This document shows positions 1 through 64,000 of a stretch of 64,000 bases of DNA, one piece after another. Where the stretch lies: the IMG/VR virus record IMGVR_UViG_3300043409_001033, positions 1 to 64,000 of that record, one strand, 5' to 3'. The stretch is from a virus. The notes beneath the pieces were generated by a model that was not told the origin of the DNA, ran no database searches, and worked only from the letters and a program-made list of their open reading frames with translations. Position numbers and translations under genes: made by a program. Each line of letters begins with the position of its first letter. Position 1 is the stretch's first letter.

Positions 1-327
1 ATTTAACCTTTGAATATCAATTTTTAAGTCTTCAATTTTATTTAAAGTATTTATCTTTACATTTTTGATTAGTTCTTGAATATTAGTACTAAACTCGTAG
101 TAAAAATACACGTTCCAATTATTTTTATCATCCTTTTTAAACATCACTTCGTATGGTCGTCTATATTTTCCTTCATATAAAGCTAATGAATATGTAGGAT
201 TTTGTTCTAATTCCCAATAGTCAGAAAAACTAATTTCTCTTTTAAATATTAAAGTATCAAATGACAAATCGGATTCATTGAACGTATATAATACAGATGG
301 ATAAGGTATATTATGTTCAATTTTCAT
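1..327 (-). CDS. Hypothetical protein, 3' end cut by window edge
   Basis: An open frame of 109 codons runs from an ATG at 327 to the window edge with no stop, so the C terminus is missing. It begins MKIEHNIPYPSVLYTF and is rich in aromatic and charged residues (SDYWELEQNPTYSLALYEGK, then RRPYEVMF and NNWNVYFYYEF), looking like a small globular beta-rich protein. The tail becomes helical and charged near the cut. The start codon lies inside the last codons of the upstream coiled-coil gene (11-base overlap), which suggests translational coupling. I do not recognise a family. Confidence 0.72.
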   Translation of the reverse strand, partial: MKIEHNIPYPSVLYTFNESDLSFDTLIFKREISFSDYWELEQNPTYSLALYEGKYRRPYEVMFKKDDKNNWNVYFYYEFSTNIQELIKNVKINTLNKIEDLKIDIQRLN

Positions 328-682
328 ATTTGGATAATTTTAAATCTTCAATTTCACTCTTTAGTTCGTATATTTCATCAAGAGCTTCGTCGAATTTATC
401 TTCAAGACGGTCATTTTCTTCTTTGAAAGATTCAATGTCTTCTTTTAAATTCTCAATTTTATTTTCTAAGTCTTCAATTTCTTCTTCAAGGTCTTCTTTT
501 TGATAATATAATTCATTTCCAAATTCTCTTAATGTAGAGTTATGATGTCTGATTACTTCACAATATTTCAAAGCTTCTGTTAAATCTTCTTCATTATCAA
601 CATAAGTTTTTAAAGTGTCTATCACTTCATCAATATATTGACAAGTATTTGGTACGTCTGTTTGGTCTCTTCTTGTTCTCAT
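317..682 (-). CDS. Small coiled-coil protein
   Basis: This 121-aa protein has a short N-terminal part (to about residue 45) and then a nearly continuous, strongly acidic heptad coiled coil from about residue 55 to the end, built from Leu/Ile/Phe plus Glu/Asp/Lys. There is no signal peptide, membrane segment or cysteine motif. It sits 5 bases after another coiled-coil gene and overlaps the following gene by 11 bases, so it belongs to the operon headed by SSB, UvsX and the exonuclease. Its role is unknown. A structural or oligomerising partner is possible, but low-complexity coiled coils give little functional information. Confidence 0.7.
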   Translation of the reverse strand: MRTRRDQTDVPNTCQYIDEVIDTLKTYVDNEEDLTEALKYCEVIRHHNSTLREFGNELYYQKEDLEEEIEDLENKIENLKEDIESFKEENDRLEDKFDEALDEIYELKSEIEDLKLSKYEN

Positions 683-687
683 AGGAA

Positions 688-1149
688 TTATTTATCTTTT
701 GTTAAATCAATCGCTTCTAATAAATTATATTTTAAAATATCAGATACTTCTTTATACGCATTTAATCGTTCCTTTAAATAATTTTTCATATCTATCATAT
801 CATAATAATCATTGGTTATTTTTTCAATTTCTTTTTGTTGGGATTCAATTGTATTATATGATTGACTTAAATTAGTTTGTAAATTATCATTTTCTAAAGT
901 TAAATCATTATATAAGTTTATATTCTTATTTAATTCATTTTCTAAAGACGTGATGTTAGAAGTCAATTCATCAATTATATTAGATTGTTCTTTAATGAAT
1001 ACACAAGCATTAGTATAATATGATTGAATTTTAAATAAAATTTTATTGAAATATTCTTCTTCTCTATTATTAGGAGTGTTTTCAAGTATGAAACCAGAAA
1101 GTTCTTTAAAATCATCCTTTAAATAATCAAATTCAAATTTATTTTTCAT
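688..1149 (-). CDS. Coiled-coil protein downstream of the exonuclease
   Basis: This 153-aa protein has a folded-looking start (residues 1-55, FEFDYLKDDFKELSGFIL) and a long Asn/Gln/Leu-rich coiled coil from about 55 to 125. Its ATG overlaps the stop of the exonuclease gene by 4 bases (ATGA arrangement), so the two are probably translated together. No catalytic motif, cysteines or transmembrane helix are visible. It could be a partner of the recombination proteins upstream, but that rests on position alone. Confidence 0.72.
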   Translation of the reverse strand: MKNKFEFDYLKDDFKELSGFILENTPNNREEEYFNKILFKIQSYYTNACVFIKEQSNIIDELTSNITSLENELNKNINLYNDLTLENDNLQTNLSQSYNTIESQQKEIEKITNDYYDMIDMKNYLKERLNAYKEVSDILKYNLLEAIDLTKDK

Positions 1150-2171
1150 TTCTTTAATTTTAAAAAGTTATTAATTAACCATTGTTCGACATTTGGAGCA
1201 TAAATATGATTTTTAATATCATCTTCAAAGGCTTTAGATAAAAAACTATTAGAATCTAAATTTAGTTCCTGTTGTAAACAAATATCTACTAAATCTTTAT
1301 CATAAACATCTAATTCAATATTGTGTAAATCCATTAGTTGATAATTCATTTCTAATTGCTCTTTAGATTCAATTAGTTTTGTATATTTTGATAATGGTTT
1401 TTTAATATTTTTAGTTTTTGAAATAGCATATTCATAAATTTCATTTAATGAAGTTTGATTTTTTTGAGATATTAATGGATAGTATTTTTTAATAGTTGAT
1501 TCTCCTAAACCTTCAATATTTGGAATATCATCTGAAATATCTCCTAATATACATCTATAATTTAAAAAATTTATTGGATAAACTCCGTGTTTATTAAATA
1601 CTTCTTGGGTATTGTAGGTTACTTTTTCAATTGGATTGTAAATGTTGATATTTGATTCAATTAATTGAAGATAATCTTTATCATTAGAAACTATTGTAAT
1701 CTTTGATTTAAGACACAATCTTTTTGATAGATAAGCAATTATATCATCGGCTTCATATCGTTCAATAGAGAACAAATAAATGGGTAAATCTTGAAGATAT
1801 TGAATTAATCTTACAAGTTGTTTATGAAAACTTTCATCATTTTCTTTTGGGTCTTCAAAAACAGCTTGATTGACAATTCCTTTGTTTAATCTTTTTGATT
1901 TATATAGGGGATAAATCTTTTTTCTACGAGCAGATGAGTCATTTCCTTCAAAAACAATAAATACTTTTATTGGAGATTGCTCTTTGATTGTTTTGGATAG
2001 GGAATTAAGAAATCCAACTAATCCACCAATATGATTACCGTATTTATTGATAGTATTATTTACGATAAAACTTCTAATAAACATATTCATTGCATCAATA
2101 ATTACAATATGTTCTTGAGAAGAGTTATTAGTCGAATTTCTTAATTTTTGTAATCTTTCTTGTAAGTTCAT
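1146..2171 (-). CDS. RNase H / FEN-type 5'-3' exonuclease
   Basis: This 341-aa protein is a PIN/FEN-superfamily 5' nuclease like T4 RNase H, which removes RNA primers and adjacent DNA from lagging-strand fragments. Visible acidic metal-binding positions are D26 (IVIIDAMN), D78, E140-D142-D143 (YEADDI), D164/D166 (SNDKDY) and D211, D214, D215 (LGDISDDIP). They are followed by a helix-hairpin-helix-type segment (IEGLGESTIKKY, about 219-230). Length is close to T4 RNase H (about 305 aa), with an extra C-terminal stretch. It follows uvsX by 15 bases, in keeping with a replication/recombination cluster. Family assignment is confident; the primer-removal role is inferred from the family. Confidence 0.92.
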   Translation of the reverse strand: MNLQERLQKLRNSTNNSSQEHIVIIDAMNMFIRSFIVNNTINKYGNHIGGLVGFLNSLSKTIKEQSPIKVFIVFEGNDSSARRKKIYPLYKSKRLNKGIVNQAVFEDPKENDESFHKQLVRLIQYLQDLPIYLFSIERYEADDIIAYLSKRLCLKSKITIVSNDKDYLQLIESNINIYNPIEKVTYNTQEVFNKHGVYPINFLNYRCILGDISDDIPNIEGLGESTIKKYYPLISQKNQTSLNEIYEYAISKTKNIKKPLSKYTKLIESKEQLEMNYQLMDLHNIELDVYDKDLVDICLQQELNLDSNSFLSKAFEDDIKNHIYAPNVEQWLINNFLKLKK

Positions 2172-2186
2172 AAAATTTGTTTTTAA

Positions 2187-3284
2187 TTAATCTTCGTTAT
2201 TTTCGTCTTCTACAACTAATTCTATTTCGGATTCGCTACTTGCTCCTAACTTAGTGACCCAACTTCTTTGATGTTGTTTTTTGTAAGAATCAATTGCTTC
2301 TTTGGTATTAGCAATAAACCCATGTTTAGTCATAACAAGTTTACCTTTAGCAGAAATTCCGTTATCGGTATGTTGTTTTTCAATTTGGACTTTAGTAACT
2401 TTTCCAAAAACTAACTCTTTACCTTTTGAAGTTGCCTTTAATACACTTGTTCCTGCGTCTTTGATTCCACCAAAAGTAATTTGTAATGAAGCTTGTTTCC
2501 ATAGAGCATCTCCACCTTTGTTTTTCATTTTTGGTTGTTCATTGAATCCCATTGGAACAGTAACCGTAATATGATTTACAACTACTAAACTTGCGTGATA
2601 AGGGTTAGATGCTTTTCTTGTTAAACCAATATTTTTACAAACTTGGGTAAACTCTCTACTCATAGCTCCACCATCCCACATATTGTTAGCATTTCCTGTT
2701 TCAATTGTTTGTTTACAAGGAACAACTCCTGCTGAATCCCATAAAAACATTACATCTCTTGGTAATCTACCGCTTCTTTGGTCAGCAAGTACCTTGTTGA
2801 TACATTGTGCAACAGATTCAATAGTTGGTAGTTGTTCAACGTCTCTATAAATAAAATCTCCAACATAAGTTATTTTTTCAAGAACTTCTCCTGTCGATTC
2901 GTCTATTTCTTCTTCAACAACTCTTTCACACTCAAAACCAGCGTCAATTAAATGTTCAAATGACCATTTCATCTCGGTAATAAGGAATACGATAAAAATT
3001 CCTTCTCTTTGACAAGCCTTAGCAACTTCGATTAATAGAGTAGATTTACCAGTATCAGAGTGACCACGAATAATAGTTGTACCAGAAATAGGAATTAATC
3101 CATTTGTATTAAGAGAATCTTCGATACAATCAGATAATCTTAGGTGTTGTTCTTTTTTATACGCACTTGAAGTTACTCCACCCAAAGATACATTATAATC
3201 AGAAACATTAAATTCTCTTTTCTTAATTACTCCTTGAGTGTTTTTTGAGTTTATTAACTCAGAAATACTTGATTTTTTAGCCAT
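2187..3284 (-). CDS. uvsX: UvsX-like RecA-family recombinase
   Basis: This 365-aa protein is a RecA-fold strand-exchange ATPase of the T4 UvsX type. Walker A is GHSDTGKST at residues 74-82. Walker B is the hydrophobic strand VMFLWDSAG near 178-186. A conserved block around residue 195-270 (NNMWDGGAMSREF, then VVVNHIT and KNKGGDALWKQAS) matches the L1/L2 DNA-binding region of UvsX proteins. The C terminus is acidic, as in RecA and UvsX. It follows the SSB gene and its terminator, the usual functional partnering of UvsX and gp32. The length (T4 UvsX is 391 aa) and motif order support an intact enzyme. Confidence 0.93.
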   Translation of the reverse strand: MAKKSSISELINSKNTQGVIKKREFNVSDYNVSLGGVTSSAYKKEQHLRLSDCIEDSLNTNGLIPISGTTIIRGHSDTGKSTLLIEVAKACQREGIFIVFLITEMKWSFEHLIDAGFECERVVEEEIDESTGEVLEKITYVGDFIYRDVEQLPTIESVAQCINKVLADQRSGRLPRDVMFLWDSAGVVPCKQTIETGNANNMWDGGAMSREFTQVCKNIGLTRKASNPYHASLVVVNHITVTVPMGFNEQPKMKNKGGDALWKQASLQITFGGIKDAGTSVLKATSKGKELVFGKVTKVQIEKQHTDNGISAKGKLVMTKHGFIANTKEAIDSYKKQHQRSWVTKLGASSESEIELVVEDENNED

Positions 3285-3353
3285 AATTATTTTTTATAAG
3301 ATTTCTCATTTGTCATAGGATTTAATTGTGAAATAATTTAATTTAAAAACAAA

Positions 3354-3374
3354 TTGGGGAGAATATCTCCCCAA
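3354..3374 (-). terminator. Terminator after the SSB gene
   Basis: On the minus strand a 9-bp perfect stem (TTGGGGAGA / TCTCCCCAA) with a 3-base loop starts 9 bases after the SSB stop codon. It is one of the few GC-containing palindromes in a very AT-rich region. It could also act as an RNA-level processing or stability hairpin. Confidence 0.75.
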
Positions 3375-3382
3375 AATTTTAA

Positions 3383-4555
3383 TTAATCAAATGGTAAATC
3401 TTCTTCATCATCTTCTTCATCGGCAACAAATGCTTTTCTCATAGATGGTTTTGGAATTGGTGCAGATTTTTTTGGAGCAGGTTTAAATTCTTCTTCCTCA
3501 TCTTCATCATCCTCAAACTTAGCTTTAGAAACTTGTTGTTTGGGTTTAGAAGAAATCTCTACTTCTTTCTTTTGACGAGCAATGAAAATTTCGAGAACTT
3601 CTTCTAATTTTTCAACAGATGGTTCTAAATACAAATCATCATAAAAACTTGGTACTTTCTTCCAAAAGTTTTCTAATTCTTTATCTGAATCAAAAACTGG
3701 TCTTCTTTGTTTATTTGAAAATTCAATTTCTACAATAGACTTTCCAATTTTCTTTTCTCTTGTTCTTGGGTCGGTAAATTCTTCCTCTTGAGTAGTGATA
3801 ATTAAATCAGTACCATCTTGTAAGTCGAATCTGTTATAATATCCTTCTTCAAATTCATCCAATGTATGAACAAAGTCCTTTGGAAACTTTAATTTTTTGA
3901 CATAAATTTGATATAATTCATAAACCGTTTCAATTGTTTCAATTGCTTTATCATCAAAATCTTCATTGATAGCGTCTTCTGTTTCATCAGAAATTTTAAC
4001 AACCGAATTTTTCAATAATAATTTTTTGAAATGGTTCTTTGCTCGTTGTAATTCATCTTTTTCAAGAGCGGATAATACTTTTCCAAATCTTTCTTTAGAG
4101 ATTTCCCAAAACTTAGGAGTTTGAGTATCGTCGTCTCTATCAAGAACAAGTAAATAATAACGGTCTAAATCTTTTAATTTTTTTGCGATTAATTTTACTT
4201 CTTCTGCATCTTTTGGAGACATTGATTTTGCATCAATATAAAGACTCATTCGGTATTTATTGATAGGGTCTTCGGATTGAGGAAGTGCGGATAATTTCTT
4301 ACCTTGATATGGCAAGAATCCTTGTTCAGTTACCCATTCACGTTGAATAATAGCAGGATAATCTTCCATGTTATATCTTTGGTCGATATAATCTCCGTTT
4401 TCATCTAATCTTGGAATAAAGACACGAACTGTATTCTTGCCGAGTTTAGTTGGTCTCCATAACAAATGAGAAACAGATTCTTTTTTTGGATATTGAGAAT
4501 TATTCTTAGGTTTATTGAACTGTTCTCGTAAATTTTTTAAATGCGGAATTGCCAT
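3383..4555 (-). CDS. gp32-like single-stranded DNA-binding protein
   Basis: This 390-aa protein has the layout of T4-type SSB. It has a basic N-terminal arm (residues 1-25, LREQFNKPKN), an OB-fold core with the diagnostic start HLLWRPTKLGKNTVRVFIPR, and a long Asp/Glu-rich C-terminal tail ending DEEDDEEDLPFD. That tail normally recruits replication partners. The core keeps the family strings YYLLVLDRDDD, TPKFWEISKERFGKVLSAL and GTDLIITTQEEE. The Cys/His zinc-binding loop of T4 gp32 is absent. The gene is followed by a strong hairpin terminator and then uvsX. It should coat ssDNA during replication and recombination. Confidence 0.9.
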   Translation of the reverse strand: MAIPHLKNLREQFNKPKNNSQYPKKESVSHLLWRPTKLGKNTVRVFIPRLDENGDYIDQRYNMEDYPAIIQREWVTEQGFLPYQGKKLSALPQSEDPINKYRMSLYIDAKSMSPKDAEEVKLIAKKLKDLDRYYLLVLDRDDDTQTPKFWEISKERFGKVLSALEKDELQRAKNHFKKLLLKNSVVKISDETEDAINEDFDDKAIETIETVYELYQIYVKKLKFPKDFVHTLDEFEEGYYNRFDLQDGTDLIITTQEEEFTDPRTREKKIGKSIVEIEFSNKQRRPVFDSDKELENFWKKVPSFYDDLYLEPSVEKLEEVLEIFIARQKKEVEISSKPKQQVSKAKFEDDEDEEEEFKPAPKKSAPIPKPSMRKAFVADEEDDEEDLPFD

Positions 4556-4595
4556 AAAATTGTTTTTATTGTTTATTTATTGTAATTAATTTAAT

Positions 4596-4757
4596 TTATA
4601 TTTCTGTTTTGGAGTTCCATTCTTCTAATAACTCATAGGCGTAATCACAACCTTCCCAGTTATCAACCCCAGCACATCTTAGAGCGTTCAATACCAGTTC
4701 TTGTGATTCTAATTCATCCAATCTTTTCTTGGATACAAGTACTAATTCTTCTTCCAT
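4596..4757 (-). CDS. Small acidic phage protein (DNWEG type)
   Basis: A 53-aa frame runs from the ATG at 4757 to the TAA at 4596, filling the otherwise empty gap before the SSB gene. The sequence has a helical N-terminal half (VSKKRLDELESQELVLNAL) followed by AGVDNWEGCDYAYELLEEW. The pattern GVDNWEG-x-x-x-A-x-x-LL is a recurring motif in short proteins of many phages, and its function is not known to me. Codon use and position (5 bases after the previous gene, same strand) support it as real. Confidence 0.7.
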   Translation of the reverse strand: MEEELVLVSKKRLDELESQELVLNALRCAGVDNWEGCDYAYELLEEWNSKTEI

Positions 4758-4762
4758 TGTAA

Positions 4763-5038
4763 TTAATTTAATTTAGTTTCTAAAAAATTCATAATATAAT
4801 TTTCTATTTCTTGTTGAACTTGAGTTGTATCGCTATTATAAGAATCATAATCTCGTGTCCAACTATATAACAAAAAAGATGATACTAAAAGTTCAATATA
4901 TTCTACTTTTGATATTAAAATATTTACACCTTCGCTTTCTCTAATTTGTAGAAAATGTTGTTTTAGATGTTCTAAACCTTCATCTAATTTAGGTTTAATT
5001 ATTGAAGAAAAAGTTTCTTCATTTAGTTGATTGTACAT
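4763..5038 (-). CDS. Hypothetical helical protein
   Basis: This 91-aa acidic protein is predicted mostly alpha-helical (LDEGLEHLKQHFLQIRESEG, then a hydrophobic helix YIELLVSSFLLYSW, then a Gln/Glu-rich helix). It has no cysteines or known motif. It is packed 9 bases after the small membrane protein gene and 5 bases before the DNWEG-type gene, so it is part of the same run of small genes between the polymerase-like gene and the SSB. No function is proposed. Confidence 0.6.
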   Translation of the reverse strand: MYNQLNEETFSSIIKPKLDEGLEHLKQHFLQIRESEGVNILISKVEYIELLVSSFLLYSWTRDYDSYNSDTTQVQQEIENYIMNFLETKLN

Positions 5039-5047
5039 AATAATTTG

Positions 5048-5233
5048 TTAAAATAATTTTTGGTCTTCATTGAATTTTAGAGAAGCAAAGAACCAATAAG
5101 CCAACAGAATCAATGAAGATATAAAGAAAGTTGTTGTAAAAAATTGCTCTTTAAAAGGAAAATCATTAAAATAATTTATGATTCTCAATAAACTACAAAA
5201 ATAAAAAGCGTTTGTTAAATGTTTAAATTTCAT
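5048..5233 (-). CDS. Small membrane protein, tandem paralogue 1
   Basis: This 61-aa protein has hydrophobic stretches around residues 10-20 (FYFCSLLRIINYF) and 30-50 (FFTTTFFISSLILLAYWFFA), so it is probably membrane associated. Its first six residues, MKFKHL, and its general plan (hydrophobic, short polar turn, hydrophobic, then Asn/Glu/Lys-rich tail ending EDQKLF) match the next gene upstream at 5255-5419 (MKFKHL ... NEKIF), which suggests a diverged duplication. Function is unknown. Small inner-membrane proteins of phages sometimes act in lysis or superinfection exclusion, but nothing here shows that. Confidence 0.55.
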   Translation of the reverse strand: MKFKHLTNAFYFCSLLRIINYFNDFPFKEQFFTTTFFISSLILLAYWFFASLKFNEDQKLF

Positions 5234-5254
5234 AATAATTGTTTGTTTTAATTG

Positions 5255-5419
5255 TTAAAATATTTTTTCGTTGTATTGATTATATTTATTTAAACTACAA
5301 AGAACATACAAACTAACAGACATATAAGAAATATCTCGGTAAAATTGTTTTTCCTTTTCATAAAGAAAAGAAAGTATTGCAGATATACCTCCTATATAAA
5401 TTAAATGTTTAAATTTCAT
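5255..5419 (-). CDS. Small membrane-associated protein, tandem paralogue 2
   Basis: A 54-aa frame runs from the ATG at 5419 to the TAA at 5255. It starts MKFKHLIYIGGISAILSFLY, a hydrophobic segment, continues with a charged turn (EKEKQFYRD) and a second hydrophobic stretch (ISYMSVSLYVLCSL), and ends NKYNQYNEKIF. The shared MKFKHL start and similar ending with the neighbouring gene at 5048-5233 support both as real coding sequences. Its start lies inside the end of the upstream gene (11-base overlap). Confidence 0.58.
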   Translation of the reverse strand: MKFKHLIYIGGISAILSFLYEKEKQFYRDISYMSVSLYVLCSLNKYNQYNEKIF

Positions 5420-5789
5420 AAATTTTTATTAAATTATTTTTTAAAATTGTGAGTTCATTATTTCTTACTAAAATTAATGATTTGTCGTATAATGACCAAT
5501 TGATATTTTCACCCAATTGTTGTCTAAGTTCATTAAGACCATTCATGGTGTAAAGTGTAATACATGGAGGAGATTCATCGCCTTTTCTTCGATGACACAC
5601 CATTGTATTATCATAAAGATTTTGATTTGGTTCAATTTCTACATTGTAAGAAATGAGATACTCATTTTCAATGCTTGGAGTTTCAAATACATACATTTTT
5701 CCAAATAAAACTTTGTATTGTGTAGTAATATTTGAAATATGTAAATCAAGTTGTTCTTTTGGAACGAATGTAATAACTAATTTTTGCAT
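5409..5789 (-). CDS. Hypothetical protein
   Basis: This 126-aa protein appears to be a mixed alpha/beta globular domain. It opens with a hydrophobic strand (KLVITFVPKEQLDLHI), has a central segment with two cysteines separated by 10 residues (CHRRKGDESPPC, about 65-76), and ends with another hydrophobic strand (SLILVRNNELTILKNNL). No family is recognised. It lies between the polymerase-like gene and the small membrane-protein pair, all co-directional. Confidence 0.62.
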   Translation of the reverse strand: MQKLVITFVPKEQLDLHISNITTQYKVLFGKMYVFETPSIENEYLISYNVEIEPNQNLYDNTMVCHRRKGDESPPCITLYTMNGLNELRQQLGENINWSLYDKSLILVRNNELTILKNNLIKIYEI

Positions 5790-5821
5790 AATATCATAAA
5801 GTTTATAATAGTAGAACGATA

Positions 5822-7000
5822 TTATAAATCGAATAGTTCCATTTCTTTAAAATTTTTTCCAAATTTTATTGAACAATAGGTTTCTTGTTGGATAATATTT
5901 TTTATATCAATTAAGGTTTGTTTTTTATCTTCTTTAGAATAATCAATCAAGAAACTATCGTAAAAATACAATATTAGTTTAGTTTTTTTATTTGAAAGAA
6001 AATCTTGAATATTTTTCATAGTTAGAATATTTTTTTCTGTTTCTAATACTTGTAGTATTCTTGGAATATCTTTATTTGTGTTTTCTAATAGAATTTTTTT
6101 ATTTGATATTGGTGATTGAAAGTATTGCAATTTACTAAGTTTATTTTTAAAATCAAAGAATTTTTTGAAAAAAATATTATCTGGAAATGGATTTTCTTTT
6201 ATATCTCCAAAAAGATACCACATAGATTCTTTTTTTGATTCTTCTCTATTATCGGAGTTATATACTTCCATTAGTTCGGTGTATATATCATTTGTTTTAA
6301 ATTTATGATTTAGTAAATCGGCTAAAAGGTGTATTTGATAATTTTTATAATCAAATTCGATTAGATAATCGTTATTTGGGATAATTGCTTTTCTTGAATC
6401 ATCTTTTGTTGAGATTGCCGTTATGTTATATCCATTTACAACATTGGTTGGTCTTGAATAGGTGTTATAGATATTATAATTAGAATATAATTTATCATCT
6501 ATTAAGATATTTTTATTTTTAAAGTATCTTAAATCAATATTGATTGGGTTTGATTCTAAACTTATTATAACATCAACAAAAATATTGTTATAAAAATCTA
6601 AAAATTGATTATTTTCATTGTTTAGTAGATGAGAAATATTATCAAATCTTTTTCTACAATGTTCTAATAACTTATTATTAGGAATAATGGTAATAATATT
6701 TGAAATATCTTTATAAAGATTTGTATAATGATTATGTAAAGGAAATTTTACAAATTCTAAGGTAGAATAATCATTTGAAAGGAACTTAATGTCAATTAAC
6801 TCGACATCACATGATAATGACAATAAAGATTTACAAAATTTAATGTCTTGAACAAAATAACTATTAATTTCAAGTGGTAATTTATCATATAATTTATCTT
6901 GATTTGTCGATAAGTCTCTAATATAAAATTTATAAGCATGATTTATTTGATTCCTATAATCGTAGTTGATAGGAATAATGTCTAAATAATAATTTGTCAT
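5822..7000 (-). CDS. Divergent family A DNA polymerase-like protein
   Basis: This 392-aa protein carries, in the right order and spacing, degraded versions of the Pol I polymerase motifs. They are a YSRPTN block (181-186, compare the GRLSS/T region), then RKAIIPNNDYLIEFDYKNYQ with motif A Asp at D217. A motif-B-like helix KKESMWYLFG follows (about 256-265, compare K-x7-YG). Motif C is LILYFYDSFLID with D348, where the usual HDE reads YDS. The N-terminal half is unassignable and there is no visible 3'-5' exonuclease. The two key aspartates persist, but the second carboxylate of motif C is missing, so activity is uncertain. T4-type phages normally replicate with a family B polymerase. An accessory, lesion-bypass or structural role is possible. 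The assignment comes from motif reading only. Confidence 0.55.
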   Translation of the reverse strand: MTNYYLDIIPINYDYRNQINHAYKFYIRDLSTNQDKLYDKLPLEINSYFVQDIKFCKSLLSLSCDVELIDIKFLSNDYSTLEFVKFPLHNHYTNLYKDISNIITIIPNNKLLEHCRKRFDNISHLLNNENNQFLDFYNNIFVDVIISLESNPINIDLRYFKNKNILIDDKLYSNYNIYNTYSRPTNVVNGYNITAISTKDDSRKAIIPNNDYLIEFDYKNYQIHLLADLLNHKFKTNDIYTELMEVYNSDNREESKKESMWYLFGDIKENPFPDNIFFKKFFDFKNKLSKLQYFQSPISNKKILLENTNKDIPRILQVLETEKNILTMKNIQDFLSNKKTKLILYFYDSFLIDYSKEDKKQTLIDIKNIIQQETYCSIKFGKNFKEMELFDL

Positions 7001-7015
7001 AAGAATTTAATTTAA

Positions 7016-7219
7016 CTAAATGAACCTTGTCGATTTATAACCACAATTTTCACAAGAAGTTTTGTATTGTGGTGGATTAGTCATTAATTGAATTGACCTA
7101 TCATCATAAAGTTCATTGTTGCATTTTGGACAATTGTGACCATTCTTAGCTAAATTTGGAATTGGTCTTAATGTTTCTCCTATAATTTTTTTATAGGGAT
7201 TTGATTCTAATGTTTGCAT
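7016..7219 (-). CDS. Zinc-ribbon protein
   Basis: This 67-aa protein has two CxxC pairs (CPKC at about 30-33 and CENC at about 56-59) separated by a 22-residue loop, a classical zinc-ribbon layout. The N-terminal 28 residues are polar and probably flexible. It sits between the baseplate hub gene (9 bases) and the polymerase-like gene (15 bases). Zinc ribbons of this kind are common in small phage nucleic-acid-binding proteins, but no specific function can be given. Confidence 0.7.
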   Translation of the reverse strand: MQTLESNPYKKIIGETLRPIPNLAKNGHNCPKCNNELYDDRSIQLMTNPPQYKTSCENCGYKSTRFI

Positions 7220-7227
7220 AATTATTT

Positions 7228-9513
7228 TTAGTTATTATTTATATAATTATTATTTGGATTTGTTCCTCGTAAGTGAATTAAAAATTGATTATATGTTAAT
7301 ACTTTGGCAAATTTGACAGGTTCAAAAGAACCAGTTTCATCTAATATTACTGTTTGTGTTTCAATAGTTGTAGTCCAATCGTTATTTGATAAATCATGTG
7401 ATAATCTTGTTATAATAAATCCTACTCTATTTGTTTTTCCAAAACCTTTGTAACCTACGGGCAACATATTATCTGGAATTTTGAATACGTCTCCAATTCT
7501 TAACCCTGCTATACCGTCCATTGTTATATTTAGTTTTATCGGAAGTATTCCAGCGGTAGAATGTGTTAAATTTCCATCTTGTAATTGTAACTTCATTTCA
7601 AGTGAAATTAGTTCCTTTAAAGCATCAGAAATTTGTGGGGAAGTTGAATGAATATTTAGTTGTTTTCCTAAATTTAGTTCATTGACATAATCTCTAACGG
7701 TTAGTAAAAGATTAGTTGATTTTTCTTTAGCTAAATCTTCTACGGTATTTTGCTCTTTATTCGGCTCGATTCTTTGTCTAATAATTCTATCAGATAAACC
7801 TCTATTAAACAAATCAAATAAATTAGTATTAACGCCAGTTGAACCATTTGAATTAACTCCAGCGGAAATAGCAATCATACTTGATTGATTTGGATAAATC
7901 ATAGAATTAATTGAATAATTTCTAACCGTAGATTTTAAGCCAGATAATTCTAATGTAAATTTTTGCTTATCATCTCTTCCTTCGGTATAAGAAGCATCAA
8001 TAATTCTTATCAAATCGGATTCATGGTCACAAATTACTTTAAAATCATTGATATTTCCTAATGATTCATTAACATTTTTTAAAATATATAGTAAATAATT
8101 TGATAAAGTAGTATTTTCATCAACTTTACTATCAGTTATTGCTGTTATTAAAAAATCAATGTTCAAATAAATGTTCTTAATATAGGCTCTATTGTACTTA
8201 TTATCTACAAAGTAGATGTTAGTATCATTTAATGAACTTTCGTCCGTTAGAGTCAATCTATGAAGCAATAAGTCTCTATTTTTACACGATTCAATATAAC
8301 AAACATCTAAATTTATTGGAATTTGTAAATAATGTGCAAAACATAAATTATCTCCACCATTTTTATCATCTAAAGATAATTTTACAAATGGAGTTCCTTT
8401 ATCGGTTGATAGTAAAACATTGTTATTTAAAATATTGATTAAATCTGCAAATCTAATATAAGATTTAAAGGTTTGTTGAGAATTTTGACTTTTTATTCCA
8501 ACATAACCCGAACAAAAATTAATATTACCAAATCTTTCAACATTGATTGTTTGATAAGTTAATTTGTTGTAACCAATATTTTGTAATTTTAAATTGTTAC
8601 TACTATATTCTTTTAAAGTAGATAAAATAGCATTTAATTTAGATTTATTAGAATCTTTTTCAATAGATACTTTTTGGGATGAATCTAAACTTGTAAATGA
8701 ATCTAAATCAAATTTAGAAACATAGTTCATTTTCAAAGATTCTATAATTTCACCAATGGTTAATATTTCTACTGTTACATCAAAACAATTATCTTGACCC
8801 GACACATTTTGCCAAGAGTAATTTAGAACATAACCATATAAAGCGTCATAATTTCCCGATGAATTTTCAATTAATTTTTGAGATTTAGTTGTTGTACTAT
8901 TTCCATATATATCGGAAAATATTTGCTCTTTAGATAAATTAGTTGAATCTAATATATTGTAATTTTTATAATCGGTTACATATTTGTTATTATTGTTGAT
9001 AAAGGTTGTCCAACCATATTCTAATAAAACAGTATAACCAACTCTACAATATAATAATTCTATTCTTTCTAATTCTTTTAAAGAGTTACATCTAATTTTA
9101 ACAGTTGCTTGTTGAAGCGTTCCGTAAGCAGATTTTGAATGAACCGAAACACTTATTATACCCGACATAGGAGATAAACCTCTTTCTAAAGTTCGTGTTG
9201 CATTAAATTTGTCTCCATAAGCACCAACTTTATCTCCTAAACCATATCTTGATGTATAAGTATTTTTTGATTCGTCGAATGATAATTCTCCGCCTTCTAA
9301 AATATGGAGTTTTGCAAGATGATTTCCTGTTTTAACTCCAAGATATTTAGCAAGATTTGGGTCATCTATATTTACACTACTTGATAATCTAACAAAACAA
9401 GTACGAGTATTTAACCAAGTTAAAAATTCATTATCTCGGTTAGATACTCTTTCTTGTCTTAATGACAATTGTTTTTGTATATATGGTCTAAATGACCCTT
9501 TAAATATTGACAT
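7228..9513 (-). CDS. Baseplate hub protein (gp27-like)
   Basis: This 761-aa protein is the last gene of the tail block. It starts with a basic arm (FRPYIQKQLSLRQERVSNR) and contains strings typical of T4-type hub subunits: a Ser/Gly-rich entry domain with LSPMSGIISVSVHSKSAYGTL, then VKIRCNSLKELERIELLYCRVGYTVLLEYGW. That last sequence matches the hub-fold pattern of a polar barrel followed by YCRPGYxxLxEWGW. The C-terminal part (GIAGLRIGDVFKIP, about 680-692, then ETQTVIL) resembles the closing barrel of tail hub proteins. It should form the central baseplate hub below the tube. A late-promoter-like TATAAATT lies just upstream (9519-9526). Confidence 0.75.
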   Translation of the reverse strand: MSIFKGSFRPYIQKQLSLRQERVSNRDNEFLTWLNTRTCFVRLSSSVNIDDPNLAKYLGVKTGNHLAKLHILEGGELSFDESKNTYTSRYGLGDKVGAYGDKFNATRTLERGLSPMSGIISVSVHSKSAYGTLQQATVKIRCNSLKELERIELLYCRVGYTVLLEYGWTTFINNNNKYVTDYKNYNILDSTNLSKEQIFSDIYGNSTTTKSQKLIENSSGNYDALYGYVLNYSWQNVSGQDNCFDVTVEILTIGEIIESLKMNYVSKFDLDSFTSLDSSQKVSIEKDSNKSKLNAILSTLKEYSSNNLKLQNIGYNKLTYQTINVERFGNINFCSGYVGIKSQNSQQTFKSYIRFADLINILNNNVLLSTDKGTPFVKLSLDDKNGGDNLCFAHYLQIPINLDVCYIESCKNRDLLLHRLTLTDESSLNDTNIYFVDNKYNRAYIKNIYLNIDFLITAITDSKVDENTTLSNYLLYILKNVNESLGNINDFKVICDHESDLIRIIDASYTEGRDDKQKFTLELSGLKSTVRNYSINSMIYPNQSSMIAISAGVNSNGSTGVNTNLFDLFNRGLSDRIIRQRIEPNKEQNTVEDLAKEKSTNLLLTVRDYVNELNLGKQLNIHSTSPQISDALKELISLEMKLQLQDGNLTHSTAGILPIKLNITMDGIAGLRIGDVFKIPDNMLPVGYKGFGKTNRVGFIITRLSHDLSNNDWTTTIETQTVILDETGSFEPVKFAKVLTYNQFLIHLRGTNPNNNYINNN

Positions 9514-9518
9514 TAATT

Positions 9519-9526
9519 AATTTATA
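9519..9526 (-). promoter_or_regulatory. Possible late promoter element, hub gene
   Basis: The minus strand reads TATAAATT 5 bases before the hub start codon, one mismatch from the TATAAATA element found before other structural genes. The ATATT extension is not conserved here, so this is a weaker candidate. Confidence 0.35.
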
Positions 9527-9567
9527 TAATATAGAAACTATTTTTCTATACAATTTAGTTCCAAACC

Positions 9568-9864
9568 TTAACTATTTATTTTTTGAAATGCTGTTGTATA
9601 TTCTGATAAATCTGGTATTCTTAATTGTAAATTTGGTTCTACTCTTAAAGTATCTTTTCGTATATCATTAACAGAAGCTATTACCCACCACAAAGTTTCA
9701 TCATTATAAAAATTAAATGCAAGTTTGGTTAAAGAATCCGAATTATCGGTTAAGATATAAGTATCATTATCCGATAATGGTAAGTTTGATGGATAATAAA
9801 CAGTAGAATAAAATCTTCTACCATTAAGTGTTTTTAGAATATCACAATACTGGGTTCTTTCCAT
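9568..9864 (-). CDS. Baseplate wedge protein (gp53-like)
   Basis: This 98-aa protein carries the LysM-like signature of small tail/baseplate proteins. It has DTYILTDNSDSLTKLAFNFY, then the highly typical DETLWWVIASVNDI, then a Leu-rich end with LRVEPNLQLRIPD. In T4 gp53 and related wedge proteins the same order (residence strand, helix, WWxIAxxN, proline-ended strand) is seen. It lies directly between the tube-initiator-like protein (2 bases upstream) and the hub gene. It probably joins the baseplate wedge or hub interface. Confidence 0.72.
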   Translation of the reverse strand: MERTQYCDILKTLNGRRFYSTVYYPSNLPLSDNDTYILTDNSDSLTKLAFNFYNDETLWWVIASVNDIRKDTLRVEPNLQLRIPDLSEYTTAFQKINS

Positions 9865-9866
9865 TG

Positions 9867-11204
9867 TTAAGCAGTTCTATAATCATTTGCATTTTGAATA
9901 GATACCATATTGAAATCTCTTTTGTTTTGATTCAAGGTATCAGCAATAGTTTTACTATTAGATGATTGTGGTGTTTTTGTAGATGTCTTATTTGAAATGA
10001 TTGAATTTTCCAAAATAGCCATATCACCAACTATCCATTTACGATTTGATTTTGTATCTTTTATTTTTTCATTGGGTAATACAAAAAAGCTATCACTTAA
10101 AGATTTCTTTGGTAAAAAGTTGTGAATTACTTTTAATGACATGGAAACTTCAATCATCATTGGTAGTGTATATTCATCATTTGATATACCTTCATCCGAA
10201 CCATTTTGTGTATCTAAAGCAATAACCCAAGCACTTTCATCGGGAATTGTGTAAGTCAAAGATGAGATTAGACAGGGTTGATTTTCTAAATAATCCCCAA
10301 TAGTAATTTTGTGAAATGAGCCTCTTAGTTTATTTTTATAATAATCTCCGTAAGTACTTGAAGCCAATGTATTCAATTTTTGATACATCACTTTCATTTC
10401 TTGTTTTGTATGAGAATATATTTTAAAAGTTAAACTAATTGTTCTATCGGTTTTTTGATAAGTATAAAAAGATTCTCCTCTACCCATATAACTAAATGAA
10501 TTATGTTCGGGAGAATAAGAATCGGATATTCCTGTTAAATTGGCTCTAAATACTAAATAATTACCAAAATTAGGATTATTATTATCTATTGTTTGTATTC
10601 TAAATCTTACTAAATCTCTTGTTTGTTGTCTTAAATAATCAGTAGTAGGATTTGTAACATCGGTTGGAGAAATTCTACTATCAAAAAGTTTAGTATCATT
10701 TGTTCCACCTAAAGGAAAGTTTGAGTAATAAGGTGGTAAATTACCTATGGTTTCATCAGTTACGCCTAATCCAACTCTTTTTTCAAGATTAAATTTTTTA
10801 TAAGACTCTACATAAGGTTTATTGGTAACAGGATTGTTTAATCCTTCTACTTTAGCCCTAAAATCTTCCATAGAAATATCAGAACCATCATAAGAAGTAA
10901 TCTGTCTATATGACCAAGATAAACCATTATTTGCAGTTGATGGTGGCGAAGAAGGATTATTTCTTGTTACAACAGTATTTTGACTTTGATTAAAGGTATC
11001 CTTTTGTTGTATAAAAATTTTATCAGCAATATCTTTCAAATCATCTCCTTTTAAAACAGGAAAAGTTTCATTTTTAGCAACTACTTCTTGTTTTATTTTA
11101 GATAATGATGGATTTAAAGTATCAAGTAGTACTTTACTTGCTATAATTTCGGCAGTAACACGTCCATAATTAGTTGGTAAATTGTTTAATGAAATTATTG
11201 ACAT
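9867..11204 (-). CDS. Baseplate tube-initiator/hub protein (gp48/gp54-like)
   Basis: This 445-aa structural protein has a polar, disordered-looking N-terminal third (Asn/Ser/Pro-rich around 80-95). Its core contains LVRFRIQTIDN, then SDSYSPEHNSFSYMGRGESF, TDRTISLTFKIYSHTKQEMK, HKITIGDYLENQPCLISSLT and IPDESAWVIALDT, then a C-terminal tail. This pattern recurs in T4-like phages in the gene after the tape measure, where baseplate proteins that start the tail tube lie. The exact T4 counterpart (gp48 or gp54) cannot be fixed by eye. It is followed within 2 bases by the gp53-like gene. Confidence 0.65.
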   Translation of the reverse strand: MSIISLNNLPTNYGRVTAEIIASKVLLDTLNPSLSKIKQEVVAKNETFPVLKGDDLKDIADKIFIQQKDTFNQSQNTVVTRNNPSSPPSTANNGLSWSYRQITSYDGSDISMEDFRAKVEGLNNPVTNKPYVESYKKFNLEKRVGLGVTDETIGNLPPYYSNFPLGGTNDTKLFDSRISPTDVTNPTTDYLRQQTRDLVRFRIQTIDNNNPNFGNYLVFRANLTGISDSYSPEHNSFSYMGRGESFYTYQKTDRTISLTFKIYSHTKQEMKVMYQKLNTLASSTYGDYYKNKLRGSFHKITIGDYLENQPCLISSLTYTIPDESAWVIALDTQNGSDEGISNDEYTLPMMIEVSMSLKVIHNFLPKKSLSDSFFVLPNEKIKDTKSNRKWIVGDMAILENSIISNKTSTKTPQSSNSKTIADTLNQNKRDFNMVSIQNANDYRTA

Positions 11205-11207
11205 TAT

Positions 11208-13718
11208 CTATTGATTATGGTTTGTTTTATTAAATGCTTGTTTTATTGGTAAAGAATCAATCTGAACTGTTGTATTTTTTCTCTTGGTTACTTCAATTAG
11301 TTCATCAATCTTTTTAGAAAACATTTCAAAATCACTCGTTGGTACTTTACCCGTTGGATATTGATATATACCTCTTTGTAATGGGTCTATTTCTTTATTC
11401 ATTGATAATTTTGCCTTATATTCAACTGATTTTTCTCCTTTATTGCCTTTGATTGACTCTAATTCGGAAAGATTTTTTAACTGTTCTATGCCATATTTAC
11501 TTATTTCTTGTATTAGCGACTTATATTCATCACTATCTTTATTGACATTTGGTAATTTTCTCGATGCTATATTCTTTGCAAGATATTCTTTCTCATCTTT
11601 ATCGCTAATAACACCGAAGAAATTTGCATAACTAACAAAACTATCTGCTAATTTGTCTAATATAGCTCCATCACCAAATATTTCCGCAATTTTTTCCTTA
11701 ATTTTATTTAAAGTCTCTTCAAATTTTTGTTGAGCAGATAATTGGGATAGATTTTGTTGTCCGAGTTCTCCTAATTGTCTTATTTTTTCTTCTTGAGATA
11801 ACAAACCATCGTTCATTATCTTAGAATATTTACTTTTAAATTCTTCGCTATGGGATAAAAAACTTCTTTGGTCTTCGGTAAACTTATTATTACCAACTTT
11901 AATCAAAGTAGCGTTGATTTTTTGTTGATAAAGCATATCAATCATCTCTTTACGAGTATAACCCAATGCTTGAGCATACGATTGTTGTTGGAGAACATTC
12001 ATATTAGTAAATTCATCGAATGAACCTACTTGAGATGTTATCTCTTTCATTAACGTAGCAGTATCGCCCATCAAACTTGCATAACGAGCCTTTTCAAGAT
12101 TAATACTTTTACCAGTTATTAACTCAGCACTTAATTCAGCGTTAAGACTTGATTCAAAATCTAATAAAGACTCACTTATACTATCTATTTTCTCTAAAGT
12201 AGTACCTAATTCTTGTGCCTTTGTAACTGCTTTAGCAATCTCTCCATAATTTCCTTTAAAATTAGCTTTGATTTCACTTGAACTATGCAAAACTTTTTCT
12301 AAAACACCTTTTACATTAGCTAAACCTTTGGATTGTAATACAATATTACCAATTATATCATTTTCTACTTTAGATATTTCTTGATTATTGTATAAAGCAT
12401 TTGAAATTAATTCATTATTGGCTTGTTGAGATAAACCAATTAGTTTATTATTTCTTACAATACTTTTTAAAAATTCTTCGGATAAATTTACACTATAACC
12501 AAACTCGTCGTTGAATTTAATTTGAGATTTAATTAAATCATCAATATTTATTCCAAGTTCATTATTAAAAGATTCTAATCTATCATAAACTCCACCAATT
12601 TCATTCTTAGAAACGTTAAAAGATTTGGCTAAATCAGTTGCTCTACTATCGGCTTTAGCCATTAGTTCGACAATCTCTTTTAATAAAGCAACACTTCCTC
12701 CAACTAAACCCATTTTAACCAAACTACTATTTTCTATTAAAGAAGACGTTAAAGCAGTAGTTGTTCCTTGACCAGCTTTCATCTTTTGTGACATAGCATC
12801 ACTCATAGCTCTAAAATCAATAATAGAACTTAATGGTGTATGTTGTAAAGATTTCAAAACTCTATCAATACCAGCAATACTTTTCTCGGTTTGTCGAGTT
12901 ATATTGTAATATTTTTCAAACTGTTCGGTTATTTTCTTTATACCATCTTCTTGTAGAGTTAGTGAAGAAATAACATTAGTTGATTCTAATATATTATTTA
13001 TTAATTCGGCTACATCTTTATCTCCATTAGATTTTTCTAATATCTCTTTTATAATATTAGCGGAAACTTGAGATTCTTTATCAAGTTTGGTTCTAATTGA
13101 TTTTTCTTGTTTTTCAGATGTTGCGTTTGTTAATTCTTCTAATAGATTCTGATATTTGGCTCCTGATATTTCTAATTGTTTAGTTAGAGTTTCGTCTATT
13201 AAACCAGAACCGACAATACTTCCACTTGTTAGGAGTTTTTGTAATTCTACATAACCAGTTTTTAAAGATTTTTGAGCTTTTTCTTGCTCTTGAAATACTT
13301 TAGCAGATGATAATTCTAATTTAGATAATTCTTTTTTGATTTTTAGAGAATCCATTTCTCCTCTAACAATCTTATTAGTAAAATCTAATGTGTCGTCTAA
13401 AAAATGTAAATTTTTATTAGTTAAATCGTTGATATTTTTTCTTGTAGCTTCATCTGCTTTAGTATGTTTAAAAATCTCTTTGTTAAACTTTAAAATGTCA
13501 TCAATATTATGTCTTTGTTTTGAATATAATTTACCTGCTTGCTCTAATGACTTATTAATATCAACATAAGACTTAGCCAATCTTTGATTTGCATTAATCA
13601 TTTTAACTACTTCTTCTACCGAAAGTTGCATATTTCTTGCTCCTTCGAGTATATCTTTCATTGCAGATAATGCTTCTATATCATATTTAACACCTCCTAT
13701 GGTTACTTGTTTAGCCAT
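11208..13718 (-). CDS. Tail tape measure protein
   Basis: This 836-aa protein is long, mostly alpha-helical and Lys/Glu/Ser/Leu-rich. A short Gly/Ala/Val-rich hydrophobic patch near residues 330-350 (LVKMGLVGGSVALLKEIVEL) resembles the membrane-active segment of tape measures. Large parts are heptad-like. It lies where T4-like phages place the tape measure: after tube and hub-assembly genes and before baseplate proteins. It is longer than T4 gp29 (590 aa). Since tape length usually scales with tail length, the tail may be longer. Its stop is 4 bases before the next start. Confidence 0.72.
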   Translation of the reverse strand: MAKQVTIGGVKYDIEALSAMKDILEGARNMQLSVEEVVKMINANQRLAKSYVDINKSLEQAGKLYSKQRHNIDDILKFNKEIFKHTKADEATRKNINDLTNKNLHFLDDTLDFTNKIVRGEMDSLKIKKELSKLELSSAKVFQEQEKAQKSLKTGYVELQKLLTSGSIVGSGLIDETLTKQLEISGAKYQNLLEELTNATSEKQEKSIRTKLDKESQVSANIIKEILEKSNGDKDVAELINNILESTNVISSLTLQEDGIKKITEQFEKYYNITRQTEKSIAGIDRVLKSLQHTPLSSIIDFRAMSDAMSQKMKAGQGTTTALTSSLIENSSLVKMGLVGGSVALLKEIVELMAKADSRATDLAKSFNVSKNEIGGVYDRLESFNNELGINIDDLIKSQIKFNDEFGYSVNLSEEFLKSIVRNNKLIGLSQQANNELISNALYNNQEISKVENDIIGNIVLQSKGLANVKGVLEKVLHSSSEIKANFKGNYGEIAKAVTKAQELGTTLEKIDSISESLLDFESSLNAELSAELITGKSINLEKARYASLMGDTATLMKEITSQVGSFDEFTNMNVLQQQSYAQALGYTRKEMIDMLYQQKINATLIKVGNNKFTEDQRSFLSHSEEFKSKYSKIMNDGLLSQEEKIRQLGELGQQNLSQLSAQQKFEETLNKIKEKIAEIFGDGAILDKLADSFVSYANFFGVISDKDEKEYLAKNIASRKLPNVNKDSDEYKSLIQEISKYGIEQLKNLSELESIKGNKGEKSVEYKAKLSMNKEIDPLQRGIYQYPTGKVPTSDFEMFSKKIDELIEVTKRKNTTVQIDSLPIKQAFNKTNHNQ

Positions 13719-13987
13719 TAACGTACTTTAGGTGAATTGAAAGGAGTAGCATTTTTATACTTACTCGCTAATTTGTTTAATTGTTTGGTACTTACATTTT
13801 CAGTTAATCTATTTGGATTAGCTTCAATCATAGAATCTTCTAATCTTTCTTTGATTGCGTTTAATTCCATCTTTCTAACCGATACAGGCATATAATTTAT
13901 TACATAAAAATCAGTAAAACCTTTTCCATAAAATAATAAATCCCTTATCTCTTGTTTAACCGATTTTCGGTACTCGTTTGATGTCAT
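13718..13987 (-). CDS. Small protein in the gp51 position
   Basis: I use the ATG at 13987, giving 89 aa starting MTSNEYRKSVKQEIR. A longer reading would need a TTG at 13999. The gene overlaps the end of the gp26-like gene by 32 bases and shares one base with the tape measure start, which suggests tight coupling. The sequence is helical and basic (VKQEIRDLLFYGKGFTDFY, then VRKMELNAIKERLED). In T4-like phages a small hub-assembly protein (gp51) is encoded near gp26. The identity is inferred from position and size, not from a clear motif. Confidence 0.6.
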   Translation of the reverse strand: MTSNEYRKSVKQEIRDLLFYGKGFTDFYVINYMPVSVRKMELNAIKERLEDSMIEANPNRLTENVSTKQLNKLASKYKNATPFNSPKVR

Positions 13988-14705
13988 AAAACAAGTCAAT
14001 ATAGCGAAAGGGAATAGTATGTTCCTCCCCTCCTTCGGAGTCTTTCACTCTAATATCAACTTCGGGTGAAATTTCATTATGAAATAAAATAATCTCTCTA
14101 ACATCTATACCAACTAATTTATTTGAAATAAAATTTTCAATAGTTTCTTTTGAATAATCTTTATCAACCGATGTTATAATCTTTTTTAATTTTAATTGTC
14201 TATCAAAATTTTCTTCGGGAAATAATTCTCTTAGTCTATTTGCTTCTTCTTCAATTTCAATTAAATCTCCATGTGTCAAAAGTTTAATTGTAATATTTAT
14301 TCCCGACCACGGTAATTCAAAAGGAATTTCATTTGAATTATTAAATAAAGATTCATTAAAAGGTTTGTTTGGTAATTTTGTTAAATCTACTCTTAGTGGT
14401 TTACCTTTATATTCATAATCTACAATATGACCATAAGATAAAATTCTTGAAGCCAATAGCAATTGAAATCTATCTCCTTCTATTAAATCATTGATATTAA
14501 TATCTTTATCAACAATCAATGACTGACAAAATTTATCCAACGTATATTGAATACCTCTATTAATATAGTTAATATTAGTTAATATATCTTCGTGAAAAGC
14601 TGTCATATATCTCATATCAACATATCCTTTTGATAAAGGGTTTGATTTAGGATATACTAATCCTTTACTCGGTAAGTCGATTCTTTCTGTTTGAAACGGT
14701 AACAT
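13956..14705 (-). CDS. Baseplate hub assembly protein (gp26-like)
   Basis: This 249-aa protein begins with the recognisable opening of the T4 gp26-type baseplate protein family: RIDLPSKGLVYP followed by a DMRYMTAFHEDILTN segment. It continues with a helical core (YTLDKFCQSLIVD, FQLLLASRILSYG) and an acidic helical region (DLIEIEEEANRLRELFPEE). Family members assist assembly of the central hub. It is preceded by a late-promoter variant at 14720 and followed by an overlapping small gene, then the tape measure. Confidence 0.78.
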   Translation of the reverse strand: MLPFQTERIDLPSKGLVYPKSNPLSKGYVDMRYMTAFHEDILTNINYINRGIQYTLDKFCQSLIVDKDININDLIEGDRFQLLLASRILSYGHIVDYEYKGKPLRVDLTKLPNKPFNESLFNNSNEIPFELPWSGINITIKLLTHGDLIEIEEEANRLRELFPEENFDRQLKLKKIITSVDKDYSKETIENFISNKLVGIDVREIILFHNEISPEVDIRVKDSEGGEEHTIPFRYIDLFYDIKRVPKIG

Positions 14706-14719
14706 AATGGTAGTTCTTT

Positions 14720-14727
14720 TTATTATA
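14720..14727 (-). promoter_or_regulatory. Late promoter-like element, gp26-like gene
   Basis: The minus strand reads ATATT then TATAATAA, a variant of the ATATTTATAAATA element seen at other structural genes, 14 bases before the gp26-like ATG. It follows the terminator at the end of the tube gene, so a new transcript would be expected to start here. Confidence 0.55.
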
Positions 14728-14765
14728 AATATCTAAAAGTTTTAATTTGGTATAAGTATATAAAA

Positions 14766-14795
14766 AAATATCCCACCTCAAGGAAGTGGGTATTT
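14766..14795 (-). terminator. Terminator after the tail tube gene
   Basis: The minus strand folds as AAATACCCAC ... GTGGGATATTT with one bulged base, then a run of T residues. It lies about 30 bases after the tube stop codon and separates the highly expressed sheath/tube pair from the hub genes. Confidence 0.7.
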
Positions 14796-14823
14796 AAAAA
14801 GAAAGAAGAATTACCAAAAATTT

Positions 14824-15309
14824 TTAGAAATCTAAATTAGACCAGTCAACAGAAATATCTAATGTAATATCTACTTTAGCGTCTTCTGCTTTACTATAAT
14901 CTGCTCCTGTAATTGTTTTAATCCAACATCCATAACAAGTCCATTGTTGAACTACTGTACCCAAACCATCTACAATTTGAACCGTGATTGTTTTTTTATA
15001 CGTATCAGCATATCCCTTTAGTCCTGTTGGTCTTTCAGCTTGCAATCTATGCCATGTGTATACTAATTGCATAGTTGAAGGTAGGATTGCTTGATATAAA
15101 GTTAAAGACATATCTGTATAAGTTGTTCTTCCTGCAACTTTTTCAGAAGTGTTTATTTGTTGTATTTCAATTTGAGAAGTAACTGGTTGTGGTATTGTTA
15201 CGGCTTGAACTAAAAATGGAGGAATACCATCAATCAATACTTGAAATCTTGATTTCTGTAAAGGTTCGATAGGTAAGCCCAAAAGTTCGTTATTTGTTAA
15301 TGTTGCCAT
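14824..15309 (-). CDS. Tail tube protein (gp19-like)
   Basis: At 161 aa this is almost exactly the length of T4 gp19 (163 aa). The sequence shows the tube-barrel pattern: an N-terminal LGLPIEPLQKSRFQVLIDGIPPFLVQAVTIPQ, the central GRTTYTDMSLTLYQAI, and a closing strand set AEDAKVDITLDISVDW. It is directly downstream of the sheath gene and flanked by its own late-promoter element (15325) and a terminator. It forms the inner tube through which DNA passes. Confidence 0.88.
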   Translation of the reverse strand: MATLTNNELLGLPIEPLQKSRFQVLIDGIPPFLVQAVTIPQPVTSQIEIQQINTSEKVAGRTTYTDMSLTLYQAILPSTMQLVYTWHRLQAERPTGLKGYADTYKKTITVQIVDGLGTVVQQWTCYGCWIKTITGADYSKAEDAKVDITLDISVDWSNLDF

Positions 15310-15324
15310 TGATGAAGTTTCTTT

Positions 15325-15332
15325 TATTTATA
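15325..15332 (-). promoter_or_regulatory. Late promoter element, tail tube gene
   Basis: The minus strand reads ATATTTATAAATAAAAG with a perfect T4-type late octamer TATAAATA, 15 bases upstream of the tube ATG. It gives the tube a transcript of its own in addition to read-through from the sheath gene. Confidence 0.75.
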
Positions 15333-15361
15333 AATATAGAAATCGTAAAATTTATTAATCA

Positions 15362-17065
15362 TTAAGCAAGCACAGCACCAGTTTCTCTAAGAACAAGATT
15401 GAACACAATTTTTTCAATTGCTTTAATTGGAATCAATTCAATTTTGATTTGAATTTCTCCTCTATCTATTGTCTCAGGTGAATCATCAATTGTAGTTGAA
15501 TAAGCACTAATACCGTAGTCTTTGATTAGTTTTTCTAAATAAGCATTAATATCATTTTTAAGTGAAATTATTGTTTTTCCAGATGCTTGTTCTTCAATAT
15601 ACTTATTACCAATTACTGTTAAATTAAACTTAGCTTCAATTAACATTAATCTTACATTGTTTTTATCTAATACAGTTTGTTTTTTCTGTAAAGTATTTTG
15701 ACCTAAAACAACGTAATCATAAGCAGGATGTTTTGAAATAAAGTTTACGTTTCCTTTATTTAAGGCATCTTTTTGTTTTTCCGAAAGTTTTACTTGAGAA
15801 GTAACAACAGACGATAAACTACCGTTATTATAACCAGCAGGAGCATAAAATGGTTGTTTGTATTTTTTAATATAAGCATAAACGCCAGCAACAACCGTAG
15901 ATGGAGTTACCCATACGTTTTTATTTAATCCTGTTGAGGGAATTTGTACGTGGTTGTAATATAATGTTCCATAATTACTATCATACAGGCTTGCAACAGA
16001 AATTGCATCAGTATCTTTTCTACCATAAGAAACAGCATCACCTACTAATAAAGCATCTCCTCTACCTTCTACCATACCTAATGCTTTAGTGAATATCGCA
16101 GGATGAGTTTCAGCACTTATACCAGATAAGAATAACAAATTAAATTGGAAATCATCTTTATTTGATAATAAGTCAATTGCAGTGTCATAAGCAGTTGTTG
16201 TTGAATCATATCCTTGTGAGTTACTACCAGAAATATTTTCAAAAAATGCTTGTGGATGAGTAATCTTTCCATCCGAACCACCAGAGAAACTACCAGATGA
16301 ATTAGCAGGTAACGAACCACTTAATAAAGGATTCACGTTTCCAGCATTATCAAAATAATTTGGTGTTTTTTGTAAAACAGAAGAAATTCTAATAAATTTA
16401 GATTTATTTGGATAAGAACCAGATTTATTAAGAATTTTGTTTACAGAATCATACACATAAACACTATCTCCAATTTTATTTGAAATATAATCAGTAGAGG
16501 TTGGGTCTAATGATAAATTATCAAATTGTTCTAATACAATCGGTTTTTTAGCATTATCATCTCCTCTACGAACAAGCAACGAGAACGTTCCTCTCGAAGT
16601 ATCAGAATTAGCAACTTCCCATCTAATATTATCAACTGTTCCAAGTGTCAGAGAACCAGAACTATTAGCAATCTCAGAACCAGAATTATTCAAAATAGAA
16701 CCATCGTTCAATGTTTCGATAATGAATGAAGCAGAAGTATTTGGAGAAGTAACAGTTGAAGTAGCAGGAGAATAAGAACCAGATTTGATAGGAACAACCA
16801 ATAAAGTATCTCCACCATTGTTGAAATATTCTTTAGCTAATAATGAACCTTGATATTCATAATAATCAGAACCAGATTTAAAGGTTGTTCCAAAAAAATC
16901 AGCAAATTGTTGATATGAAGTTACAGAAGTAGGAACAAATGCTTTACCTTTAACCGTAGGTGTTACAACGCAAGCACCGATTGTAATATTACCAGATGAA
17001 TATGCAGTTAAATCGGTTTCGGTGAAATATACGCCAGACGCTTTATTTATATATGATACAGACAT
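15362..17065 (-). CDS. Contractile tail sheath protein (gp18-like)
   Basis: This 567-aa protein has sheath-family features. It opens with a strand ending in GVYFTETDLTAYSSG, then has a variable Ser/Gly-rich insertion domain (about 100-260). A conserved core contains GMVEGRGDALLVGDAVSYG. The C-terminal domain starts IEEQASGKTIISLKNDINAYLEKL and ends IELIPIKAIEKIVFNLVL, the part that holds subunits together during contraction. It is shorter than T4 gp18 (659 aa). It is followed by the tube gene, as in other myoviruses. Confidence 0.9.
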   Translation of the reverse strand: MSVSYINKASGVYFTETDLTAYSSGNITIGACVVTPTVKGKAFVPTSVTSYQQFADFFGTTFKSGSDYYEYQGSLLAKEYFNNGGDTLLVVPIKSGSYSPATSTVTSPNTSASFIIETLNDGSILNNSGSEIANSSGSLTLGTVDNIRWEVANSDTSRGTFSLLVRRGDDNAKKPIVLEQFDNLSLDPTSTDYISNKIGDSVYVYDSVNKILNKSGSYPNKSKFIRISSVLQKTPNYFDNAGNVNPLLSGSLPANSSGSFSGGSDGKITHPQAFFENISGSNSQGYDSTTTAYDTAIDLLSNKDDFQFNLLFLSGISAETHPAIFTKALGMVEGRGDALLVGDAVSYGRKDTDAISVASLYDSNYGTLYYNHVQIPSTGLNKNVWVTPSTVVAGVYAYIKKYKQPFYAPAGYNNGSLSSVVTSQVKLSEKQKDALNKGNVNFISKHPAYDYVVLGQNTLQKKQTVLDKNNVRLMLIEAKFNLTVIGNKYIEEQASGKTIISLKNDINAYLEKLIKDYGISAYSTTIDDSPETIDRGEIQIKIELIPIKAIEKIVFNLVLRETGAVLA

Positions 17066-17208
17066 TTATGTATTTTTTAATTATATATATGAGAAAAACA
17101 AGAAAAATTCAAACTTTCTTTAAAAGTTTATAAAGATTCTTTATTTAATTATATTTTCTCTATATAAATTATAAAAACTACCTAAAATTATGAGTAAAAT
17201 AAGTTGTA
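17066..17208. other. Intergenic region upstream of the sheath gene
   Basis: This 143-base AT-rich gap precedes the sheath gene. It holds a weak 7-bp hairpin (AAACTTT / AAAGTTT, 17111-17129) that could end the upstream transcript. No perfect TATAAATA is present, only a TATATATAAT stretch about 10 bases before the sheath ATG. No reading frame of use is seen. Confidence 0.5.
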
Positions 17209-18006
17209 TCATAAAGGAACTACTGTTTCGGTAATCTTAATTGAAGTTGGTGTATATTTTTTTCCTACTTGATTTATTTCTCTAATTTGAACAGATGGAA
17301 CTATATGTCCATGAATTGTTAATGAAAAATCAGTTTTGATTAATCTTTCATTTTCAACTGAAATATCAGAAGAATCTGAAAATGATTCTATATTTGTTTT
17401 GAATGAAAAACTATTTGGTTTACCCCAATATGAATTAGAAGAATATAATAATGATTCAACTATTTTGTTCATGTTTTCAACAAAATTAGTCAATATAATT
17501 CCATTATAAGTAATGGTTAAATAATCAGGAACCGTTACGGTATAAGTTTCTATTTGTGGTTTTCTAAACTTAGAAAATCTATCATAAATATTCTTCTCAG
17601 AATAGGCTCTATTGAACGTAAATTGACTAAGTGGAACATTACCATCAACCTTATTAATAAAGTCTCTATTAGGCGTTATTGAGTCTCTATTAAGGACAAT
17701 TATTGGAACTAATATTTTATCATTTTTATCACGATAATAACCATCGGTTTGAATAGCTTTCCAAACCTCTTGATTACCTATAATTATAGGAACTTTAATA
17801 ATAGTTCCATTTTGAACTATTTGAGGTTTTATTATATTATTTATATAATATAGGATTGCATCATCATGGGTAATTAAATCTACATTTAATCTTTCAAGAG
17901 TAGAATCGTCTTTAGTAGATATATCATTTGCTCTATCCGAGTATTTATCTACTTGTGAGATAGTGTCTTGTTGAACCGATATATTTTGTAATAACTTCTT
18001 TGCCAT
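17209..18006 (-). CDS. Tail sheath stabiliser / tail terminator (gp15-like)
   Basis: This 265-aa protein resembles the gp15 (tail terminator) family. The middle contains the characteristic VPDYLTITYNGIILTNFVEN, then MNKIVESLLYSSNSYWG, and closes with NERLIKTDFSLTIHGHIVP. The N terminus (KLLQNISVQQDTISQVDKYSD) is polar. In T4 gp15 caps the tail tube and links it to the neck. Its position between the neck proteins and the sheath fits exactly. It begins 5 bases after the previous gene's stop. Confidence 0.72.
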   Translation of the reverse strand: MAKKLLQNISVQQDTISQVDKYSDRANDISTKDDSTLERLNVDLITHDDAILYYINNIIKPQIVQNGTIIKVPIIIGNQEVWKAIQTDGYYRDKNDKILVPIIVLNRDSITPNRDFINKVDGNVPLSQFTFNRAYSEKNIYDRFSKFRKPQIETYTVTVPDYLTITYNGIILTNFVENMNKIVESLLYSSNSYWGKPNSFSFKTNIESFSDSSDISVENERLIKTDFSLTIHGHIVPSVQIREINQVGKKYTPTSIKITETVVPL

Positions 18007-18011
18007 TTTAA

Positions 18012-18506
18012 TTAGATTCTTGAAGATGTAATATTTAATTTCTCAGGAGAAATATATACAAAAGTTGTACTTACCGAAATACTTTCTCCATAATTTGATA
18101 AATATTCATCTCCATAATTATAAACAGGATTTTTTCCTGCTATATATTGATTTTCATTAGACATTTTTAATTCATAATAATCATCGTTCCAAACAATAAC
18201 ATCTCCTAATTCGGGAAATATATCTTTTTCTTTTAGATGGTCTTTTAAAAAATCAATTTGAAGAGTACGTGCCGTGTCGGGCATTGATGAATTAATAGTA
18301 TTTTGAAATTCTCCATGGTTAATAACACAATAAACTAAAACAGGTGGATACCAAGATTTATTTAAAGATTCTCCATAAATATTAGTTGGGGATTCTTCAA
18401 CAATTAATTTATAATAACCAACTTGTTGTTCCATGATATTTTCTATCACTTCTTTGTTGATATGTTTAAATAAATTTATATCTCTACTTGAACCAAATAA
18501 TGCCAT
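18012..18506 (-). CDS. Neck protein (gp14-like)
   Basis: This 164-aa protein opens with an arm, ALFGSSRDINLFKHINKEVI, and then SPTNIYGESLNKSWYPPVLV, a pattern shared with neck/head-closure proteins of T4-like phages. Its latter half carries PELGDVIVWNDDYYEL, typical of a barrel that contacts the tail terminator. It overlaps the upstream gene by one base. It likely sits at the head-tail joint with the gp13-like protein. The exact T4 equivalence is tentative. Confidence 0.65.
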   Translation of the reverse strand: MALFGSSRDINLFKHINKEVIENIMEQQVGYYKLIVEESPTNIYGESLNKSWYPPVLVYCVINHGEFQNTINSSMPDTARTLQIDFLKDHLKEKDIFPELGDVIVWNDDYYELKMSNENQYIAGKNPVYNYGDEYLSNYGESISVSTTFVYISPEKLNITSSRI

Positions 18507-18847
18507 TATTGTATTTTTGTAATATTGTTTGGATTATAATCTATTCTATATAAACCAACTATTTTATTAAAATCACTACTTCCTCTTAAAGCCATGTTTC
18601 TAATAATTTTAAAATCTTTTTGAGGATTTGTATTAGAAATAAATTTTACATTAGCAAAGCTAAATCCAATTGTGTCGGTTTCCTTTGAATTTAGATAATC
18701 CGAATCTTTTGGTTTAACAATTACTACATTAGGAATCCCTCTTAAATTATTAAATATGTCGGCTCTATCTACTTGTTTATCTACTTTTATAAGAATCTTT
18801 ACTTGATATAAATTTAAAGATTCTTTGATTAAATTTGCTATTTTCAT
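18506..18847 (-). CDS. Small ferredoxin-like-fold protein of the neck block
   Basis: This 113-aa protein has a beta-alpha-beta pattern: YQVKILIKVDKQVDRADIFNNLRGIPNVVIVK, then a loop (KDSDYLNSKETDT) and a second beta-hairpin part (GFSFANVKFI). Proteins with this VxILIKVDKxVDRADIF opening recur beside neck genes in phages of this type. Their role is not established. The gene starts 4 bases after the gp13-like gene. Confidence 0.62.
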   Translation of the reverse strand: MKIANLIKESLNLYQVKILIKVDKQVDRADIFNNLRGIPNVVIVKPKDSDYLNSKETDTIGFSFANVKFISNTNPQKDFKIIRNMALRGSSDFNKIVGLYRIDYNPNNITKIQ

Positions 18848-18851
18848 TATT

Positions 18852-20054
18852 TTATTTAATATAAAATGGTAATGGAATATTTGCTAAAGTTTGAGATACC
18901 GACGATGCTTCTGCTTGTTGTCTTTCCAATTGATTTTTTCTTGAGGTTGCTTCTAACATTTCACGTAATTGTTGAAGTAAATCATCTCTTCTTTTATTGG
19001 CTTCGGTTATTAAATCTTGACTATTTAATTGTAATGTTTGCCCATCTTTTACATAAGGAATACCATTGGTAAATTTACCACGAATCATTGCAAGCATTTT
19101 CATCGAATACGCACAAGTCATATTAAATATCCAATCTTTACCTGTTGAGTTTATTGAAGAATAGGTGATATTTCCAATAGGAATATTTGAAATATTTGAT
19201 ACAAATGGATTGGTTTGAGTTGGTGGAGTTGAACCACTTTGATTATAAACATAATCATAATTTGCATCTCGTTCACTTGTTTTAATATATTCAAACCAAT
19301 ATTTACCCGATACTAATGGAATAGGCTGAATGGTTAAAACATTATTTCTTAATTCAAATGTATAAGAACTTCTTCTAATTTCATCGTTAAATTCAATAGC
19401 TTGGATTCTCATTGCATCATAGTTCATAGGCATTAATAAATAATTAACACCTACGTAAGAATCTCCGTAACCAAACCCATCTAAGAAGTTAGCAGTAGCA
19501 AGACCACCTGCCATAGTTGGGTCTAAAAATCTTGTAACAGCAGGACTTCTTTGATAAAATAATCTTTTGATTTCTATGGAGTCATCGGGATTTAAACTAC
19601 CCGAAGCAATAGCCCATTGCTTTAAATCGTATGTTTGTTGTCCTGCTACAACGTCAATATGACCTTTGTGATAAGTAACATTCCCACCCGAACCTGCTTC
19701 TGAACCGTAAGTTTTAGCTATTCTGATTATATTTCCTAAAGATGGGGTTATTTTAACATTATTAATGTCAAATGAAGAATCATTAGGTATAGGACTATTT
19801 TCAAAATTTATATAATTATCTCTTATCTTGAAGTTATTTACTTCACGAGAATATTCAAGAGTAGCTTGTTCAAAGGCATTATAAAAATGAATGTCTTGTA
19901 GTTCAACATCCATTATAGGGTATCCTAATTGAAATGCACAATATCTTGCTACTTTATCGGCATCACTTGCAAATTGAGGGTCATTATCGTAAATACCTCT
20001 TGCAGTCTTACCTGCCGAAAAAGTTGAGCTACCTGACCAAACAATTATTTCCAT
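18852..20054 (-). CDS. Neck protein (gp13-like)
   Basis: This 400-aa virion protein begins with a polar arm containing GIYDNDPQFASDADKVARYC followed by GYPIMDVELQDIHFYNAFEQA. That layout is typical of the neck/head-completion proteins that follow capsid genes in T4-like phages. A beta-rich middle (LRNNVLTIQPIPLVSGKYWFEYI) and a Gln/Glu-rich helical C terminus (LLQQLREMLEATSRKNQLER) follow. Perfect late-promoter element upstream (20064). The likely role is closing the portal vertex and accepting the tail. Confidence 0.65.
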   Translation of the reverse strand: MEIIVWSGSSTFSAGKTARGIYDNDPQFASDADKVARYCAFQLGYPIMDVELQDIHFYNAFEQATLEYSREVNNFKIRDNYINFENSPIPNDSSFDINNVKITPSLGNIIRIAKTYGSEAGSGGNVTYHKGHIDVVAGQQTYDLKQWAIASGSLNPDDSIEIKRLFYQRSPAVTRFLDPTMAGGLATANFLDGFGYGDSYVGVNYLLMPMNYDAMRIQAIEFNDEIRRSSYTFELRNNVLTIQPIPLVSGKYWFEYIKTSERDANYDYVYNQSGSTPPTQTNPFVSNISNIPIGNITYSSINSTGKDWIFNMTCAYSMKMLAMIRGKFTNGIPYVKDGQTLQLNSQDLITEANKRRDDLLQQLREMLEATSRKNQLERQQAEASSVSQTLANIPLPFYIK

Positions 20055-20063
20055 ACTTACTTT

Positions 20064-20071
20064 TATTTATA
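20064..20071 (-). promoter_or_regulatory. Late promoter element, neck gene block
   Basis: The minus strand reads CATATTTATAAATAAAAG with a perfect TATAAATA, 9 bases before the ATG of the gp13-like gene. It should drive the neck-sheath-tube block. Confidence 0.75.
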
Positions 20072-20098
20072 AATATGGAAATAATTGAATTTGTAAAG

Positions 20099-21178
20099 TT
20101 AGAAACCAATCTTCTTTGTATTAAGTTTAACTTTTGGTTGTTGATATTCAATATTATAAATATCTGCTAATGTCATTGGTGCTTCTGTTATGTAATCTAA
20201 ATCAAGTTCCTTTAGTAGATTATTTGATTGTTCAACATTTAATTTAGAAAATTTATGTTCTGCTATCAATCTTCCTTTTCTTAATAAAGCAGGGTCTATT
20301 CGTTCCCTTTCCATATTAAAAGTAGCAATAACATAAATGTTTAACAAATCTCCATAAATACCATCGGTTAAATTTAATAAATTAGATACACCACCACTGC
20401 TATCTTGTGAAATATTTCTATCGGTTAAAACTTTTTCTGCATCTTCTAAAATAAGAATAGAGTTATTGTTATTTATCAAAAAATCTGTAAAATCTGGATT
20501 AGTGATGCAATTTATTAAGTTAGGTGGAATAAAAATAACTGGTTTATTGAAATCTGATACCATATATTTTATAAGATTACTTTTACCTGTCCCTGCTTCT
20601 CTATGCAATAATATTAGTTTTCCATTAGACTTATCTTCATTGACAGATGAAATAATTGTATCATAAATTGGTTTAAATTCTTTTGAGTAGTGTGTTTCAA
20701 TATTTAAAATTGGTCTTTGGAGTTTCAACGAAACAGTAGTTAAGCCATTCTTAGTTGTTCTAAGTAGATTGATGTTATTTACACCATCTTTTATTAAATT
20801 ATCGAAGCAAGTCTCGATTAATTCTAATATAAACTTAGATTTATTTTCTATGTAATAAATTTTAACTTCATTTCCAATCCCCCAATCGTTTGTAGTAATT
20901 ACAATACCTGATTTGTATTCAAAAGTATACATCGCATCCCATTTAGAAGTAGGTGTTATTCCTGTTCTCGATTGTATCAATGGATATTTTAAAAATATGT
21001 CATAATTAACGTTATTGAGTTTCACATAATTTACAACTTGTTTTGGAAAGAGTCTTTTAAAATAATTAATTACAACATTACTCGTAAATTCTTCGTTACA
21101 ATTATCATGTAATCCATCTAATTGTAAATTAGCATTTGGTAAATTTTTTAAAATTTCTTCTTTTAGTTCTTTTGTCAT
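20099..21178 (-). CDS. AAA+ ATPase
   Basis: This 359-aa protein has an unassigned N-terminal domain (1-180) and a C-terminal AAA+ module. Walker A is REAGTGKS (193-200), Walker B is NSILILEDAE (239-248), a sensor-1-like ATFN lies at 285-288, and arginine-finger-type residues are in DPALLRKGR (295-303). The arrangement resembles BCS1/ClpX-like remodelling ATPases. It is not a clamp loader (no SRC motif) or terminase. It lies between the fusion gene and the neck gene, inside the virion block. It could remodel or chaperone assembly proteins, by analogy with other AAA+ unfoldases. The 80-90 region (WDAMYTFEYKSG) is conserved-looking but unassigned. Confidence 0.75.
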   Translation of the reverse strand: MTKELKEEILKNLPNANLQLDGLHDNCNEEFTSNVVINYFKRLFPKQVVNYVKLNNVNYDIFLKYPLIQSRTGITPTSKWDAMYTFEYKSGIVITTNDWGIGNEVKIYYIENKSKFILELIETCFDNLIKDGVNNINLLRTTKNGLTTVSLKLQRPILNIETHYSKEFKPIYDTIISSVNEDKSNGKLILLHREAGTGKSNLIKYMVSDFNKPVIFIPPNLINCITNPDFTDFLINNNNSILILEDAEKVLTDRNISQDSSGGVSNLLNLTDGIYGDLLNIYVIATFNMERERIDPALLRKGRLIAEHKFSKLNVEQSNNLLKELDLDYITEAPMTLADIYNIEYQQPKVKLNTKKIGF

Positions 21179-21218
21179 ATTATTTGTTAGTTTTATTTTT
21201 TTGTAAAGATAATTGTTA

Positions 21219-24068
21219 TTATTTGAATTTCAAAATTAATTCATCTTTTGTTTTACCATTTTTTGATAAATGTTTTGCAACATTATTTCTAAGATAGAAA
21301 GTTTCGTATTTTTTGTCGGTAAATAAATACTCTAAATCTTTTGGAATGTTCAATAACAAATTATCATATTTTAATAAAGCGGAAATGAAAGTGTCTTTCC
21401 AATGTTCAATATTGTAATAAATTTGTTGATTTGAATAAGTCTCTAAATCATAATAAGGAATTGATGTAAAAACTAAATCAAATTTATTTTCAAAACTTGA
21501 ATCATCAAAATCTTCAAATCTACAATTAAAAATCTTAACATTATTGAAATTTTTTGAAAGTTCTATCAATTCATTATAAGTATCAATATTTGGTTCACAA
21601 CCAATATAAGTACCATTTGGATAAATAGACTTAAATCCTAATAATCTACCACCAAATCCACAACAAGGGTCTAATACAATTGGTTTTTGTTTATTACCAA
21701 TAAATTCTTTATAAATAGCTCCTGCAACCAAAGGTTTAAAAAATGAGATTGTTCCTCTAATAGCAGAAATTCCTTTTAAAATTTGTTTATAAGATAAATC
21801 AAAAACTTCACCAGATTCATTTAATCCAATTCTATATTCAACTATTTTTCTCAAAGTTTCATTGTCTTGATACATTTGATAAGCAGTTAATTTATGTCCT
21901 TTGTATTTGGAATGAAAATAACTTTTGAATATAGATTTTAAATATGTAACTCCAACAGGATAAGCATTATTTTTGAATACTTTATCCTGTCTATCATACA
22001 CCTTAGACATATCATAATTATTAATAGTCAATGCAATATCAACAATAGAATTATTTGAAGTTGGGTATGGGAACTCTGGTTCGTATATTTTCAATAGTCT
22101 TATAATAGGCGAAACCATATCTTTTAAAAAAGAATCTCCTGATAATGGGGAATTTTTATGATTAATAAAATAATCTCTACTCATAATAACTTGATTATGA
22201 GGAATTGTTTGTTCAACTACTCTATTATATTTTTCTAAATCTTCTAATGATTGTAATTTAGGAACATCTAAATCTAATATTCTATAATCGACCTTTCCAA
22301 ATTTTCTTTTATCTCCAATAGCACCTGTTAATTGGTCTTTGTTTAGATTTTCTTTTTTCATAGGATGATAATATGAACCATCAATTTCTACCAATAGATT
22401 TTGTTCTGGTAAATAAAAATCAATTAAACCAAATTCTTGTGGGTATTGTGAAATATAAGGTATATTCAATCTTTCGCAAAAGTTTTTAAAAGCTAATTCT
22501 CCTTTAGTATCTCTCTTTTTTTGGTTAGAACCTCTCAAAATAGCACTTCTACTCATTTTAGCTCTTGTTTCGTCTGTTAACAAAGAACCGTCCCAAATAG
22601 GAGGTGGTGTATGTTCTTTTATATAATCTCTACAATATGAAACTTCGCCTTTATCGTTTCTACCACTCTCTAATATAGTAACTTTTTGTCCACAATTGTT
22701 TTCACATTTACACGTAGGATGAATATCATTAAAAATATATTTCAAAATATAGTCTTTTTTTGTAATATTATGATTACGCTTAACGTGTTTTGATAACATA
22801 AACTCACTAAGCATTTTTTGATTACAAATTTTACAAAACAAATTTGAGTTTTCTAATTTTTGGTTTAATTCAATAACATGAGGTCTAAATTCTCCAAATG
22901 TTTCTGTATATCTCCTAATGTTCCATTCTGGGTGTTTGTGTGCTAAGTGAGTTCTAATTCCATGCACTGTGTTTTCTTGATTACAAATTTTACAAACATG
23001 AATAGAATTATCAACTATTATTTTAGGCTCTTGTTTTGGTTTTAAATTAGCAATTTTATTTAACAATTTTTCATTTTTGATAGCATCTTTTTCAACCTTA
23101 GCAATATGTCTAAGAATAGACTTTTGAAAAGATTTTTGTTGTCTTAATTGTTCTTTTGCTAATTCCTTTTCTTCTTTAGTTTTGATATTATATAATGATT
23201 TCTTTGTTTGTATCTGTTTTTCAATATTTACATAATTTGAATCACCATATTTTTCTAATTTAGTTTGTTTAATTTTATCCGATGATGTTGGGATAAACAT
23301 TGCATTTTCAACACCGTGTTTAGATAATAAAGTAGCTTTCATATTTTCATATTTCAATTTAGCTACTTCTGGTTTGTCTGGTTGTCTTTCTCTATGATGA
23401 TTCAAATAATACTGGAAATAGTTATTATCTCTTAACTCTCTTTTGTCTGAAAATAGGGTTGGTTGACCGCATCCACATAAACATAATGGTGCGATACCTT
23501 TTAATTTTACATTTAGATAATAATCCTTTTTTGATAAGTTATGTTCTTTCTTTAAATGTCTAACAAATTCTCCCGAATTAGATAATGTTTTGTTACATAC
23601 TTCGCATAAGTGAGGTTCATTGATGAATCTTTCCGAATCTTGTTTGATGACGCTTTCTTTAGGTACATAATTAGGTTTAGTTTTCATTGTCTCCGCCTTT
23701 TTCTCATTAACTTCCTTAGATTTAGAGATATGTTCTACACCATACTTTTTTAACCAAGTTTGTTTTTGATTTTCTTTAGCCTTTTGTTTACTTTCTTCTG
23801 AAAGTGGTTCTCTCGGAGAATGATTTCGAGCGTATTCATAAAAATAAGCTCTATTTAGGTATTTAGATTCTTGCCTAAAACCTACTAATTTATCACAATC
23901 TTCTTTACACATACATTTTGGATGGTGTCCATCAAATATATGTTCTATAAGATAATCTTTCAATTCTACTTCATGTTTTCTCAAATGAAGTGTGAAAGTT
24001 CTCGGAGTTTCAAAAGTTTCTCCACATATTTTACATTTTTTGTAAAATTCACTTAGGTTGTCAATCAT
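21219..24068 (-). CDS. Zinc-finger / VSR-like endonuclease / DNA methyltransferase fusion
   Basis: I choose the ATG at 24068 (949 aa). The longer frame to 24134 would begin inside the capsid terminator, whereas 24068 has a late-promoter-like TATAATTA 17 bases upstream. Four C2H2-type fingers (C12/C15/H28/H32; C155/C158/H171/H176; C359/C362/H374/H378; C412/C415/H428/H433) alternate with Cys-rich knuckles (KCMCKEDC, LCLCGCGQ, CKCENNCGQ) and KYGVEH-type repeats of phage homing nucleases. Residues 520-605 form a VSR/EDxHD-like nuclease core (E524, D550, E561, D563, H568). Residues 775-949 form a Rossmann methyltransferase with motif I DPCCGFGGR (800-808) and a motif-IV-like SIPYYD (869-874). It lies between capsid and neck genes, so a selfish element is likely. 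Confidence 0.8.
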   Translation of the reverse strand: MIDNLSEFYKKCKICGETFETPRTFTLHLRKHEVELKDYLIEHIFDGHHPKCMCKEDCDKLVGFRQESKYLNRAYFYEYARNHSPREPLSEESKQKAKENQKQTWLKKYGVEHISKSKEVNEKKAETMKTKPNYVPKESVIKQDSERFINEPHLCEVCNKTLSNSGEFVRHLKKEHNLSKKDYYLNVKLKGIAPLCLCGCGQPTLFSDKRELRDNNYFQYYLNHHRERQPDKPEVAKLKYENMKATLLSKHGVENAMFIPTSSDKIKQTKLEKYGDSNYVNIEKQIQTKKSLYNIKTKEEKELAKEQLRQQKSFQKSILRHIAKVEKDAIKNEKLLNKIANLKPKQEPKIIVDNSIHVCKICNQENTVHGIRTHLAHKHPEWNIRRYTETFGEFRPHVIELNQKLENSNLFCKICNQKMLSEFMLSKHVKRNHNITKKDYILKYIFNDIHPTCKCENNCGQKVTILESGRNDKGEVSYCRDYIKEHTPPPIWDGSLLTDETRAKMSRSAILRGSNQKKRDTKGELAFKNFCERLNIPYISQYPQEFGLIDFYLPEQNLLVEIDGSYYHPMKKENLNKDQLTGAIGDKRKFGKVDYRILDLDVPKLQSLEDLEKYNRVVEQTIPHNQVIMSRDYFINHKNSPLSGDSFLKDMVSPIIRLLKIYEPEFPYPTSNNSIVDIALTINNYDMSKVYDRQDKVFKNNAYPVGVTYLKSIFKSYFHSKYKGHKLTAYQMYQDNETLRKIVEYRIGLNESGEVFDLSYKQILKGISAIRGTISFFKPLVAGAIYKEFIGNKQKPIVLDPCCGFGGRLLGFKSIYPNGTYIGCEPNIDTYNELIELSKNFNNVKIFNCRFEDFDDSSFENKFDLVFTSIPYYDLETYSNQQIYYNIEHWKDTFISALLKYDNLLLNIPKDLEYLFTDKKYETFYLRNNVAKHLSKNGKTKDELILKFK

Positions 24069-24085
24069 ACGTCTTTTAGTAATTG

Positions 24086-24093
24086 TAATTATA
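24086..24093 (-). promoter_or_regulatory. Late promoter-like element, fusion gene
   Basis: The minus strand reads ATATT then TATAATTA 17 bases upstream of the ATG at 24068. This variant sits just after the capsid terminator and supports both the chosen start and separate expression. Confidence 0.5.
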
Positions 24094-24116
24094 AATATAC
24101 AACCAAAGGTAAACAA

Positions 24117-24154
24117 AAAAAGTTTCAAACTCAATTAAGAATTTGAAACTTTTT
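24117..24154 (-). terminator. Strong terminator after the major capsid gene
   Basis: A 13-bp perfect stem (AAAAAGTTTCAAA / TTTGAAACTTTTT) with a 12-base loop lies 67 bases downstream of the capsid stop codon and ends in a T run. It is the longest clear hairpin in the window and would isolate capsid mRNA from the fusion gene. The symmetry means it could also work in the other direction. Confidence 0.85.
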
Positions 24155-24220
24155 AAAATTTGATAAAAAATAATAAAATATTATGTATTTATTGTATTAT
24201 TTCGATATTTTTTATCTTAA

Positions 24221-25816
24221 TTACACCGTATGAAGTCCGCCAACAATTACATCTCCAAAAAATGAGTTTCTAAGGGCAGTTTTAGCATATCGGGTCAACA
24301 TGAACTTATTAGGGGTAGCTGTATTATAATTATAAATCAAAGGTGTAACTTCGAGAGGAATATAAGGACATAAAGCGGCTCCTGCTTCTAAGAAGTTTGC
24401 ACCTTTAAAGCCCATTAACAAGCGGTTCTCAGTATAATAAGGGTTTTTGAACACTTTATATTGAGAGTTGAATGAACCTACACGTGTATTACCTAAACCA
24501 GACGTAGCTTTACCTACTTCGGCATCAGACATATAACCAGCCATCGACTCTAACACGTTAGCAACTTTTGGCGATACAACAATGAAGTTAGCTTCACCTC
24601 TTACAGTTTTTTGCAAGATAGAGTTAGACACTTTATTGATTTTTGTACCCAAAGTTCTAAACCAATCTTGTTGAGAGTTATAATAACCAGAAGTCATTGG
24701 TGTGAACGCAGTGCCAGTAGAGTTGATTTGGATGTTGTTTTCAGCAGTCCAATAATCACGAGTACCACCAGCAGGCACAGCACTTGAAATCATATCTAAT
24801 ACTTCTAAGTCGATTTCTCTTGCGATACTATCAGACATCATACCAGTAATTTCAGATTCCAAGTCGATACCTTGATACGCCTTAACGTCCTGTATCATTT
24901 CTTGTGTCCATTGCCCTTTTAATTTACGAGTTTTAGCAGAAACTTGTTTTGAAGTCCATTCAGCATAGAACTCAGGAATGTTCAATGAACCAGTTCTATC
25001 TTCAAAGTCACCACGAGCATTATCAACAGTTTGTTTTTGGTAATAAACCAAAGCAGTACCATTTACAACGTTTGCACTTGAACCAGATACCACGAAGATA
25101 ACGTTAGTACCAGTTCCATCGGTAACAGTATACTGTTGATAAACGTTAGCTGGAACAACACCAGAACCAGACAAAGTGAAACCTCTTACAGCCAACACAT
25201 CATAAGATGGTAAAGATGAAGTTGGTACAGATACTAATTTGATTTCGTTACGAGCAACAGAACCAGATAAAGATGAATCAAACCAAACATCTTTAAATGA
25301 ACCAGATGTTACAGTTGTTGATGCAGAAGCAGAGTTTGGTGCAAGTGAATACGTGAAACGACCAGAACCATACAAACCACCAGAAACATCAGCACCAGTA
25401 TCAGTGATACCATATACAGAATCTCCGCTTGTAAATGGTGATTTAGAGTTTGCATATTTGAAATCCAAATAGAACACTAAACCAGTTGGCATTTGCAATG
25501 GTTGAATAGAAACAAACTCTTTTGCAGAAATCAAGTCAGCAAATACCTTACGTACTAAAGGTAAGATAACACCAGCAACTTGTTCACCAGTTCCACCCGG
25601 ATAAGTAGCACCACCTAAGTTAGTTTGGTTAGTTGTTTCTTTTAAAATGTGACCTAATTGGTTATGTAAAAGGTTTGCCATTTGAACTTTTTCAATTGGA
25701 TTCAAGCCTTCCAATAAACCAATTTTCTCATACATTCCTACTTTCTCAGTAGATTTTTGATATTGTTCGTTGATTGCTTTTCTTTGATAATCAGCGAATT
25801 GTTGGAAATTTGACAT
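24221..25816 (-). CDS. Major capsid protein (gp23-like)
   Basis: This 531-aa protein (T4 gp23 is 521 aa) forms the head shell. Residues 1-60 look like the removable N-terminal delta domain (charged and helical, NEQYQKSTEKVGMYEKIGLL). LKE at 58-60 fits the T4 protease rule (L/I-x-E, cut after Glu), so the mature protein would start TTNQTNLGGATYPGG. The HK97-fold body carries VFADLISAKEFVSIQPLQMP (91-110) and the long spine-helix region with KGQWTQEMIQDVKAYQGIDLES. It follows scaffold and protease genes in T4 order and is followed by the strongest terminator seen. Gene context and length make this secure. I saw no separate vertex (gp24-like) copy. Confidence 0.93.
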   Translation of the reverse strand: MSNFQQFADYQRKAINEQYQKSTEKVGMYEKIGLLEGLNPIEKVQMANLLHNQLGHILKETTNQTNLGGATYPGGTGEQVAGVILPLVRKVFADLISAKEFVSIQPLQMPTGLVFYLDFKYANSKSPFTSGDSVYGITDTGADVSGGLYGSGRFTYSLAPNSASASTTVTSGSFKDVWFDSSLSGSVARNEIKLVSVPTSSLPSYDVLAVRGFTLSGSGVVPANVYQQYTVTDGTGTNVIFVVSGSSANVVNGTALVYYQKQTVDNARGDFEDRTGSLNIPEFYAEWTSKQVSAKTRKLKGQWTQEMIQDVKAYQGIDLESEITGMMSDSIAREIDLEVLDMISSAVPAGGTRDYWTAENNIQINSTGTAFTPMTSGYYNSQQDWFRTLGTKINKVSNSILQKTVRGEANFIVVSPKVANVLESMAGYMSDAEVGKATSGLGNTRVGSFNSQYKVFKNPYYTENRLLMGFKGANFLEAGAALCPYIPLEVTPLIYNYNTATPNKFMLTRYAKTALRNSFFGDVIVGGLHTV

Positions 25817-25818
25817 AG

Positions 25819-26745
25819 TTATTTACCTAAGTTTTTTTTGATTTTTAATGCAAAAGAGTCCATTTGATTAGATTCTTTTAAAATTGATTGAGTTTTTGGT
25901 GCTGGGTTTGTGTTTCTGAAAATACCTTCTTTGATTGCAGTCTTAGAATTGATTTTCTTTGGTTCAACCTTTTCTTTTTTGTTTTTGTAAGATTCTGCTA
26001 AAAGTGAATAAGCTCTTGTAATCTCTTCAACTGATTTCATTGAATCAAAAGATTCAGAAATTTTGATAACTTGTTCTTGCGGTAATTTAACCTCCGAAGT
26101 AAGTTTGTTTAAATACTTAATATGAGTAGCGGTTAATAAAGATTCATTCAAAGATTGTTTCAAAATCTTAATAGCTTCTTTCAATTGAGCATTTTCTTGT
26201 TTTAAACTTTGAAGTTCAGCATTAGAAGTTTCAGCAGTTTGAGTTTGAATACCAATTTCTTGTAAAATTGTTTCTAACATAGCATCTTCATCAAGACCAT
26301 CTTCACTTGAATCTCCACCCATATCAGGCATTTCAGAGCTATCTTCTGTTCCTGCTTCATCACCTAAAAGACTTGAAACAACATCGGTAATCATTGCTTG
26401 TAAGTCAGCTTTAGTTAATTGTGAGATTGGTGTATCGTCTCCAGATTCTTCTCCTCCCATTTCTGTTTCAGGAGCTTCTTCTGTTTCTGTTTCAGATGTT
26501 TCGTCTTCTGTTTCTTCCTCAGATTCTTCTTCGTTTAATCCGAAATCGAAAATTTCTTGCATTGATTCATCTTCATCTTCGGTATCATCGTAACTATCTT
26601 CGGCTTCTTGTAATTTAGCGTCAACCATAGATTTAATCGTTGGAGCTAATTGTTCAGTTAAAGAATCCTCAAATTTTTTACGCATCATGGTTTGAATATT
26701 CTTCGCTTCAAGAATAACATCAAGTTTTTCGTCTTTTTTTGACAT
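25819..26745 (-). CDS. Prohead core scaffolding protein (gp22-like)
   Basis: This 308-aa protein is highly acidic, with dense Glu/Asp runs between residues 48 and 155 (AEDSYDDTEDEDESMQE and similar). A coiled-coil segment follows (LQSLKQENAQLKEAIKILKQ, about 185-205) and then a basic C terminus. This composition and its place between the protease and capsid genes are those of T4 gp22, the core that shapes the prohead and is digested by the protease. Its stop is 2 bases before the capsid ATG. Confidence 0.85.
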   Translation of the reverse strand: MSKKDEKLDVILEAKNIQTMMRKKFEDSLTEQLAPTIKSMVDAKLQEAEDSYDDTEDEDESMQEIFDFGLNEEESEEETEDETSETETEEAPETEMGGEESGDDTPISQLTKADLQAMITDVVSSLLGDEAGTEDSSEMPDMGGDSSEDGLDEDAMLETILQEIGIQTQTAETSNAELQSLKQENAQLKEAIKILKQSLNESLLTATHIKYLNKLTSEVKLPQEQVIKISESFDSMKSVEEITRAYSLLAESYKNKKEKVEPKKINSKTAIKEGIFRNTNPAPKTQSILKESNQMDSFALKIKKNLGK

Positions 26746-26942
26746 TGTTATTTTTATTGGATATATCTATTGGAGATACAATTGGATTGGATTTGAAAAG
26801 AGAAGCAATATTGGGAGTTGCTTATGTGTAATTCAATAATAGATATAGAACTATTAAAAATTTATATTCATTTTTTATATAATTTTATAAAGAATCTATT
26901 GTACTTTATAAAGAACTTTTCAAAAATGTATAAAAAATGGGT
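26746..26942. other. Regulatory gap before the scaffold gene
   Basis: A 197-base AT-rich gap without a gene. It holds a pair of near repeats (TTTATAAAGAA, around 26887-26893 and 26906-26915 on the given strand) and the terminator near its low-coordinate end. No TATAAATA element was found, so the promoter of the scaffold-capsid pair is unclear. Confidence 0.5.
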
Positions 26943-26953
26943 CTATCGACCCA
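26932..26953 (-). terminator. Terminator at the end of the prohead protease gene
   Basis: A 6-bp GC-rich stem (TGGGTC / GACCCA) with a 4-base loop overlaps the protease stop codon and is followed on the minus strand by six T residues. This is the classical form of an intrinsic terminator. Since the scaffold-capsid genes are transcribed towards it, it ends that transcript after the protease. Confidence 0.7.
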
Positions 26954-27569
26954 AAATTTGATTTAAAATATGATTTAACTTACTATATTGCTCTTCAACT
27001 TGATAAGAAACAATATTTTCTTGCACAACTTCGGGACTACCACTTCCCAAAATAGAACCATGATTAGAATTTCTTGTAACTAAATCATAAGCTATAATAT
27101 CTAATGATTCAACAATAATATCATCTCCTCTTTGAGAAGTATTTCCCAAACTTCTTGAAGAAACCCCTACTTTATCTCCTAATTTTAAAAACTTAGCAAC
27201 TCTTTGACCTTGTGGAATTTCGGGAAAATCATAAATAGCAATATTTCCATATAATTTATTACCTTTCCACCAAGTATCAACTATTTTATGAGAAACGGTT
27301 TCATATTTTACTTCGGCATCATCATAATGGTCTAATGAACCATATAATTCATTAGAGTTTTTTAATCCCATGTATCTTTCAATAGATTCTTTCAAAACAG
27401 AATAAGGATAAATCCTTCCATTTCCGTTTCTTTCATCAGCAGTTGATAATAAAGTAGGAATTATTAATAATCCATTATCAGATTGTTTATATGACTCGGT
27501 TAATTGTTGTTTTGACAATTGTAAATAACCTAAACTTTCCGTTAATAATTGTTTATTTTGATTTTGCAT
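26943..27569 (-). CDS. Prohead protease (gp21-like)
   Basis: This 208-aa protein (T4 gp21 is 212 aa) has the T4 prohead protease layout. An N-terminal strand and nucleophile region contain STADERNGNGRIYP (41-54) with ALKES-type helix after it. The catalytic-histidine-like block is YGSLDHYDDAEVKYETVSHKI, and the conserved serine block is KVGVSSRSLGN. Family members cleave scaffold and capsid precursors after Glu in L/I-x-E sites. It starts MQNQNK, overlapping the end of the upstream three-repeat protein by 17 bases, and is followed by the scaffold gene. Confidence 0.85.
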   Translation of the reverse strand: MQNQNKQLLTESLGYLQLSKQQLTESYKQSDNGLLIIPTLLSTADERNGNGRIYPYSVLKESIERYMGLKNSNELYGSLDHYDDAEVKYETVSHKIVDTWWKGNKLYGNIAIYDFPEIPQGQRVAKFLKLGDKVGVSSRSLGNTSQRGDDIIVESLDIIAYDLVTRNSNHGSILGSGSPEVVQENIVSYQVEEQYSKLNHILNQILGR

Positions 27570-29052
27570 TTTTTGTTTTTGGTTTAGTAGGAATAGGTTT
27601 TGTCATATTCACTAAAACAGTTTTTAAAATGGTAATATTTGATAAATAATCTTTGTCTATTTTTTGTTTTATAACAGGTTTTTTGTATAATTGATTAGAT
27701 AAATTATCTATCATTGCTTTATATTCATTTTTGTCTTTGTTATAAAGTTTTTTTAACTTTTCGATAGATTTATTAAATTTATCATCGTCTTTAGTTTCAC
27801 TTTTTATTAAAGAATATATTGCTCTCTGTGGAGTATTTGATTCTATACTGTCATTGCCTGTTAATATTTTTAATAGTCTTTTATAAGCACTTTCAATACT
27901 ATCTAACTTGATATTCTTTTGGTCATTTTTTATTAAGAAATATTCATTATTGTCTTTATCAAACACGTGGGGATAAAATACTACTTCTTTACCATCTTTA
28001 TTAAAACTAAGTTTATATTTTTTAGTTTTATTATTTATAATATTTGATATTAATTTCCAATCATTAAATTCAGCGTTGTTTATAACTGTTTTGAATTGTT
28101 TTGCTAATACAGAAGGGTCTTTGACCTTTTGTTTTAGTGATTGGGTTAATGGTATCTCTTGAGAAGTACTTGTTTCACCTGTTTCACCCTCATCTGGTGT
28201 TATAGAGGTTGACTTTGTAGTAGAATCGTCTTCTGGCGAGGTGTTTAATTCAAACTCTTGTCTTTTACCTCCTACTGTTGGTTGATGGATTCCACTTGAT
28301 GTTGGTTTAGATTTTTTATTTAGTTCTTTTTTCTCTTTCTTGGTTGGTTGAGCTAATTTTAAGAAATACTTTTGAGCAATTTCAAAATCATCAAATTTCT
28401 TTTCTTTATTAAAAGTATCTTTTACACCATATTGAATATTTTCTCCTTGAGTATTAATTATTAATGATAAATCTTTATCTGCTTTTGATATTAATAGAAT
28501 ATTTTGAAAAGGTTTATTAGTTTTATTCTTTTGTAATCTAATATCAATTGGTTTCCAACCCCAAGATTTTGTAGTTGATAATATTGAATCAAATTTTCTT
28601 TTTAAGAATGAGTAACTTGGTTCTTCTTGGTTTGATAAAGGTTCTTTTAATAAAGTTATTAATTCTGTGTTGGCTTCTTTTAATGTTGGAAATTCTTCTA
28701 ATTTGTCTATTGATTCATATTCTGAATTATAGGTTGAATAAGTTGAATTTTTATTATCTACCGATATTATTATTCCTACTTTTGTAGATTCTCTTTGAAA
28801 ATATATTTCATTATTGTATGTTGGTGTTGAAGTTGTCTCTACGTGGGAACTTACCTTTGACCAACCTAAAGAAAGAGCTTGTTGCTCTAAATTCTTAAAA
28901 TAATTTTCGGTATATTTTCTAAAAGGATTTTCTACTTTTGGTAATCTTGGAATAGATTTCTTTTTTGGCTTTTCTATTTGAACAGGTTGTGTTGGGGTTG
29001 ATTTTTTGTTTATCAACCCACTAAAGAAATCAGCAAAACCTTCATTAGTCAT
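27553..29052 (-). CDS. Core-region protein with three diverged repeats
   Basis: This 499-aa protein shows three copies of a domain of about 90 residues at roughly 46-137, 149-235 and 315-398. Each copy runs: helix, (W/L)GW-or-DWK strand (SLGWSKVSS, SWGWKPIDI, NDWKLISN), beta-hairpins, then a closing helix. Between copies 2 and 3 lies a Pro/Ser/Thr/Glu-rich linker (about 240-310). The N terminus is basic and Pro-rich. It sits between the unknown 406-aa core protein and the protease, so it is probably a core or internal head component. I do not recognise the family. Confidence 0.65.
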   Translation of the reverse strand: MTNEGFADFFSGLINKKSTPTQPVQIEKPKKKSIPRLPKVENPFRKYTENYFKNLEQQALSLGWSKVSSHVETTSTPTYNNEIYFQRESTKVGIIISVDNKNSTYSTYNSEYESIDKLEEFPTLKEANTELITLLKEPLSNQEEPSYSFLKRKFDSILSTTKSWGWKPIDIRLQKNKTNKPFQNILLISKADKDLSLIINTQGENIQYGVKDTFNKEKKFDDFEIAQKYFLKLAQPTKKEKKELNKKSKPTSSGIHQPTVGGKRQEFELNTSPEDDSTTKSTSITPDEGETGETSTSQEIPLTQSLKQKVKDPSVLAKQFKTVINNAEFNDWKLISNIINNKTKKYKLSFNKDGKEVVFYPHVFDKDNNEYFLIKNDQKNIKLDSIESAYKRLLKILTGNDSIESNTPQRAIYSLIKSETKDDDKFNKSIEKLKKLYNKDKNEYKAMIDNLSNQLYKKPVIKQKIDKDYLSNITILKTVLVNMTKPIPTKPKTKNAKSK

Positions 29053-29059
29053 ATTTTAA

Positions 29060-30280
29060 TTATTTTCTACCTTTCCAAAATATAGCACCAGCAATTTTCT
29101 TAGCAGTTTCTTCGGGATAACCACTTTTTTCAGCTTTAGATACTATCTTATCAAAACCTTTACCTTTTTTACCAAAATCGTAACCATGTTTAGCCTTTTT
29201 AACGATTTCAGATTTTTCCTCTTTACTTAAACCACTTGAAGGTTTACCAGTTTCGGCTAAATATTGTAAAGTAACTTCTTTTAATCTTTGTTTGAAATCT
29301 TCATCAATACCAGCTTGAGATAAATGTTTATAATACTCAGGGTCTTCACTTAAATGGTCTTTAGCAATTTCTTTAGCAGTCTCCTCGCTATTAGTATGCT
29401 CCATTTCATGTTTAGTTCCTTTTTCTAATTCATCTTTATCAAACTCTTTATCAGATGTTCCATCACCAAGACCTCCAATTAAATTTTCAATCTCATATAA
29501 TTTTTTGATAATTTTCATTCCATTATCTTTATCAACTAATGTATCAGATGTTACTTTCTTTGCTAAATTGGAATCTTTTTGTTTATAATTAGCAATAAGA
29601 TTTGTATAATAAGATGGGTCTTTCTCTAAATTAGCTAAAACTTTTTTACCAGCCTTTAAGGCATCTTTACATTTATCAAATTCAATTGAAAACCCAACAT
29701 TATAAGCATGAGAAGAAACTTGGTCATAAGTTAATTCTTCATTGATACTTATTGGTCGAGCTTTTACTACTTTAATTGCACAACCTTTTTGTTCATTCAA
29801 ATCATCGACACTATAATCATTATCTACTTGTGGGTATTGGTCTAATTTATCTTGATTATGAATTAAAAAATCGGTTGCAACAGAAGTTTCATCATTATCA
29901 ACATTATCTAATTTATTATAAGTATTTTCCAAAAACTCATTAATATCATCCGCACCAATTTGTCTATGTTTATCATTATAGATATAATCAATTGAATTAG
30001 GAATATCTACCGAAATAATATGAATTTCTTTTTCATCGGGTTGTGAAAAATTAATTTTATCTAAAGTTTGTGGTTTAGATTGTTGAATCATTCCATAGTC
30101 TTGCATTTCAAACATCACACCCTTTCTCCTTAGATTATTCAATAACATTTCATAAGTTAATCTTGGTGTAAAACAAGATTTATATTGGGGATATTTAGCA
30201 ACTTCTAATATAAATTGATTTTTGGTCATTTGATTAGAAATAACCTTATTATACAATCTTTGAATAATATTTTTGGACAT
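29060..30280 (-). CDS. Putative core protein with conserved basic C terminus
   Basis: This 406-aa protein opens with a helical domain (MTKNQFILEVAKYPQYKSCF, LTYEMLLNNLRRKGV). It then has an acidic region and ends with a distinctive Gly/Lys-rich helical module, KKGKGFDKIVSKAEKSGYPE and TAKKIAGAIFWK. Similar short C-terminal modules occur in structural proteins of other phages, where they may contact DNA or capsid. It lies in the segment where T4 carries gp67/gp68/gp21, so a core or internal-protein role is likely. Its stop is 7 bases before the next start. Confidence 0.6.
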   Translation of the reverse strand: MSKNIIQRLYNKVISNQMTKNQFILEVAKYPQYKSCFTPRLTYEMLLNNLRRKGVMFEMQDYGMIQQSKPQTLDKINFSQPDEKEIHIISVDIPNSIDYIYNDKHRQIGADDINEFLENTYNKLDNVDNDETSVATDFLIHNQDKLDQYPQVDNDYSVDDLNEQKGCAIKVVKARPISINEELTYDQVSSHAYNVGFSIEFDKCKDALKAGKKVLANLEKDPSYYTNLIANYKQKDSNLAKKVTSDTLVDKDNGMKIIKKLYEIENLIGGLGDGTSDKEFDKDELEKGTKHEMEHTNSEETAKEIAKDHLSEDPEYYKHLSQAGIDEDFKQRLKEVTLQYLAETGKPSSGLSKEEKSEIVKKAKHGYDFGKKGKGFDKIVSKAEKSGYPEETAKKIAGAIFWKGRK

Positions 30281-30283
30281 TTG

Positions 30284-30664
30284 TTATAATGTTTGTAATT
30301 TTGAGAATATATCTTTAATTTTTAATAAAATTTCATTCTTTACTTGAGGACTCATTGAAAAATCATCTTCTACATTTTCTTTTAATTTATTAATATGAGA
30401 AAGAATGATTGAAACTTCTTTTAATTTTGATTTAAGAATGGAATAACCTTTTCTTTTTTGTTGTTTGGTAGAATTAGTTTTGATTTGTTTATTAAAAGAA
30501 GAATACGAAATTTCATTGATAAATTTGTTTTTATTTAAAACTTGTTCAACTACTTTTTTTATCTTTTTCTTAGAAATTTTCTTACCTAAGTTTTGTTCAC
30601 CGACTCCTCCTGTAAATGTTGAACCTCCAAGATTAGTAGCATTTGTTGTTAGTCCTCCATCCAT
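30284..30664 (-). CDS. Small core protein mimicking the capsid N-arm
   Basis: This 126-aa basic protein starts MDGGLTTNATNLGGSTFTGG followed by VGEQNLG. Residues 6-27 match residues 61-82 of the major capsid protein at 15 of 22 positions, exactly the stretch that would be the mature capsid N terminus. The rest is Lys-rich and helical (KKISKKKIKKVVEQVLNKNK), followed by a predicted helix pair. It lies between the portal-side core protein and the 406-aa core protein. It may be an internal head or scaffold-binding protein using the same docking motif as the capsid. Confidence 0.65.
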   Translation of the reverse strand: MDGGLTTNATNLGGSTFTGGVGEQNLGKKISKKKIKKVVEQVLNKNKFINEISYSSFNKQIKTNSTKQQKRKGYSILKSKLKEVSIILSHINKLKENVEDDFSMSPQVKNEILLKIKDIFSKLQTL

Positions 30665-30668
30665 TTTA

Positions 30669-31499
30669 TTAAGCTAAATTAGTTTTTAGTTCTTCGTATA
30701 AATCATTATACATTAATACTTTGTTAATAGTATCTTCGGATAAGTTGATATTATTTTTAAAAGAATCTATATCGTTGATTACTTCTTGTAGTTTTTTTGA
30801 AGTAGTTTCATCTTTAACTAATTTTAACTTGGATTCACATAATTTGATAATGTTATCTAAGTTATTTTTAATTTTATCTGGTGTTAAAGATTCTGTGATA
30901 TAATCTATCATAATTGATTTTTGATTTTCATTTAGGACAGATTTATATTTTTCATTGAATTTATCAATTGCTACTTTGTATGCGATTTTCTTTGTTAGTT
31001 TATCTAACTTGTTATATTCTTCTAAGAACTCATCTTTTTCATCTTTCTTGGTGAAATGTTCTAAAAGAGTTACTTTATTTTTAACTATTTCGGTAATATC
31101 ATAACCTTTATCTTCGTTTTGAGATTCTAAAATATTATAGATACTTGCGTTTAATGAATAATTAGGAACTCTTTGTTTAAAAAAGTTTGGATAATTATTA
31201 TTAATATCTTTTACAAGATTGTATTTATCTTTGTTTATTTTAGATTTATCTAATTTGTTATAATAACTTATAGCTTCATTTAAAATAAGAGATGCTTCGT
31301 TTTCAGATTTACCTGTTGTTTCACTAAGAGTTTTATATAGTTTATACTCTTTGGCTAACTCGGTATTATGAAAGTGTTTCTTGATAAGGTTTAAAGATTT
31401 AGGAACTTCATTAGAAATTACTTCGGATGTCATTTGTTGAATTAACATCTCATACAATAAACCAGTATTTTTTATTTTTTTATGTTTACTATTCATCAT
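30669..31499 (-). CDS. Prohead core protein candidate, after portal
   Basis: This 276-aa protein is entirely helical and charged. It has a basic N terminus (MNSKHKKIKNTGLLYEMLIQ) and repeated helical hairpins (NLIKKHFHNTELAKEYKLYK). It occupies the slot immediately after the portal gene, where T4 has the small core proteins gp67 and gp68. No enzymatic motif is visible. A late-promoter variant lies 20 bases upstream. It overlaps none of its neighbours. Confidence 0.62.
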   Translation of the reverse strand: MMNSKHKKIKNTGLLYEMLIQQMTSEVISNEVPKSLNLIKKHFHNTELAKEYKLYKTLSETTGKSENEASLILNEAISYYNKLDKSKINKDKYNLVKDINNNYPNFFKQRVPNYSLNASIYNILESQNEDKGYDITEIVKNKVTLLEHFTKKDEKDEFLEEYNKLDKLTKKIAYKVAIDKFNEKYKSVLNENQKSIMIDYITESLTPDKIKNNLDNIIKLCESKLKLVKDETTSKKLQEVINDIDSFKNNINLSEDTINKVLMYNDLYEELKTNLA

Positions 31500-31519
31500 T
31501 TAGCGATTATATCACTTAT

Positions 31520-31527
31520 TTATTATA
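31520..31527 (-). promoter_or_regulatory. Late promoter-like element, core gene
   Basis: The minus strand reads ATATTTATAATAAATA, a variant with an inserted base, 20 bases before the ATG of the core protein gene. Confidence 0.5.
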
Positions 31528-31541
31528 AATATATAAATTAG

Positions 31542-33353
31542 TTAGAAATGTAATTTATGAAGTTTAAATGTCTCTTCAACTGTTTTTCCTAAATAAATAT
31601 TAACCTTATTTTTTCTTTTTGGTTGAACATTTTCATAGATATTAGTCATTGAGATTGGATTAGCATTTGATTGAGACTTAACATTTGTTCCTCTATTAAT
31701 GCCTAATCTATCTCTGCCTAAAGTACTATCATCAGTATTCATATTCGATGCTCTTGCAATAGGTCTTCCTAATACTTGTTTATCAAAGTTATTTGCTCCG
31801 TCCATCGGGTCGGGTTTAACTATATCAGTTTTATCGTTATATAGATTAGCTAAATCATGTGGAGTTCCATAAGATTCACCTGATTCTAATGGGTCATTCC
31901 CTTCGTTTTCAATTTGAGATATTCTAAATAATCGTTTTTTATCTTCTAAGATTTCATCTCGCATATTATCAAATTCATCTTCGCTTAGGTGTAAGATATT
32001 TTTATAAAGATAATCGGAAGAAGCAATGTTGTTGTCCATCATTGTAATCATCAAGTCAACCTTCTCTTTTAATAAAGCAATTTTTTCTTGTTCATAGATA
32101 ATAGAAGGAGAAGTAAGTTCTAATTCAAAATTCATTAAGTTATTACTTCTAAACCCTCTTGAATATAAATGAATCAACGCAATCTTATATAATTCAGAAA
32201 TAACCGAATTTTGGATTCTTTCTACAATCGGAACAAAATTTATAGTTTGATTTGCTAAAGTAGATGTACCATTCAAATCTCCAATTTCAGTATATTCAGA
32301 TTTTGGAATTTTAAGAGCCATGAATAGTTTATCTTTGTGATAATTAACGTCTTCCATTCCAGCAAACGTTAAACCACTAATATTTTCTATTCTTGTTGCA
32401 TCTCTATCACCTCTTTTTGGAATATAATAATCTTCAAGTAAATTCATCATATTATACTTTAGATTATAATCTCCCGTAGAATAATCCATAAATGGAGTCT
32501 TTTTGGAAGAGTTCATTATCTTCTCCATATAAGCATCAACTTCATTAGCAGGTAATGCACCAACGTCAATAGAGTAAATTCTTTTATCAGCAGAACGCAT
32601 TAAACGATGAAGCAATGAAGCATCTTCCATTAGTGTCAACATTTTCCATGTTTTTCTTGCGTTCTCTATATAAGATTTACCATAAGGATAATAAGAAGTA
32701 TCCGAATTTAATCTAAAGTGAGCAACTTCAAAATTTTGATACTTTATTGAATTAGAACTTGTGTAACCAGTTTCATCATAAATAAAATTTGTTTCGCCTG
32801 TTTTTGGGTCTTCTATTCTTGATGTAAGGTAAGTTGACATTGGAAATGTACCTACTACACCATAGTCTTCCATAAGTTTGATGTATAAAAAGCTATCTCC
32901 ATACATTAACATTGTGCGAACCCAACCGTATAAATTTTCATCTATTGATAAAACATCATAAAATAAATTAGTCAATACTTGTTTTATCTCTTCATCAGAA
33001 GTCTTTATTTTTAAAATATCTCCTTCAAGATTTTTTGTAGTAACTTTAGATGCTAAAATATCAAGAGCAGAAGAAATGATAGCATCTAAGTTCATCATTT
33101 CATATTCTGAATATAATTGACTTCTTAAAATACCTTGTTGAAATCCTACAACCGAACTCCCAAAAGCACCTACTATATTGTTATTTCCTTGATAAAGCCT
33201 TGTAAATCTATCAGTAAAGTAATTAGTTTGTAAACCACCAGACTGTTGATATTTATTCATATCAAGAACCTTAATTTGGTTATTACTGATATGGGTAACT
33301 ATCGTCTGTTGAGAAAACATCCGTTTTAATCTGCCCAAAAAGGATTTGTCCAT
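31542..33353 (-). CDS. Portal protein (gp20-like)
   Basis: This 603-aa protein (T4 gp20 is 524 aa) forms the dodecameric portal through which DNA enters the head. Conserved strings include YEMMNLDAIISSALDILASK near residue 83-105, TMLMYGDSFLYIKLMEDYG, FRLNSDTSYYPYGKSYIENA and YHKDKLFMALKIPKSEYTEI. These match the T4-type portal wing, stem and clip order. The gene is directly after the large terminase. Its start has a perfect late element 8 bases upstream. Confidence 0.9.
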   Translation of the reverse strand: MDKSFLGRLKRMFSQQTIVTHISNNQIKVLDMNKYQQSGGLQTNYFTDRFTRLYQGNNNIVGAFGSSVVGFQQGILRSQLYSEYEMMNLDAIISSALDILASKVTTKNLEGDILKIKTSDEEIKQVLTNLFYDVLSIDENLYGWVRTMLMYGDSFLYIKLMEDYGVVGTFPMSTYLTSRIEDPKTGETNFIYDETGYTSSNSIKYQNFEVAHFRLNSDTSYYPYGKSYIENARKTWKMLTLMEDASLLHRLMRSADKRIYSIDVGALPANEVDAYMEKIMNSSKKTPFMDYSTGDYNLKYNMMNLLEDYYIPKRGDRDATRIENISGLTFAGMEDVNYHKDKLFMALKIPKSEYTEIGDLNGTSTLANQTINFVPIVERIQNSVISELYKIALIHLYSRGFRSNNLMNFELELTSPSIIYEQEKIALLKEKVDLMITMMDNNIASSDYLYKNILHLSEDEFDNMRDEILEDKKRLFRISQIENEGNDPLESGESYGTPHDLANLYNDKTDIVKPDPMDGANNFDKQVLGRPIARASNMNTDDSTLGRDRLGINRGTNVKSQSNANPISMTNIYENVQPKRKNKVNIYLGKTVEETFKLHKLHF

Positions 33354-33361
33354 TTGTCTTT

Positions 33362-33369
33362 TATTTATA
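33362..33369 (-). promoter_or_regulatory. Late promoter element, portal gene
   Basis: The minus strand reads ATATTTATAAATAAAAG with a perfect TATAAATA octamer 8 bases before the portal ATG. A T4-type start site would fall very near the start codon. Confidence 0.75.
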
Positions 33370-33407
33370 AATATATTATTTGTTCTTCTTTCTTAAATTT
33401 GGTAATA

Positions 33408-34997
33408 TTAAAATAATTTTGATGGGTCAAACCCCATATCTTTTAATATTTTATCTTGTTGATATAAAGCATAATTATTGTTCATCATTGAATTTAATTC
33501 GGGATGTTTATATACTTTAATTCCATCTAAGGCACTTCTTCTTAAATCATTAGCTTTATTGGTATGTACTAAAATATTGTCTCTTAAATGAGAATAAATG
33601 GAAAGTGGCATAATTAAGTCATCGGTACAACCTCTTGTTGCTTGAGCCTTTCCGTTGAAATAAATAAATGTACATAATTCATTATATGTTCTTCTTGACC
33701 TAATTATCAATGATTTATGTCTTAACATATATTCCAATTTAGAAATACAAATTGGTCTAACGTTCCAAGACATATTAAAACCAGTTGATAGTGAAGATGG
33801 GTCAACATAAGAGTTTACATATAAACTATAATCGTTATCAGACGAACCTTTTTTTACACGATATAAATTTGCATATCCAATACTTTCCAACTCTTGAACA
33901 GTAGCATAACCAATACCAGTATTTTCAACAATTAATAAAGCGTCTCCATAGGCAGTGGCAATTTCCTTTGCTTTTCTTGCTAATTCGATTGGAGGAATTT
34001 GACCATCTAACTCAGCTACTTGTTCGTTATCTTCTATGTCTATTACTTGAATTGTTGAATCATCCCCACCGTCTCCTTTTGCAGTATCTACAATAACAGC
34101 ATATCTTCTACCATATTGATAATATTTCCAAACCCAATATTCTTCACTTTCACCTATTTTTATGATTGGTTCTTGTAAAGTATTTTTGTCAATATAATCT
34201 AAAATATCAGCATCAATAACAGTATTACCACTACCCATAAACTCGCAATCATACTCTTGAGCAAATGCTTGTTTACCTAATGCAGATATTTGAGTTTGTT
34301 TCCATTTTTCATCTCTTTCGGGGTGTAAATTCCACTTTAATTTAATTGGTAAATAACCATTCTTACCAGATTCGGCTTCCGTCCACATTTTGTGAAAATG
34401 GTCTCCTGTTCCGTTTGGTGTAGATAGGATAATAATTTTACCACCACCAGTTGCAATCAATGGTTCAACAGATTTGATAACAGATTCAAATTTAGGGATG
34501 AACGCAGATTCATCCATAATTACTAAGTTTGCAGATGTTGAACGAGCGGCATCGGAAGCAGATGAATAAGCTTTTACAGATGAACCATTTGATAATCTTA
34601 ACTCCTTAGTATTTGAAATTGTAATTGTAGTTCCAAGCAATAACCATTCGGGAATTGTTGAAAACATTAATTTTACCTTTTTCAAAACTTCTTCGGAAGT
34701 AGATTGACGGTTAGATATAATTGAAACTAACGAAGCATCTTCAAAAATCATCATGTGAATAGCAACTAATGCTAATAGGGTAGAAATACCCATTTGACGA
34801 GCTTTTAATATGATACTTCTATCACTTTTTGATAATGCAGTTAAAGTCTTGGCTTGAAAATCGTAAAGATGAAATGGTTGATGTCTTTCTACGTTTGAAC
34901 GGATTGTACAATAACTTGCCATTTTGGTAATGTCAGTTGCACATTCTATATATTTTTTTTGTAGTAATTCTTTATGTTCTTTTGTAAATGTAGCCAT
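33408..34997 (-). CDS. Terminase large subunit (gp17-like)
   Basis: This 529-aa DNA-packaging motor has an N-terminal ATPase and a C-terminal nuclease. Walker A is KARQMGIST (65-73), Walker B is LVIMDESAF (158-166, catalytic E163), and the coupling motif is STPNG (192-196). The nuclease begins with VIVDTAKGDGGDDST (D304), the first acidic residue of the RNase H-like site. Later acidic residues (VENTGIG region, CTDDLI) complete it. It cuts concatemers and pumps DNA through the portal protein encoded next. Length is slightly below T4 gp17 (610 aa). Confidence 0.94.
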   Translation of the reverse strand: MATFTKEHKELLQKKYIECATDITKMASYCTIRSNVERHQPFHLYDFQAKTLTALSKSDRSIILKARQMGISTLLALVAIHMMIFEDASLVSIISNRQSTSEEVLKKVKLMFSTIPEWLLLGTTITISNTKELRLSNGSSVKAYSSASDAARSTSANLVIMDESAFIPKFESVIKSVEPLIATGGGKIIILSTPNGTGDHFHKMWTEAESGKNGYLPIKLKWNLHPERDEKWKQTQISALGKQAFAQEYDCEFMGSGNTVIDADILDYIDKNTLQEPIIKIGESEEYWVWKYYQYGRRYAVIVDTAKGDGGDDSTIQVIDIEDNEQVAELDGQIPPIELARKAKEIATAYGDALLIVENTGIGYATVQELESIGYANLYRVKKGSSDNDYSLYVNSYVDPSSLSTGFNMSWNVRPICISKLEYMLRHKSLIIRSRRTYNELCTFIYFNGKAQATRGCTDDLIMPLSIYSHLRDNILVHTNKANDLRRSALDGIKVYKHPELNSMMNNNYALYQQDKILKDMGFDPSKLF

Positions 34998-35000
34998 CTT

Positions 35001-35171
35001 CTATCGAATAGAATTTAATTCATTTTGGGTGTCAATCTGTCTTTGTTTTAAATCTTTTAAAATAGCTTGTAGGGCTTGTTTACGAGTCATCTTTTCTTGA
35101 TTAGACATTATTCCATCAAGTTCTTTAATTAACCCTTGTTTTATAGTTTCTTTTAATTGATATTTATTCAT
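35001..35171 (-). CDS. Small coiled-coil protein before TerL (TerS candidate)
   Basis: I use the ATG at 35171 (56 aa, MNKYQLKETIKQGLIKELDG). A longer reading would need a TTG start and would run through a terminator and promoter. The sequence is one amphipathic helix pair (KQALQAILKDLKQRQIDTQN). It ends 3 bases before terL, the place where T4-like phages encode the small terminase, but it is far shorter than gp16 (164 aa) and has no DNA-binding motif. Function is unproven. A late-type element (TATAAACA) sits 4 bases before the ATG. Confidence 0.62.
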   Translation of the reverse strand: MNKYQLKETIKQGLIKELDGIMSNQEKMTRKQALQAILKDLKQRQIDTQNELNSIR

Positions 35172-35175
35172 CTTT

Positions 35176-35183
35176 TGTTTATA
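35176..35183 (-). promoter_or_regulatory. Late promoter-like element, TerS-candidate/TerL
   Basis: The minus strand reads ATATTTATAAACAAAAGATG, a one-base variant (TATAAACA) only 4 bases before the ATG. The same 20 bases occur before the 658-aa gene at 43159. It follows the terminator at 35196, marking a transcript boundary. Confidence 0.65.
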
Positions 35184-35195
35184 AATATCACAAAA

Positions 35196-35220
35196 AACAA
35201 AAACCACCCTATTGAGTGGT
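35196..35220 (-). terminator. Terminator after the tail-fibre-like gene
   Basis: The minus strand has a 7-bp stem (ACCACTC / GGGTGGT, one G-T pair) with a 4-base loop, followed by a run of T, 24 bases after the 772-aa fibre gene. It separates that gene from the terminase transcript. Confidence 0.75.
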
Positions 35221-35243
35221 CTTTGAAAAATAAACAACTAAAA

Positions 35244-37562
35244 CTAAGAAATTGAGAAATTAAACATTTTGCAATAATAGTCTTTATTGGCAGTTGGAAT
35301 ATTTGGTAAAATTGTATTTCTATAAGCATAAGATGTAGTTTCCCAATCATCTGCCGTTACATGAAAATATCTCATAATACCATCAATAGAACATCTTGCA
35401 ATAAAATCTGTTGGTTCTACACCTTCTGGTCTAAATGCGGTTAATAAAACTTTATTTGATGACTTAGAAATTCTTACAGGTAATACATCTGTCATACTTG
35501 TATCCCAATTTATCGCATAAGTTTTTAACCAAGTAGTACCTCCGTCTAAAGAGTATTCTGTATTCCAGAATTGTGGAACCAGTTCTCTATAAGCAGAAAT
35601 TGCTCCGATTGAATCAAGCATTTGAATTGCACCCAACACGCCAGAGTAGGTGTCAATCCCACCTGCATTACTTGTTACTGCTCTGTCCCATAGTTCTAAA
35701 TCTACTCCGTTGATAAACCCAAGTAAAGTAAAAATAAAAGCGTATTTTCGCCCTATATTTTGATTGGAATGTTCAGTCAAAGAATCCGTAACCAACAACC
35801 CGTTGTAGTTTTTGGAAAATTCATTCCTACCTAATAAACTTCCTTTATCAGCTAATAGTTTAGGCATGAACAGGTTTCTTCTATTGTTCAATTTATATCT
35901 ACAATACCAAGCTTGCCATTCCATATTGGTTCCACATAAAGCAGTTGGATTTAATACTGTCCTTTCGGAGTATGTTCCAAATTTATTTACGTCTATGTAA
36001 TTACCAGAGTTATCTAAAGGGTAATGACTTCCTTGTGGGGCAAGCATTTCAAAATAAAAACTCTGTTCGGTTGAAGGCATTAAGTTATCATAATCTAATA
36101 AACTTTCGTTATTAATAGATTTACTTAATAATGTTGTTCTGGTTTCTACCTTCCAGTCTGTATTTAGTTTACTGAGTGCTGTTGAATTATAATTACCGTC
36201 ATTATCTGGGTAATTGTATGTTTTTTTGGCTCCTGTTGCTAAGTCTTCTGTATATCCGAACTCTTGGAATGGTGCCGAATATAGCGATACAAAATAACCT
36301 CTTGTTTTTCTTGCACCAGCAATTAAAAATACTCTATGTTTTTCTGAACCGTTTTCGTACCCTGTTTCTATGTCAGACATGACTATACATCTCTGAGATT
36401 TGTTGTTTATATTATCTTGACCTCCTAATAAGTTAGACTGTCCTATCTCGGTTCCAGTGTCATATAATTGTTCAAGTGTTTTAGGTGTCCACGGGTCAGT
36501 TGAGTCTGTTGCGTTGTATTGATTGTGACATCTATTGAAATACGGTATTGCGGATGTGAAGGTAAAGTAACCGTCATCTTTGTAATCTATACCATTTCTA
36601 AGTGGGTCAGGGTTTACTTGTCCACCATATACCAATCCAGCCAATCCAAGTTCCCATGCTTTTCTATTATAGGTTGTGAAAGAATTATGAGGAACATCCC
36701 AGTATACAGCCCAAATAGGTCGAGTATAACCAGTTGAATCTACATAAGTTCTAAGAGGAGTAGTTCCGAAATGTGTGAGATTTAATAAACTTCCAGTAGT
36801 TTGTGCTAAAGTTTTTGTAATGTTTGTAGCACTTGAAGCGTAGAAGTTTGTAGATGAATTAATGGTAGTTGTACTTGTTGTAGTACTTCCATTAATAGTT
36901 GTACTTGTTGTTGGATAAGCAACACACAATACATCTAACATAATCCAATCTAACGATGGGGGACAAACAGCAATAGAAGTTCCCGTTGGTAAAGAATTTA
37001 AAATCTTAGATGGGTCTAAATTATTTTGAAATTCTAATAAACAAACATCATCAGTAACATTATTAGATGAACATTTGAAATAATAAGTATTACCAACTAA
37101 ATAACCACCAGCATTTGATGTAGGTTGAATGTGAATATATTTTTCAAGTAACCCATTTGTATTGATGGTTGTACTACTTGTGGTTGAAGTAGTAGATGTC
37201 GTGGTAGTAGGTGTAGAATAATCTAAAACAGTATATGTTGTCGTAAACTCACAAGTAGTACCATTTGAATAAATTTTTATAGAAATATCATCTCCAATAT
37301 TAGGAATAGAAGCAAATGGTATGATTGCATAAATATATGAACCAACTCCAGATTGAGCTTGTGGAGAAGGACTTTCATAAAGAATCTCATTAGATTCATT
37401 CTTGATAGTAATCGTATATGGACTAAGACCACTAACCGTACTTTCGGGGATAATCCCAATTTGTAAACCAGTACTTACAATAATTTGAGTTATTGTATTT
37501 GGACTAAGAGTAGGGTCAGTTGCTTGTGTCCGTATATGTAAATTACCGCAATTTAAAGGCAT
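35244..37562 (-). CDS. Tail-fibre/adhesin-like protein with Thr/Ser linkers
   Basis: This 772-aa protein is modular. An N-terminal Ig-like beta domain (about 1-112) leads to a Thr-rich linker (TTTTSTTSTTSSTT). Next comes a small Cys module (YYFKCSSNNVTDDVCLLEF to AVCPPSLDW) that is also found at the start of the 650-aa adhesin. A second linker (GSTTTSTTTINSS) follows, and then a large unrecognised C-terminal domain from about 245 that ends in a beta-rich cap. It is located between the metallophosphoesterase and terminase genes, with its own promoter and terminator. Likely a host-recognition protein. No catalytic motif is seen. Confidence 0.65.
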   Translation of the reverse strand: MPLNCGNLHIRTQATDPTLSPNTITQIIVSTGLQIGIIPESTVSGLSPYTITIKNESNEILYESPSPQAQSGVGSYIYAIIPFASIPNIGDDISIKIYSNGTTCEFTTTYTVLDYSTPTTTTSTTSTTSSTTINTNGLLEKYIHIQPTSNAGGYLVGNTYYFKCSSNNVTDDVCLLEFQNNLDPSKILNSLPTGTSIAVCPPSLDWIMLDVLCVAYPTTSTTINGSTTTSTTTINSSTNFYASSATNITKTLAQTTGSLLNLTHFGTTPLRTYVDSTGYTRPIWAVYWDVPHNSFTTYNRKAWELGLAGLVYGGQVNPDPLRNGIDYKDDGYFTFTSAIPYFNRCHNQYNATDSTDPWTPKTLEQLYDTGTEIGQSNLLGGQDNINNKSQRCIVMSDIETGYENGSEKHRVFLIAGARKTRGYFVSLYSAPFQEFGYTEDLATGAKKTYNYPDNDGNYNSTALSKLNTDWKVETRTTLLSKSINNESLLDYDNLMPSTEQSFYFEMLAPQGSHYPLDNSGNYIDVNKFGTYSERTVLNPTALCGTNMEWQAWYCRYKLNNRRNLFMPKLLADKGSLLGRNEFSKNYNGLLVTDSLTEHSNQNIGRKYAFIFTLLGFINGVDLELWDRAVTSNAGGIDTYSGVLGAIQMLDSIGAISAYRELVPQFWNTEYSLDGGTTWLKTYAINWDTSMTDVLPVRISKSSNKVLLTAFRPEGVEPTDFIARCSIDGIMRYFHVTADDWETTSYAYRNTILPNIPTANKDYYCKMFNFSIS
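36863..36914. repeat. Thr/Ser-linker minisatellite, copy in 772-aa gene
   Basis: Degenerate GTTGTA/CTTGTAGTA triplet-based repeat encoding the second Thr/Ser linker. It has the same composition as linker repeats in the other adhesin genes, so it could act as a recombination hot spot. Confidence 0.6.
37167..37215. repeat. Thr/Ser-linker minisatellite, first copy in 772-aa gene
   Basis: Degenerate GTAGTA/GTTGAA-type repeat encoding the first Thr/Ser linker of the fibre protein, similar to tracts at 49922, 50993 and 51383. Confidence 0.6.
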
Positions 37563-37566
37563 CTTT

Positions 37567-37574
37567 TATTTATA
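37567..37574 (-). promoter_or_regulatory. Late promoter element, fibre gene
   Basis: Perfect TATAAATA on the minus strand (ACTTATAAATAAAAGATG), only 4 bases from the start codon. The upstream extension differs at one base from the ATATT seen elsewhere. Confidence 0.7.
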
Positions 37575-37590
37575 AGTATAATAAAATAAT

Positions 37591-38841
37591 TTAAAAATTT
37601 CTTCTAAAGAATATTCGGTCTTCGATAACAGAACCATTATGACCAATAATATCAATATCTACTCCAGCGTAGAAACTTCCAAAATTGGTAATTGACCAAC
37701 CACTTCCTCCCATCATACTCATGCAATTTTTATATCTAAATCTTTTTCCAAATTGAGTAGCAGATTGATGTAAATCTCCTTTAACTAAATGAATATTTGG
37801 AGTTCTAATATCATGTTGATAAATATAATCATTAATAAAATTCTCGGTTTTATCATTTAGGTTAAAAGGTAAACCGTGTTTCATATTAATTTTATCTTTA
37901 CCATGAGTAATAATAAATGTATGGTCGTTATAAACATAATGTCCAATAAACTTATTAAATACTTGAGTTGTAATATTTTTATAAGTTGAGTTTAGATAAA
38001 TTTCTAAAGTTCTATTGACAATATATTGTAAATCTCCATCATGGTTTGAATCTCCTACCGAATAAAAATTAATATTTTTTGTAATATCTAACTCAATTAA
38101 ATTATCAAAGAAATTTCGCATGATACTAAAATAAGTTTCAAACTGTTCTTTGTTGTTTAGATTTTGTGGTAGATAATGTCCACCTCTTGTTGTTTGATGG
38201 TTGAATCCATCTAAAGTATCTCCTAAATTAATTATAAAAATATCTTGGAATTTTCCATATAAATTTTTATAATCTAATAATCTTTCTAAAATATAATTGA
38301 TTCTATTTTTTAATACATCTTTATCATATTTATTTTCGTATAGAGAATCCGATTCTATCATTGCTCCTACGTGTAAATCTGACAAATATACATTTATTGC
38401 GGTATTTTTATTATAATTTGTACTTAATTGTAACTTAGGCGTTACGGGATTTTCAATAAAATAATTTTTTAATGAATCTAATAAAGAAACTTCATTTTCA
38501 ATTAGAGAATCATCTTTTGGTTTAACTTTTACCGAGAATCTTGTTTTTTCTCCTTGTTGCCAAACAGAATATTGCGTAACAACAGATTTAGATAAATCTA
38601 CTTGCTCTTCGATAAATTCTTTTATTGGTTTAGAAATATCACAAAGATTGGATGGTAAAAAATCATCATCGCTTTTTGTAATTTTTCTTCTGCCTTCGGC
38701 TGTTCTAATAATACCTTTTACAACATCTTTGTTTACTCCAAATTTTTCACAAACTTCTTTATAAGCATTATAAGAACCTTTTTGAATTGGATGTTGAATT
38801 AAATACTCTCTAATTTTTTGGTTTCTTTCTTTTATATTCAT
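37591..38841 (-). CDS. Metallophosphoesterase with N-terminal HTH-like region
   Basis: This 416-aa protein carries all the calcineurin-like metal motifs in order: LSDLHVG (D155/H157), NLGDTLDG (about 203-210), GDSNHD, ITHGKDK and KGDLHQ. The first 55 residues form a helix-turn-helix-like segment (AYKEVCEKFGVNKDVVKGII) that could bind nucleic acid. The C-terminal block MMGGSGWSITNFGSFYAG is also typical of phage enzymes of this class. It may be a phosphatase or nuclease of the SbcD/Mre11-like superfamily. The substrate is unknown. It precedes the fibre gene. Confidence 0.82.
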   Translation of the reverse strand: MNIKERNQKIREYLIQHPIQKGSYNAYKEVCEKFGVNKDVVKGIIRTAEGRRKITKSDDDFLPSNLCDISKPIKEFIEEQVDLSKSVVTQYSVWQQGEKTRFSVKVKPKDDSLIENEVSLLDSLKNYFIENPVTPKLQLSTNYNKNTAINVYLSDLHVGAMIESDSLYENKYDKDVLKNRINYILERLLDYKNLYGKFQDIFIINLGDTLDGFNHQTTRGGHYLPQNLNNKEQFETYFSIMRNFFDNLIELDITKNINFYSVGDSNHDGDLQYIVNRTLEIYLNSTYKNITTQVFNKFIGHYVYNDHTFIITHGKDKINMKHGLPFNLNDKTENFINDYIYQHDIRTPNIHLVKGDLHQSATQFGKRFRYKNCMSMMGGSGWSITNFGSFYAGVDIDIIGHNGSVIEDRIFFRRNF

Positions 38842-38850
38842 AAAATTATT

Positions 38851-39348
38851 TTATTGATTTTCTTCTTGTTCAGCTTCTTCGGGAGCAAGTGGATTAAATA
38901 CACTATTGGTAGGTTCACTCGTTGGAGGTGTAAAATCAGGTTGTCCACCACCTTCTACTCCTTCTGTTCCTGTTGGTTCTTGCATTGGTGCTTCAATAGC
39001 ACTTAATGGTTTTTTAAGAACTAATAAATCAGTAATAGCCTTTGAAGCTCTATCAATTTCACCAGCAACCGTTAGATTGTATTGCTTACCACTGATTTTT
39101 GCTTGAAAGGCATTTTTTCCAATATAAGTTAATAAAAATGTAAAGTCATTTGCTAAAACTACTTGAAATGTCGTTGGTTTAGGAGCCTTTAATTGAATAT
39201 CATTGATAAAATGAATATATTTTGGACTAAGTAAACTAACTAAAATTTGTTTTAGTTGAGGACTTTTATGAGTAAAAGTTATAATTCTATCAAGATTCTT
39301 CATCTCTTCGAGAATTAACTTTAAAACTTTTTTATTTTGATTTTGCAT
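38851..39348 (-). CDS. Hypothetical protein
   Basis: I use the ATG at 39348 (165 aa) because the longer frame would start at TTG. The N terminus is helical (MQNQNKKVLKLILEEMKNLD), the middle a beta-rich domain (TTFQVVLANDFTFLLTYIGK), and the C terminus is Pro/Thr/Glu-rich and disordered, ending EEAEQEENQ. It overlaps the upstream gene by 17 bases. The first six residues equal those of the prohead protease, probably by chance or from a copied leader. No function is recognised. Confidence 0.62.
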   Translation of the reverse strand: MQNQNKKVLKLILEEMKNLDRIITFTHKSPQLKQILVSLLSPKYIHFINDIQLKAPKPTTFQVVLANDFTFLLTYIGKNAFQAKISGKQYNLTVAGEIDRASKAITDLLVLKKPLSAIEAPMQEPTGTEGVEGGGQPDFTPPTSEPTNSVFNPLAPEEAEQEENQ

Positions 39349-39904
39349 TTTTAATCTTAGTTTGCAATTCACCAATTTCATTATCAAGTTCAGAAATTCT
39401 ATTCTTGATTAAGTCAATTTTTTGGTTAGCAGTTTCGTCTAACATCTTGTCTTTCTTTAGTAACATATAACCTTCTAATTGCTTATTGATACCATTTCTT
39501 GTATTGATAAGATTTTCTAATTGAGATTTTCTTGAAATCAATAAATCTTTTGAAAATTCTTTAATTAGTTTATTTGCATTTCTAATAGCAGTTCCTTCTT
39601 TCTTCACAATATAACGAATACTGTCTAAAGAAAGTTCCCCATTTTGTTGTTTTAATAATAAATCTGGAATATTTGTTTTTATTACAATATTTTCATGGGT
39701 AGATTGTTCGTCGGGAGCTTTAATAACATAAATCTCACCGATTTCATCTTTATCTCTAAGATGATTTCCCATTGATTCGTTTCTATTTATCAAATCAGAT
39801 TGAATATCCATTGATTCATCTTCTTTGATAAGGTTTAATGTTTGTAATTTTTGGAGAACTATTGGAAATAACTTCTCTAATAAAATTTTTTTATCCGTGT
39901 CCAT
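39332..39904 (-). CDS. Hypothetical protein with C-terminal coiled coil
   Basis: This 190-aa protein has an N-terminal helical part (LEKLFPIVLQKLQTLNLIKE), a compact middle (IGEIYVIKAPDEQSTHENIV), then two long helices from about 95 to the end (LISRKSQLENLINTRNGINK; KIDLIKNRISELDNEIGELQ). No motif is known to me. It lies 3 bases after the membrane GAF-like gene and is co-transcribed with the following hypothetical and metallophosphoesterase genes. Confidence 0.65.
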   Translation of the reverse strand: MDTDKKILLEKLFPIVLQKLQTLNLIKEDESMDIQSDLINRNESMGNHLRDKDEIGEIYVIKAPDEQSTHENIVIKTNIPDLLLKQQNGELSLDSIRYIVKKEGTAIRNANKLIKEFSKDLLISRKSQLENLINTRNGINKQLEGYMLLKKDKMLDETANQKIDLIKNRISELDNEIGELQTKIKNAKSK

Positions 39905-39907
39905 TGT

Positions 39908-40576
39908 TTATTTGTTTTTTAATAAATAATTTACTAATATACCTCCGATAGCACCAACGTCGCCTAAGATATACTCTAATTGTTGTCTTTCTAATTCTTT
40001 GTGATGAGTAATAAATTCAATGCCTAATATTCCTAACAATTTATCGTCAATAGAATAAATAGGAAATGAATACATTGTTTTGATGGGATAAATATTAATC
40101 AGAGCATCCATGTCGTATTTTGGCGAATCTGCATTTTGGAAGTCTATAAATAAAAATGTGTTTTTTACTATTTCAGAAATGTATCTATAATATAAATGAA
40201 TAGGAATATTTTGATACATTTCTTGAGTTTTGACAATACCTACATCGGCAGATTCAAATTTCATACTAAACTTTTGCATAGATTTAGCATTGTATAAATA
40301 ATTTGAACCGTTATGAAATTGTTCTATCCAAATTTTATCACAATTGACACTATTCTTTATTGAATCTAATTTATCATATACAATTTTACAGGCTTCAAGT
40401 TCCAGTAGAACAGCATCTTTAGTAGTGTCTTCTTTTTTACCAAATAGTTTTTTTGCGTGTTCAGTGACGTAGGGTGCAATTACATACGTCAATATTGCGA
40501 TAAAAATAGAAACTAAAGTAGTCAATATTGTTGAAAATTGAATATCGGTTAATAATAGTATAAATAGATATGTCAC
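39908..40576 (-). CDS. Membrane-anchored GAF-like domain protein
   Basis: This 222-aa protein starts at GTG (40576), since no ATG is available before the domain. Residues 1-35 contain a transmembrane helix (FSTILTTLVSIFIAILTYVI). The rest has the pattern of a GAF-like sensor domain: WIEQFHNGSNYLYNAKSMQK, then a strand set MYSFPIYSIDDKLLGILGIE. Proteins of this form are recurrent in large phages. Their ligand is unknown to me. A late-type element lies 15 bases upstream. It may watch the membrane or host signals. Confidence 0.65.
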   Translation of the reverse strand: MTYLFILLLTDIQFSTILTTLVSIFIAILTYVIAPYVTEHAKKLFGKKEDTTKDAVLLELEACKIVYDKLDSIKNSVNCDKIWIEQFHNGSNYLYNAKSMQKFSMKFESADVGIVKTQEMYQNIPIHLYYRYISEIVKNTFLFIDFQNADSPKYDMDALINIYPIKTMYSFPIYSIDDKLLGILGIEFITHHKELERQQLEYILGDVGAIGGILVNYLLKNK

Positions 40577-40591
40577 AACTTAATATATTTT

Positions 40592-40599
40592 TACTTATA
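40592..40599 (-). promoter_or_regulatory. Late promoter-like element, GAF-like gene
   Basis: The minus strand reads ATATT then TATAAGTA, one mismatch from the octamer, 15 bases before the GTG start. Confidence 0.5.
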
Positions 40600-40606
40600 A
40601 ATATAG

Positions 40607-41155
40607 TTATTTCATTAAATTGTCTAATATATTCATTTTTTGGTCAACTAATTTACTAACTTGGTCATCATCGAGTATATTTTCGATGGTTTCTGTTACT
40701 ACTCCATCTTCATTGAATATTTTTCTTGGTTTAGAATTTGATAAATATTCTTTGTACTCATCTTTCAAAGAACGTTTCATTGCTTCTATACTTTTATTTA
40801 TTTGGTATTTTTCCCATTCTTCGTAAAGTCCACTAATTTTCAATTGTGTTTCAAATTTTAATTGACATGAAAAACAATGATTGTATAATTTATACATTCT
40901 TTCATCCATCGGGTCACGCATTTTACACTTACAAGATGGACAAAAGTTTGGTGTTAATACACTTGATTTTAATGAATCAAATTTAGAAATTGATTTTACT
41001 ACTCCATCTTTAAAAATCCATTGTTTTCCATTTTCTTCCCATGTTTCCCCTTCTTTTCGAGTAGATTTTTTTGGTTCGGCATTAAATACTTTTAATGATG
41101 TATCTTCCAATCTTCCTAAAAGTCTGTTACTTATTAATTGTTCTTCTTTTGTCAT
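40607..41155 (-). CDS. Zinc-binding phage protein
   Basis: This 182-aa protein has a basic, partly disordered N terminus containing GETWEENGKQWIFKDGVVKS. Then comes a zinc ribbon of CPSCKC (about 72-77) with NHCFSC after a short helix, and a helical C-terminal half (EEWEKYQINKSIEAMKRSLK). The GETWEENGKxW and CPxC...CFxC combination is known from other large phages as a small zinc protein without established function. It follows the 658-aa gene by 22 bases. Confidence 0.7.
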   Translation of the reverse strand: MTKEEQLISNRLLGRLEDTSLKVFNAEPKKSTRKEGETWEENGKQWIFKDGVVKSISKFDSLKSSVLTPNFCPSCKCKMRDPMDERMYKLYNHCFSCQLKFETQLKISGLYEEWEKYQINKSIEAMKRSLKDEYKEYLSNSKPRKIFNEDGVVTETIENILDDDQVSKLVDQKMNILDNLMK

Positions 41156-41177
41156 CTTATTTTATAATTTTTATATT

Positions 41178-43154
41178 TTAGCAATTCCAAGCTCTTCTCG
41201 ACCAATAATTAGCTTTAGTTCTATCTTTTCCACCACCTTTAATTCCTTTTGAGCGTGAACAGTATGATTTCTTTCTATCGGGATTATTTTTCTTTATATT
41301 ATAATCTTTTGAACCAAAATTTACTTTAACCACTCTTCCATCTTTACCTTTGACATAAACTTTAAACTTTTTAACATCTCCTCTCATTGGTTTGTTTAGT
41401 GGAACTTTTTTACCTTTGTATTCTGCTTCGGATATTAATTGTCCATTTTGTTGAATACCTTTTAACCAGTCTACTGTTTTATCAAAATCACTATCTGGAA
41501 CATCGTATTCTTCGCAATCACATTCGTTTAATGATGCGTTTGATTTGTCAAATGAACTCATGTATTCTTTTATAGCGTTTAATGCTTGATTTGGTAAATT
41601 TAGATGAGACAACTTAATTCCAAACATATTTGTTATGTTAAAATTATCCGCTGTCCAAATGCTATATTTATTGGAATAAAACCTTATATTGAGTTTACTG
41701 AAATCGAATAGTTTTGTTATTATGCTTATAGCATCTTTTATTTCATTGTCTTGTAGTTCGGCATCTTCGTCATATAACATTGCATTATATATTCTAACGA
41801 ATAATTGAGAGAATCTGTCACCTTCATCTGATAACTCTTCAAAATGTTCTATTTCATCGTCAGTGTATTTTTCAACAGGTTGTTTGTCAATTATTATTAT
41901 ATATTTCTTATTTAAAGATACGGATGCGTCGTACATTTTAGATGAACTTGGAGTAGATACGCACCATTTACTGTTTGCTCCATATTTACAAGATGCTTTG
42001 TGACTCAATGGTGATACGATTGTATACCGTGAATCTCTATAAATATTTACTCTTTCAGATGACTTGACACTACCTTCGTCTAATTTATATTCTTTACTAT
42101 TTTCGCAATCACATTCCATTAACGGTCTGTCTACATTATATGGTTCAATATATACTACTTCTCCATTTGATTTAGAGTATTTGAAAATATCACTTTTAAA
42201 AGTAATTGGTTCTTTTAATCTTTTAACATATTTTTTACCCATGCCTTTTTTTACATAGGCAATTGTAGCATGAGGTTGATATGATGGATATTTATCACTA
42301 TTTTCAAAATTTTTCTTAAAATAATTATGTAGTTTATGTAAAACGGGGGATTCTACATTAAATTTAACTACATCAAACTTATCATTTTCAAATAAATCAA
42401 TCTTAGTAAACGTAACTTCAATTGGATTTTTTAATTTTTGTAAAAGTTGTTCGATTTTATCTACATCGACATTTTCACTAAAACCATATAAAACAGTTAC
42501 ATGAGGTTCATCTTCTTTTCCATAAGAAGAATCATTTTCCTCAGTATATAAATCTTCATCATCTATTTGAGATAAAACATAATTCCATTTTGGAATATCT
42601 AATTGTAACATTAAACAACCAAATTCATGTACTTCTTTCTTTGGTTCATTAGGGTCTATTCCAGTATTTGTCAATAACTCTTTATACATGGTTTTTATCT
42701 CTTCTTCTAATTTTTTATTAATTTCATCTAAATTAGGAATAGAAATATCTCCCGATAAAGTAGGAACAGATTTTTTTGTTGAAATGTATGGTGTCACAAG
42801 TATTTGAGGATTGATTTTTGAATAGTTTCTCATAATAATACCAGCCAAAGAATTTGCTTCATTTTCTATATCAGAACCAGTATCACCAGCGTTGTTATAT
42901 AATTCTTTTTTCTCTAATTGGAAAAAATGTACGATTTCATGGGCTAAACTTCTACAAATATCAGCTAATAATCTATCTTTGACATAAACTACTATTTCAA
43001 TATTTTGTGTATCAAAATGAGCTAAAGTAGAAGTTTGAGATTTATCTTTTGTTAAGATTATTTTTGGTAATCGTTCAACATTAATTTGTTTTATTGTAGA
43101 TAACTCATCAAAAACATATTTTATAAAATCATTAAGAATCTCGTTACAATTCAT
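41178..43154 (-). CDS. Zincin / 2H phosphoesterase / KYG-KWC multidomain protein
   Basis: This 658-aa protein joins at least four parts. Residues 1-125 are a zincin-like peptidase with HEIVH (72-76) and a downstream ENEAN. Residues 175-340 are a 2H phosphoesterase with the paired HxT motifs HVT (218-220) and HAT (295-297). Residues 360-540 hold a module with SCKYGANSKWCVS (388-400), a recurring phage motif of unknown activity. Residues 580-658 are a basic C-terminal module (KKFKVYVKGKDGRVVKVNFG, then NNPDRKKS). Two ECDCE linkers (347-351 and 544-548) mark joints. The promoter (43159) is late type, so a virion or late role is likely. Confidence 0.72.
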   Translation of the reverse strand: MNCNEILNDFIKYVFDELSTIKQINVERLPKIILTKDKSQTSTLAHFDTQNIEIVVYVKDRLLADICRSLAHEIVHFFQLEKKELYNNAGDTGSDIENEANSLAGIIMRNYSKINPQILVTPYISTKKSVPTLSGDISIPNLDEINKKLEEEIKTMYKELLTNTGIDPNEPKKEVHEFGCLMLQLDIPKWNYVLSQIDDEDLYTEENDSSYGKEDEPHVTVLYGFSENVDVDKIEQLLQKLKNPIEVTFTKIDLFENDKFDVVKFNVESPVLHKLHNYFKKNFENSDKYPSYQPHATIAYVKKGMGKKYVKRLKEPITFKSDIFKYSKSNGEVVYIEPYNVDRPLMECDCENSKEYKLDEGSVKSSERVNIYRDSRYTIVSPLSHKASCKYGANSKWCVSTPSSSKMYDASVSLNKKYIIIIDKQPVEKYTDDEIEHFEELSDEGDRFSQLFVRIYNAMLYDEDAELQDNEIKDAISIITKLFDFSKLNIRFYSNKYSIWTADNFNITNMFGIKLSHLNLPNQALNAIKEYMSSFDKSNASLNECDCEEYDVPDSDFDKTVDWLKGIQQNGQLISEAEYKGKKVPLNKPMRGDVKKFKVYVKGKDGRVVKVNFGSKDYNIKKNNPDRKKSYCSRSKGIKGGGKDRTKANYWSRRAWNC

Positions 43155-43158
43155 CTTT

Positions 43159-43166
43159 TGTTTATA
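43159..43166 (-). promoter_or_regulatory. Late promoter-like element, multidomain gene
   Basis: The minus strand reads ATATTTATAAACAAAAGATG, identical over 20 bases to the element before the TerS candidate at 35176. Four bases separate the octamer from the ATG. Confidence 0.65.
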
Positions 43167-43181
43167 AATATGATTGATAAC

Positions 43182-43207
43182 AAAAAATGCGAACTATGTT
43201 CGCATTT
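43182..43207 (-). terminator. Terminator after the ValRS-like gene
   Basis: A 10-bp perfect stem (AAATGCGAAC / GTTCGCATTT) with a 3-base loop, followed by T residues, 9 bases after the 260-aa gene. One of the best terminators in the window. Confidence 0.85.
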
Positions 43208-43215
43208 AAAAGATT

Positions 43216-43998
43216 TTAACTTAAATATATAAGATTTCCATCATCATCTACAAAACAAATATCTTCCTGATTTTTATAAATAGAATTATACATATCTTTA
43301 TTATCTTTAAATTGTTGATAATGAAATTCACTTATTTCTTCATTTGTCATTGGCGAATTATATATTTCTTCAAACCATTCTCCACTATATAAATCTTTAT
43401 TTGTTTGTTGTTCTCTAAAATATTCTAAATGATATTTTAATTTTTCATTATTTCCAAATTTTGTCAATAAATCATAATAAAGTTTACCATTGTTCAACAT
43501 TAATAAGTTTGCATTTAAACTTTGAATCGTTTCTTTAGTATCATTATACTTTTGATTCATATTTTGAATAACGTCTTCTTTAGCATTTTTTATAAATGAT
43601 TCATTATTAAGATTTGATTTATATTTTTCTAATTGTTTACCTAATCTTAAAATTTCTTTATTTATAGATTCTTCTTGAGATTTCTTATCAATATTTGGTA
43701 GTTCTAAGTAAACATTATATCCTTGAATATTGGTGTATTCAAATAGATTATTTCTTTCAAACATTGGATATAAATTGTAATCAATATTTTGTATATTAAC
43801 ACCATGTAATTTTTCTATACACATAGCATTAGAAACAATATAAACATCATTTAATTCAATATCTTTACCCATCATATCAATAGATAAATTTAAAGGGATA
43901 GATTTGTTTATATTATATTTATTTCTAATATTTCTTACAAATTCAACAATCTTAAACAAAGTATCAAAATTGTAACATAGTATTTCTTGATGGTTCAT
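43216..43998 (-). CDS. Valyl-tRNA synthetase C-terminal-domain-like protein
   Basis: This 260-aa protein lacks the catalytic half of ValRS, yet resembles its C-terminal part. Residues 11-40 (FDTLFKIVEFVRNIRNKYNI, then KSIPLNLSI) match the helical anticodon-recognition segment. Residues 102-167 match the coiled-coil tRNA-binding arm: EILRLGKQLEKYKSNLNNES, FIKNAKEDVIQNMNQKYND, then KETIQSLNANL (compare LSNExFVxxAPxxVVExExxK). Residues 170-260 are unassigned. It lies between a zinc protein and the terminator at 43182. It might bind host tRNA(Val) or act on the host enzyme. T4 has an unrelated-looking modifier of host ValRS (Vs). Confidence 0.68.
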   Translation of the reverse strand: MNHQEILCYNFDTLFKIVEFVRNIRNKYNINKSIPLNLSIDMMGKDIELNDVYIVSNAMCIEKLHGVNIQNIDYNLYPMFERNNLFEYTNIQGYNVYLELPNIDKKSQEESINKEILRLGKQLEKYKSNLNNESFIKNAKEDVIQNMNQKYNDTKETIQSLNANLLMLNNGKLYYDLLTKFGNNEKLKYHLEYFREQQTNKDLYSGEWFEEIYNSPMTNEEISEFHYQQFKDNKDMYNSIYKNQEDICFVDDDGNLIYLS

Positions 43999-44186
43999 TA
44001 ATCTTGATTATTTAAAGTGTCAAAAACTATTTTGCTACATTTTTTACAAACTAAATGATATTGTTTTTGTTCTCTACTCAAAAAAGCATGAGTAATATCT
44101 TGAAATAACCATTTCATAGAAGAATCTTTTCCGCATATTGTTATTTTATCATTAGAAGGATTTTTTATACAATGAATATATTCCAT
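43998..44186 (-). CDS. Small cysteine-rich zinc-like protein
   Basis: This 62-aa protein has C6 and C18 in the N-terminal half (HCIKN, ICGKDSSMKWLF) and a CKKC pair near residue 47 (LVCKKCSKIVFD), plus histidines, consistent with one bound zinc. It shares one base with the next gene's start. Similar short phage proteins with GKxSxxWxFxDI and CxKC exist. Function is unknown. It is the last gene before the primase in coordinates, and follows it in transcription. Confidence 0.6.
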   Translation of the reverse strand: MEYIHCIKNPSNDKITICGKDSSMKWLFQDITHAFLSREQKQYHLVCKKCSKIVFDTLNNQD

Positions 44187-44250
44187 ATTTTTTTATTTTA
44201 TTTATTATCAAAACCAATAAAATTGACAATTAGTTTCAAAATTTAGATAT

Positions 44251-45222
44251 TTATTTCATATTCTTTAATTTGATTCTAAGCAACTCTTTTAGGTTCATTG
44301 GTAGTGTTTGTTGGATTAATTGTTTTACGAGCTTCTTGCCCAATTTAGAGGGGTCTTTGTCCTCCATTTCTACAAGATAAACTCTTTTACCAATGTGCAT
44401 TAAATCAATGGATATTTCTAAAGATAATTTAAAAGCATCTTTATCTAAACAAATGTAAATATCATTAACGTCTTGTTGATAAATTCTTTCAATTAACATT
44501 GGAGACATATTTTTTCCAAAAAGAGGAATAGCATTTTCTCCAATAGCAATTGCATCAAAAGAACCTTCACATAGATATATTGGTTGAGTAAAATCTATTA
44601 GATTTTCAAAGTTAATAATATTTTCATCTATATTTTTTGGTTTAAGATATTTTAATTGTGGATTTTCTTCATCTGATAATAATCTTGCTGTAAAATTTAT
44701 TAACCTATTATCTTTATCATAAGATGGTATGATGATTCTATTTTCATAATATCCTGTTAAACAATATCCAATGTGGTAAGTGTAAATATCTTTTTTTGAT
44801 ATGTTTCTTGATTTAAGATATTGAATAGCGTTTTCTAATTTTGCATTAGATATTTTTCCATATAATGATTTATCAATATCTCCTAAAAATATAAATTCTT
44901 TTGGAAGAGTTAATGTAGGGATTGGTTTTGATTCTTGTGGTTTAGTTGGTAATTGAACATATTTACTTAATGTTTCAATTTTGGAATAATCTACATTTAT
45001 TTTTTTAAATAGATAATGTAAATTATTTCCTTTTAAACCACATGACCAACAATGATAAGGATTTTTTCCTTGTGTAGTGGTTAGAACTATTTCTAACTTT
45101 TTATTACCTAAATTATGGGAAGAACATTTTGGATTGATACATTTGAAAGCATAATTATCATCCGATGTGTGTTTTGAAGAACCTAAGACAGATTCTAATA
45201 AATTTAATAATAATACGTTCAT
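44251..45222 (-). CDS. DNA primase (DnaG-type, T4 gp61-like)
   Basis: This 323-aa primase has an N-terminal zinc-binding part (C28/C33 and C58/C61 in HCWSCGLKGNN) and a TOPRIM core. The core carries PIYLCEGSFDAIAIG (catalytic E219) and DIYICLDKDAF (D260, D262). Length is close to T4 gp61 (342 aa). It should lay RNA primers for lagging-strand synthesis with a helicase not visible in this window. It is separated from the recombination cluster by the whole virion block, unlike T4. Confidence 0.88.
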   Translation of the reverse strand: MNVLLLNLLESVLGSSKHTSDDNYAFKCINPKCSSHNLGNKKLEIVLTTTQGKNPYHCWSCGLKGNNLHYLFKKINVDYSKIETLSKYVQLPTKPQESKPIPTLTLPKEFIFLGDIDKSLYGKISNAKLENAIQYLKSRNISKKDIYTYHIGYCLTGYYENRIIIPSYDKDNRLINFTARLLSDEENPQLKYLKPKNIDENIINFENLIDFTQPIYLCEGSFDAIAIGENAIPLFGKNMSPMLIERIYQQDVNDIYICLDKDAFKLSLEISIDLMHIGKRVYLVEMEDKDPSKLGKKLVKQLIQQTLPMNLKELLRIKLKNMK

Positions 45223-45239
45223 AAAATTTGATTTGTAAT

Positions 45240-45494
45240 TTAAACTAACTGATAACCTAAGTTATTTTCAAGTTTTTGTTTTATTTTATCTCTATATTCA
45301 GAAATTTTTAAATCTTTTTTGAAAGGTTTCGATATTACCAATACACTCTTTAAAGTTTCATTATTAAAATTTCCATCATAAATACATCTTAAAAAATTTA
45401 TTATTCGTTGAGGTTCATTTTGATTAACCCATCCATATATTTTATCATATATTGTATCAAATTGGATATGCGATTCTTCTTTATAAACGTCCAT
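45240..45494 (-). CDS. Small hypothetical protein
   Basis: This 84-aa protein is helical and charged, with WVNQNEPQRIINFLRCIYDG in the middle and YRDKIKQKLENNLG at the end. The central pattern is faintly like the helical collar of clamp-loader subunits, but I could not support that. It starts inside the upstream gene's end (14-base overlap) and lies 17 bases before the primase. Confidence 0.55.
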   Translation of the reverse strand: MDVYKEESHIQFDTIYDKIYGWVNQNEPQRIINFLRCIYDGNFNNETLKSVLVISKPFKKDLKISEYRDKIKQKLENNLGYQLV

Positions 45495-45897
45495 AATTTT
45501 TAGATTCGTTATCTATATAATTTTTCATTTCTAACAATTTTTTATACACATCGTTTGAATATAAATCACTTGCTATCCTATCAACAACTTCTTCAATCTT
45601 AGGATTATCAATCAAGTCATCTTCATCGGGGTTTAACCCAAACAAATTAAATAGTTTTCTTCTAAAATATTCAATATCTTTTTCACAATTGATTACAGAT
45701 GAATCTTCTAAATTTATTATTTGAACAAGAGATTCGTCTAAAGCATCACACGTTGCAGAATCCGTTATTACAGTGTATTTTTTATACTTCATTGGAATAT
45801 AACGAGATGATGTTTCAATCATTAATTTGGTCTCATTGTCTTCTAATGAAACATATTTTTCAATTGCTTTTTGGTAATCATTATCAGAAACTTTCAT
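45481..45897 (-). CDS. Hypothetical acidic protein
   Basis: This 138-aa acidic protein has two short helical segments flanking a beta-like YKKYTVITDSATCDALDESL. It contains NLFGLNPDEDDLIDNPKIEE and no known motif. The two cysteines (C50, C70) are not paired as in zinc sites. It overlaps the following 84-aa gene by 14 bases and the GIY-YIG gene by 14 bases. Part of the tightly packed run ending with the primase. Confidence 0.6.
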   Translation of the reverse strand: MKVSDNDYQKAIEKYVSLEDNETKLMIETSSRYIPMKYKKYTVITDSATCDALDESLVQIINLEDSSVINCEKDIEYFRRKLFNLFGLNPDEDDLIDNPKIEEVVDRIASDLYSNDVYKKLLEMKNYIDNESKNYGRL

Positions 45898-46336
45898 AAT
45901 TTTTTATTTTACTTGGATAATATCTACCCAAAATGTTATAATTATAATATTTATCTACATTTTCAATGACTCTTTCTTCCATTTGACATCTTAACTCTAA
46001 ATAAGATAAAGTTTGTTTATCTGTTACGGCATATAAGATTTCTCTTTTGAAATTTCCTTTACCCAAAAGTTTAATATCTTCTTTTAGGGTTTCGGAACTT
46101 CCCCAATATTCTTTCCATTTAGATTCGGTTACTACTTTCTTTTTTGTAGGCTTCTTTCCTCTTTTTGGTGGAAGATTTATAAGTTCTTTTTTGGTTAGTT
46201 TTTTATTAACGGTCGAAGTTAATAATTTTTTTCCAATATATTGTTTATTATTTGTTAAATTTGTTATTCTATAAATAAATCCAATATGTTTTGATAAATC
46301 TATTTTTTCGGAATTAATCCAATCGTTGTTTTCCAT
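45884..46336 (-). CDS. GIY-YIG nuclease-fold protein
   Basis: I start at the ATG at 46336 (150 aa) since the longer frame would use a TTG. The GIY-YIG core is visible: HIGFIYRITNLTNNKQYIGK with GFIY at 19-22 and YIG at 33-35. A Lys-rich loop (50-68) follows. Later come a WKEYWGSSETL motif (74-84) and a Glu-bearing helix (LELRCQMEERVIENVDKYYN, 113-132) that would supply the catalytic Glu. Length and layout resemble the short GIY-YIG proteins of T4-like phages. Whether it is a homing or repair nuclease is not clear. Confidence 0.72.
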   Translation of the reverse strand: MENNDWINSEKIDLSKHIGFIYRITNLTNNKQYIGKKLLTSTVNKKLTKKELINLPPKRGKKPTKKKVVTESKWKEYWGSSETLKEDIKLLGKGNFKREILYAVTDKQTLSYLELRCQMEERVIENVDKYYNYNILGRYYPSKIKNYESF

Positions 46337-46340
46337 AATT

Positions 46341-46649
46341 TTACATATCAAATCTTACTTCAAAGATTGTATCGGTGGTTTTTGATAAAGGGATTGGTTG
46401 ATTTGATTTAGCAATTGCTACTAATTCTTTATTATTATTGTATAGTCCTATTGTTGAAACGTAAGGTTGAAAAGATTCTTCATTAACAAAATCTTTTACT
46501 ATTCCATCTACTGAATTAGGGTTTACTAATAAAGATTTATTTGTAGAGTATAAAAATTCTCTTTCCTTTGCTTTACAACGAACTATTGTTTCAAATACAG
46601 TATGTGAGTTTTTAAACTCAATGCTAAAATTACCAGTGTTAGTTATCAT
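46341..46649 (-). CDS. Small virion-module protein
   Basis: This 102-aa protein equals the C-terminal module of the 337-aa structural protein at 55157: EFLYSTNKSLLVNP, then YVSTIGLYNNNKELVAIAKS and a final strand EVRFDM. The larger protein has YVTTLGVYTDKMELVGVAKL and IKVKFSW. The full-length protein may have been shortened or this module may be used alone as an adapter. It starts inside the end of the glycosyltransferase-like gene (11 bases). Confidence 0.65.
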   Translation of the reverse strand: MITNTGNFSIEFKNSHTVFETIVRCKAKEREFLYSTNKSLLVNPNSVDGIVKDFVNEESFQPYVSTIGLYNNNKELVAIAKSNQPIPLSKTTDTIFEVRFDM

Positions 46650-47589
46650 ATCCTAATTTTTTACCAGTTTTTAAAATTTCTTGAACATAGAATTTGGTAT
46701 TAGAATTTTTATCAATTGTGTTTATATCATATTTGTATGGAAAATCATTTCTAAAAGCATCTTTAAAAAATACATTTTTCATTTGTGGTGTTATTCCAGC
46801 ATTATGATATATTTTATATTTATCAACATCGTTTATTCCACAAGCCCAAGAAAATTCTAAATCTTGATGCAATCTTGTATCGAATCCATGTTTCCATGCT
46901 AAATATTGAACTGCTATCATATCCGCTACCCAATATTGAAACTCGTGATAATTTTCTTTTGGTTGATTTGAACAAATAGCCCATTGAGATTTGTAATATT
47001 CAGTTCTATCTTTTAATTTGAATATTTGTTCACTTACTTTTTCTACTTCATTCCAAAATTGATAGTTTGTTCCGTATAAAAAATATTGACAACCTCCTGT
47101 ATATTGCTTATTCCTTCTTACAACTAATGGAGAAACGCCTGTTATTTCGCAAATATCTAATAAAACATCTGTTCCTTTTAATATGACATAATCATAATTC
47201 AAATAAGACCTTGTATCACTAACAAACCAATAGTCACTTTGGTTCATTTGTTCAAAATTTGGTAATCCTTTATAAGTAAAACAAATATCACTATCGTGAT
47301 AAAACATTTTCTCATCTTCTAAATGAGGATTATTTTGAATAAATTTTTTGATGATATGGGGTCTAATCGTAGGTTGATAACTTACATCTAAACGAGTATC
47401 TTCAATTAAAATAATATTTGATTTAAGTTGATTTTTTAATGTTAATAAATCATTACTTGGTATTCCTTTATATCCAAATAAAGCATAAACATTTGATAAA
47501 TCAACACCATTTAATTCAAAATTTGTATGTTGAACTTGTATTTCCCAAATGAATCTTTTATCATCGGGTTGGGCAGATAAATAAATCAT
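46639..47589 (-). CDS. Putative glycosyltransferase 2 (DxD-type)
   Basis: This 316-aa protein has a GT-A-like layout. A nucleotide-sugar-binding-type start (IWEIQVQHTNFELNGVDLSN) is followed by EKMFYHDSDICF (D at about 108), a DxD-like metal motif. Later segments include YTGGCQYFLYGTNYQFW, an aspartate-rich acceptor-binding segment, and IYHNAGITPQMKNVFFKDAF. It overlaps the first glycosyltransferase by 4 bases. It probably modifies virion surface proteins or lipopolysaccharide. The substrate is unknown. Confidence 0.62.
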   Translation of the reverse strand: MIYLSAQPDDKRFIWEIQVQHTNFELNGVDLSNVYALFGYKGIPSNDLLTLKNQLKSNIILIEDTRLDVSYQPTIRPHIIKKFIQNNPHLEDEKMFYHDSDICFTYKGLPNFEQMNQSDYWFVSDTRSYLNYDYVILKGTDVLLDICEITGVSPLVVRRNKQYTGGCQYFLYGTNYQFWNEVEKVSEQIFKLKDRTEYYKSQWAICSNQPKENYHEFQYWVADMIAVQYLAWKHGFDTRLHQDLEFSWACGINDVDKYKIYHNAGITPQMKNVFFKDAFRNDFPYKYDINTIDKNSNTKFYVQEILKTGKKLGYDN

Positions 47590-48419
47590 ATTCTATAATT
47601 CTTCCAGTAAGTATGTTCTTTATTATAACTATCTGAAAATGAATCATAGTGATTTGTAAAATTTCTTCCATGTTTGATGTGGATAGATTGTTGTTTGTCA
47701 TAAACAACCTTTACACCAAAACTCGGTTCGACAGAATTATATTCTCCTTGTAAATATTTTAACAAAATAGCACTAAAGTATTCAACAGCAAAATCAAATT
47801 TCATCGTCATTTGATGTAATGGAATCGTAGATTGTTTTAAATTTGAATATCCAAATTCATTTAATCCACCATAATTCATATTACAAATAATATTTTCATT
47901 AAAATCTTCATATTCAAAATGTTCGCTTGTATATAAAACATCATGTTCTAAAAAAGATACATATTCATACCCTTTATTATATTTTTTAGCAAGTAATAAA
48001 CATTGAAGAATTTGTGAAACTATCGTAAAATGAGATGAATTGTTTTTATTGATTGAACTTAAATTATAAAATTTATCATTATTTATCTTTTCCCAAGCAC
48101 AAGTAATAATGTCTATTTTAGAAGTTAATTTCTCTAATTCAAATAATACCTTTGATAAAATATCGGGTCTTATTTGATTATTTGTATAAAATATACCTAA
48201 TCTATTACTTGTTGGAAATTTATTAAAATAATCCACTAAGAAAGTATCCCATTCCTTTATGATAATTGTTGAATTAACACATAGATATTTTCTATTGTTT
48301 GGTTCGGGGTCGGAAAATAAATTATTACTAACTACAAAATCTTCTTTTTGTGATTGGACAATATTAGTAACATCAATTTCATTGGTAATTCCTCTATAAA
48401 CTGCTTTAGTTATGAGCAT
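47586..48419 (-). CDS. Putative glycosyltransferase 1
   Basis: This 277-aa protein has an N-terminal arm and a central glycosyltransferase-like core with GYEYVSFLEHDVLYTSEHFE, where the EHDVLY string resembles an acidic DxD site. The C terminus is basic and His-rich (HIKHGRNFTNHYDSFSDSYN). It overlaps the upstream adhesin by 10 bases and the downstream glycosyltransferase by 4, so all three are likely made together. That pairing suggests glycosylation of the Thr/Ser-rich adhesins. Activity is inferred. Confidence 0.6.
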   Translation of the reverse strand: MLITKAVYRGITNEIDVTNIVQSQKEDFVVSNNLFSDPEPNNRKYLCVNSTIIIKEWDTFLVDYFNKFPTSNRLGIFYTNNQIRPDILSKVLFELEKLTSKIDIITCAWEKINNDKFYNLSSINKNNSSHFTIVSQILQCLLLAKKYNKGYEYVSFLEHDVLYTSEHFEYEDFNENIICNMNYGGLNEFGYSNLKQSTIPLHQMTMKFDFAVEYFSAILLKYLQGEYNSVEPSFGVKVVYDKQQSIHIKHGRNFTNHYDSFSDSYNKEHTYWKNYRI

Positions 48420-49642
48420 GGATTATTATTGATAAATGTTAAATTATCATAAGTTTTTGGAAAGTAATCATTTATACAAATAAATGAAACTATATCATTG
48501 GGATTTTTAGATATTGTAAATGTTGAATCAGTATTATCTTTTGGAATAACTGTTTGATAATTTACAATTTGTGTAGAATTTGATTCAAAATAAGTAATTG
48601 TGTAGTAACCAGAAATATTTACATCAACTGGTGCTGAATAACGTTTACCAGATTTTAATAAAGAAGCTCTAATATCAAACGTATTTCCAGATTCATCGTC
48701 TAATTGCGTAACAACAATTTTTACTTGTGAAGAACTTGTATCAACAGTGCATTGTGTAACAGCAACCGTTACATCGGCAAAGGAATCTTCATTTTGATTA
48801 AATGCTCTTACGGTAATAAATTCTCCCCCAACATAATTAGTTGCTACGCCAGAATTAGTAGGTAAAGTAAACTCTGTTTCGTTTGGTTTTAATGTATAAT
48901 CAGGTGTATCAAAGTTATTACTACAAACAAAATTTTGATTATAGCAATATCTAAATATGGTTGCATTAGAAATATTAAATACTCTTATTTTAGCATCTGT
49001 TTTCCCACAAGTATTTGGTATATATTGAACTTCAAAACTTGGGTTTGGACATGATAAAACAGGAGAAGTATATGTAGCAGTTATAGCATGATTAGTAGAA
49101 TCTCTTGCCGTAAATACATAAGAACCTTCTTTTATATCAAGTTCAAAAAATGAATTTGGTTCAACGTTATCATAATCTCTTACAATTTCATTAGTGATAG
49201 AGTCTTTTATTTGTAACTCTATTTTAGAAGAATTATTTCCTCCAAAACTAACTCGTATTCTACTAAATATAATACCATTTACCTTGATACATGACTTTAC
49301 TACAACCGAAATAGATAGATTTCCTATTGTAGTTGTAGAAGTTGTAGTTCCTTGTGTAGTTGATGTATATGGTAATGTAGTTGGTGGAACGTATAGTTTA
49401 GTTGTTCTTGAAGTATCAGGAATTATAAATTGTGTTGTTGCTACATTTATTAATGTGTATTCTTTAACAGTTCCGCAATTTAATCTCGTAACTTCAATAT
49501 TGTATATAGGAGAATATTCTTCAAATGAAATAGTAAACGGAAAGGAAACATTTTCATAAATAGTTTTACCTAAATATGAAATGTTATAATTTCCGCTATT
49601 GTTTACCGAATTATTAGAATATGTTAATGTAAAATTATACAA
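48410..49642 (-). CDS. Adhesin-like protein with Thr/Ser linker
   Basis: This 410-aa protein begins at TTG (49642). An in-frame TAA lies 12 bases upstream and there is no ATG in the N-terminal region, so the TTG is the likely start. It consists of beta-rich domains (residues 1-80, 105-200 and 205-400) joined by a Thr-rich linker, PYTSTTQGTTTSTTTIG (about 90-106). Cys residues occur in each domain. The layout is like the neighbouring adhesins. It overlaps the 650-aa gene by 8 bases. Confidence 0.62.
   Translation of the reverse strand: MYNFTLTYSNNSVNNSGNYNISYLGKTIYENVSFPFTISFEEYSPIYNIEVTRLNCGTVKEYTLINVATTQFIIPDTSRTTKLYVPPTTLPYTSTTQGTTTSTTTIGNLSISVVVKSCIKVNGIIFSRIRVSFGGNNSSKIELQIKDSITNEIVRDYDNVEPNSFFELDIKEGSYVFTARDSTNHAITATYTSPVLSCPNPSFEVQYIPNTCGKTDAKIRVFNISNATIFRYCYNQNFVCSNNFDTPDYTLKPNETEFTLPTNSGVATNYVGGEFITVRAFNQNEDSFADVTVAVTQCTVDTSSSQVKIVVTQLDDESGNTFDIRASLLKSGKRYSAPVDVNISGYYTITYFESNSTQIVNYQTVIPKDNTDSTFTISKNPNDIVSFICINDYFPKTYDNLTFINNNPCS
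49326..49369. repeat. Thr/Ser-linker minisatellite, 410-aa gene
   Basis: Short GTTGTAGTT/GAAGTTGTA tract encoding the Thr-rich linker, related in form to the tracts at 49922 and 51383. Confidence 0.55.
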
Positions 49643-51587
49643 GATTTTGAATAGTTATTTTTCTCGAAACTTGAACAGAACCATCGCAGTTAGTAACTGT
49701 TAAATAAATATATGGTGTTGGAAATTCGGAGTTATTCCATGTAACATTAGCACTGTTATCTGTTTCTGCACTATTTAATGTTCCACCAACTACTTCCCAC
49801 AAATAGGAAGTTACGGGACTTCCGTTATATGAACCATTTAAGCTATACTCATAAGCAACATCAGAATATACAACAAATGTTCCACTAATTGCCACATTTG
49901 ATAAAGGTATACATGGTGCAATCGTTGTTGTAGACGTTGTAGTCGTACTTGTGGTTGAGGTACTTGTAGATGTAGTAGTTGTTGTGCTTGGATTACAATT
50001 ATTTCTATTATCCAACATGATTTGATACAATTTGTTTCTACCTACATCTTTAATGTAAACTTGATAAACTTGTTGTTGATAGTTTGTTCCAATTTTATTT
50101 AAAGTAATATCAAAACTTGTTCCAGTTACATTTGTAAATGAACCATTATCCAAAGAATATTGATAATTACCAGAACCATTATAAGCGTCAAACGTCCATC
50201 TAAAAGTTGTGTCTGTACAAGTCATATTGGGAACTGATACATAAAAGCTATCACTATAACTTATTACATTACAAGAAGCATTTTGAGATGCTCCTATTAT
50301 TGCTGGTAGTGTTGAATTGGTTATTGCTGTAATATTTCCTGTTACAGAATCTAATGAAAATAATCTTGGGGTAGGTAAAGTCGCTTGAAAATATATTAAA
50401 GAATTATATACATATAAACTTCTTAGGTTGTAATAACCACTTAAACCGCTTAAACTATATTTTCTCAAAATTAGATTTGAACCATCGGCTTTCATTAACC
50501 ATATTTGAGGTTCATTTCCAATATGAGGGTCATAAATCAATGCTAAAAAACAATTCATTGATTGTACGTATGCTAATTCTTCTAATGAACAATATTGAAA
50601 AGTATTTGAATTTGGATATGAATAAGATATTCTTGATATAACAGAATTAAACTCATAACCACCCGAAACGGGTGTATATTTTCCAATAGAATATTCACCT
50701 GCATAAAAGTTACCAGAGGTATCGTGACATTGACCTCTTGCTATTAAATTAGCTTCTTCGGTAGGGTCAGTTGTTATGGATTGGATACCATAGGAACCAT
50801 CTGTTAAATCTAAAGTTTGTAAAACATATTGACTACCACTTTGGATAGCGGAATATAATTTATTACTATATAAAGATATATCAAGACTAATCCCCCAGTT
50901 TGAATAAATAGTGGAATATGTATTATCAACAGGATTGTAGTAATAAACATTTTGATTGTTATTACCAAAAACTCCGCATGGATTATAAGTTGGAGTTGTA
51001 GTTGTGCTACTTGTTGTTAAAGTAGTTGAAGTACTTGTAGTCGTACTTGTGGTTGAAGTAGTAGAACCTCCAGAAGTCGTGGTTGTTAAACATGGTATAT
51101 TTATATTATTTATTTCAGAAATACAACTTTGGTCATTGTAATCTCTTAATTGAATTTTATAATTTGCACACGATAATTTAAAACTAAAATTATTTGAACT
51201 AATAGGCGTAGTCCAATCTCTAACAACAGTAGTTCCCGATAAGATTTTAATTTGATATAATCTATAAAAAGAACTTTGAATCAAATCTACTAAAATATAT
51301 CCTTTTTGTTCATTATAATCATAAGGAAAACTTTCATTATTGACAAAAGTAACAGATGAAAATCCAATATCACATGGATTAGCGGTTGTAGTAGAAGTCG
51401 TACTTGTAGTCGTTTGCTCAGAACAATCTATAATAGTAGAACCACTTGGCAAAGAATTATACGTGATTCTGTTTAAATCAGAACGCATAAAATTAAAGCA
51501 GTCTATACCAGTCATAGTGTTATCATTACAACGGTAAAACAACGTCTCAGTTCCTTTTTGTACTTTTATAAATTTATGCTTATTCAT
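49635..51587 (-). CDS. Modular adhesin with beta-propeller-like part
   Basis: This 650-aa protein is strongly modular. First is a Cys module (residues 1-55: RCNDNTMTGIDCFNFMRSDL, SLPSGSTIIDC), then a Thr linker and an Ig-like domain (CDIGFSSVTF). A second Thr/Ser linker of about 30 residues precedes a propeller-like domain of repeated NSLIYF/SNKLYSAIQ-type strands, and further linkers precede a C-terminal Ig-like end (YLTVTNCDGSVQVSRKITIQ). The Cys module is shared with the 772-aa protein at 35244. It probably binds host surface sugars. It is followed by the 410-aa adhesin and two glycosyltransferase-like genes. Confidence 0.68.
   Translation of the reverse strand: MNKHKFIKVQKGTETLFYRCNDNTMTGIDCFNFMRSDLNRITYNSLPSGSTIIDCSEQTTTSTTSTTTANPCDIGFSSVTFVNNESFPYDYNEQKGYILVDLIQSSFYRLYQIKILSGTTVVRDWTTPISSNNFSFKLSCANYKIQLRDYNDQSCISEINNINIPCLTTTTSGGSTTSTTSTTTSTSTTLTTSSTTTTPTYNPCGVFGNNNQNVYYYNPVDNTYSTIYSNWGISLDISLYSNKLYSAIQSGSQYVLQTLDLTDGSYGIQSITTDPTEEANLIARGQCHDTSGNFYAGEYSIGKYTPVSGGYEFNSVISRISYSYPNSNTFQYCSLEELAYVQSMNCFLALIYDPHIGNEPQIWLMKADGSNLILRKYSLSGLSGYYNLRSLYVYNSLIYFQATLPTPRLFSLDSVTGNITAITNSTLPAIIGASQNASCNVISYSDSFYVSVPNMTCTDTTFRWTFDAYNGSGNYQYSLDNGSFTNVTGTSFDITLNKIGTNYQQQVYQVYIKDVGRNKLYQIMLDNRNNCNPSTTTTTSTSTSTTSTTTTSTTTIAPCIPLSNVAISGTFVVYSDVAYEYSLNGSYNGSPVTSYLWEVVGGTLNSAETDNSANVTWNNSEFPTPYIYLTVTNCDGSVQVSRKITIQNLV
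49922..49990. repeat. Thr/Ser-linker minisatellite, 650-aa gene (C-terminal)
   Basis: Degenerate GTTGTAGAC/GTACTTGTG-type tract encoding a run of Thr and Ser with a few Ile between domains. Confidence 0.6.
50993..51087. repeat. Thr/Ser-linker minisatellite, 650-aa gene (middle)
   Basis: The longest tract of this kind in the window, of GTTGTG/GTAGTTGAA/GTACTTGTA units, encoding about 30 Thr/Ser residues that link the Ig-like and propeller-like domains. Confidence 0.65.
51383..51416. repeat. Thr/Ser-linker minisatellite, 650-aa gene (N-terminal)
   Basis: Short GTTGTA/GTAGAAGTC/GTACTTGTA tract encoding the linker after the Cys module. Confidence 0.55.
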
Positions 51588-51625
51588 AACAAATTAACAA
51601 TAAATAATTTTAAATAGTTCCATGA

Positions 51626-52231
51626 TTATAAAATATCCCACCCAGTTCCAAAACTTTGTATTGTATATGATGATTTTGGAATACTCGTAGATAAATAATT
51701 GTAATCATCAATTAATTGAGAACCGCTTGGAATAATATTTACAGAATTTAATGTATTATCTACTTTTTTTATTATGAAAGTTCTTCCTTGAACTAAATTT
51801 GCATCCATTAATGAAATATTAATAGAACTTCCAGAAGCATTTACTCTAATAGTACCATCGAATTGATTTAATGAATAATTAGAAATAACGGTTTTTGGAA
51901 CAGATTCTATTATACTACCAGAAATATTTATAGTAGAACCAGAATTATTTATATAAGATAAATAAACAAATGAACCAGAAAGACTTATACTACTAATCGA
52001 ATTTACAGAATCCTGTAAAATATTATATTCAACATCATCTAACACCTTAATTGGGTTAGAACCACTTCGTTTAAAGTAAAGTGAACCACTACCAATAGCC
52101 ATCAAACCATCCCTTGTTAAATAAGAGTTGGAATCATTTACTGTTAAATAATATGGAATAGCAAAATTAGAAATACTTGAATAGTTATCTCCAACTAAAT
52201 CTCCATATATTTTTTGTGAACCACTTGCCAT
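51626..52231 (-). CDS. Tail-fibre-like protein
   Basis: This 201-aa protein has an N-terminal Ser/Gly-rich part (SGSQKIYGDLVGDNYSSISN) and a C-terminal module (FDGTIRVNASGSSINISLMD, GRTFIIKKVDNTLNSVNIIP, YTIQSFGTGWDIL). That module matches a common phage fibre module that ends in a beta-hairpin with IIPSGS and TGWxxL. It starts 2 bases after the 109-aa gene's stop. Likely part of a trimeric fibre. The 650-aa adhesin gene follows. Confidence 0.7.
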   Translation of the reverse strand: MASGSQKIYGDLVGDNYSSISNFAIPYYLTVNDSNSYLTRDGLMAIGSGSLYFKRSGSNPIKVLDDVEYNILQDSVNSISSISLSGSFVYLSYINNSGSTINISGSIIESVPKTVISNYSLNQFDGTIRVNASGSSINISLMDANLVQGRTFIIKKVDNTLNSVNIIPSGSQLIDDYNYLSTSIPKSSYTIQSFGTGWDIL

Positions 52232-52561
52232 TTAGAATATAATTAGTTTAAATGATATTGAACTTGTAGCATTTACTGTAACACTGTTTGCAGTTCTATC
52301 TATTTTGTTTGGTATAAATATTTCATTTCCACTACCATCTTCACAACGAATACCGTTTATGTATGGTAATAAATGTTCATCTTGTAAAACAGTAACAGTG
52401 CTTACATTTGAACAAGTTTTTATATATCGTTGTTTAAATTCAAAAACAGCAGAAATCAATTCTTTTACTAATGTATTTAATTCACCCCCTCTTGTTAAGG
52501 GATTTCTATTATCGCTTAGTGTATTATCTGTTAATGTTTCTATTTGACTTCTTGATAACAT
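52232..52561 (-). CDS. Small structural protein
   Basis: This 109-aa protein has a Ser/Asn-rich N terminus (TDNTLSDNRNPLTRGGELN) and a beta-rich C terminus (DRTANSVTVNATSSISFKLI). It probably pairs with the fibre gene that follows directly. A perfect late element (52571) lies 9 bases upstream, overlapping the stop of the 859-aa gene. Function is not established. Confidence 0.6.
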   Translation of the reverse strand: MLSRSQIETLTDNTLSDNRNPLTRGGELNTLVKELISAVFEFKQRYIKTCSNVSTVTVLQDEHLLPYINGIRCEDGSGNEIFIPNKIDRTANSVTVNATSSISFKLIIF

Positions 52562-52570
52562 TATTATTTT

Positions 52571-52578
52571 TATTTATA
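52571..52578 (-). promoter_or_regulatory. Late promoter element, fibre module
   Basis: Perfect TATAAATA on the minus strand within ATATTTATAAATAAAAA, 9 bases before the 109-aa ATG. It overlaps the stop codon of the preceding gene. Confidence 0.75.
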
Positions 52579-55153
52579 AATATGATGTTACACAATTATT
52601 ACCACTTATCAACCATGTTGGTTCTTGTTGTCCATTCAAACAGGCTATTCTTACTTTAGTTGAAATTTTACAAGATTTATTAGATTTTAATCTTACCCAA
52701 ACTGTATATAAACCATTTGGTAAATAGTTTGATTGATTATTTTCCGTGTAATACAAATCTACATCTCCGTTGAATGAATATTCTAAACCAGAAGAATCTT
52801 TAGTAAAAGGATTTAAAGCACTTACAATTATAATTCCTCTATTATCATTACTAACACCGCAGACAAAGTTTGTATATGGATATTCTCTAATAATAGGATT
52901 GCAATTAAAAATAGTTGTAGTAGAAGAAATATTACTTAATGTCAAAGATAATGTTTTATTATCATCTTCATTATTATAACCATTTCCAGCAATAGAATTA
53001 GGGTCATATTGGTCTACTTCCCATACTTGAGATTTTATTTGTTTAACATCACCGACATTACCATTAAATTTACCTTTAAATCTTATAACAAAACTATCTC
53101 CGACAATTAATTCATCTTTACTAAACAAATAATAACCATTTTCAAAAGTATAATCATAAGAAGATATACTTGATGTATTGATAATAAAGTTATTATCATA
53201 TTCTAACTTAATAACTAAATTAGTAGCATTACTATTTCCTTTATTTTGAATAACAATTGTAAAATCTAAATCGGTATTAATTAAAGGAGTAGTTGTACTT
53301 GAATAAAATGTTAATTCTAAATCAGATATTTCAATCTCACTATTAATTGTTGTAGATGTAGAAGTACTCGATGGTAAAGTAGTAGTAAAATCGACCGATG
53401 CTAATTGATTGAATGTCAATTGACTACTTAAAGTTTTACAAAAATCCTTTGTTTGATATATTAAAGAACTATTTGTGTATGAATCATCAACAATAACCTC
53501 TAAATAATTAGAATTTATGTCACTAACAAATTTTACACCTCCATTAAATTGCCAATTAGGAAATTCTTTTAGATAAAAATTAGTGTTAGCAAAAATTATA
53601 TAATTATTTTTTGTATTGGTTGGTATTAATTCTAATTCAACTTGAGAATCTACGCAAGTTGGTTCTAAACAGTTACCATTAAATGTAATAGTCTTAGTTG
53701 TTGTTGGACAACAATCACTATAAATAGTAGCAATAACATCTCCTCTACAACCAAATAACATTATACTATCTTTATAGGTAGGAATACCGCTCATTTCGCC
53801 TGTAAATGCCCATTGAACCGTAGAAATATTACAATGATTGGAAACTACTTTATATTCATTATATATTTGGTTTATTTGACCTAAAGCGTTTAAATCAACA
53901 TAATCTTTTATTTTATTAAAAGAATATTCTCCTGTCATAGGGTTCATTTTAAAATGATACTCTACATAGGATTCATTTGTTGTTGATTTTACCTTTAAGT
54001 TAAAATTATAAGCATTTCTTAGGTATGTATATGGATTTGATAAAGATGTATCAATGATTACTCTACTTGCTAATTCACTTATGGTAAAATATGTTAATCC
54101 ACCATCTTTTGAAAATGAAATATTATAATTTTGGTCGGTATCAAAAATGTAACTATAATTATTTATACCATTGTTTCTTGTAGAAGTTTTTATTACATCG
54201 GTTAATGATACAAAAATGTTATTACTTGGCAATACTTCTACTTGGTTTGATTTTTTGATTATTTGAAAATCTGCTACTCTACTTAAACAATTATTATCTG
54301 ATAATGTTGGATTTGGTATAGTTAAATCAAAATCACAGTTTTCAATTACGTTTATTTCAATATCTGAAATATTAGAACATATTCCTAATGAATCTTTTAC
54401 TAAATATTGAGCAGTATATGTACCTAAAGAAGAATTTGTAAAAGTTATTGATGAATTATTATTTGTATAAGTAAACCCATCCGATAAATTTAATAGTTGT
54501 AGTGTAGAACTATCTAAAGTTTGGGAGCAATATGTAATAGCATCAGATAATAAATCTATTATCTTTGTTTCATTTTTTAGAAATGTATATTTTTTTGGGA
54601 AAACTGTTGGTTCAACTGGAAATAAGCAGAAATAATTTTGATTAGTTACTACAACTATGCCTTGTTGATAAAAAATATTACCTACAAGGTCATCGGAAAT
54701 AGTGTCTATTAGATTTCCGTTACCATCATCTTCAATATTGAATGAATCGGAATTTAATTTAAAGAAAGTTGGTTGTATTTCATTACCAAACATACTTTGG
54801 GGAATGTCTAATACACGAATAACACTTCCAATTTCGGTTGGAAAATCTTTAACTAAGTCTTGATTATGATTATATGAATGAAATGAGGATGAGTGAATAC
54901 TCGAACCCGAATATTGTTGATAAAAAAGTCTATTTACATTATCATAAATAGACCTTTGGTAATATCCATTCGTTTTCGGTTCAGTTGGTAGATAGAAATT
55001 TCCATCAAGCTTCTTTCCAGTATAAATTTTGACATCAGAATCACTACCACTTCCACACACATTTGGTAAGTTGTTGTAATTTAACTTATATTGTTTGTGT
55101 GCTTGATATGGTATTGTATTAACATCGTCAATATTGAGTCGTTTTAATGACAT
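52574..55153 (-). CDS. Large adhesin/baseplate protein with DUF11-like domain
   Basis: This 859-aa protein has an N-terminal region with a Cys-free beta domain, an Ig-like middle (SSTLQLLNLSDGFTYTNNNS), and many Cys residues from about 255 on. There is a Thr/Ser linker (TLPSSTSTSTTI, about 595-606) and then a DUF11/CARDB-type domain. The latter is seen from SDLELTFYSSTTTPLINTDL and QNKGNSNATNLVIKLEYDNN, ending QYDPNSIAGNGYNNEDDN, a calcium-loop-like string. It is next to the virion proteins and preceded by the 337-aa gene (3 bases). Probably a receptor-binding or tail-tip protein. Confidence 0.65.
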   Translation of the reverse strand: MSLKRLNIDDVNTIPYQAHKQYKLNYNNLPNVCGSGSDSDVKIYTGKKLDGNFYLPTEPKTNGYYQRSIYDNVNRLFYQQYSGSSIHSSSFHSYNHNQDLVKDFPTEIGSVIRVLDIPQSMFGNEIQPTFFKLNSDSFNIEDDGNGNLIDTISDDLVGNIFYQQGIVVVTNQNYFCLFPVEPTVFPKKYTFLKNETKIIDLLSDAITYCSQTLDSSTLQLLNLSDGFTYTNNNSSITFTNSSLGTYTAQYLVKDSLGICSNISDIEINVIENCDFDLTIPNPTLSDNNCLSRVADFQIIKKSNQVEVLPSNNIFVSLTDVIKTSTRNNGINNYSYIFDTDQNYNISFSKDGGLTYFTISELASRVIIDTSLSNPYTYLRNAYNFNLKVKSTTNESYVEYHFKMNPMTGEYSFNKIKDYVDLNALGQINQIYNEYKVVSNHCNISTVQWAFTGEMSGIPTYKDSIMLFGCRGDVIATIYSDCCPTTTKTITFNGNCLEPTCVDSQVELELIPTNTKNNYIIFANTNFYLKEFPNWQFNGGVKFVSDINSNYLEVIVDDSYTNSSLIYQTKDFCKTLSSQLTFNQLASVDFTTTLPSSTSTSTTINSEIEISDLELTFYSSTTTPLINTDLDFTIVIQNKGNSNATNLVIKLEYDNNFIINTSSISSYDYTFENGYYLFSKDELIVGDSFVIRFKGKFNGNVGDVKQIKSQVWEVDQYDPNSIAGNGYNNEDDNKTLSLTLSNISSTTTIFNCNPIIREYPYTNFVCGVSNDNRGIIIVSALNPFTKDSSGLEYSFNGDVDLYYTENNQSNYLPNGLYTVWVRLKSNKSCKISTKVRIACLNGQQEPTWLISGNNCVTSYL
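53346..53380. repeat. Thr/Ser-linker minisatellite, 859-aa gene
   Basis: Short GTTGTAGAT/GTAGAAGTA tract encoding the linker before the DUF11-like domain. Confidence 0.5.
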
Positions 55154-55156
55154 TTG

Positions 55157-56170
55157 TTACCAACTAAATTTTACTTTAATTATTTTATCTTCAATAAATG
55201 TCTTTTTGAGAGGTTTAGACAACTTAGCCACCCCAACTAATTCCATTTTATCGGTATATACTCCTAATGTAGTCACATAGGTAGTAGGATTATCTATGAT
55301 ACTTTGGTCAAATATGTTACCAGAACTATCTAAAATACTTGGATTAGTTGTAAAATTAAAATCAGCATTAGATAATCGACAAAAATAATACTTACTTGTA
55401 ACAGTTTCTTCCGAACGAACTTGAAAATATTGACCAGCAGAAATCATATTGAATAATTTTAACTCATTTCTTTGAGTAGCGTTAGTCGGAGTAGTAGTAA
55501 TATTCAATCCAATACCTTTATTTGCATAAGATAACGCTAATGCTTTTGGATTTAGTACAAATAATCCTAAATCAGGTAACACTATTCCATAAGTACCTTG
55601 AGTTGTATTGACAATAGATGAACCACTCGCTAATACGCCATTTGAACCAGAAATAATCGTATAATATCTTGTATTACCAATATAATTATTTACAATATCA
55701 ATCTTTGAATCATCTGTTAATGAAAGAATATTAGACCCAGACTTTAGTCTTAAATTAAATCCACCTTGTATTGATTCTCTATAACAATCTCTTGATAATG
55801 AAAGGACGAAAATTTCATCAGAAGAAATTCCACCAGTAGAGTTAAAATTAAATAAATCTGTTTCTGAGTTTAGAATATTTTGTCTGAATGATGAATATGA
55901 TATTTTTGTAAACTTAGTTCCGTCATAAGTTTGATAAGCAGAACCAGAAATATTACCCGAACCAGAAATATTAGCATAAGAAATGCTAAATTGTGGGGTT
56001 GCTAATGGATTTACCGAAATATTGTCTTTATACACATTTACATAAAATCCATTATCTATAACAGGAGTATAAAATGTAGATAAAATTTCAGTATCATTTG
56101 ACCAAGCAGGTTTAACTACTTTTTGAGAATCAAGTGTTGAGTCACTTGGTTGAAATTTAATATATGTCAT
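55157..56170 (-). CDS. Virion structural protein
   Basis: This 337-aa protein has a Ser/Gly-rich middle and a C-terminal module, TTLGVYTDKMELVGVAKLSK then IKVKFSW, which matches proteins of T4-like phages of this type that lie by the tail/baseplate genes. The N-terminal segment includes SDSTLDSQKVVKPAWSNDTE. The small protein at 46341 is a stand-alone form of the C-terminal module. It shares one base with the 216-aa gene. Probably a tail or baseplate component. Confidence 0.7.
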   Translation of the reverse strand: MTYIKFQPSDSTLDSQKVVKPAWSNDTEILSTFYTPVIDNGFYVNVYKDNISVNPLATPQFSISYANISGSGNISGSAYQTYDGTKFTKISYSSFRQNILNSETDLFNFNSTGGISSDEIFVLSLSRDCYRESIQGGFNLRLKSGSNILSLTDDSKIDIVNNYIGNTRYYTIISGSNGVLASGSSIVNTTQGTYGIVLPDLGLFVLNPKALALSYANKGIGLNITTTPTNATQRNELKLFNMISAGQYFQVRSEETVTSKYYFCRLSNADFNFTTNPSILDSSGNIFDQSIIDNPTTYVTTLGVYTDKMELVGVAKLSKPLKKTFIEDKIIKVKFSW

Positions 56171-56820
56171 TATTTTTTCTGAATAATTAATGGAATTGAG
56201 ATAAACGCACCAGAATCACGACCAGTAATTGTGATTGTTGATACTAACTCAGTTAAATTACTTGTAAATAGTGTATCGGCAGAAGTTGCAGTTAATGTAA
56301 ATGAAGTTCCTAATTCAGATTTGGTTACTTTTGCTCCATAAACAGTAGTATCGCTTGATGTAGAAACATCAGTAACACCAACTCCTTTGAATGAACTAAG
56401 TAATCTAATGTCATTAACCATTACTACATAACCATTTGTTTCAAAAGTTGTATTTGAACCATTATAATTTAAAGTTTGTGGAGTAATAGTAATACTTGCA
56501 CCTTGTTTTAATACAATACTACCAGCACCGATTGTTAAGATAGGAATTTTTGAAGTTCCTTTTGGTAAAGATATTAGTTTTGAAATTAATACTTGGTTTT
56601 GATTAGGATTAGCTTCCATGATAGGAGTATTTTCGATTGCTTCTCCATAAAAAGCACTTCCTTTAGGATGATTTGGATTCCATAGAGAATAATCTATTTC
56701 ATCGTCACCCAAAGCGAAATATTGAATATTGAAACTGCCATCGTTTTTTGCCAATAATTCTCTTCCCTTTTGAGTAAGTATAGCTTCAACAGTAAGTAAT
56801 TGACTATCTAAAAATGCCAT
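56170..56820 (-). CDS. Virion structural protein
   Basis: This 216-aa protein opens with LTVEAILTQKGRELLAKNDG followed by FALGDDEIDYSLWN, a sequence pattern common to a tail-associated protein family in many phages. The remainder is beta-rich (NTIxxL-type strands, ITITGRDSGAFISIPLII). It is paired with the 337-aa protein and has its own perfect late element (56833). Confidence 0.75.
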   Translation of the reverse strand: MAFLDSQLLTVEAILTQKGRELLAKNDGSFNIQYFALGDDEIDYSLWNPNHPKGSAFYGEAIENTPIMEANPNQNQVLISKLISLPKGTSKIPILTIGAGSIVLKQGASITITPQTLNYNGSNTTFETNGYVVMVNDIRLLSSFKGVGVTDVSTSSDTTVYGAKVTKSELGTSFTLTATSADTLFTSNLTELVSTITITGRDSGAFISIPLIIQKK

Positions 56821-56832
56821 TTGAACCTTTTT

Positions 56833-56840
56833 TATTTATA
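56833..56840 (-). promoter_or_regulatory. Late promoter element, 216-aa virion gene
   Basis: Perfect TATAAATA on the minus strand (ATATTTATAAATAAAAAAG), 12 bases before the ATG. Confidence 0.75.
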
Positions 56841-56854
56841 AATATGTAAATAAT

Positions 56855-59800
56855 TTAATTTGATTTGTTAAGTGTATAATCATTTAGTAATTTTAACTTA
56901 ACTTCTTTTGTAATAGTATCAATATTACTCAAAACATTTGGGTTAATGTTACTTGGAATTAAGAATCCGTATCCACTTGCTCCCGTCTTTTTCTTAAAAT
57001 TGACAATTATGTTGGTTTCATCTTTAATTCGTTTTAAAATAACACATTCTTCAATGTTTTCTTTAGTCAAGTAACTCGGAATAGTATTAGATAAAGTAAT
57101 ATTGATGTTAGAATTTGTAATAATAACGTTTCCTACTTCTAAGTAAAATGAATTTTTAGTTTTCGAGTCTTTAATATAGATAATATCTCCACTTTCTATA
57201 TTAAATGGTTCATTTATATCACCATACTTAGAATAAATTTTACTATTTGTAGAATTAAAAATACTATTATCTATATAGTTAATAAGTTGTCTTGTTAAAA
57301 CAATAGATTTAGTATTCAACCCTTGAACAATATTATCATTATCTGCTATTTTTAAATTAGATACATTGGCAGTTGTATAAACAGATGAAGATTTCATTAA
57401 AGTTATAGAGCCACTTGTAACATTATTTGTTTCTAATTGTTCTAATACAAATAAAACTTTATCATATTTAGATAATGTATTACTATTTTTTATAGCAGTA
57501 TAATCTTTTGTTAAAACCCCTCTATTTCCAACTGGAATATTTCCTAAAATAGTTGATAATTCAAAAACTGGTATGTTTATGTTTACTGTTTCTTGGTCTT
57601 CTTCTAAATATTCGTCGTATAGCTTTTCAACCGATTGAGTTGTAAGATTTTTTACTTCAAATAATTTACCAGTCGTATATGGTATAGTATCATTAGAAGT
57701 ATAAATTCTATATGTTCTTTGGTCAGAATTGATTCGACTAATATTATCCCATGTCCAAGTTCTATCAGGATTATATGGAGGTCTTGTTGTACCAAGTGAG
57801 TTTTTACTATTTGACCAATAGTTATTGAAAAAAGTCATAGACTCGGTTCCGTTGATAGGTATTTCAAGATTTCGTTGGATAGTATTGTAAATATCTAAAG
57901 GAATCTCGTTTCCGTCTTGGTCAAATAACGGTTCTATTGGATTGTGTGTATAAATAACACTATCAATAATACTTTCATCTGAAATATAATTTTTATAAGT
58001 TGAAAGTTTATATTTGAATGAAAAACTACTTACGGTTGGTTTCAACAAAAGATTAATATCAACATTGAATTGATATTGATTTCTATTTGGAATAGTATAT
58101 GAAGAATATCTGTTATCTACCTCACTACCAACAATAAAACCACCCGTTGTATCGACATCTACTTGAGAAAAAAGGTCATAAATGAATTTTTTATCACTAA
58201 TATCTCTATCAAAAGGTTCTATGCTACGTAAATAAGTAGAATCTTCTTCACTTAATGAATCAAATTTGAAATATTTTTCAGAATTTGTAAAATAAAATAC
58301 AGGCTCAAATGAATAACCAGAAACAAATATTTCTTTTGAACCATCTAAAGATTTTTGATTAGAATATTTATTGACATCAAATAAAGAAACAACCGCACTA
58401 TCTCCTTTAACAAAATATCCTTGAATAGAATAAAAGTTCTTATTAGATTTATTCAAATCGGTCAAATTTCCATTAGAATCAACTAAATATTTTAATTGAA
58501 TATTAGATTTTTTATCAAATATTTTATTTTCATACACATCAGTAAACAATCCAATTTTATCTACATAAGATTCAATTGTAGGAGTTTTGTTTAACGATAT
58601 ATCTCCTTGTGTATATTTATTTAATTGTTTACTTGATAATTTATTTCCTTTGTATTTTGAATTTATTATTCCTGTTTGATTTGAATAATATTTAGAATCA
58701 ACTACATCGTTTGTTAAGTTATATACCGAATACTTAAATTCAGATAGTTCATTCTTTGATAATTTTGATTTTAAGAACTTATTTTTGTTGTTTGGTATAA
58801 ATCCTTCACTAAACTCATAAACAGCCTTTAAATCGTCTAAATGAAGCTCAGATTGAACGTTAAACTTATTTAATATTTCGGTTTGTGTAGAATCTATTAC
58901 AAACTCTGGTCTTTGATGTTTTATTATATTCCTATGGAGTACGTTTTGTCTTATCAATATCCCAGTATTGGTTGTATGGGATACAGGAACAAAATCATAA
59001 ATCATTTTAAATAACGAGTTATCAATGTATTGAATTAATTTTATATAATCTTTTACATTATAATTTCCAATAACTCTTTTTATATATGATTTTTTAATCA
59101 AGTCTAATGTAGAATATTTTGTATTGTACATACTACTTGGGTCTCCAATATAATCATCAATTGATATATGACCTAAGTTACTTATAATGTCATCATCTTG
59201 TTCAAAAGTTGGCGAAAATACAACATCTAAGAATTTATAATCAATAAAATCAGGTTCAGATTGGTCAATTGAAGTAAAACCACTTAACAAAGTTCCATAA
59301 TAATCTTTAGATTTTATTTTAATCGTATCGGTTACTCTTTTTGTAGTAGCCGTTCCAAAATTATTGTAATATATTTCATCATAATTAGTCACATAGTTAT
59401 TTTTATTTGGAAAACCAGTAAAAGTAACATACCAACTTGAATAAGGTTTGTTATAACTAAGAGATGGAAGAGTTGTTACCGAACTATGATTATAAGTCAT
59501 TAAATCCGTTCCAAGTGGCAGATAATACAATATATTATCAATAAAACCAGTTACATTCGATGATTCTACCGATTTAGGATTATAAAATCTACTAATAAGA
59601 TATTTATCTTCCAAAACATCGTTTCTTACTTCTAAAGATTGAATATTATAATCTAATCCTTGTCCAATAACTAATGACAAAGTTTTATCTAATATTACAG
59701 TTGGTTCATTTGTAATTTGTAAAGAACTTGTATAAACTTGAACTGTTTTAGCAGAATCTTCTTTAACAATATGAATTGTATAAATTCCTTTATTATTAGT

Positions 59801-61786
59801 TTGGTTATATTCTCTACTTAAATAAACATAAAACCATTCTTGGTCATAAAGTTCTACTTCTACTTTTTGACTTACATTATATCCATAATTAAGATATACT
59901 TTAGACGGTTTATTATCATAATTTTCAAGATTACAAGTTATAAAATCTTGACTTGTTGTTTTTAGTTTAAATAATGTTTCAGATTGTTGAAATACTGTTT
60001 GACCCGTAAATAAATCATTCGAGTTGAAATCACTTGGTCTAAAATCTCCTACTGAAACATTTGAACCAGATGGTTTACTATTTAGTTTAAATCTAAATCC
60101 TACTGAACTTGGTACTAAATCATTTGAGCCAGATGTCTTAAATGGAATGGTTAAATATCCATCTCTATTAGCATCAAGAGCATAATTAAATACATGGTCT
60201 TTTGATTCAAACGTATTTATTTCATTTGATAATGAACCATAATTGTATATTCTATAAACAGTATCGGGAATACCAAAAATATTTATTAATTGACGTAAAC
60301 CATTAATTGTCCCTTTACTTTTAAATAAGTAGGGTAAATTATGATAAAGTCTTTTGTAAATTTCTTTTGAATAGTTTTTTTGTGGTAGTTGAGTTACATC
60401 AACATTTGATAAACTATTGTATAACTTAACCCCAAATGATTTTAATACAGTCTCGACTAAATCAGGAGATATACCTTTATTCATATTGTTGTTAGCAACA
60501 TAAATGTCAGTCATCTTTCTAATATAAATCCAAATATTATCAAAATGATGTCCTACTAAATTTAAAAAATGAAACAATGGAGTGTTTCTTTCATCAATTA
60601 AGATATAATTAGGAATACTATTAACAAGAGATGATAAATTAAAATCATCATAGATTTTTGCTTCTCCTAATATACCAGAGTTATTAGAACCTTCATAATC
60701 AGCATTTCCTAACCAGTTTATTACGGTTTGTGATGAAGATGGTAAAAGTAACCCATCATTATCTTTTGGATATGCTTTTGGAGAAGTTGACGTATATAAG
60801 AAATATTCGTATTGGTCAAATTTAGTTAATACGTCACTTAATCTACTTTGATAAGTAATTATATTTCCAATATTATTATCAATGTTGTATAGATATGTTT
60901 CTATTAGATTAACTTTATACATAAAGTTTTTAATCCTTGAAACAATATTACTAAAATGGACAAACTCACTAAAGTCTTCCCAATTTACATTTATTGGAAG
61001 AGATTTATTGTTAGGTTTACTGAAAAATAAATTATTAAATCCTCCAAAGTTTTGTTCTAATGTATCCGTATCTAAGTAATCGGTTGAAAATGATTTCTTA
61101 TCGTCTAAATTAATATCAAAATTTGGTTGGAGTTTTTTGACAGGTTCAATTGCTTGAGTAGGTAAAACTAACTCAATATCAACAACGTTAGTCGGAATGA
61201 CTTCTTGTTGAACCCAACAAAATGATTTTGTTGTTATAGAAACATCAAGTGGTTCATATAACTTTACATATATTTCGTAAACATCATCATTAGTATTTAA
61301 GGCAACGTTTACTATTAAAAATAATTTATTTGATTGAAAGTTTAATAAATCATACTTTAAATAGTTGTATTTTTCAAAATTATCTTTAAGAGTGTTATAT
61401 AATGACTCTATCTCTATATTAGATAAAGTGTTTGAACTTAAAGAAATCTCTTGTCTATTAGAAGAAATTTCTTTAATAAATAGATATTCATTAGATAATT
61501 TTCTTAAAAAATTATAATGTATAGAATATTTTCCTTCAACAAATCCTCTATTAGTACAATCTAAGATAGGGTCTATCTCAAGTGATTGTAAATTACTATT
61601 CAGTAAACCATAATTAGCATCGGGTTTATAAGAAGTGTAATTATAATCGCTTGTGACAAGAGTATTATTTGAATCGTATATGTGTATCTCAGCTACATCA
61701 TTAACTAACCCAAAGACATCTAATAACTCTTTGTTATTAATTAAAGACAAATCGCTTGGATTTATTTTATTGAGATATTGTGACAT
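56855..61786 (-). CDS. Very large baseplate/tail structural protein
   Basis: This 1643-aa protein is the biggest in the window. It carries FHFLNLVGHHFDNIWIYIRK near residue 400 and YKRLYHNLPYLFKSKGTING with RQLINIFGIPDTVYRIYNYG (about 475-515), a block known from large virion proteins of phages and often near the baseplate. Later parts are beta-rich with many Tyr/Asn/Asp-rich strands, and the final 200 residues look like an independent end domain. It may be a baseplate wedge or a tail-tip organiser. T4 has no direct equivalent at this length. Confidence 0.72.
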   Translation of the reverse strand: MSQYLNKINPSDLSLINNKELLDVFGLVNDVAEIHIYDSNNTLVTSDYNYTSYKPDANYGLLNSNLQSLEIDPILDCTNRGFVEGKYSIHYNFLRKLSNEYLFIKEISSNRQEISLSSNTLSNIEIESLYNTLKDNFEKYNYLKYDLLNFQSNKLFLIVNVALNTNDDVYEIYVKLYEPLDVSITTKSFCWVQQEVIPTNVVDIELVLPTQAIEPVKKLQPNFDINLDDKKSFSTDYLDTDTLEQNFGGFNNLFFSKPNNKSLPINVNWEDFSEFVHFSNIVSRIKNFMYKVNLIETYLYNIDNNIGNIITYQSRLSDVLTKFDQYEYFLYTSTSPKAYPKDNDGLLLPSSSQTVINWLGNADYEGSNNSGILGEAKIYDDFNLSSLVNSIPNYILIDERNTPLFHFLNLVGHHFDNIWIYIRKMTDIYVANNNMNKGISPDLVETVLKSFGVKLYNSLSNVDVTQLPQKNYSKEIYKRLYHNLPYLFKSKGTINGLRQLINIFGIPDTVYRIYNYGSLSNEINTFESKDHVFNYALDANRDGYLTIPFKTSGSNDLVPSSVGFRFKLNSKPSGSNVSVGDFRPSDFNSNDLFTGQTVFQQSETLFKLKTTSQDFITCNLENYDNKPSKVYLNYGYNVSQKVEVELYDQEWFYVYLSREYNQTNNKGIYTIHIVKEDSAKTVQVYTSSLQITNEPTVILDKTLSLVIGQGLDYNIQSLEVRNDVLEDKYLISRFYNPKSVESSNVTGFIDNILYYLPLGTDLMTYNHSSVTTLPSLSYNKPYSSWYVTFTGFPNKNNYVTNYDEIYYNNFGTATTKRVTDTIKIKSKDYYGTLLSGFTSIDQSEPDFIDYKFLDVVFSPTFEQDDDIISNLGHISIDDYIGDPSSMYNTKYSTLDLIKKSYIKRVIGNYNVKDYIKLIQYIDNSLFKMIYDFVPVSHTTNTGILIRQNVLHRNIIKHQRPEFVIDSTQTEILNKFNVQSELHLDDLKAVYEFSEGFIPNNKNKFLKSKLSKNELSEFKYSVYNLTNDVVDSKYYSNQTGIINSKYKGNKLSSKQLNKYTQGDISLNKTPTIESYVDKIGLFTDVYENKIFDKKSNIQLKYLVDSNGNLTDLNKSNKNFYSIQGYFVKGDSAVVSLFDVNKYSNQKSLDGSKEIFVSGYSFEPVFYFTNSEKYFKFDSLSEEDSTYLRSIEPFDRDISDKKFIYDLFSQVDVDTTGGFIVGSEVDNRYSSYTIPNRNQYQFNVDINLLLKPTVSSFSFKYKLSTYKNYISDESIIDSVIYTHNPIEPLFDQDGNEIPLDIYNTIQRNLEIPINGTESMTFFNNYWSNSKNSLGTTRPPYNPDRTWTWDNISRINSDQRTYRIYTSNDTIPYTTGKLFEVKNLTTQSVEKLYDEYLEEDQETVNINIPVFELSTILGNIPVGNRGVLTKDYTAIKNSNTLSKYDKVLFVLEQLETNNVTSGSITLMKSSSVYTTANVSNLKIADNDNIVQGLNTKSIVLTRQLINYIDNSIFNSTNSKIYSKYGDINEPFNIESGDIIYIKDSKTKNSFYLEVGNVIITNSNINITLSNTIPSYLTKENIEECVILKRIKDETNIIVNFKKKTGASGYGFLIPSNINPNVLSNIDTITKEVKLKLLNDYTLNKSN

Positions 61787-62111
61787 TCTTAATAGTTTCT
61801 AATTCTTGGGTAGTTGTTAATAATTGTTGATTAAGAGTAGTTATCTCATCTAATAGTTCTTGAACAGAATTTGTAGATAGGTTTATACCCAAATATTCAG
61901 CAGATTTTTCTACTAAATATCTATGAGATTGGATTCCTTCTTTTGGAATAGCGTAGAATAAATCTTCATAAAGTTGAAAAAAATCTTCAATCGTTAGTTC
62001 TTGAATTACAGGTGTAGTAGTACTTTGGTCAATAAGTTGACGAAAAGAAGTATCTATTGTATTTTTAAAATCAGATTTTGATAATATTGATGTCTTTACT
62101 TCAATCTTCAT
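61767..62111 (-). CDS. Hypothetical acidic protein before the 1643-aa gene
   Basis: This 114-aa protein has a beta-rich start (MKIEVKTSILSKSDFKNTID) and a helical region with a coiled coil near the end (LLDEITTLNQQLLTTTQELE). It overlaps the giant gene's start by 20 bases, so coupling is likely. A late-type element (62117) lies 5 bases before its ATG. Probably a helper or small virion component. Confidence 0.62.
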   Translation of the reverse strand: MKIEVKTSILSKSDFKNTIDTSFRQLIDQSTTTPVIQELTIEDFFQLYEDLFYAIPKEGIQSHRYLVEKSAEYLGINLSTNSVQELLDEITTLNQQLLTTTQELETIKNVTISQ

Positions 62112-62116
62112 CTTTT

Positions 62117-62124
62117 TAATTATA
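62117..62124 (-). promoter_or_regulatory. Late promoter-like element, giant-gene operon
   Basis: The minus strand reads ATATTTATAATTAAAAAGATG in two pieces, a TATAATTA variant 5 bases before the ATG. It follows the terminator at 62140. Confidence 0.55.
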
Positions 62125-62139
62125 AATATATAAAAAAGA

Positions 62140-62162
62140 AAACAAGCCTAAAAGACTTGTTT
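62140..62162 (-). terminator. Terminator after the 107-aa gene
   Basis: A 9-bp stem (AAACAAGTC / GGCTTGTTT with one T-G pair) with a 5-base loop, then a T-rich run, 36 bases after the 107-aa stop. It marks the boundary before the giant-gene operon. Confidence 0.75.
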
Positions 62163-62197
62163 CTAATCGTCAATCATGGATTTACAGTATCAATCTG

Positions 62198-62521
62198 TTA
62201 TTTTATTTGACTGTCAATTGGCGACATTCTACCAATTCTATGCGGTCTAAAATTTGGTGGGTAGGTTTGTAATATTTTATTTAACTTTTCTAAATTTTCA
62301 AAATATTTTTCACTTTTAGATAATCTTTCTATAATTCTATGAAAATCATTGATAGATATATTAGTTGATTCGTTTGCATTTATAGTACCATCCCATGAAT
62401 CGTAATAGCGTTGTTCACTTTCATAATCAGCTTTAAATTTTTCTTGTAATTCAAATTTTTCCTTTGGTTCTTTAAACAGATTATTGAACCATGATGTTAG
62501 TTTATTTAGTAATTTCTTCAT
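62198..62521 (-). CDS. Hypothetical protein with basic amphipathic N terminus
   Basis: This 107-aa protein starts MKKLLNKLTSWFNNLFKEPK, an amphipathic basic helix that might touch a membrane. It continues with acidic and aromatic residues (YESEQRYYDSWDGT) and a helical part (RIIERLSKSEKYFENLEKLN), ending in a basic PHRIG turn. It is 3 bases after the previous gene's stop. No function is recognised. Confidence 0.6.
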   Translation of the reverse strand: MKKLLNKLTSWFNNLFKEPKEKFELQEKFKADYESEQRYYDSWDGTINANESTNISINDFHRIIERLSKSEKYFENLEKLNKILQTYPPNFRPHRIGRMSPIDSQIK

Positions 62522-62524
62522 AAT

Positions 62525-63193
62525 TTATAAATCACGTGTAAACACTCTTGTAAAATTAGTTGCAATATAACCAGAATTGTCCGTGGCAACTGGATTAAAT
62601 CCTTGCAGATATTTATCTATATACTTAATAAAAAATTTATAGGAACCACACCAGTAATATATTTCATAAACAAATCTAACAAATCCTTCTGAATTTTTTA
62701 TTTGGCTGATATATTCATTTTTATAAAAATCATCTAAAGATTTAACTCTAAAATCATACCCATTAATTAAACTTATTTCCGATTTATTGTATGGTAGATT
62801 GTCTATATTTATCTTTTCTCGTTCCAGTTTGTAAGTATAATACCAAGATAAATCAGATTCAGATAAACTTGGGTATTTAGCAGTGATACTTGAAATAGGA
62901 GTTGTCTTTAAACATTTTAACAAATTGTACCTATATTCATTTTTAAATAATTTAGCATCCTCGTTATATGAATTTATTTTTGAAAATTCTTCATCGGTTA
63001 ATTGACCAAAATCAATCGTACTACGACTATATAAAGGGTCTATTGATTTACGTTTAAAATTATTATCTACAAAAGAAAATATATCTTCATCTTTACTGAC
63101 GGTATTTAGATGCTCTAAGTCATGTTCATTGTAAATAATACTTTCGATTAATTTATCATTAGATTCTTTGTTATGTATTTCTATAATTTTCAT
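62525..63193 (-). CDS. Hypothetical protein
   Basis: This 222-aa protein is polar and Asn/Tyr-rich with mixed alpha/beta character. Visible segments include EHDLEHLNTVSKDEDIFSF, SDLSWYYTYKLEREKIN and SEGFVRFVYEIYYWCGSYKF. No family was recognised. It follows a terminator (63210) and so may have its own promoter, but no late element was found. It precedes the 107-aa gene by 3 bases. Confidence 0.58.
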   Translation of the reverse strand: MKIIEIHNKESNDKLIESIIYNEHDLEHLNTVSKDEDIFSFVDNNFKRKSIDPLYSRSTIDFGQLTDEEFSKINSYNEDAKLFKNEYRYNLLKCLKTTPISSITAKYPSLSESDLSWYYTYKLEREKINIDNLPYNKSEISLINGYDFRVKSLDDFYKNEYISQIKNSEGFVRFVYEIYYWCGSYKFFIKYIDKYLQGFNPVATDNSGYIATNFTRVFTRDL

Positions 63194-63209
63194 AATAATT
63201 TCATAAAAT

Positions 63210-63234
63210 AAGGTAAATCTAAAAGACTTACCTT
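63210..63234 (-). terminator. Terminator after the partial structural gene
   Basis: A 10-bp stem (AAGGTAAGTC / GATTTACCTT, one G-T pair) with a 5-base loop, 84 bases after the stop of the partial gene. It has the same loop and inner sequence as the terminator at 62140. Confidence 0.7.
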
Positions 63235-63318
63235 ATACATCAAACCTTTAAAACAATGAATAACTAATATGTTACCCGTACATAATCAATACAAATTACT
63301 TATTAAAAAAGTTCCATT

Positions 63319-64000
63319 TTAATCATTTATTTTAAAATATAAATCATCTTTGAAAATATATTCATTTCCATTGATTATTGTTTTGATGTCTATGGTATAA
63401 AATCTATTAGTTTGAAAATTAGTTGTATCAAACATAAAGAAGTTTCCATTGTTATCTAAACTTACTTTGGTATAATTTGTATCAAAATCTATAACATAAA
63501 AATCTGCCTTTAAATCTCTTATAGCATAGTAAGTAGTCGAAGGTAAATATTTTTTTACATTATATTGAGATACTTTTTGGAAAGTTCTTGTTGGATATTT
63601 TTCTCTACAAGAAACATTTATTCTATATTTATGTCCTTGATATAGTTTAAATGGATTACTTGCTAATGTAACGTAAGGTTCGGTTGTTATAACACTTCCT
63701 GATAATGAGTTTAGATAAGTTGAATCGTCATATCTTAGTTCATAGTATGGTTGATATATTGTATGGGTATCTTTGGAATAAAGATTTAGTAAATAAGTAG
63801 AACCAGATTTAATTGTTAAATCATTTTTTATTTGTAGACTATAAGAATAGGTTGTAGAACCAGAAAGGTTGAAATTAATATCTTTGTCACTATAAATAGT
63901 GTATGTATTTTCAGAAATTAATATTTCGGTTGATAAATATGAAGCAGAGTATTTATTCCAAGTAATTCCAGTTGTGTCATTATTACCATTTGTTAGTTTA
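63319..64000 (-). CDS. Structural protein, 5' end cut by window edge
   Basis: An open frame of 227 codons reaches the right edge with no start. It is beta-rich (GITWNKYSASYLSTEILISE, NFNLSGSTTYSYSLQIK, PYYELRYDDSTYLNS) and ends FKDDLYFKIND. The strand alternation and Ser/Tyr/Asn content match the Ig-like tail proteins in this genome. It is probably the C-terminal part of a large tail or fibre protein. The start is missing. Confidence 0.7.
   Translation of the reverse strand, partial: KLTNGNNDTTGITWNKYSASYLSTEILISENTYTIYSDKDINFNLSGSTTYSYSLQIKNDLTIKSGSTYLLNLYSKDTHTIYQPYYELRYDDSTYLNSLSGSVITTEPYVTLASNPFKLYQGHKYRINVSCREKYPTRTFQKVSQYNVKKYLPSTTYYAIRDLKADFYVIDFDTNYTKVSLDNNGNFFMFDTTNFQTNRFYTIDIKTIINGNEYIFKDDLYFKIND

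Follow-up and report, generated by a model that had tools for sequence, protein, structure and literature searches.

A zinc-finger, EDxHD/VSR-type nuclease and methyltransferase fusion behind a phage capsid gene: a probable homing endonuclease with its own modification domain

Introduction

The usual view is that homing endonucleases escape self-cleavage because the target is lost, either through the insertion itself or through a difference in sequence. To our knowledge, the known free-standing homing endonucleases of phage T4 avoid self-cleavage without a modifying enzyme. These T4 enzymes cut hundreds to thousands of base pairs from their own gene (PMC2988022), so that insertion leaves the target intact, and a donor in this state must withstand its own enzyme by some other means. 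A nuclease and a DNA-modification domain occur in one chain in the REase-Mom fusions predicted in jumbo phages, which were read as restriction-like (Iyer et al. 2021, PMC7824862).

Here we describe a phage gene that joins zinc fingers, an EDxHD/VSR-type nuclease and a methyltransferase. It lies in a stretch of 64,000 nucleotides (the window), part of a 74,192-base virus record with T4-type virion genes (IMGVR_UViG_3300043409_001033, positions 1 to 64,000). A first-pass annotation, made from the sequence alone, had described this three-part gene and proposed a self-protecting homing element or a mobile unit resembling restriction-modification. The nuclease family, the methyltransferase fold and free-standing homing were already known, and nuclease-Mom fusions had been predicted in 2021. 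In the open-access literature we found no report of a fusion between a methyltransferase and a homing endonuclease, nor of its recurrence with other homing nucleases, its capsid-gene slot or insertion-site evidence. The ShiLan element (PMC11855218) was considered as the same arrangement and set aside: there an HNH gene sits inside a methylase gene.

Results

A fusion gene behind the major capsid gene

The fusion gene runs on the minus strand from an ATG at 24068 to a stop codon at 21221-21219 and encodes 949 amino acids (Table 1), with the three parts in the one gene that the first-pass annotation had given. On that strand the order is a scaffold-like gene, the gp23-type major capsid protein (MCP), the fusion, an AAA ATPase and a neck protein. 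The earlier placement between capsid and neck genes thus stands, with the MCP adjoining upstream and the ATPase preceding the neck gene downstream. Where the window has the AAA ATPase, most relatives have a gene that, from its sequence, we take to be PhoH-like.

Table 1. Features of the fusion gene and its neighbours in the window
Feature	Coordinates	Strand	Evidence or remark
gp23-type MCP, upstream, fixed partner of the slot	24221..25816	-	Pfam Gp23, E=1.3e-64
Hairpin-T terminator, between MCP and fusion gene	24117..24154	-	real in sequence
Zinc-finger / EDxHD-VSR nuclease / methyltransferase fusion gene (P0001)	21219..24068	-	13 distinct sequences
C2H2 finger 1 (residues 12-32), then CxC..C knuckle	23973..24035	-	Pfam zf-C2H2_4, zf-C2H2
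DUF7487-type segment (residues 93-131)	23676..23792	-	Pfam PF24308, E=1.1e-8
C2H2 finger 2 (residues 155-176), then knuckle	23541..23606	-	Pfam and sequence
C2H2 finger 3 (residues 359-379), without knuckle	22932..22994	-	sequence; conserved with P0005
C2H2 finger 4 (residues 412-433), then knuckle	22770..22835	-	sequence; conserved with P0005, P0006
EDxHD/VSR-type nuclease (about residues 515-605)	22254..22526	-	profile match, predicted fold, invariant residues
Methyltransferase module (about residues 640-949), predicted class I fold, motif I then IV	21222..22151	-	AlphaFold2, VIA
Methyltransferase motif I, VLDPCCGFGGRLLG	21636..21677	-	DPCxGFGGR invariant in 11 fusions
Methyltransferase motif IV, TSIPYYD	21447..21467	-	TS(I/T)PY in 11 fusions
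AAA-type ATPase, downstream neighbour	20099..21178	-	Pfam AAA, E=1.4e-7
Neck / head-tail adaptor, next gene after ATPase	18852..20054	-	phrog_211 Ad2, E=2.6e-8

The same fusion was found in related phages. With near-identical contigs taken once, it is present in 13 distinct sequences (the window, L002, L007, L153, L154, L155, L156, L157, L159, L160, L161, L162 and L355), which come from the huge phage genome LR756508 and from viral contigs. The other whole proteins are about 32-42% identical to that of the window, and the cores 33-45%; because the fusion recurs in sequences so divergent, it is no assembly accident. Twelve of the 13 genes lie directly downstream of a gp23-type MCP. The remaining one, in L002, lies one gene further on, behind a nuclease-Mom gene, and in L161 and L162 (and their copies) a nuclease-Mom gene comes immediately after the fusion. 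MCP relatives that were collected independently of the fusion mostly lack it in this slot: there the MCP is followed by the PhoH-like gene or the neck gene, and in other relatives the slot holds a GIY-YIG gene, a nuclease-Mom gene, a decayed copy or nothing. A scan of bacterial genomes with a two-sequence profile returned no relative, and a scan with the single protein returned L006 only.

The boundary upstream of the gene had been read in the first-pass annotation as fitting insertion. The terminator is there, but terminators follow the MCP both in other fusion phages and in those with an empty site, so the terminator alone is no sign of insertion; the insert of L159, described below, adds a second one. 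A scan for sigma-70 promoters found 55 against 44 +/- 7 expected, little above chance. The GC content of the fusion gene (21-30%) is near that of its non-capsid neighbours and gives no sign of foreign origin.

Two catalytic domains joined to modular DNA-binding segments

The N-terminal part of the protein contains four C2H2 fingers (C12-H32, C155-H176, C359-H379 and C412-H433), as the first-pass annotation had reported; it had also given knuckles to the set, and these follow just three fingers (1, 2 and 4). Residues 91-216 match phrog_3339, 'homing endonuclease' (E=3.3e-7). Across the 11 fusions compared, DUF7487 is matched by seven and phrog_3339 by eight, and DUF7487-like segments occur in families annotated as homing endonucleases. 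Modular DNA-binding regions, made up of C2H2 fingers, DUF7487 segments and matches to phrog homing-endonuclease families, are thereby tethered to the nuclease.

The residues earlier proposed as an EDxHD/VSR core (E524, D550, E561, D563 and H568) are all present in the window protein. Five positions (E524, D563, H568, D586 and K589) do not vary among the 11 fusions, D550 and E561 hardly vary, and D586 probably supplies the final D of 'EDxHD'. Searched as a single sequence, the protein matches Vsr only weakly (E about 0.05). When the profile of the 11 fusions was searched against the PDB, it returned one distinct sequence only, 3R3P (E=1e-4), which goes under the names 'Mobile intron protein' and I-Bth0305I catalytic domain, and no Type IIG match. 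The 3R3P chain has alanine at the positions matching D550 and H568, which we take as putative engineered inactivation. Because the whole nuclease-methyltransferase model listed only methyltransferases in the fold search, residues 510-637 were modelled alone (pLDDT 79.5). The best Foldseek match of this model was again I-Bth0305I (3R3P, E=7e-4), and BpuSI matched it weakly (E=0.12). In VIA-align the best matches were Vsr (1CW0, Z 7.6) and 3R3P (Z 7.2), values below 8 that are weak by themselves and that agree with the sequence match to 3R3P. Model and profile together support a VSR-like PD-(D/E)XK fold for the predicted catalytic domain, and they confirm that the window nuclease is of the EDxHD type and groups with the homing endonuclease I-Bth0305I.

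The nuclease-methyltransferase core was modelled by AlphaFold2 with a pLDDT of 87.6 and a pTM of 0.82. In this model and by VIA, its C-terminal part (METHYLTRANSFERASE) is a predicted class I methyltransferase, and the best VIA matches are amino-group enzymes: Trm11 (Z 15.6), METTL5 (15.0) and the predicted DNA methylase 3K0B (14.5). The motifs on which the earlier N-type assignment had been based, DPCCGFGGR and SIPYYD, are present in the window protein, and DPCxGFGGR and FTS(I/T)PY are invariant across the 11 fusions. Predicted fold and sequence motifs thus support an amino-group (N-type, N6-A or N4-C) methyltransferase. More distant single-domain relatives, with SPPY as motif IV, occur in Vibrio, Bacteroides and Staphylococcus/Mammaliicoccus phages. 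They are ordinary genes that lie away from the virion block, in some cases close to genes of nucleotide metabolism, and of three examined, two match Pfam N6_N4_Mtase above the cut-off. KsgA/Dim1 enzymes have NLPY or NIPY at this motif, so the IPY variant of the fusions is no argument for inactivity. The fused DNA-binding and nuclease parts point to DNA as the substrate. RNA, or DNA at other sites, could also be what the module modifies, as its fold matches include RNA methyltransferases and its motif IV reads IPY versus PPY in the single-domain relatives.

Gain, exchange and loss at one spot

The insertion is seen in a comparison of L159 and L361, which are collinear. Positions 1-3780 of L159 correspond to L361 up to 5820 (86.6% identity) and positions 5763-6583 to L361 5826-6647 (95.4%). 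Between them L159 carries an insert of 1,982 bp that holds the fusion gene and starts 8 bp past the MCP stop; in L361 and L370 the site is empty. This evidence comes from relatives of the window. For the window's own lineage no close empty relative was found, and its nearest relative, L153 (55% MCP identity), is also occupied. A gene for a GIY-YIG homing endonuclease (Pfam E about 1e-10) is placed within this stretch of a few dozen bases in both L356 and L371, and one of these two proteins has a strong NUMOD3 match. The insertion points of L155, L159 and L356 all fall just behind the MCP stop yet are tens of bases apart, a pattern suggesting that the target lies close to the insertion point rather than at it.

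Decay and exchange are also seen. Over 10.7 kb L158 and L156 share 99.85% identity, yet in L158 a stop codon interrupts finger 2, and L166 retains a broken remnant of the fusion without the nuclease. The MCPs of L155 and L159 are 87% identical, their methyltransferase modules 57%, and their N-termini are different; the module of L159 is closest to that of L154 (62%), though the L154 MCP is just 60% identical. Among closely similar MCP genes, the nuclease-Mom gene is present in L096, decayed in L041 and absent in L043, and on the MCP tree its distribution forces seven separate occurrences in seven phages. The phages that bear the fusion are partly clustered on this tree; parsimony gives six changes, two of them forced by strongly supported branches. 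A locus at which a gene is gained, exchanged, degraded and lost shows homing-gene behavior, and the comparisons of sequence provide good support for a mobile fusion family whose gene inserts behind the MCP.

Modification domains on other homing nucleases

The nuclease-Mom proteins that share the slot are sister proteins of the fusion, and 22 of the 24 have a C-terminal match to Pfam Mom (best E=4.8e-9). The methyltransferase family of the window, for its part, also occurs in fusions with homing nucleases of three further kinds: LAGLIDADG_2 in L180 and its relatives (E=3e-20), LAGLIDADG_3 in L209 (E=1e-8) and NUMOD4-HNH_3 in L165 (E=4e-15). Genes of the LAGLIDADG-methyltransferase kind stand directly behind the major head protein of another family, phrog_2522. 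That one methyltransferase family should be joined again and again to unrelated homing nucleases, and should repeatedly stand downstream of capsid genes, would be difficult to account for if modification had no part in the homing cycle. From two independent observations, the Mom domain in the same slot and the methyltransferase on three other homing types, we infer self-protection on stronger grounds than the first-pass annotation had.

A further clade (L197, L172, L171, L214 and L168) is left out of this evidence. Proteins of the L197 clade combine zinc fingers or HTH, an unassigned nuclease-like region and a methyltransferase, and their genes lie behind another conserved gene. This clade was considered as EDxHD and is not counted as such, the hhalign comparison with the window-type nuclease being non-significant (probability 3%, E=0.013).

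Discussion

We think it likely that the gene is a free-standing homing endonuclease carrying its own DNA-modification domain, which would protect an undisrupted target. The zinc fingers and linked repeats would bind a long target, and the EDxHD/VSR domain would cut it in a co-infecting phage that lacks the gene, with the cut probably falling within the conserved capsid gene towards its end, or close by. Break repair templated by the donor would then place a copy of the fusion gene in the slot that follows the capsid gene. Since a free-standing gene of this kind sits beside and not inside its target, the target of the donor would stay intact, and the methyltransferase domain would mark it and so prevent self-cutting. 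In this scheme the cleavage, its exact target, the modified base and the block to cleavage by modification are predictions from the domains and the locus. If the scheme is true, a homing gene could keep an intact target in an essential, conserved capsid gene and so spread to very diverse phages, and a concrete path would link selfish homing genes with restriction-modification systems.

On balance we also incline, with less conviction, to a broader view, namely that 'self-shielding' homing endonucleases form a class that recurs, whose members leave the target next to their gene undamaged and survive by modifying that target. Such a class would have arisen several times, by the joining of this methyltransferase family or Mom to EDxHD, LAGLIDADG and HNH nucleases, and it would connect homing genes directly with restriction-modification systems.

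An alternative is that the protein is a single-chain restriction-modification weapon, in which the methyltransferase shields the phage, the nuclease serves to destroy the host's DNA or superinfecting phages, and the slot is simply convenient for expression. The jumbo-phage nuclease-Mom fusions were so read by Iyer et al. 2021 (PMC7824862), and Type IIG enzymes likewise have both activities in a single chain. We consider this reading unlikely. The fixed spot, the empty and decayed alleles and the GIY-YIG replacement there are what a homing gene would show, the nuclease groups with a homing endonuclease and not with Type IIG enzymes in the profile search of the PDB, and N-termini as long and modular as these suggest recognition of long, rare targets and not of the frequent sites of restriction enzymes. 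Sequence alone nevertheless makes it hard to separate a selfish element from a weapon that excludes rival phages, and a weapon-like role against co-infecting phages could coexist with homing.

It is also possible, and in our judgment rather improbable, that this is a homing gene with a passenger or domesticated methyltransferase, one that guards the genome from host restriction or is only an extra DNA-binding module and that benefits the host phage. Orphan methyltransferases are common in phages, and the single-domain relatives described above are ordinary phage genes outside the virion block. The catalytic motifs, however, are invariant in all fusions, and the methyltransferase is found on homing endonucleases of several types, to which Mom offers a parallel; both points suggest a role linked to cleavage. 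That the gene is instead an ancestral, vertically inherited member of the virion block with a structural or regulatory role and without mobility is highly improbable, and for the family the data already contradict it. In gp23-type phages the gene does keep to one spot or its vicinity, and its bearers partly cluster on the MCP tree, but the clean insertion relative to L361 and L370, the tree incongruence, the broken alleles and a slot that is empty in most relatives all go against it.

The probable self-protecting homing endonuclease shares single features with several described systems. With Vsr it has the predicted fold of the nuclease domain in common; unlike the fusion, Vsr stands alone as an enzyme that repairs the T:G mismatches arising from 5-methylcytosine deamination. 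Type IIG enzymes likewise carry an endonuclease and an amino-methyltransferase in one polypeptide, whereas the window nuclease is VSR-like, its specificity probably lies in the fingers and repeats, and its gene acts like a site-specific mobile insertion. The published REase-Mom fusions (PMC7824862) also combine a nuclease and a DNA-modification domain in one chain, and nuclease-Mom proteins of the same make-up have the same kind of finger and occupy the same slot, sometimes in tandem with the fusion. Their modification domain is a GNAT-fold Mom, however, whereas that of the window protein is a SAM-dependent methyltransferase; Mom has no match in the window protein and is not among the 25 of 27 families listed for the 11 fusions. 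The published restriction-like reading of REase-Mom came without insertion-site evidence. The T4 Seg and Mob genes lie between conserved phage genes and home without an intron to a target in neighboring DNA, as is likely here, but they encode GIY-YIG or HNH nucleases without a methyltransferase. I-Bth0305I (3R3P) is like the window protein in nuclease profile and predicted fold, in the E/D/H/D pattern and in having several DNA-binding modules. It is a mobile-intron enzyme for which a review describes no modification domain, whereas the window protein is free-standing, zinc-fingered and equipped with a methyltransferase.

Nuclease genes around the head and neck genes

Variants of the sister gene, which encodes a nuclease-Mom protein with zinc fingers, were found behind the gp23-type major capsid protein (MCP) gene. 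In L130, the protein is permuted, with the nuclease and Mom domain first and the zinc fingers last, and its gene also lies directly 3′ of the MCP gene. In L146, a frameshift inside the nuclease splits the gene located after the MCP gene, probably making it another decayed copy. The gene that follows the fusion gene encodes an AAA ATPase (phrog_14322) in the window, whereas most relatives have a PhoH-like ATPase at this position; the window ATPase gene may itself have been inserted or have taken the place of another gene.

The site behind the neck gene may be a second hot spot for VSR-like nuclease elements, as small genes of this type separate the neck gene from the virion gene that follows it in several relatives: L009 and, likewise behind the neck gene, L320, L321, L325, L326, L329, and L339.

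L209 has two homing genes at a single capsid gene. A LAGLIDADG_2 homing endonuclease (E = 1e-35) apparently interrupts its phrog_2522 major head gene or lies next to the split, and a LAGLIDADG_3-methyltransferase gene lies directly downstream.

A second clade (L197 and four others) combines a zinc finger/HTH and a nuclease-like region (D..EAHGxQH) with the same methyltransferase as the window fusion; the link between this region and the window-type nuclease is not significant. These ORFs sit behind a common ~1000-aa gene that looks by eye like a tail sheath and is without a Pfam or PHROG match.

Positions of the features discussed
Feature	Genome	Position
Permuted sister gene	L130	2830-4932
Split nuclease-Mom gene	L146	4803-6474
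AAA ATPase gene	Window	20099-21178
VSR-like nuclease gene	L009	5970-6560
phrog_2522 head gene locus	L209	1710-3524
Methyltransferase ORFs	L197, L172, L171, L214, L168	near 3.2-5.8 kb
TGA codons in the MCP gene and the neck protein gene	L007	about 6916-6918 and 12050-12060

In-frame TGA codons

In L007 and L008, the MCP (LKAV-TGA-TPE versus LKAVWTPE in others) and the neck protein (GKQ-TGA-I versus GKQWI) each have an in-frame TGA at a position where tryptophan is conserved in relatives, and this phage therefore probably reads TGA as Trp.
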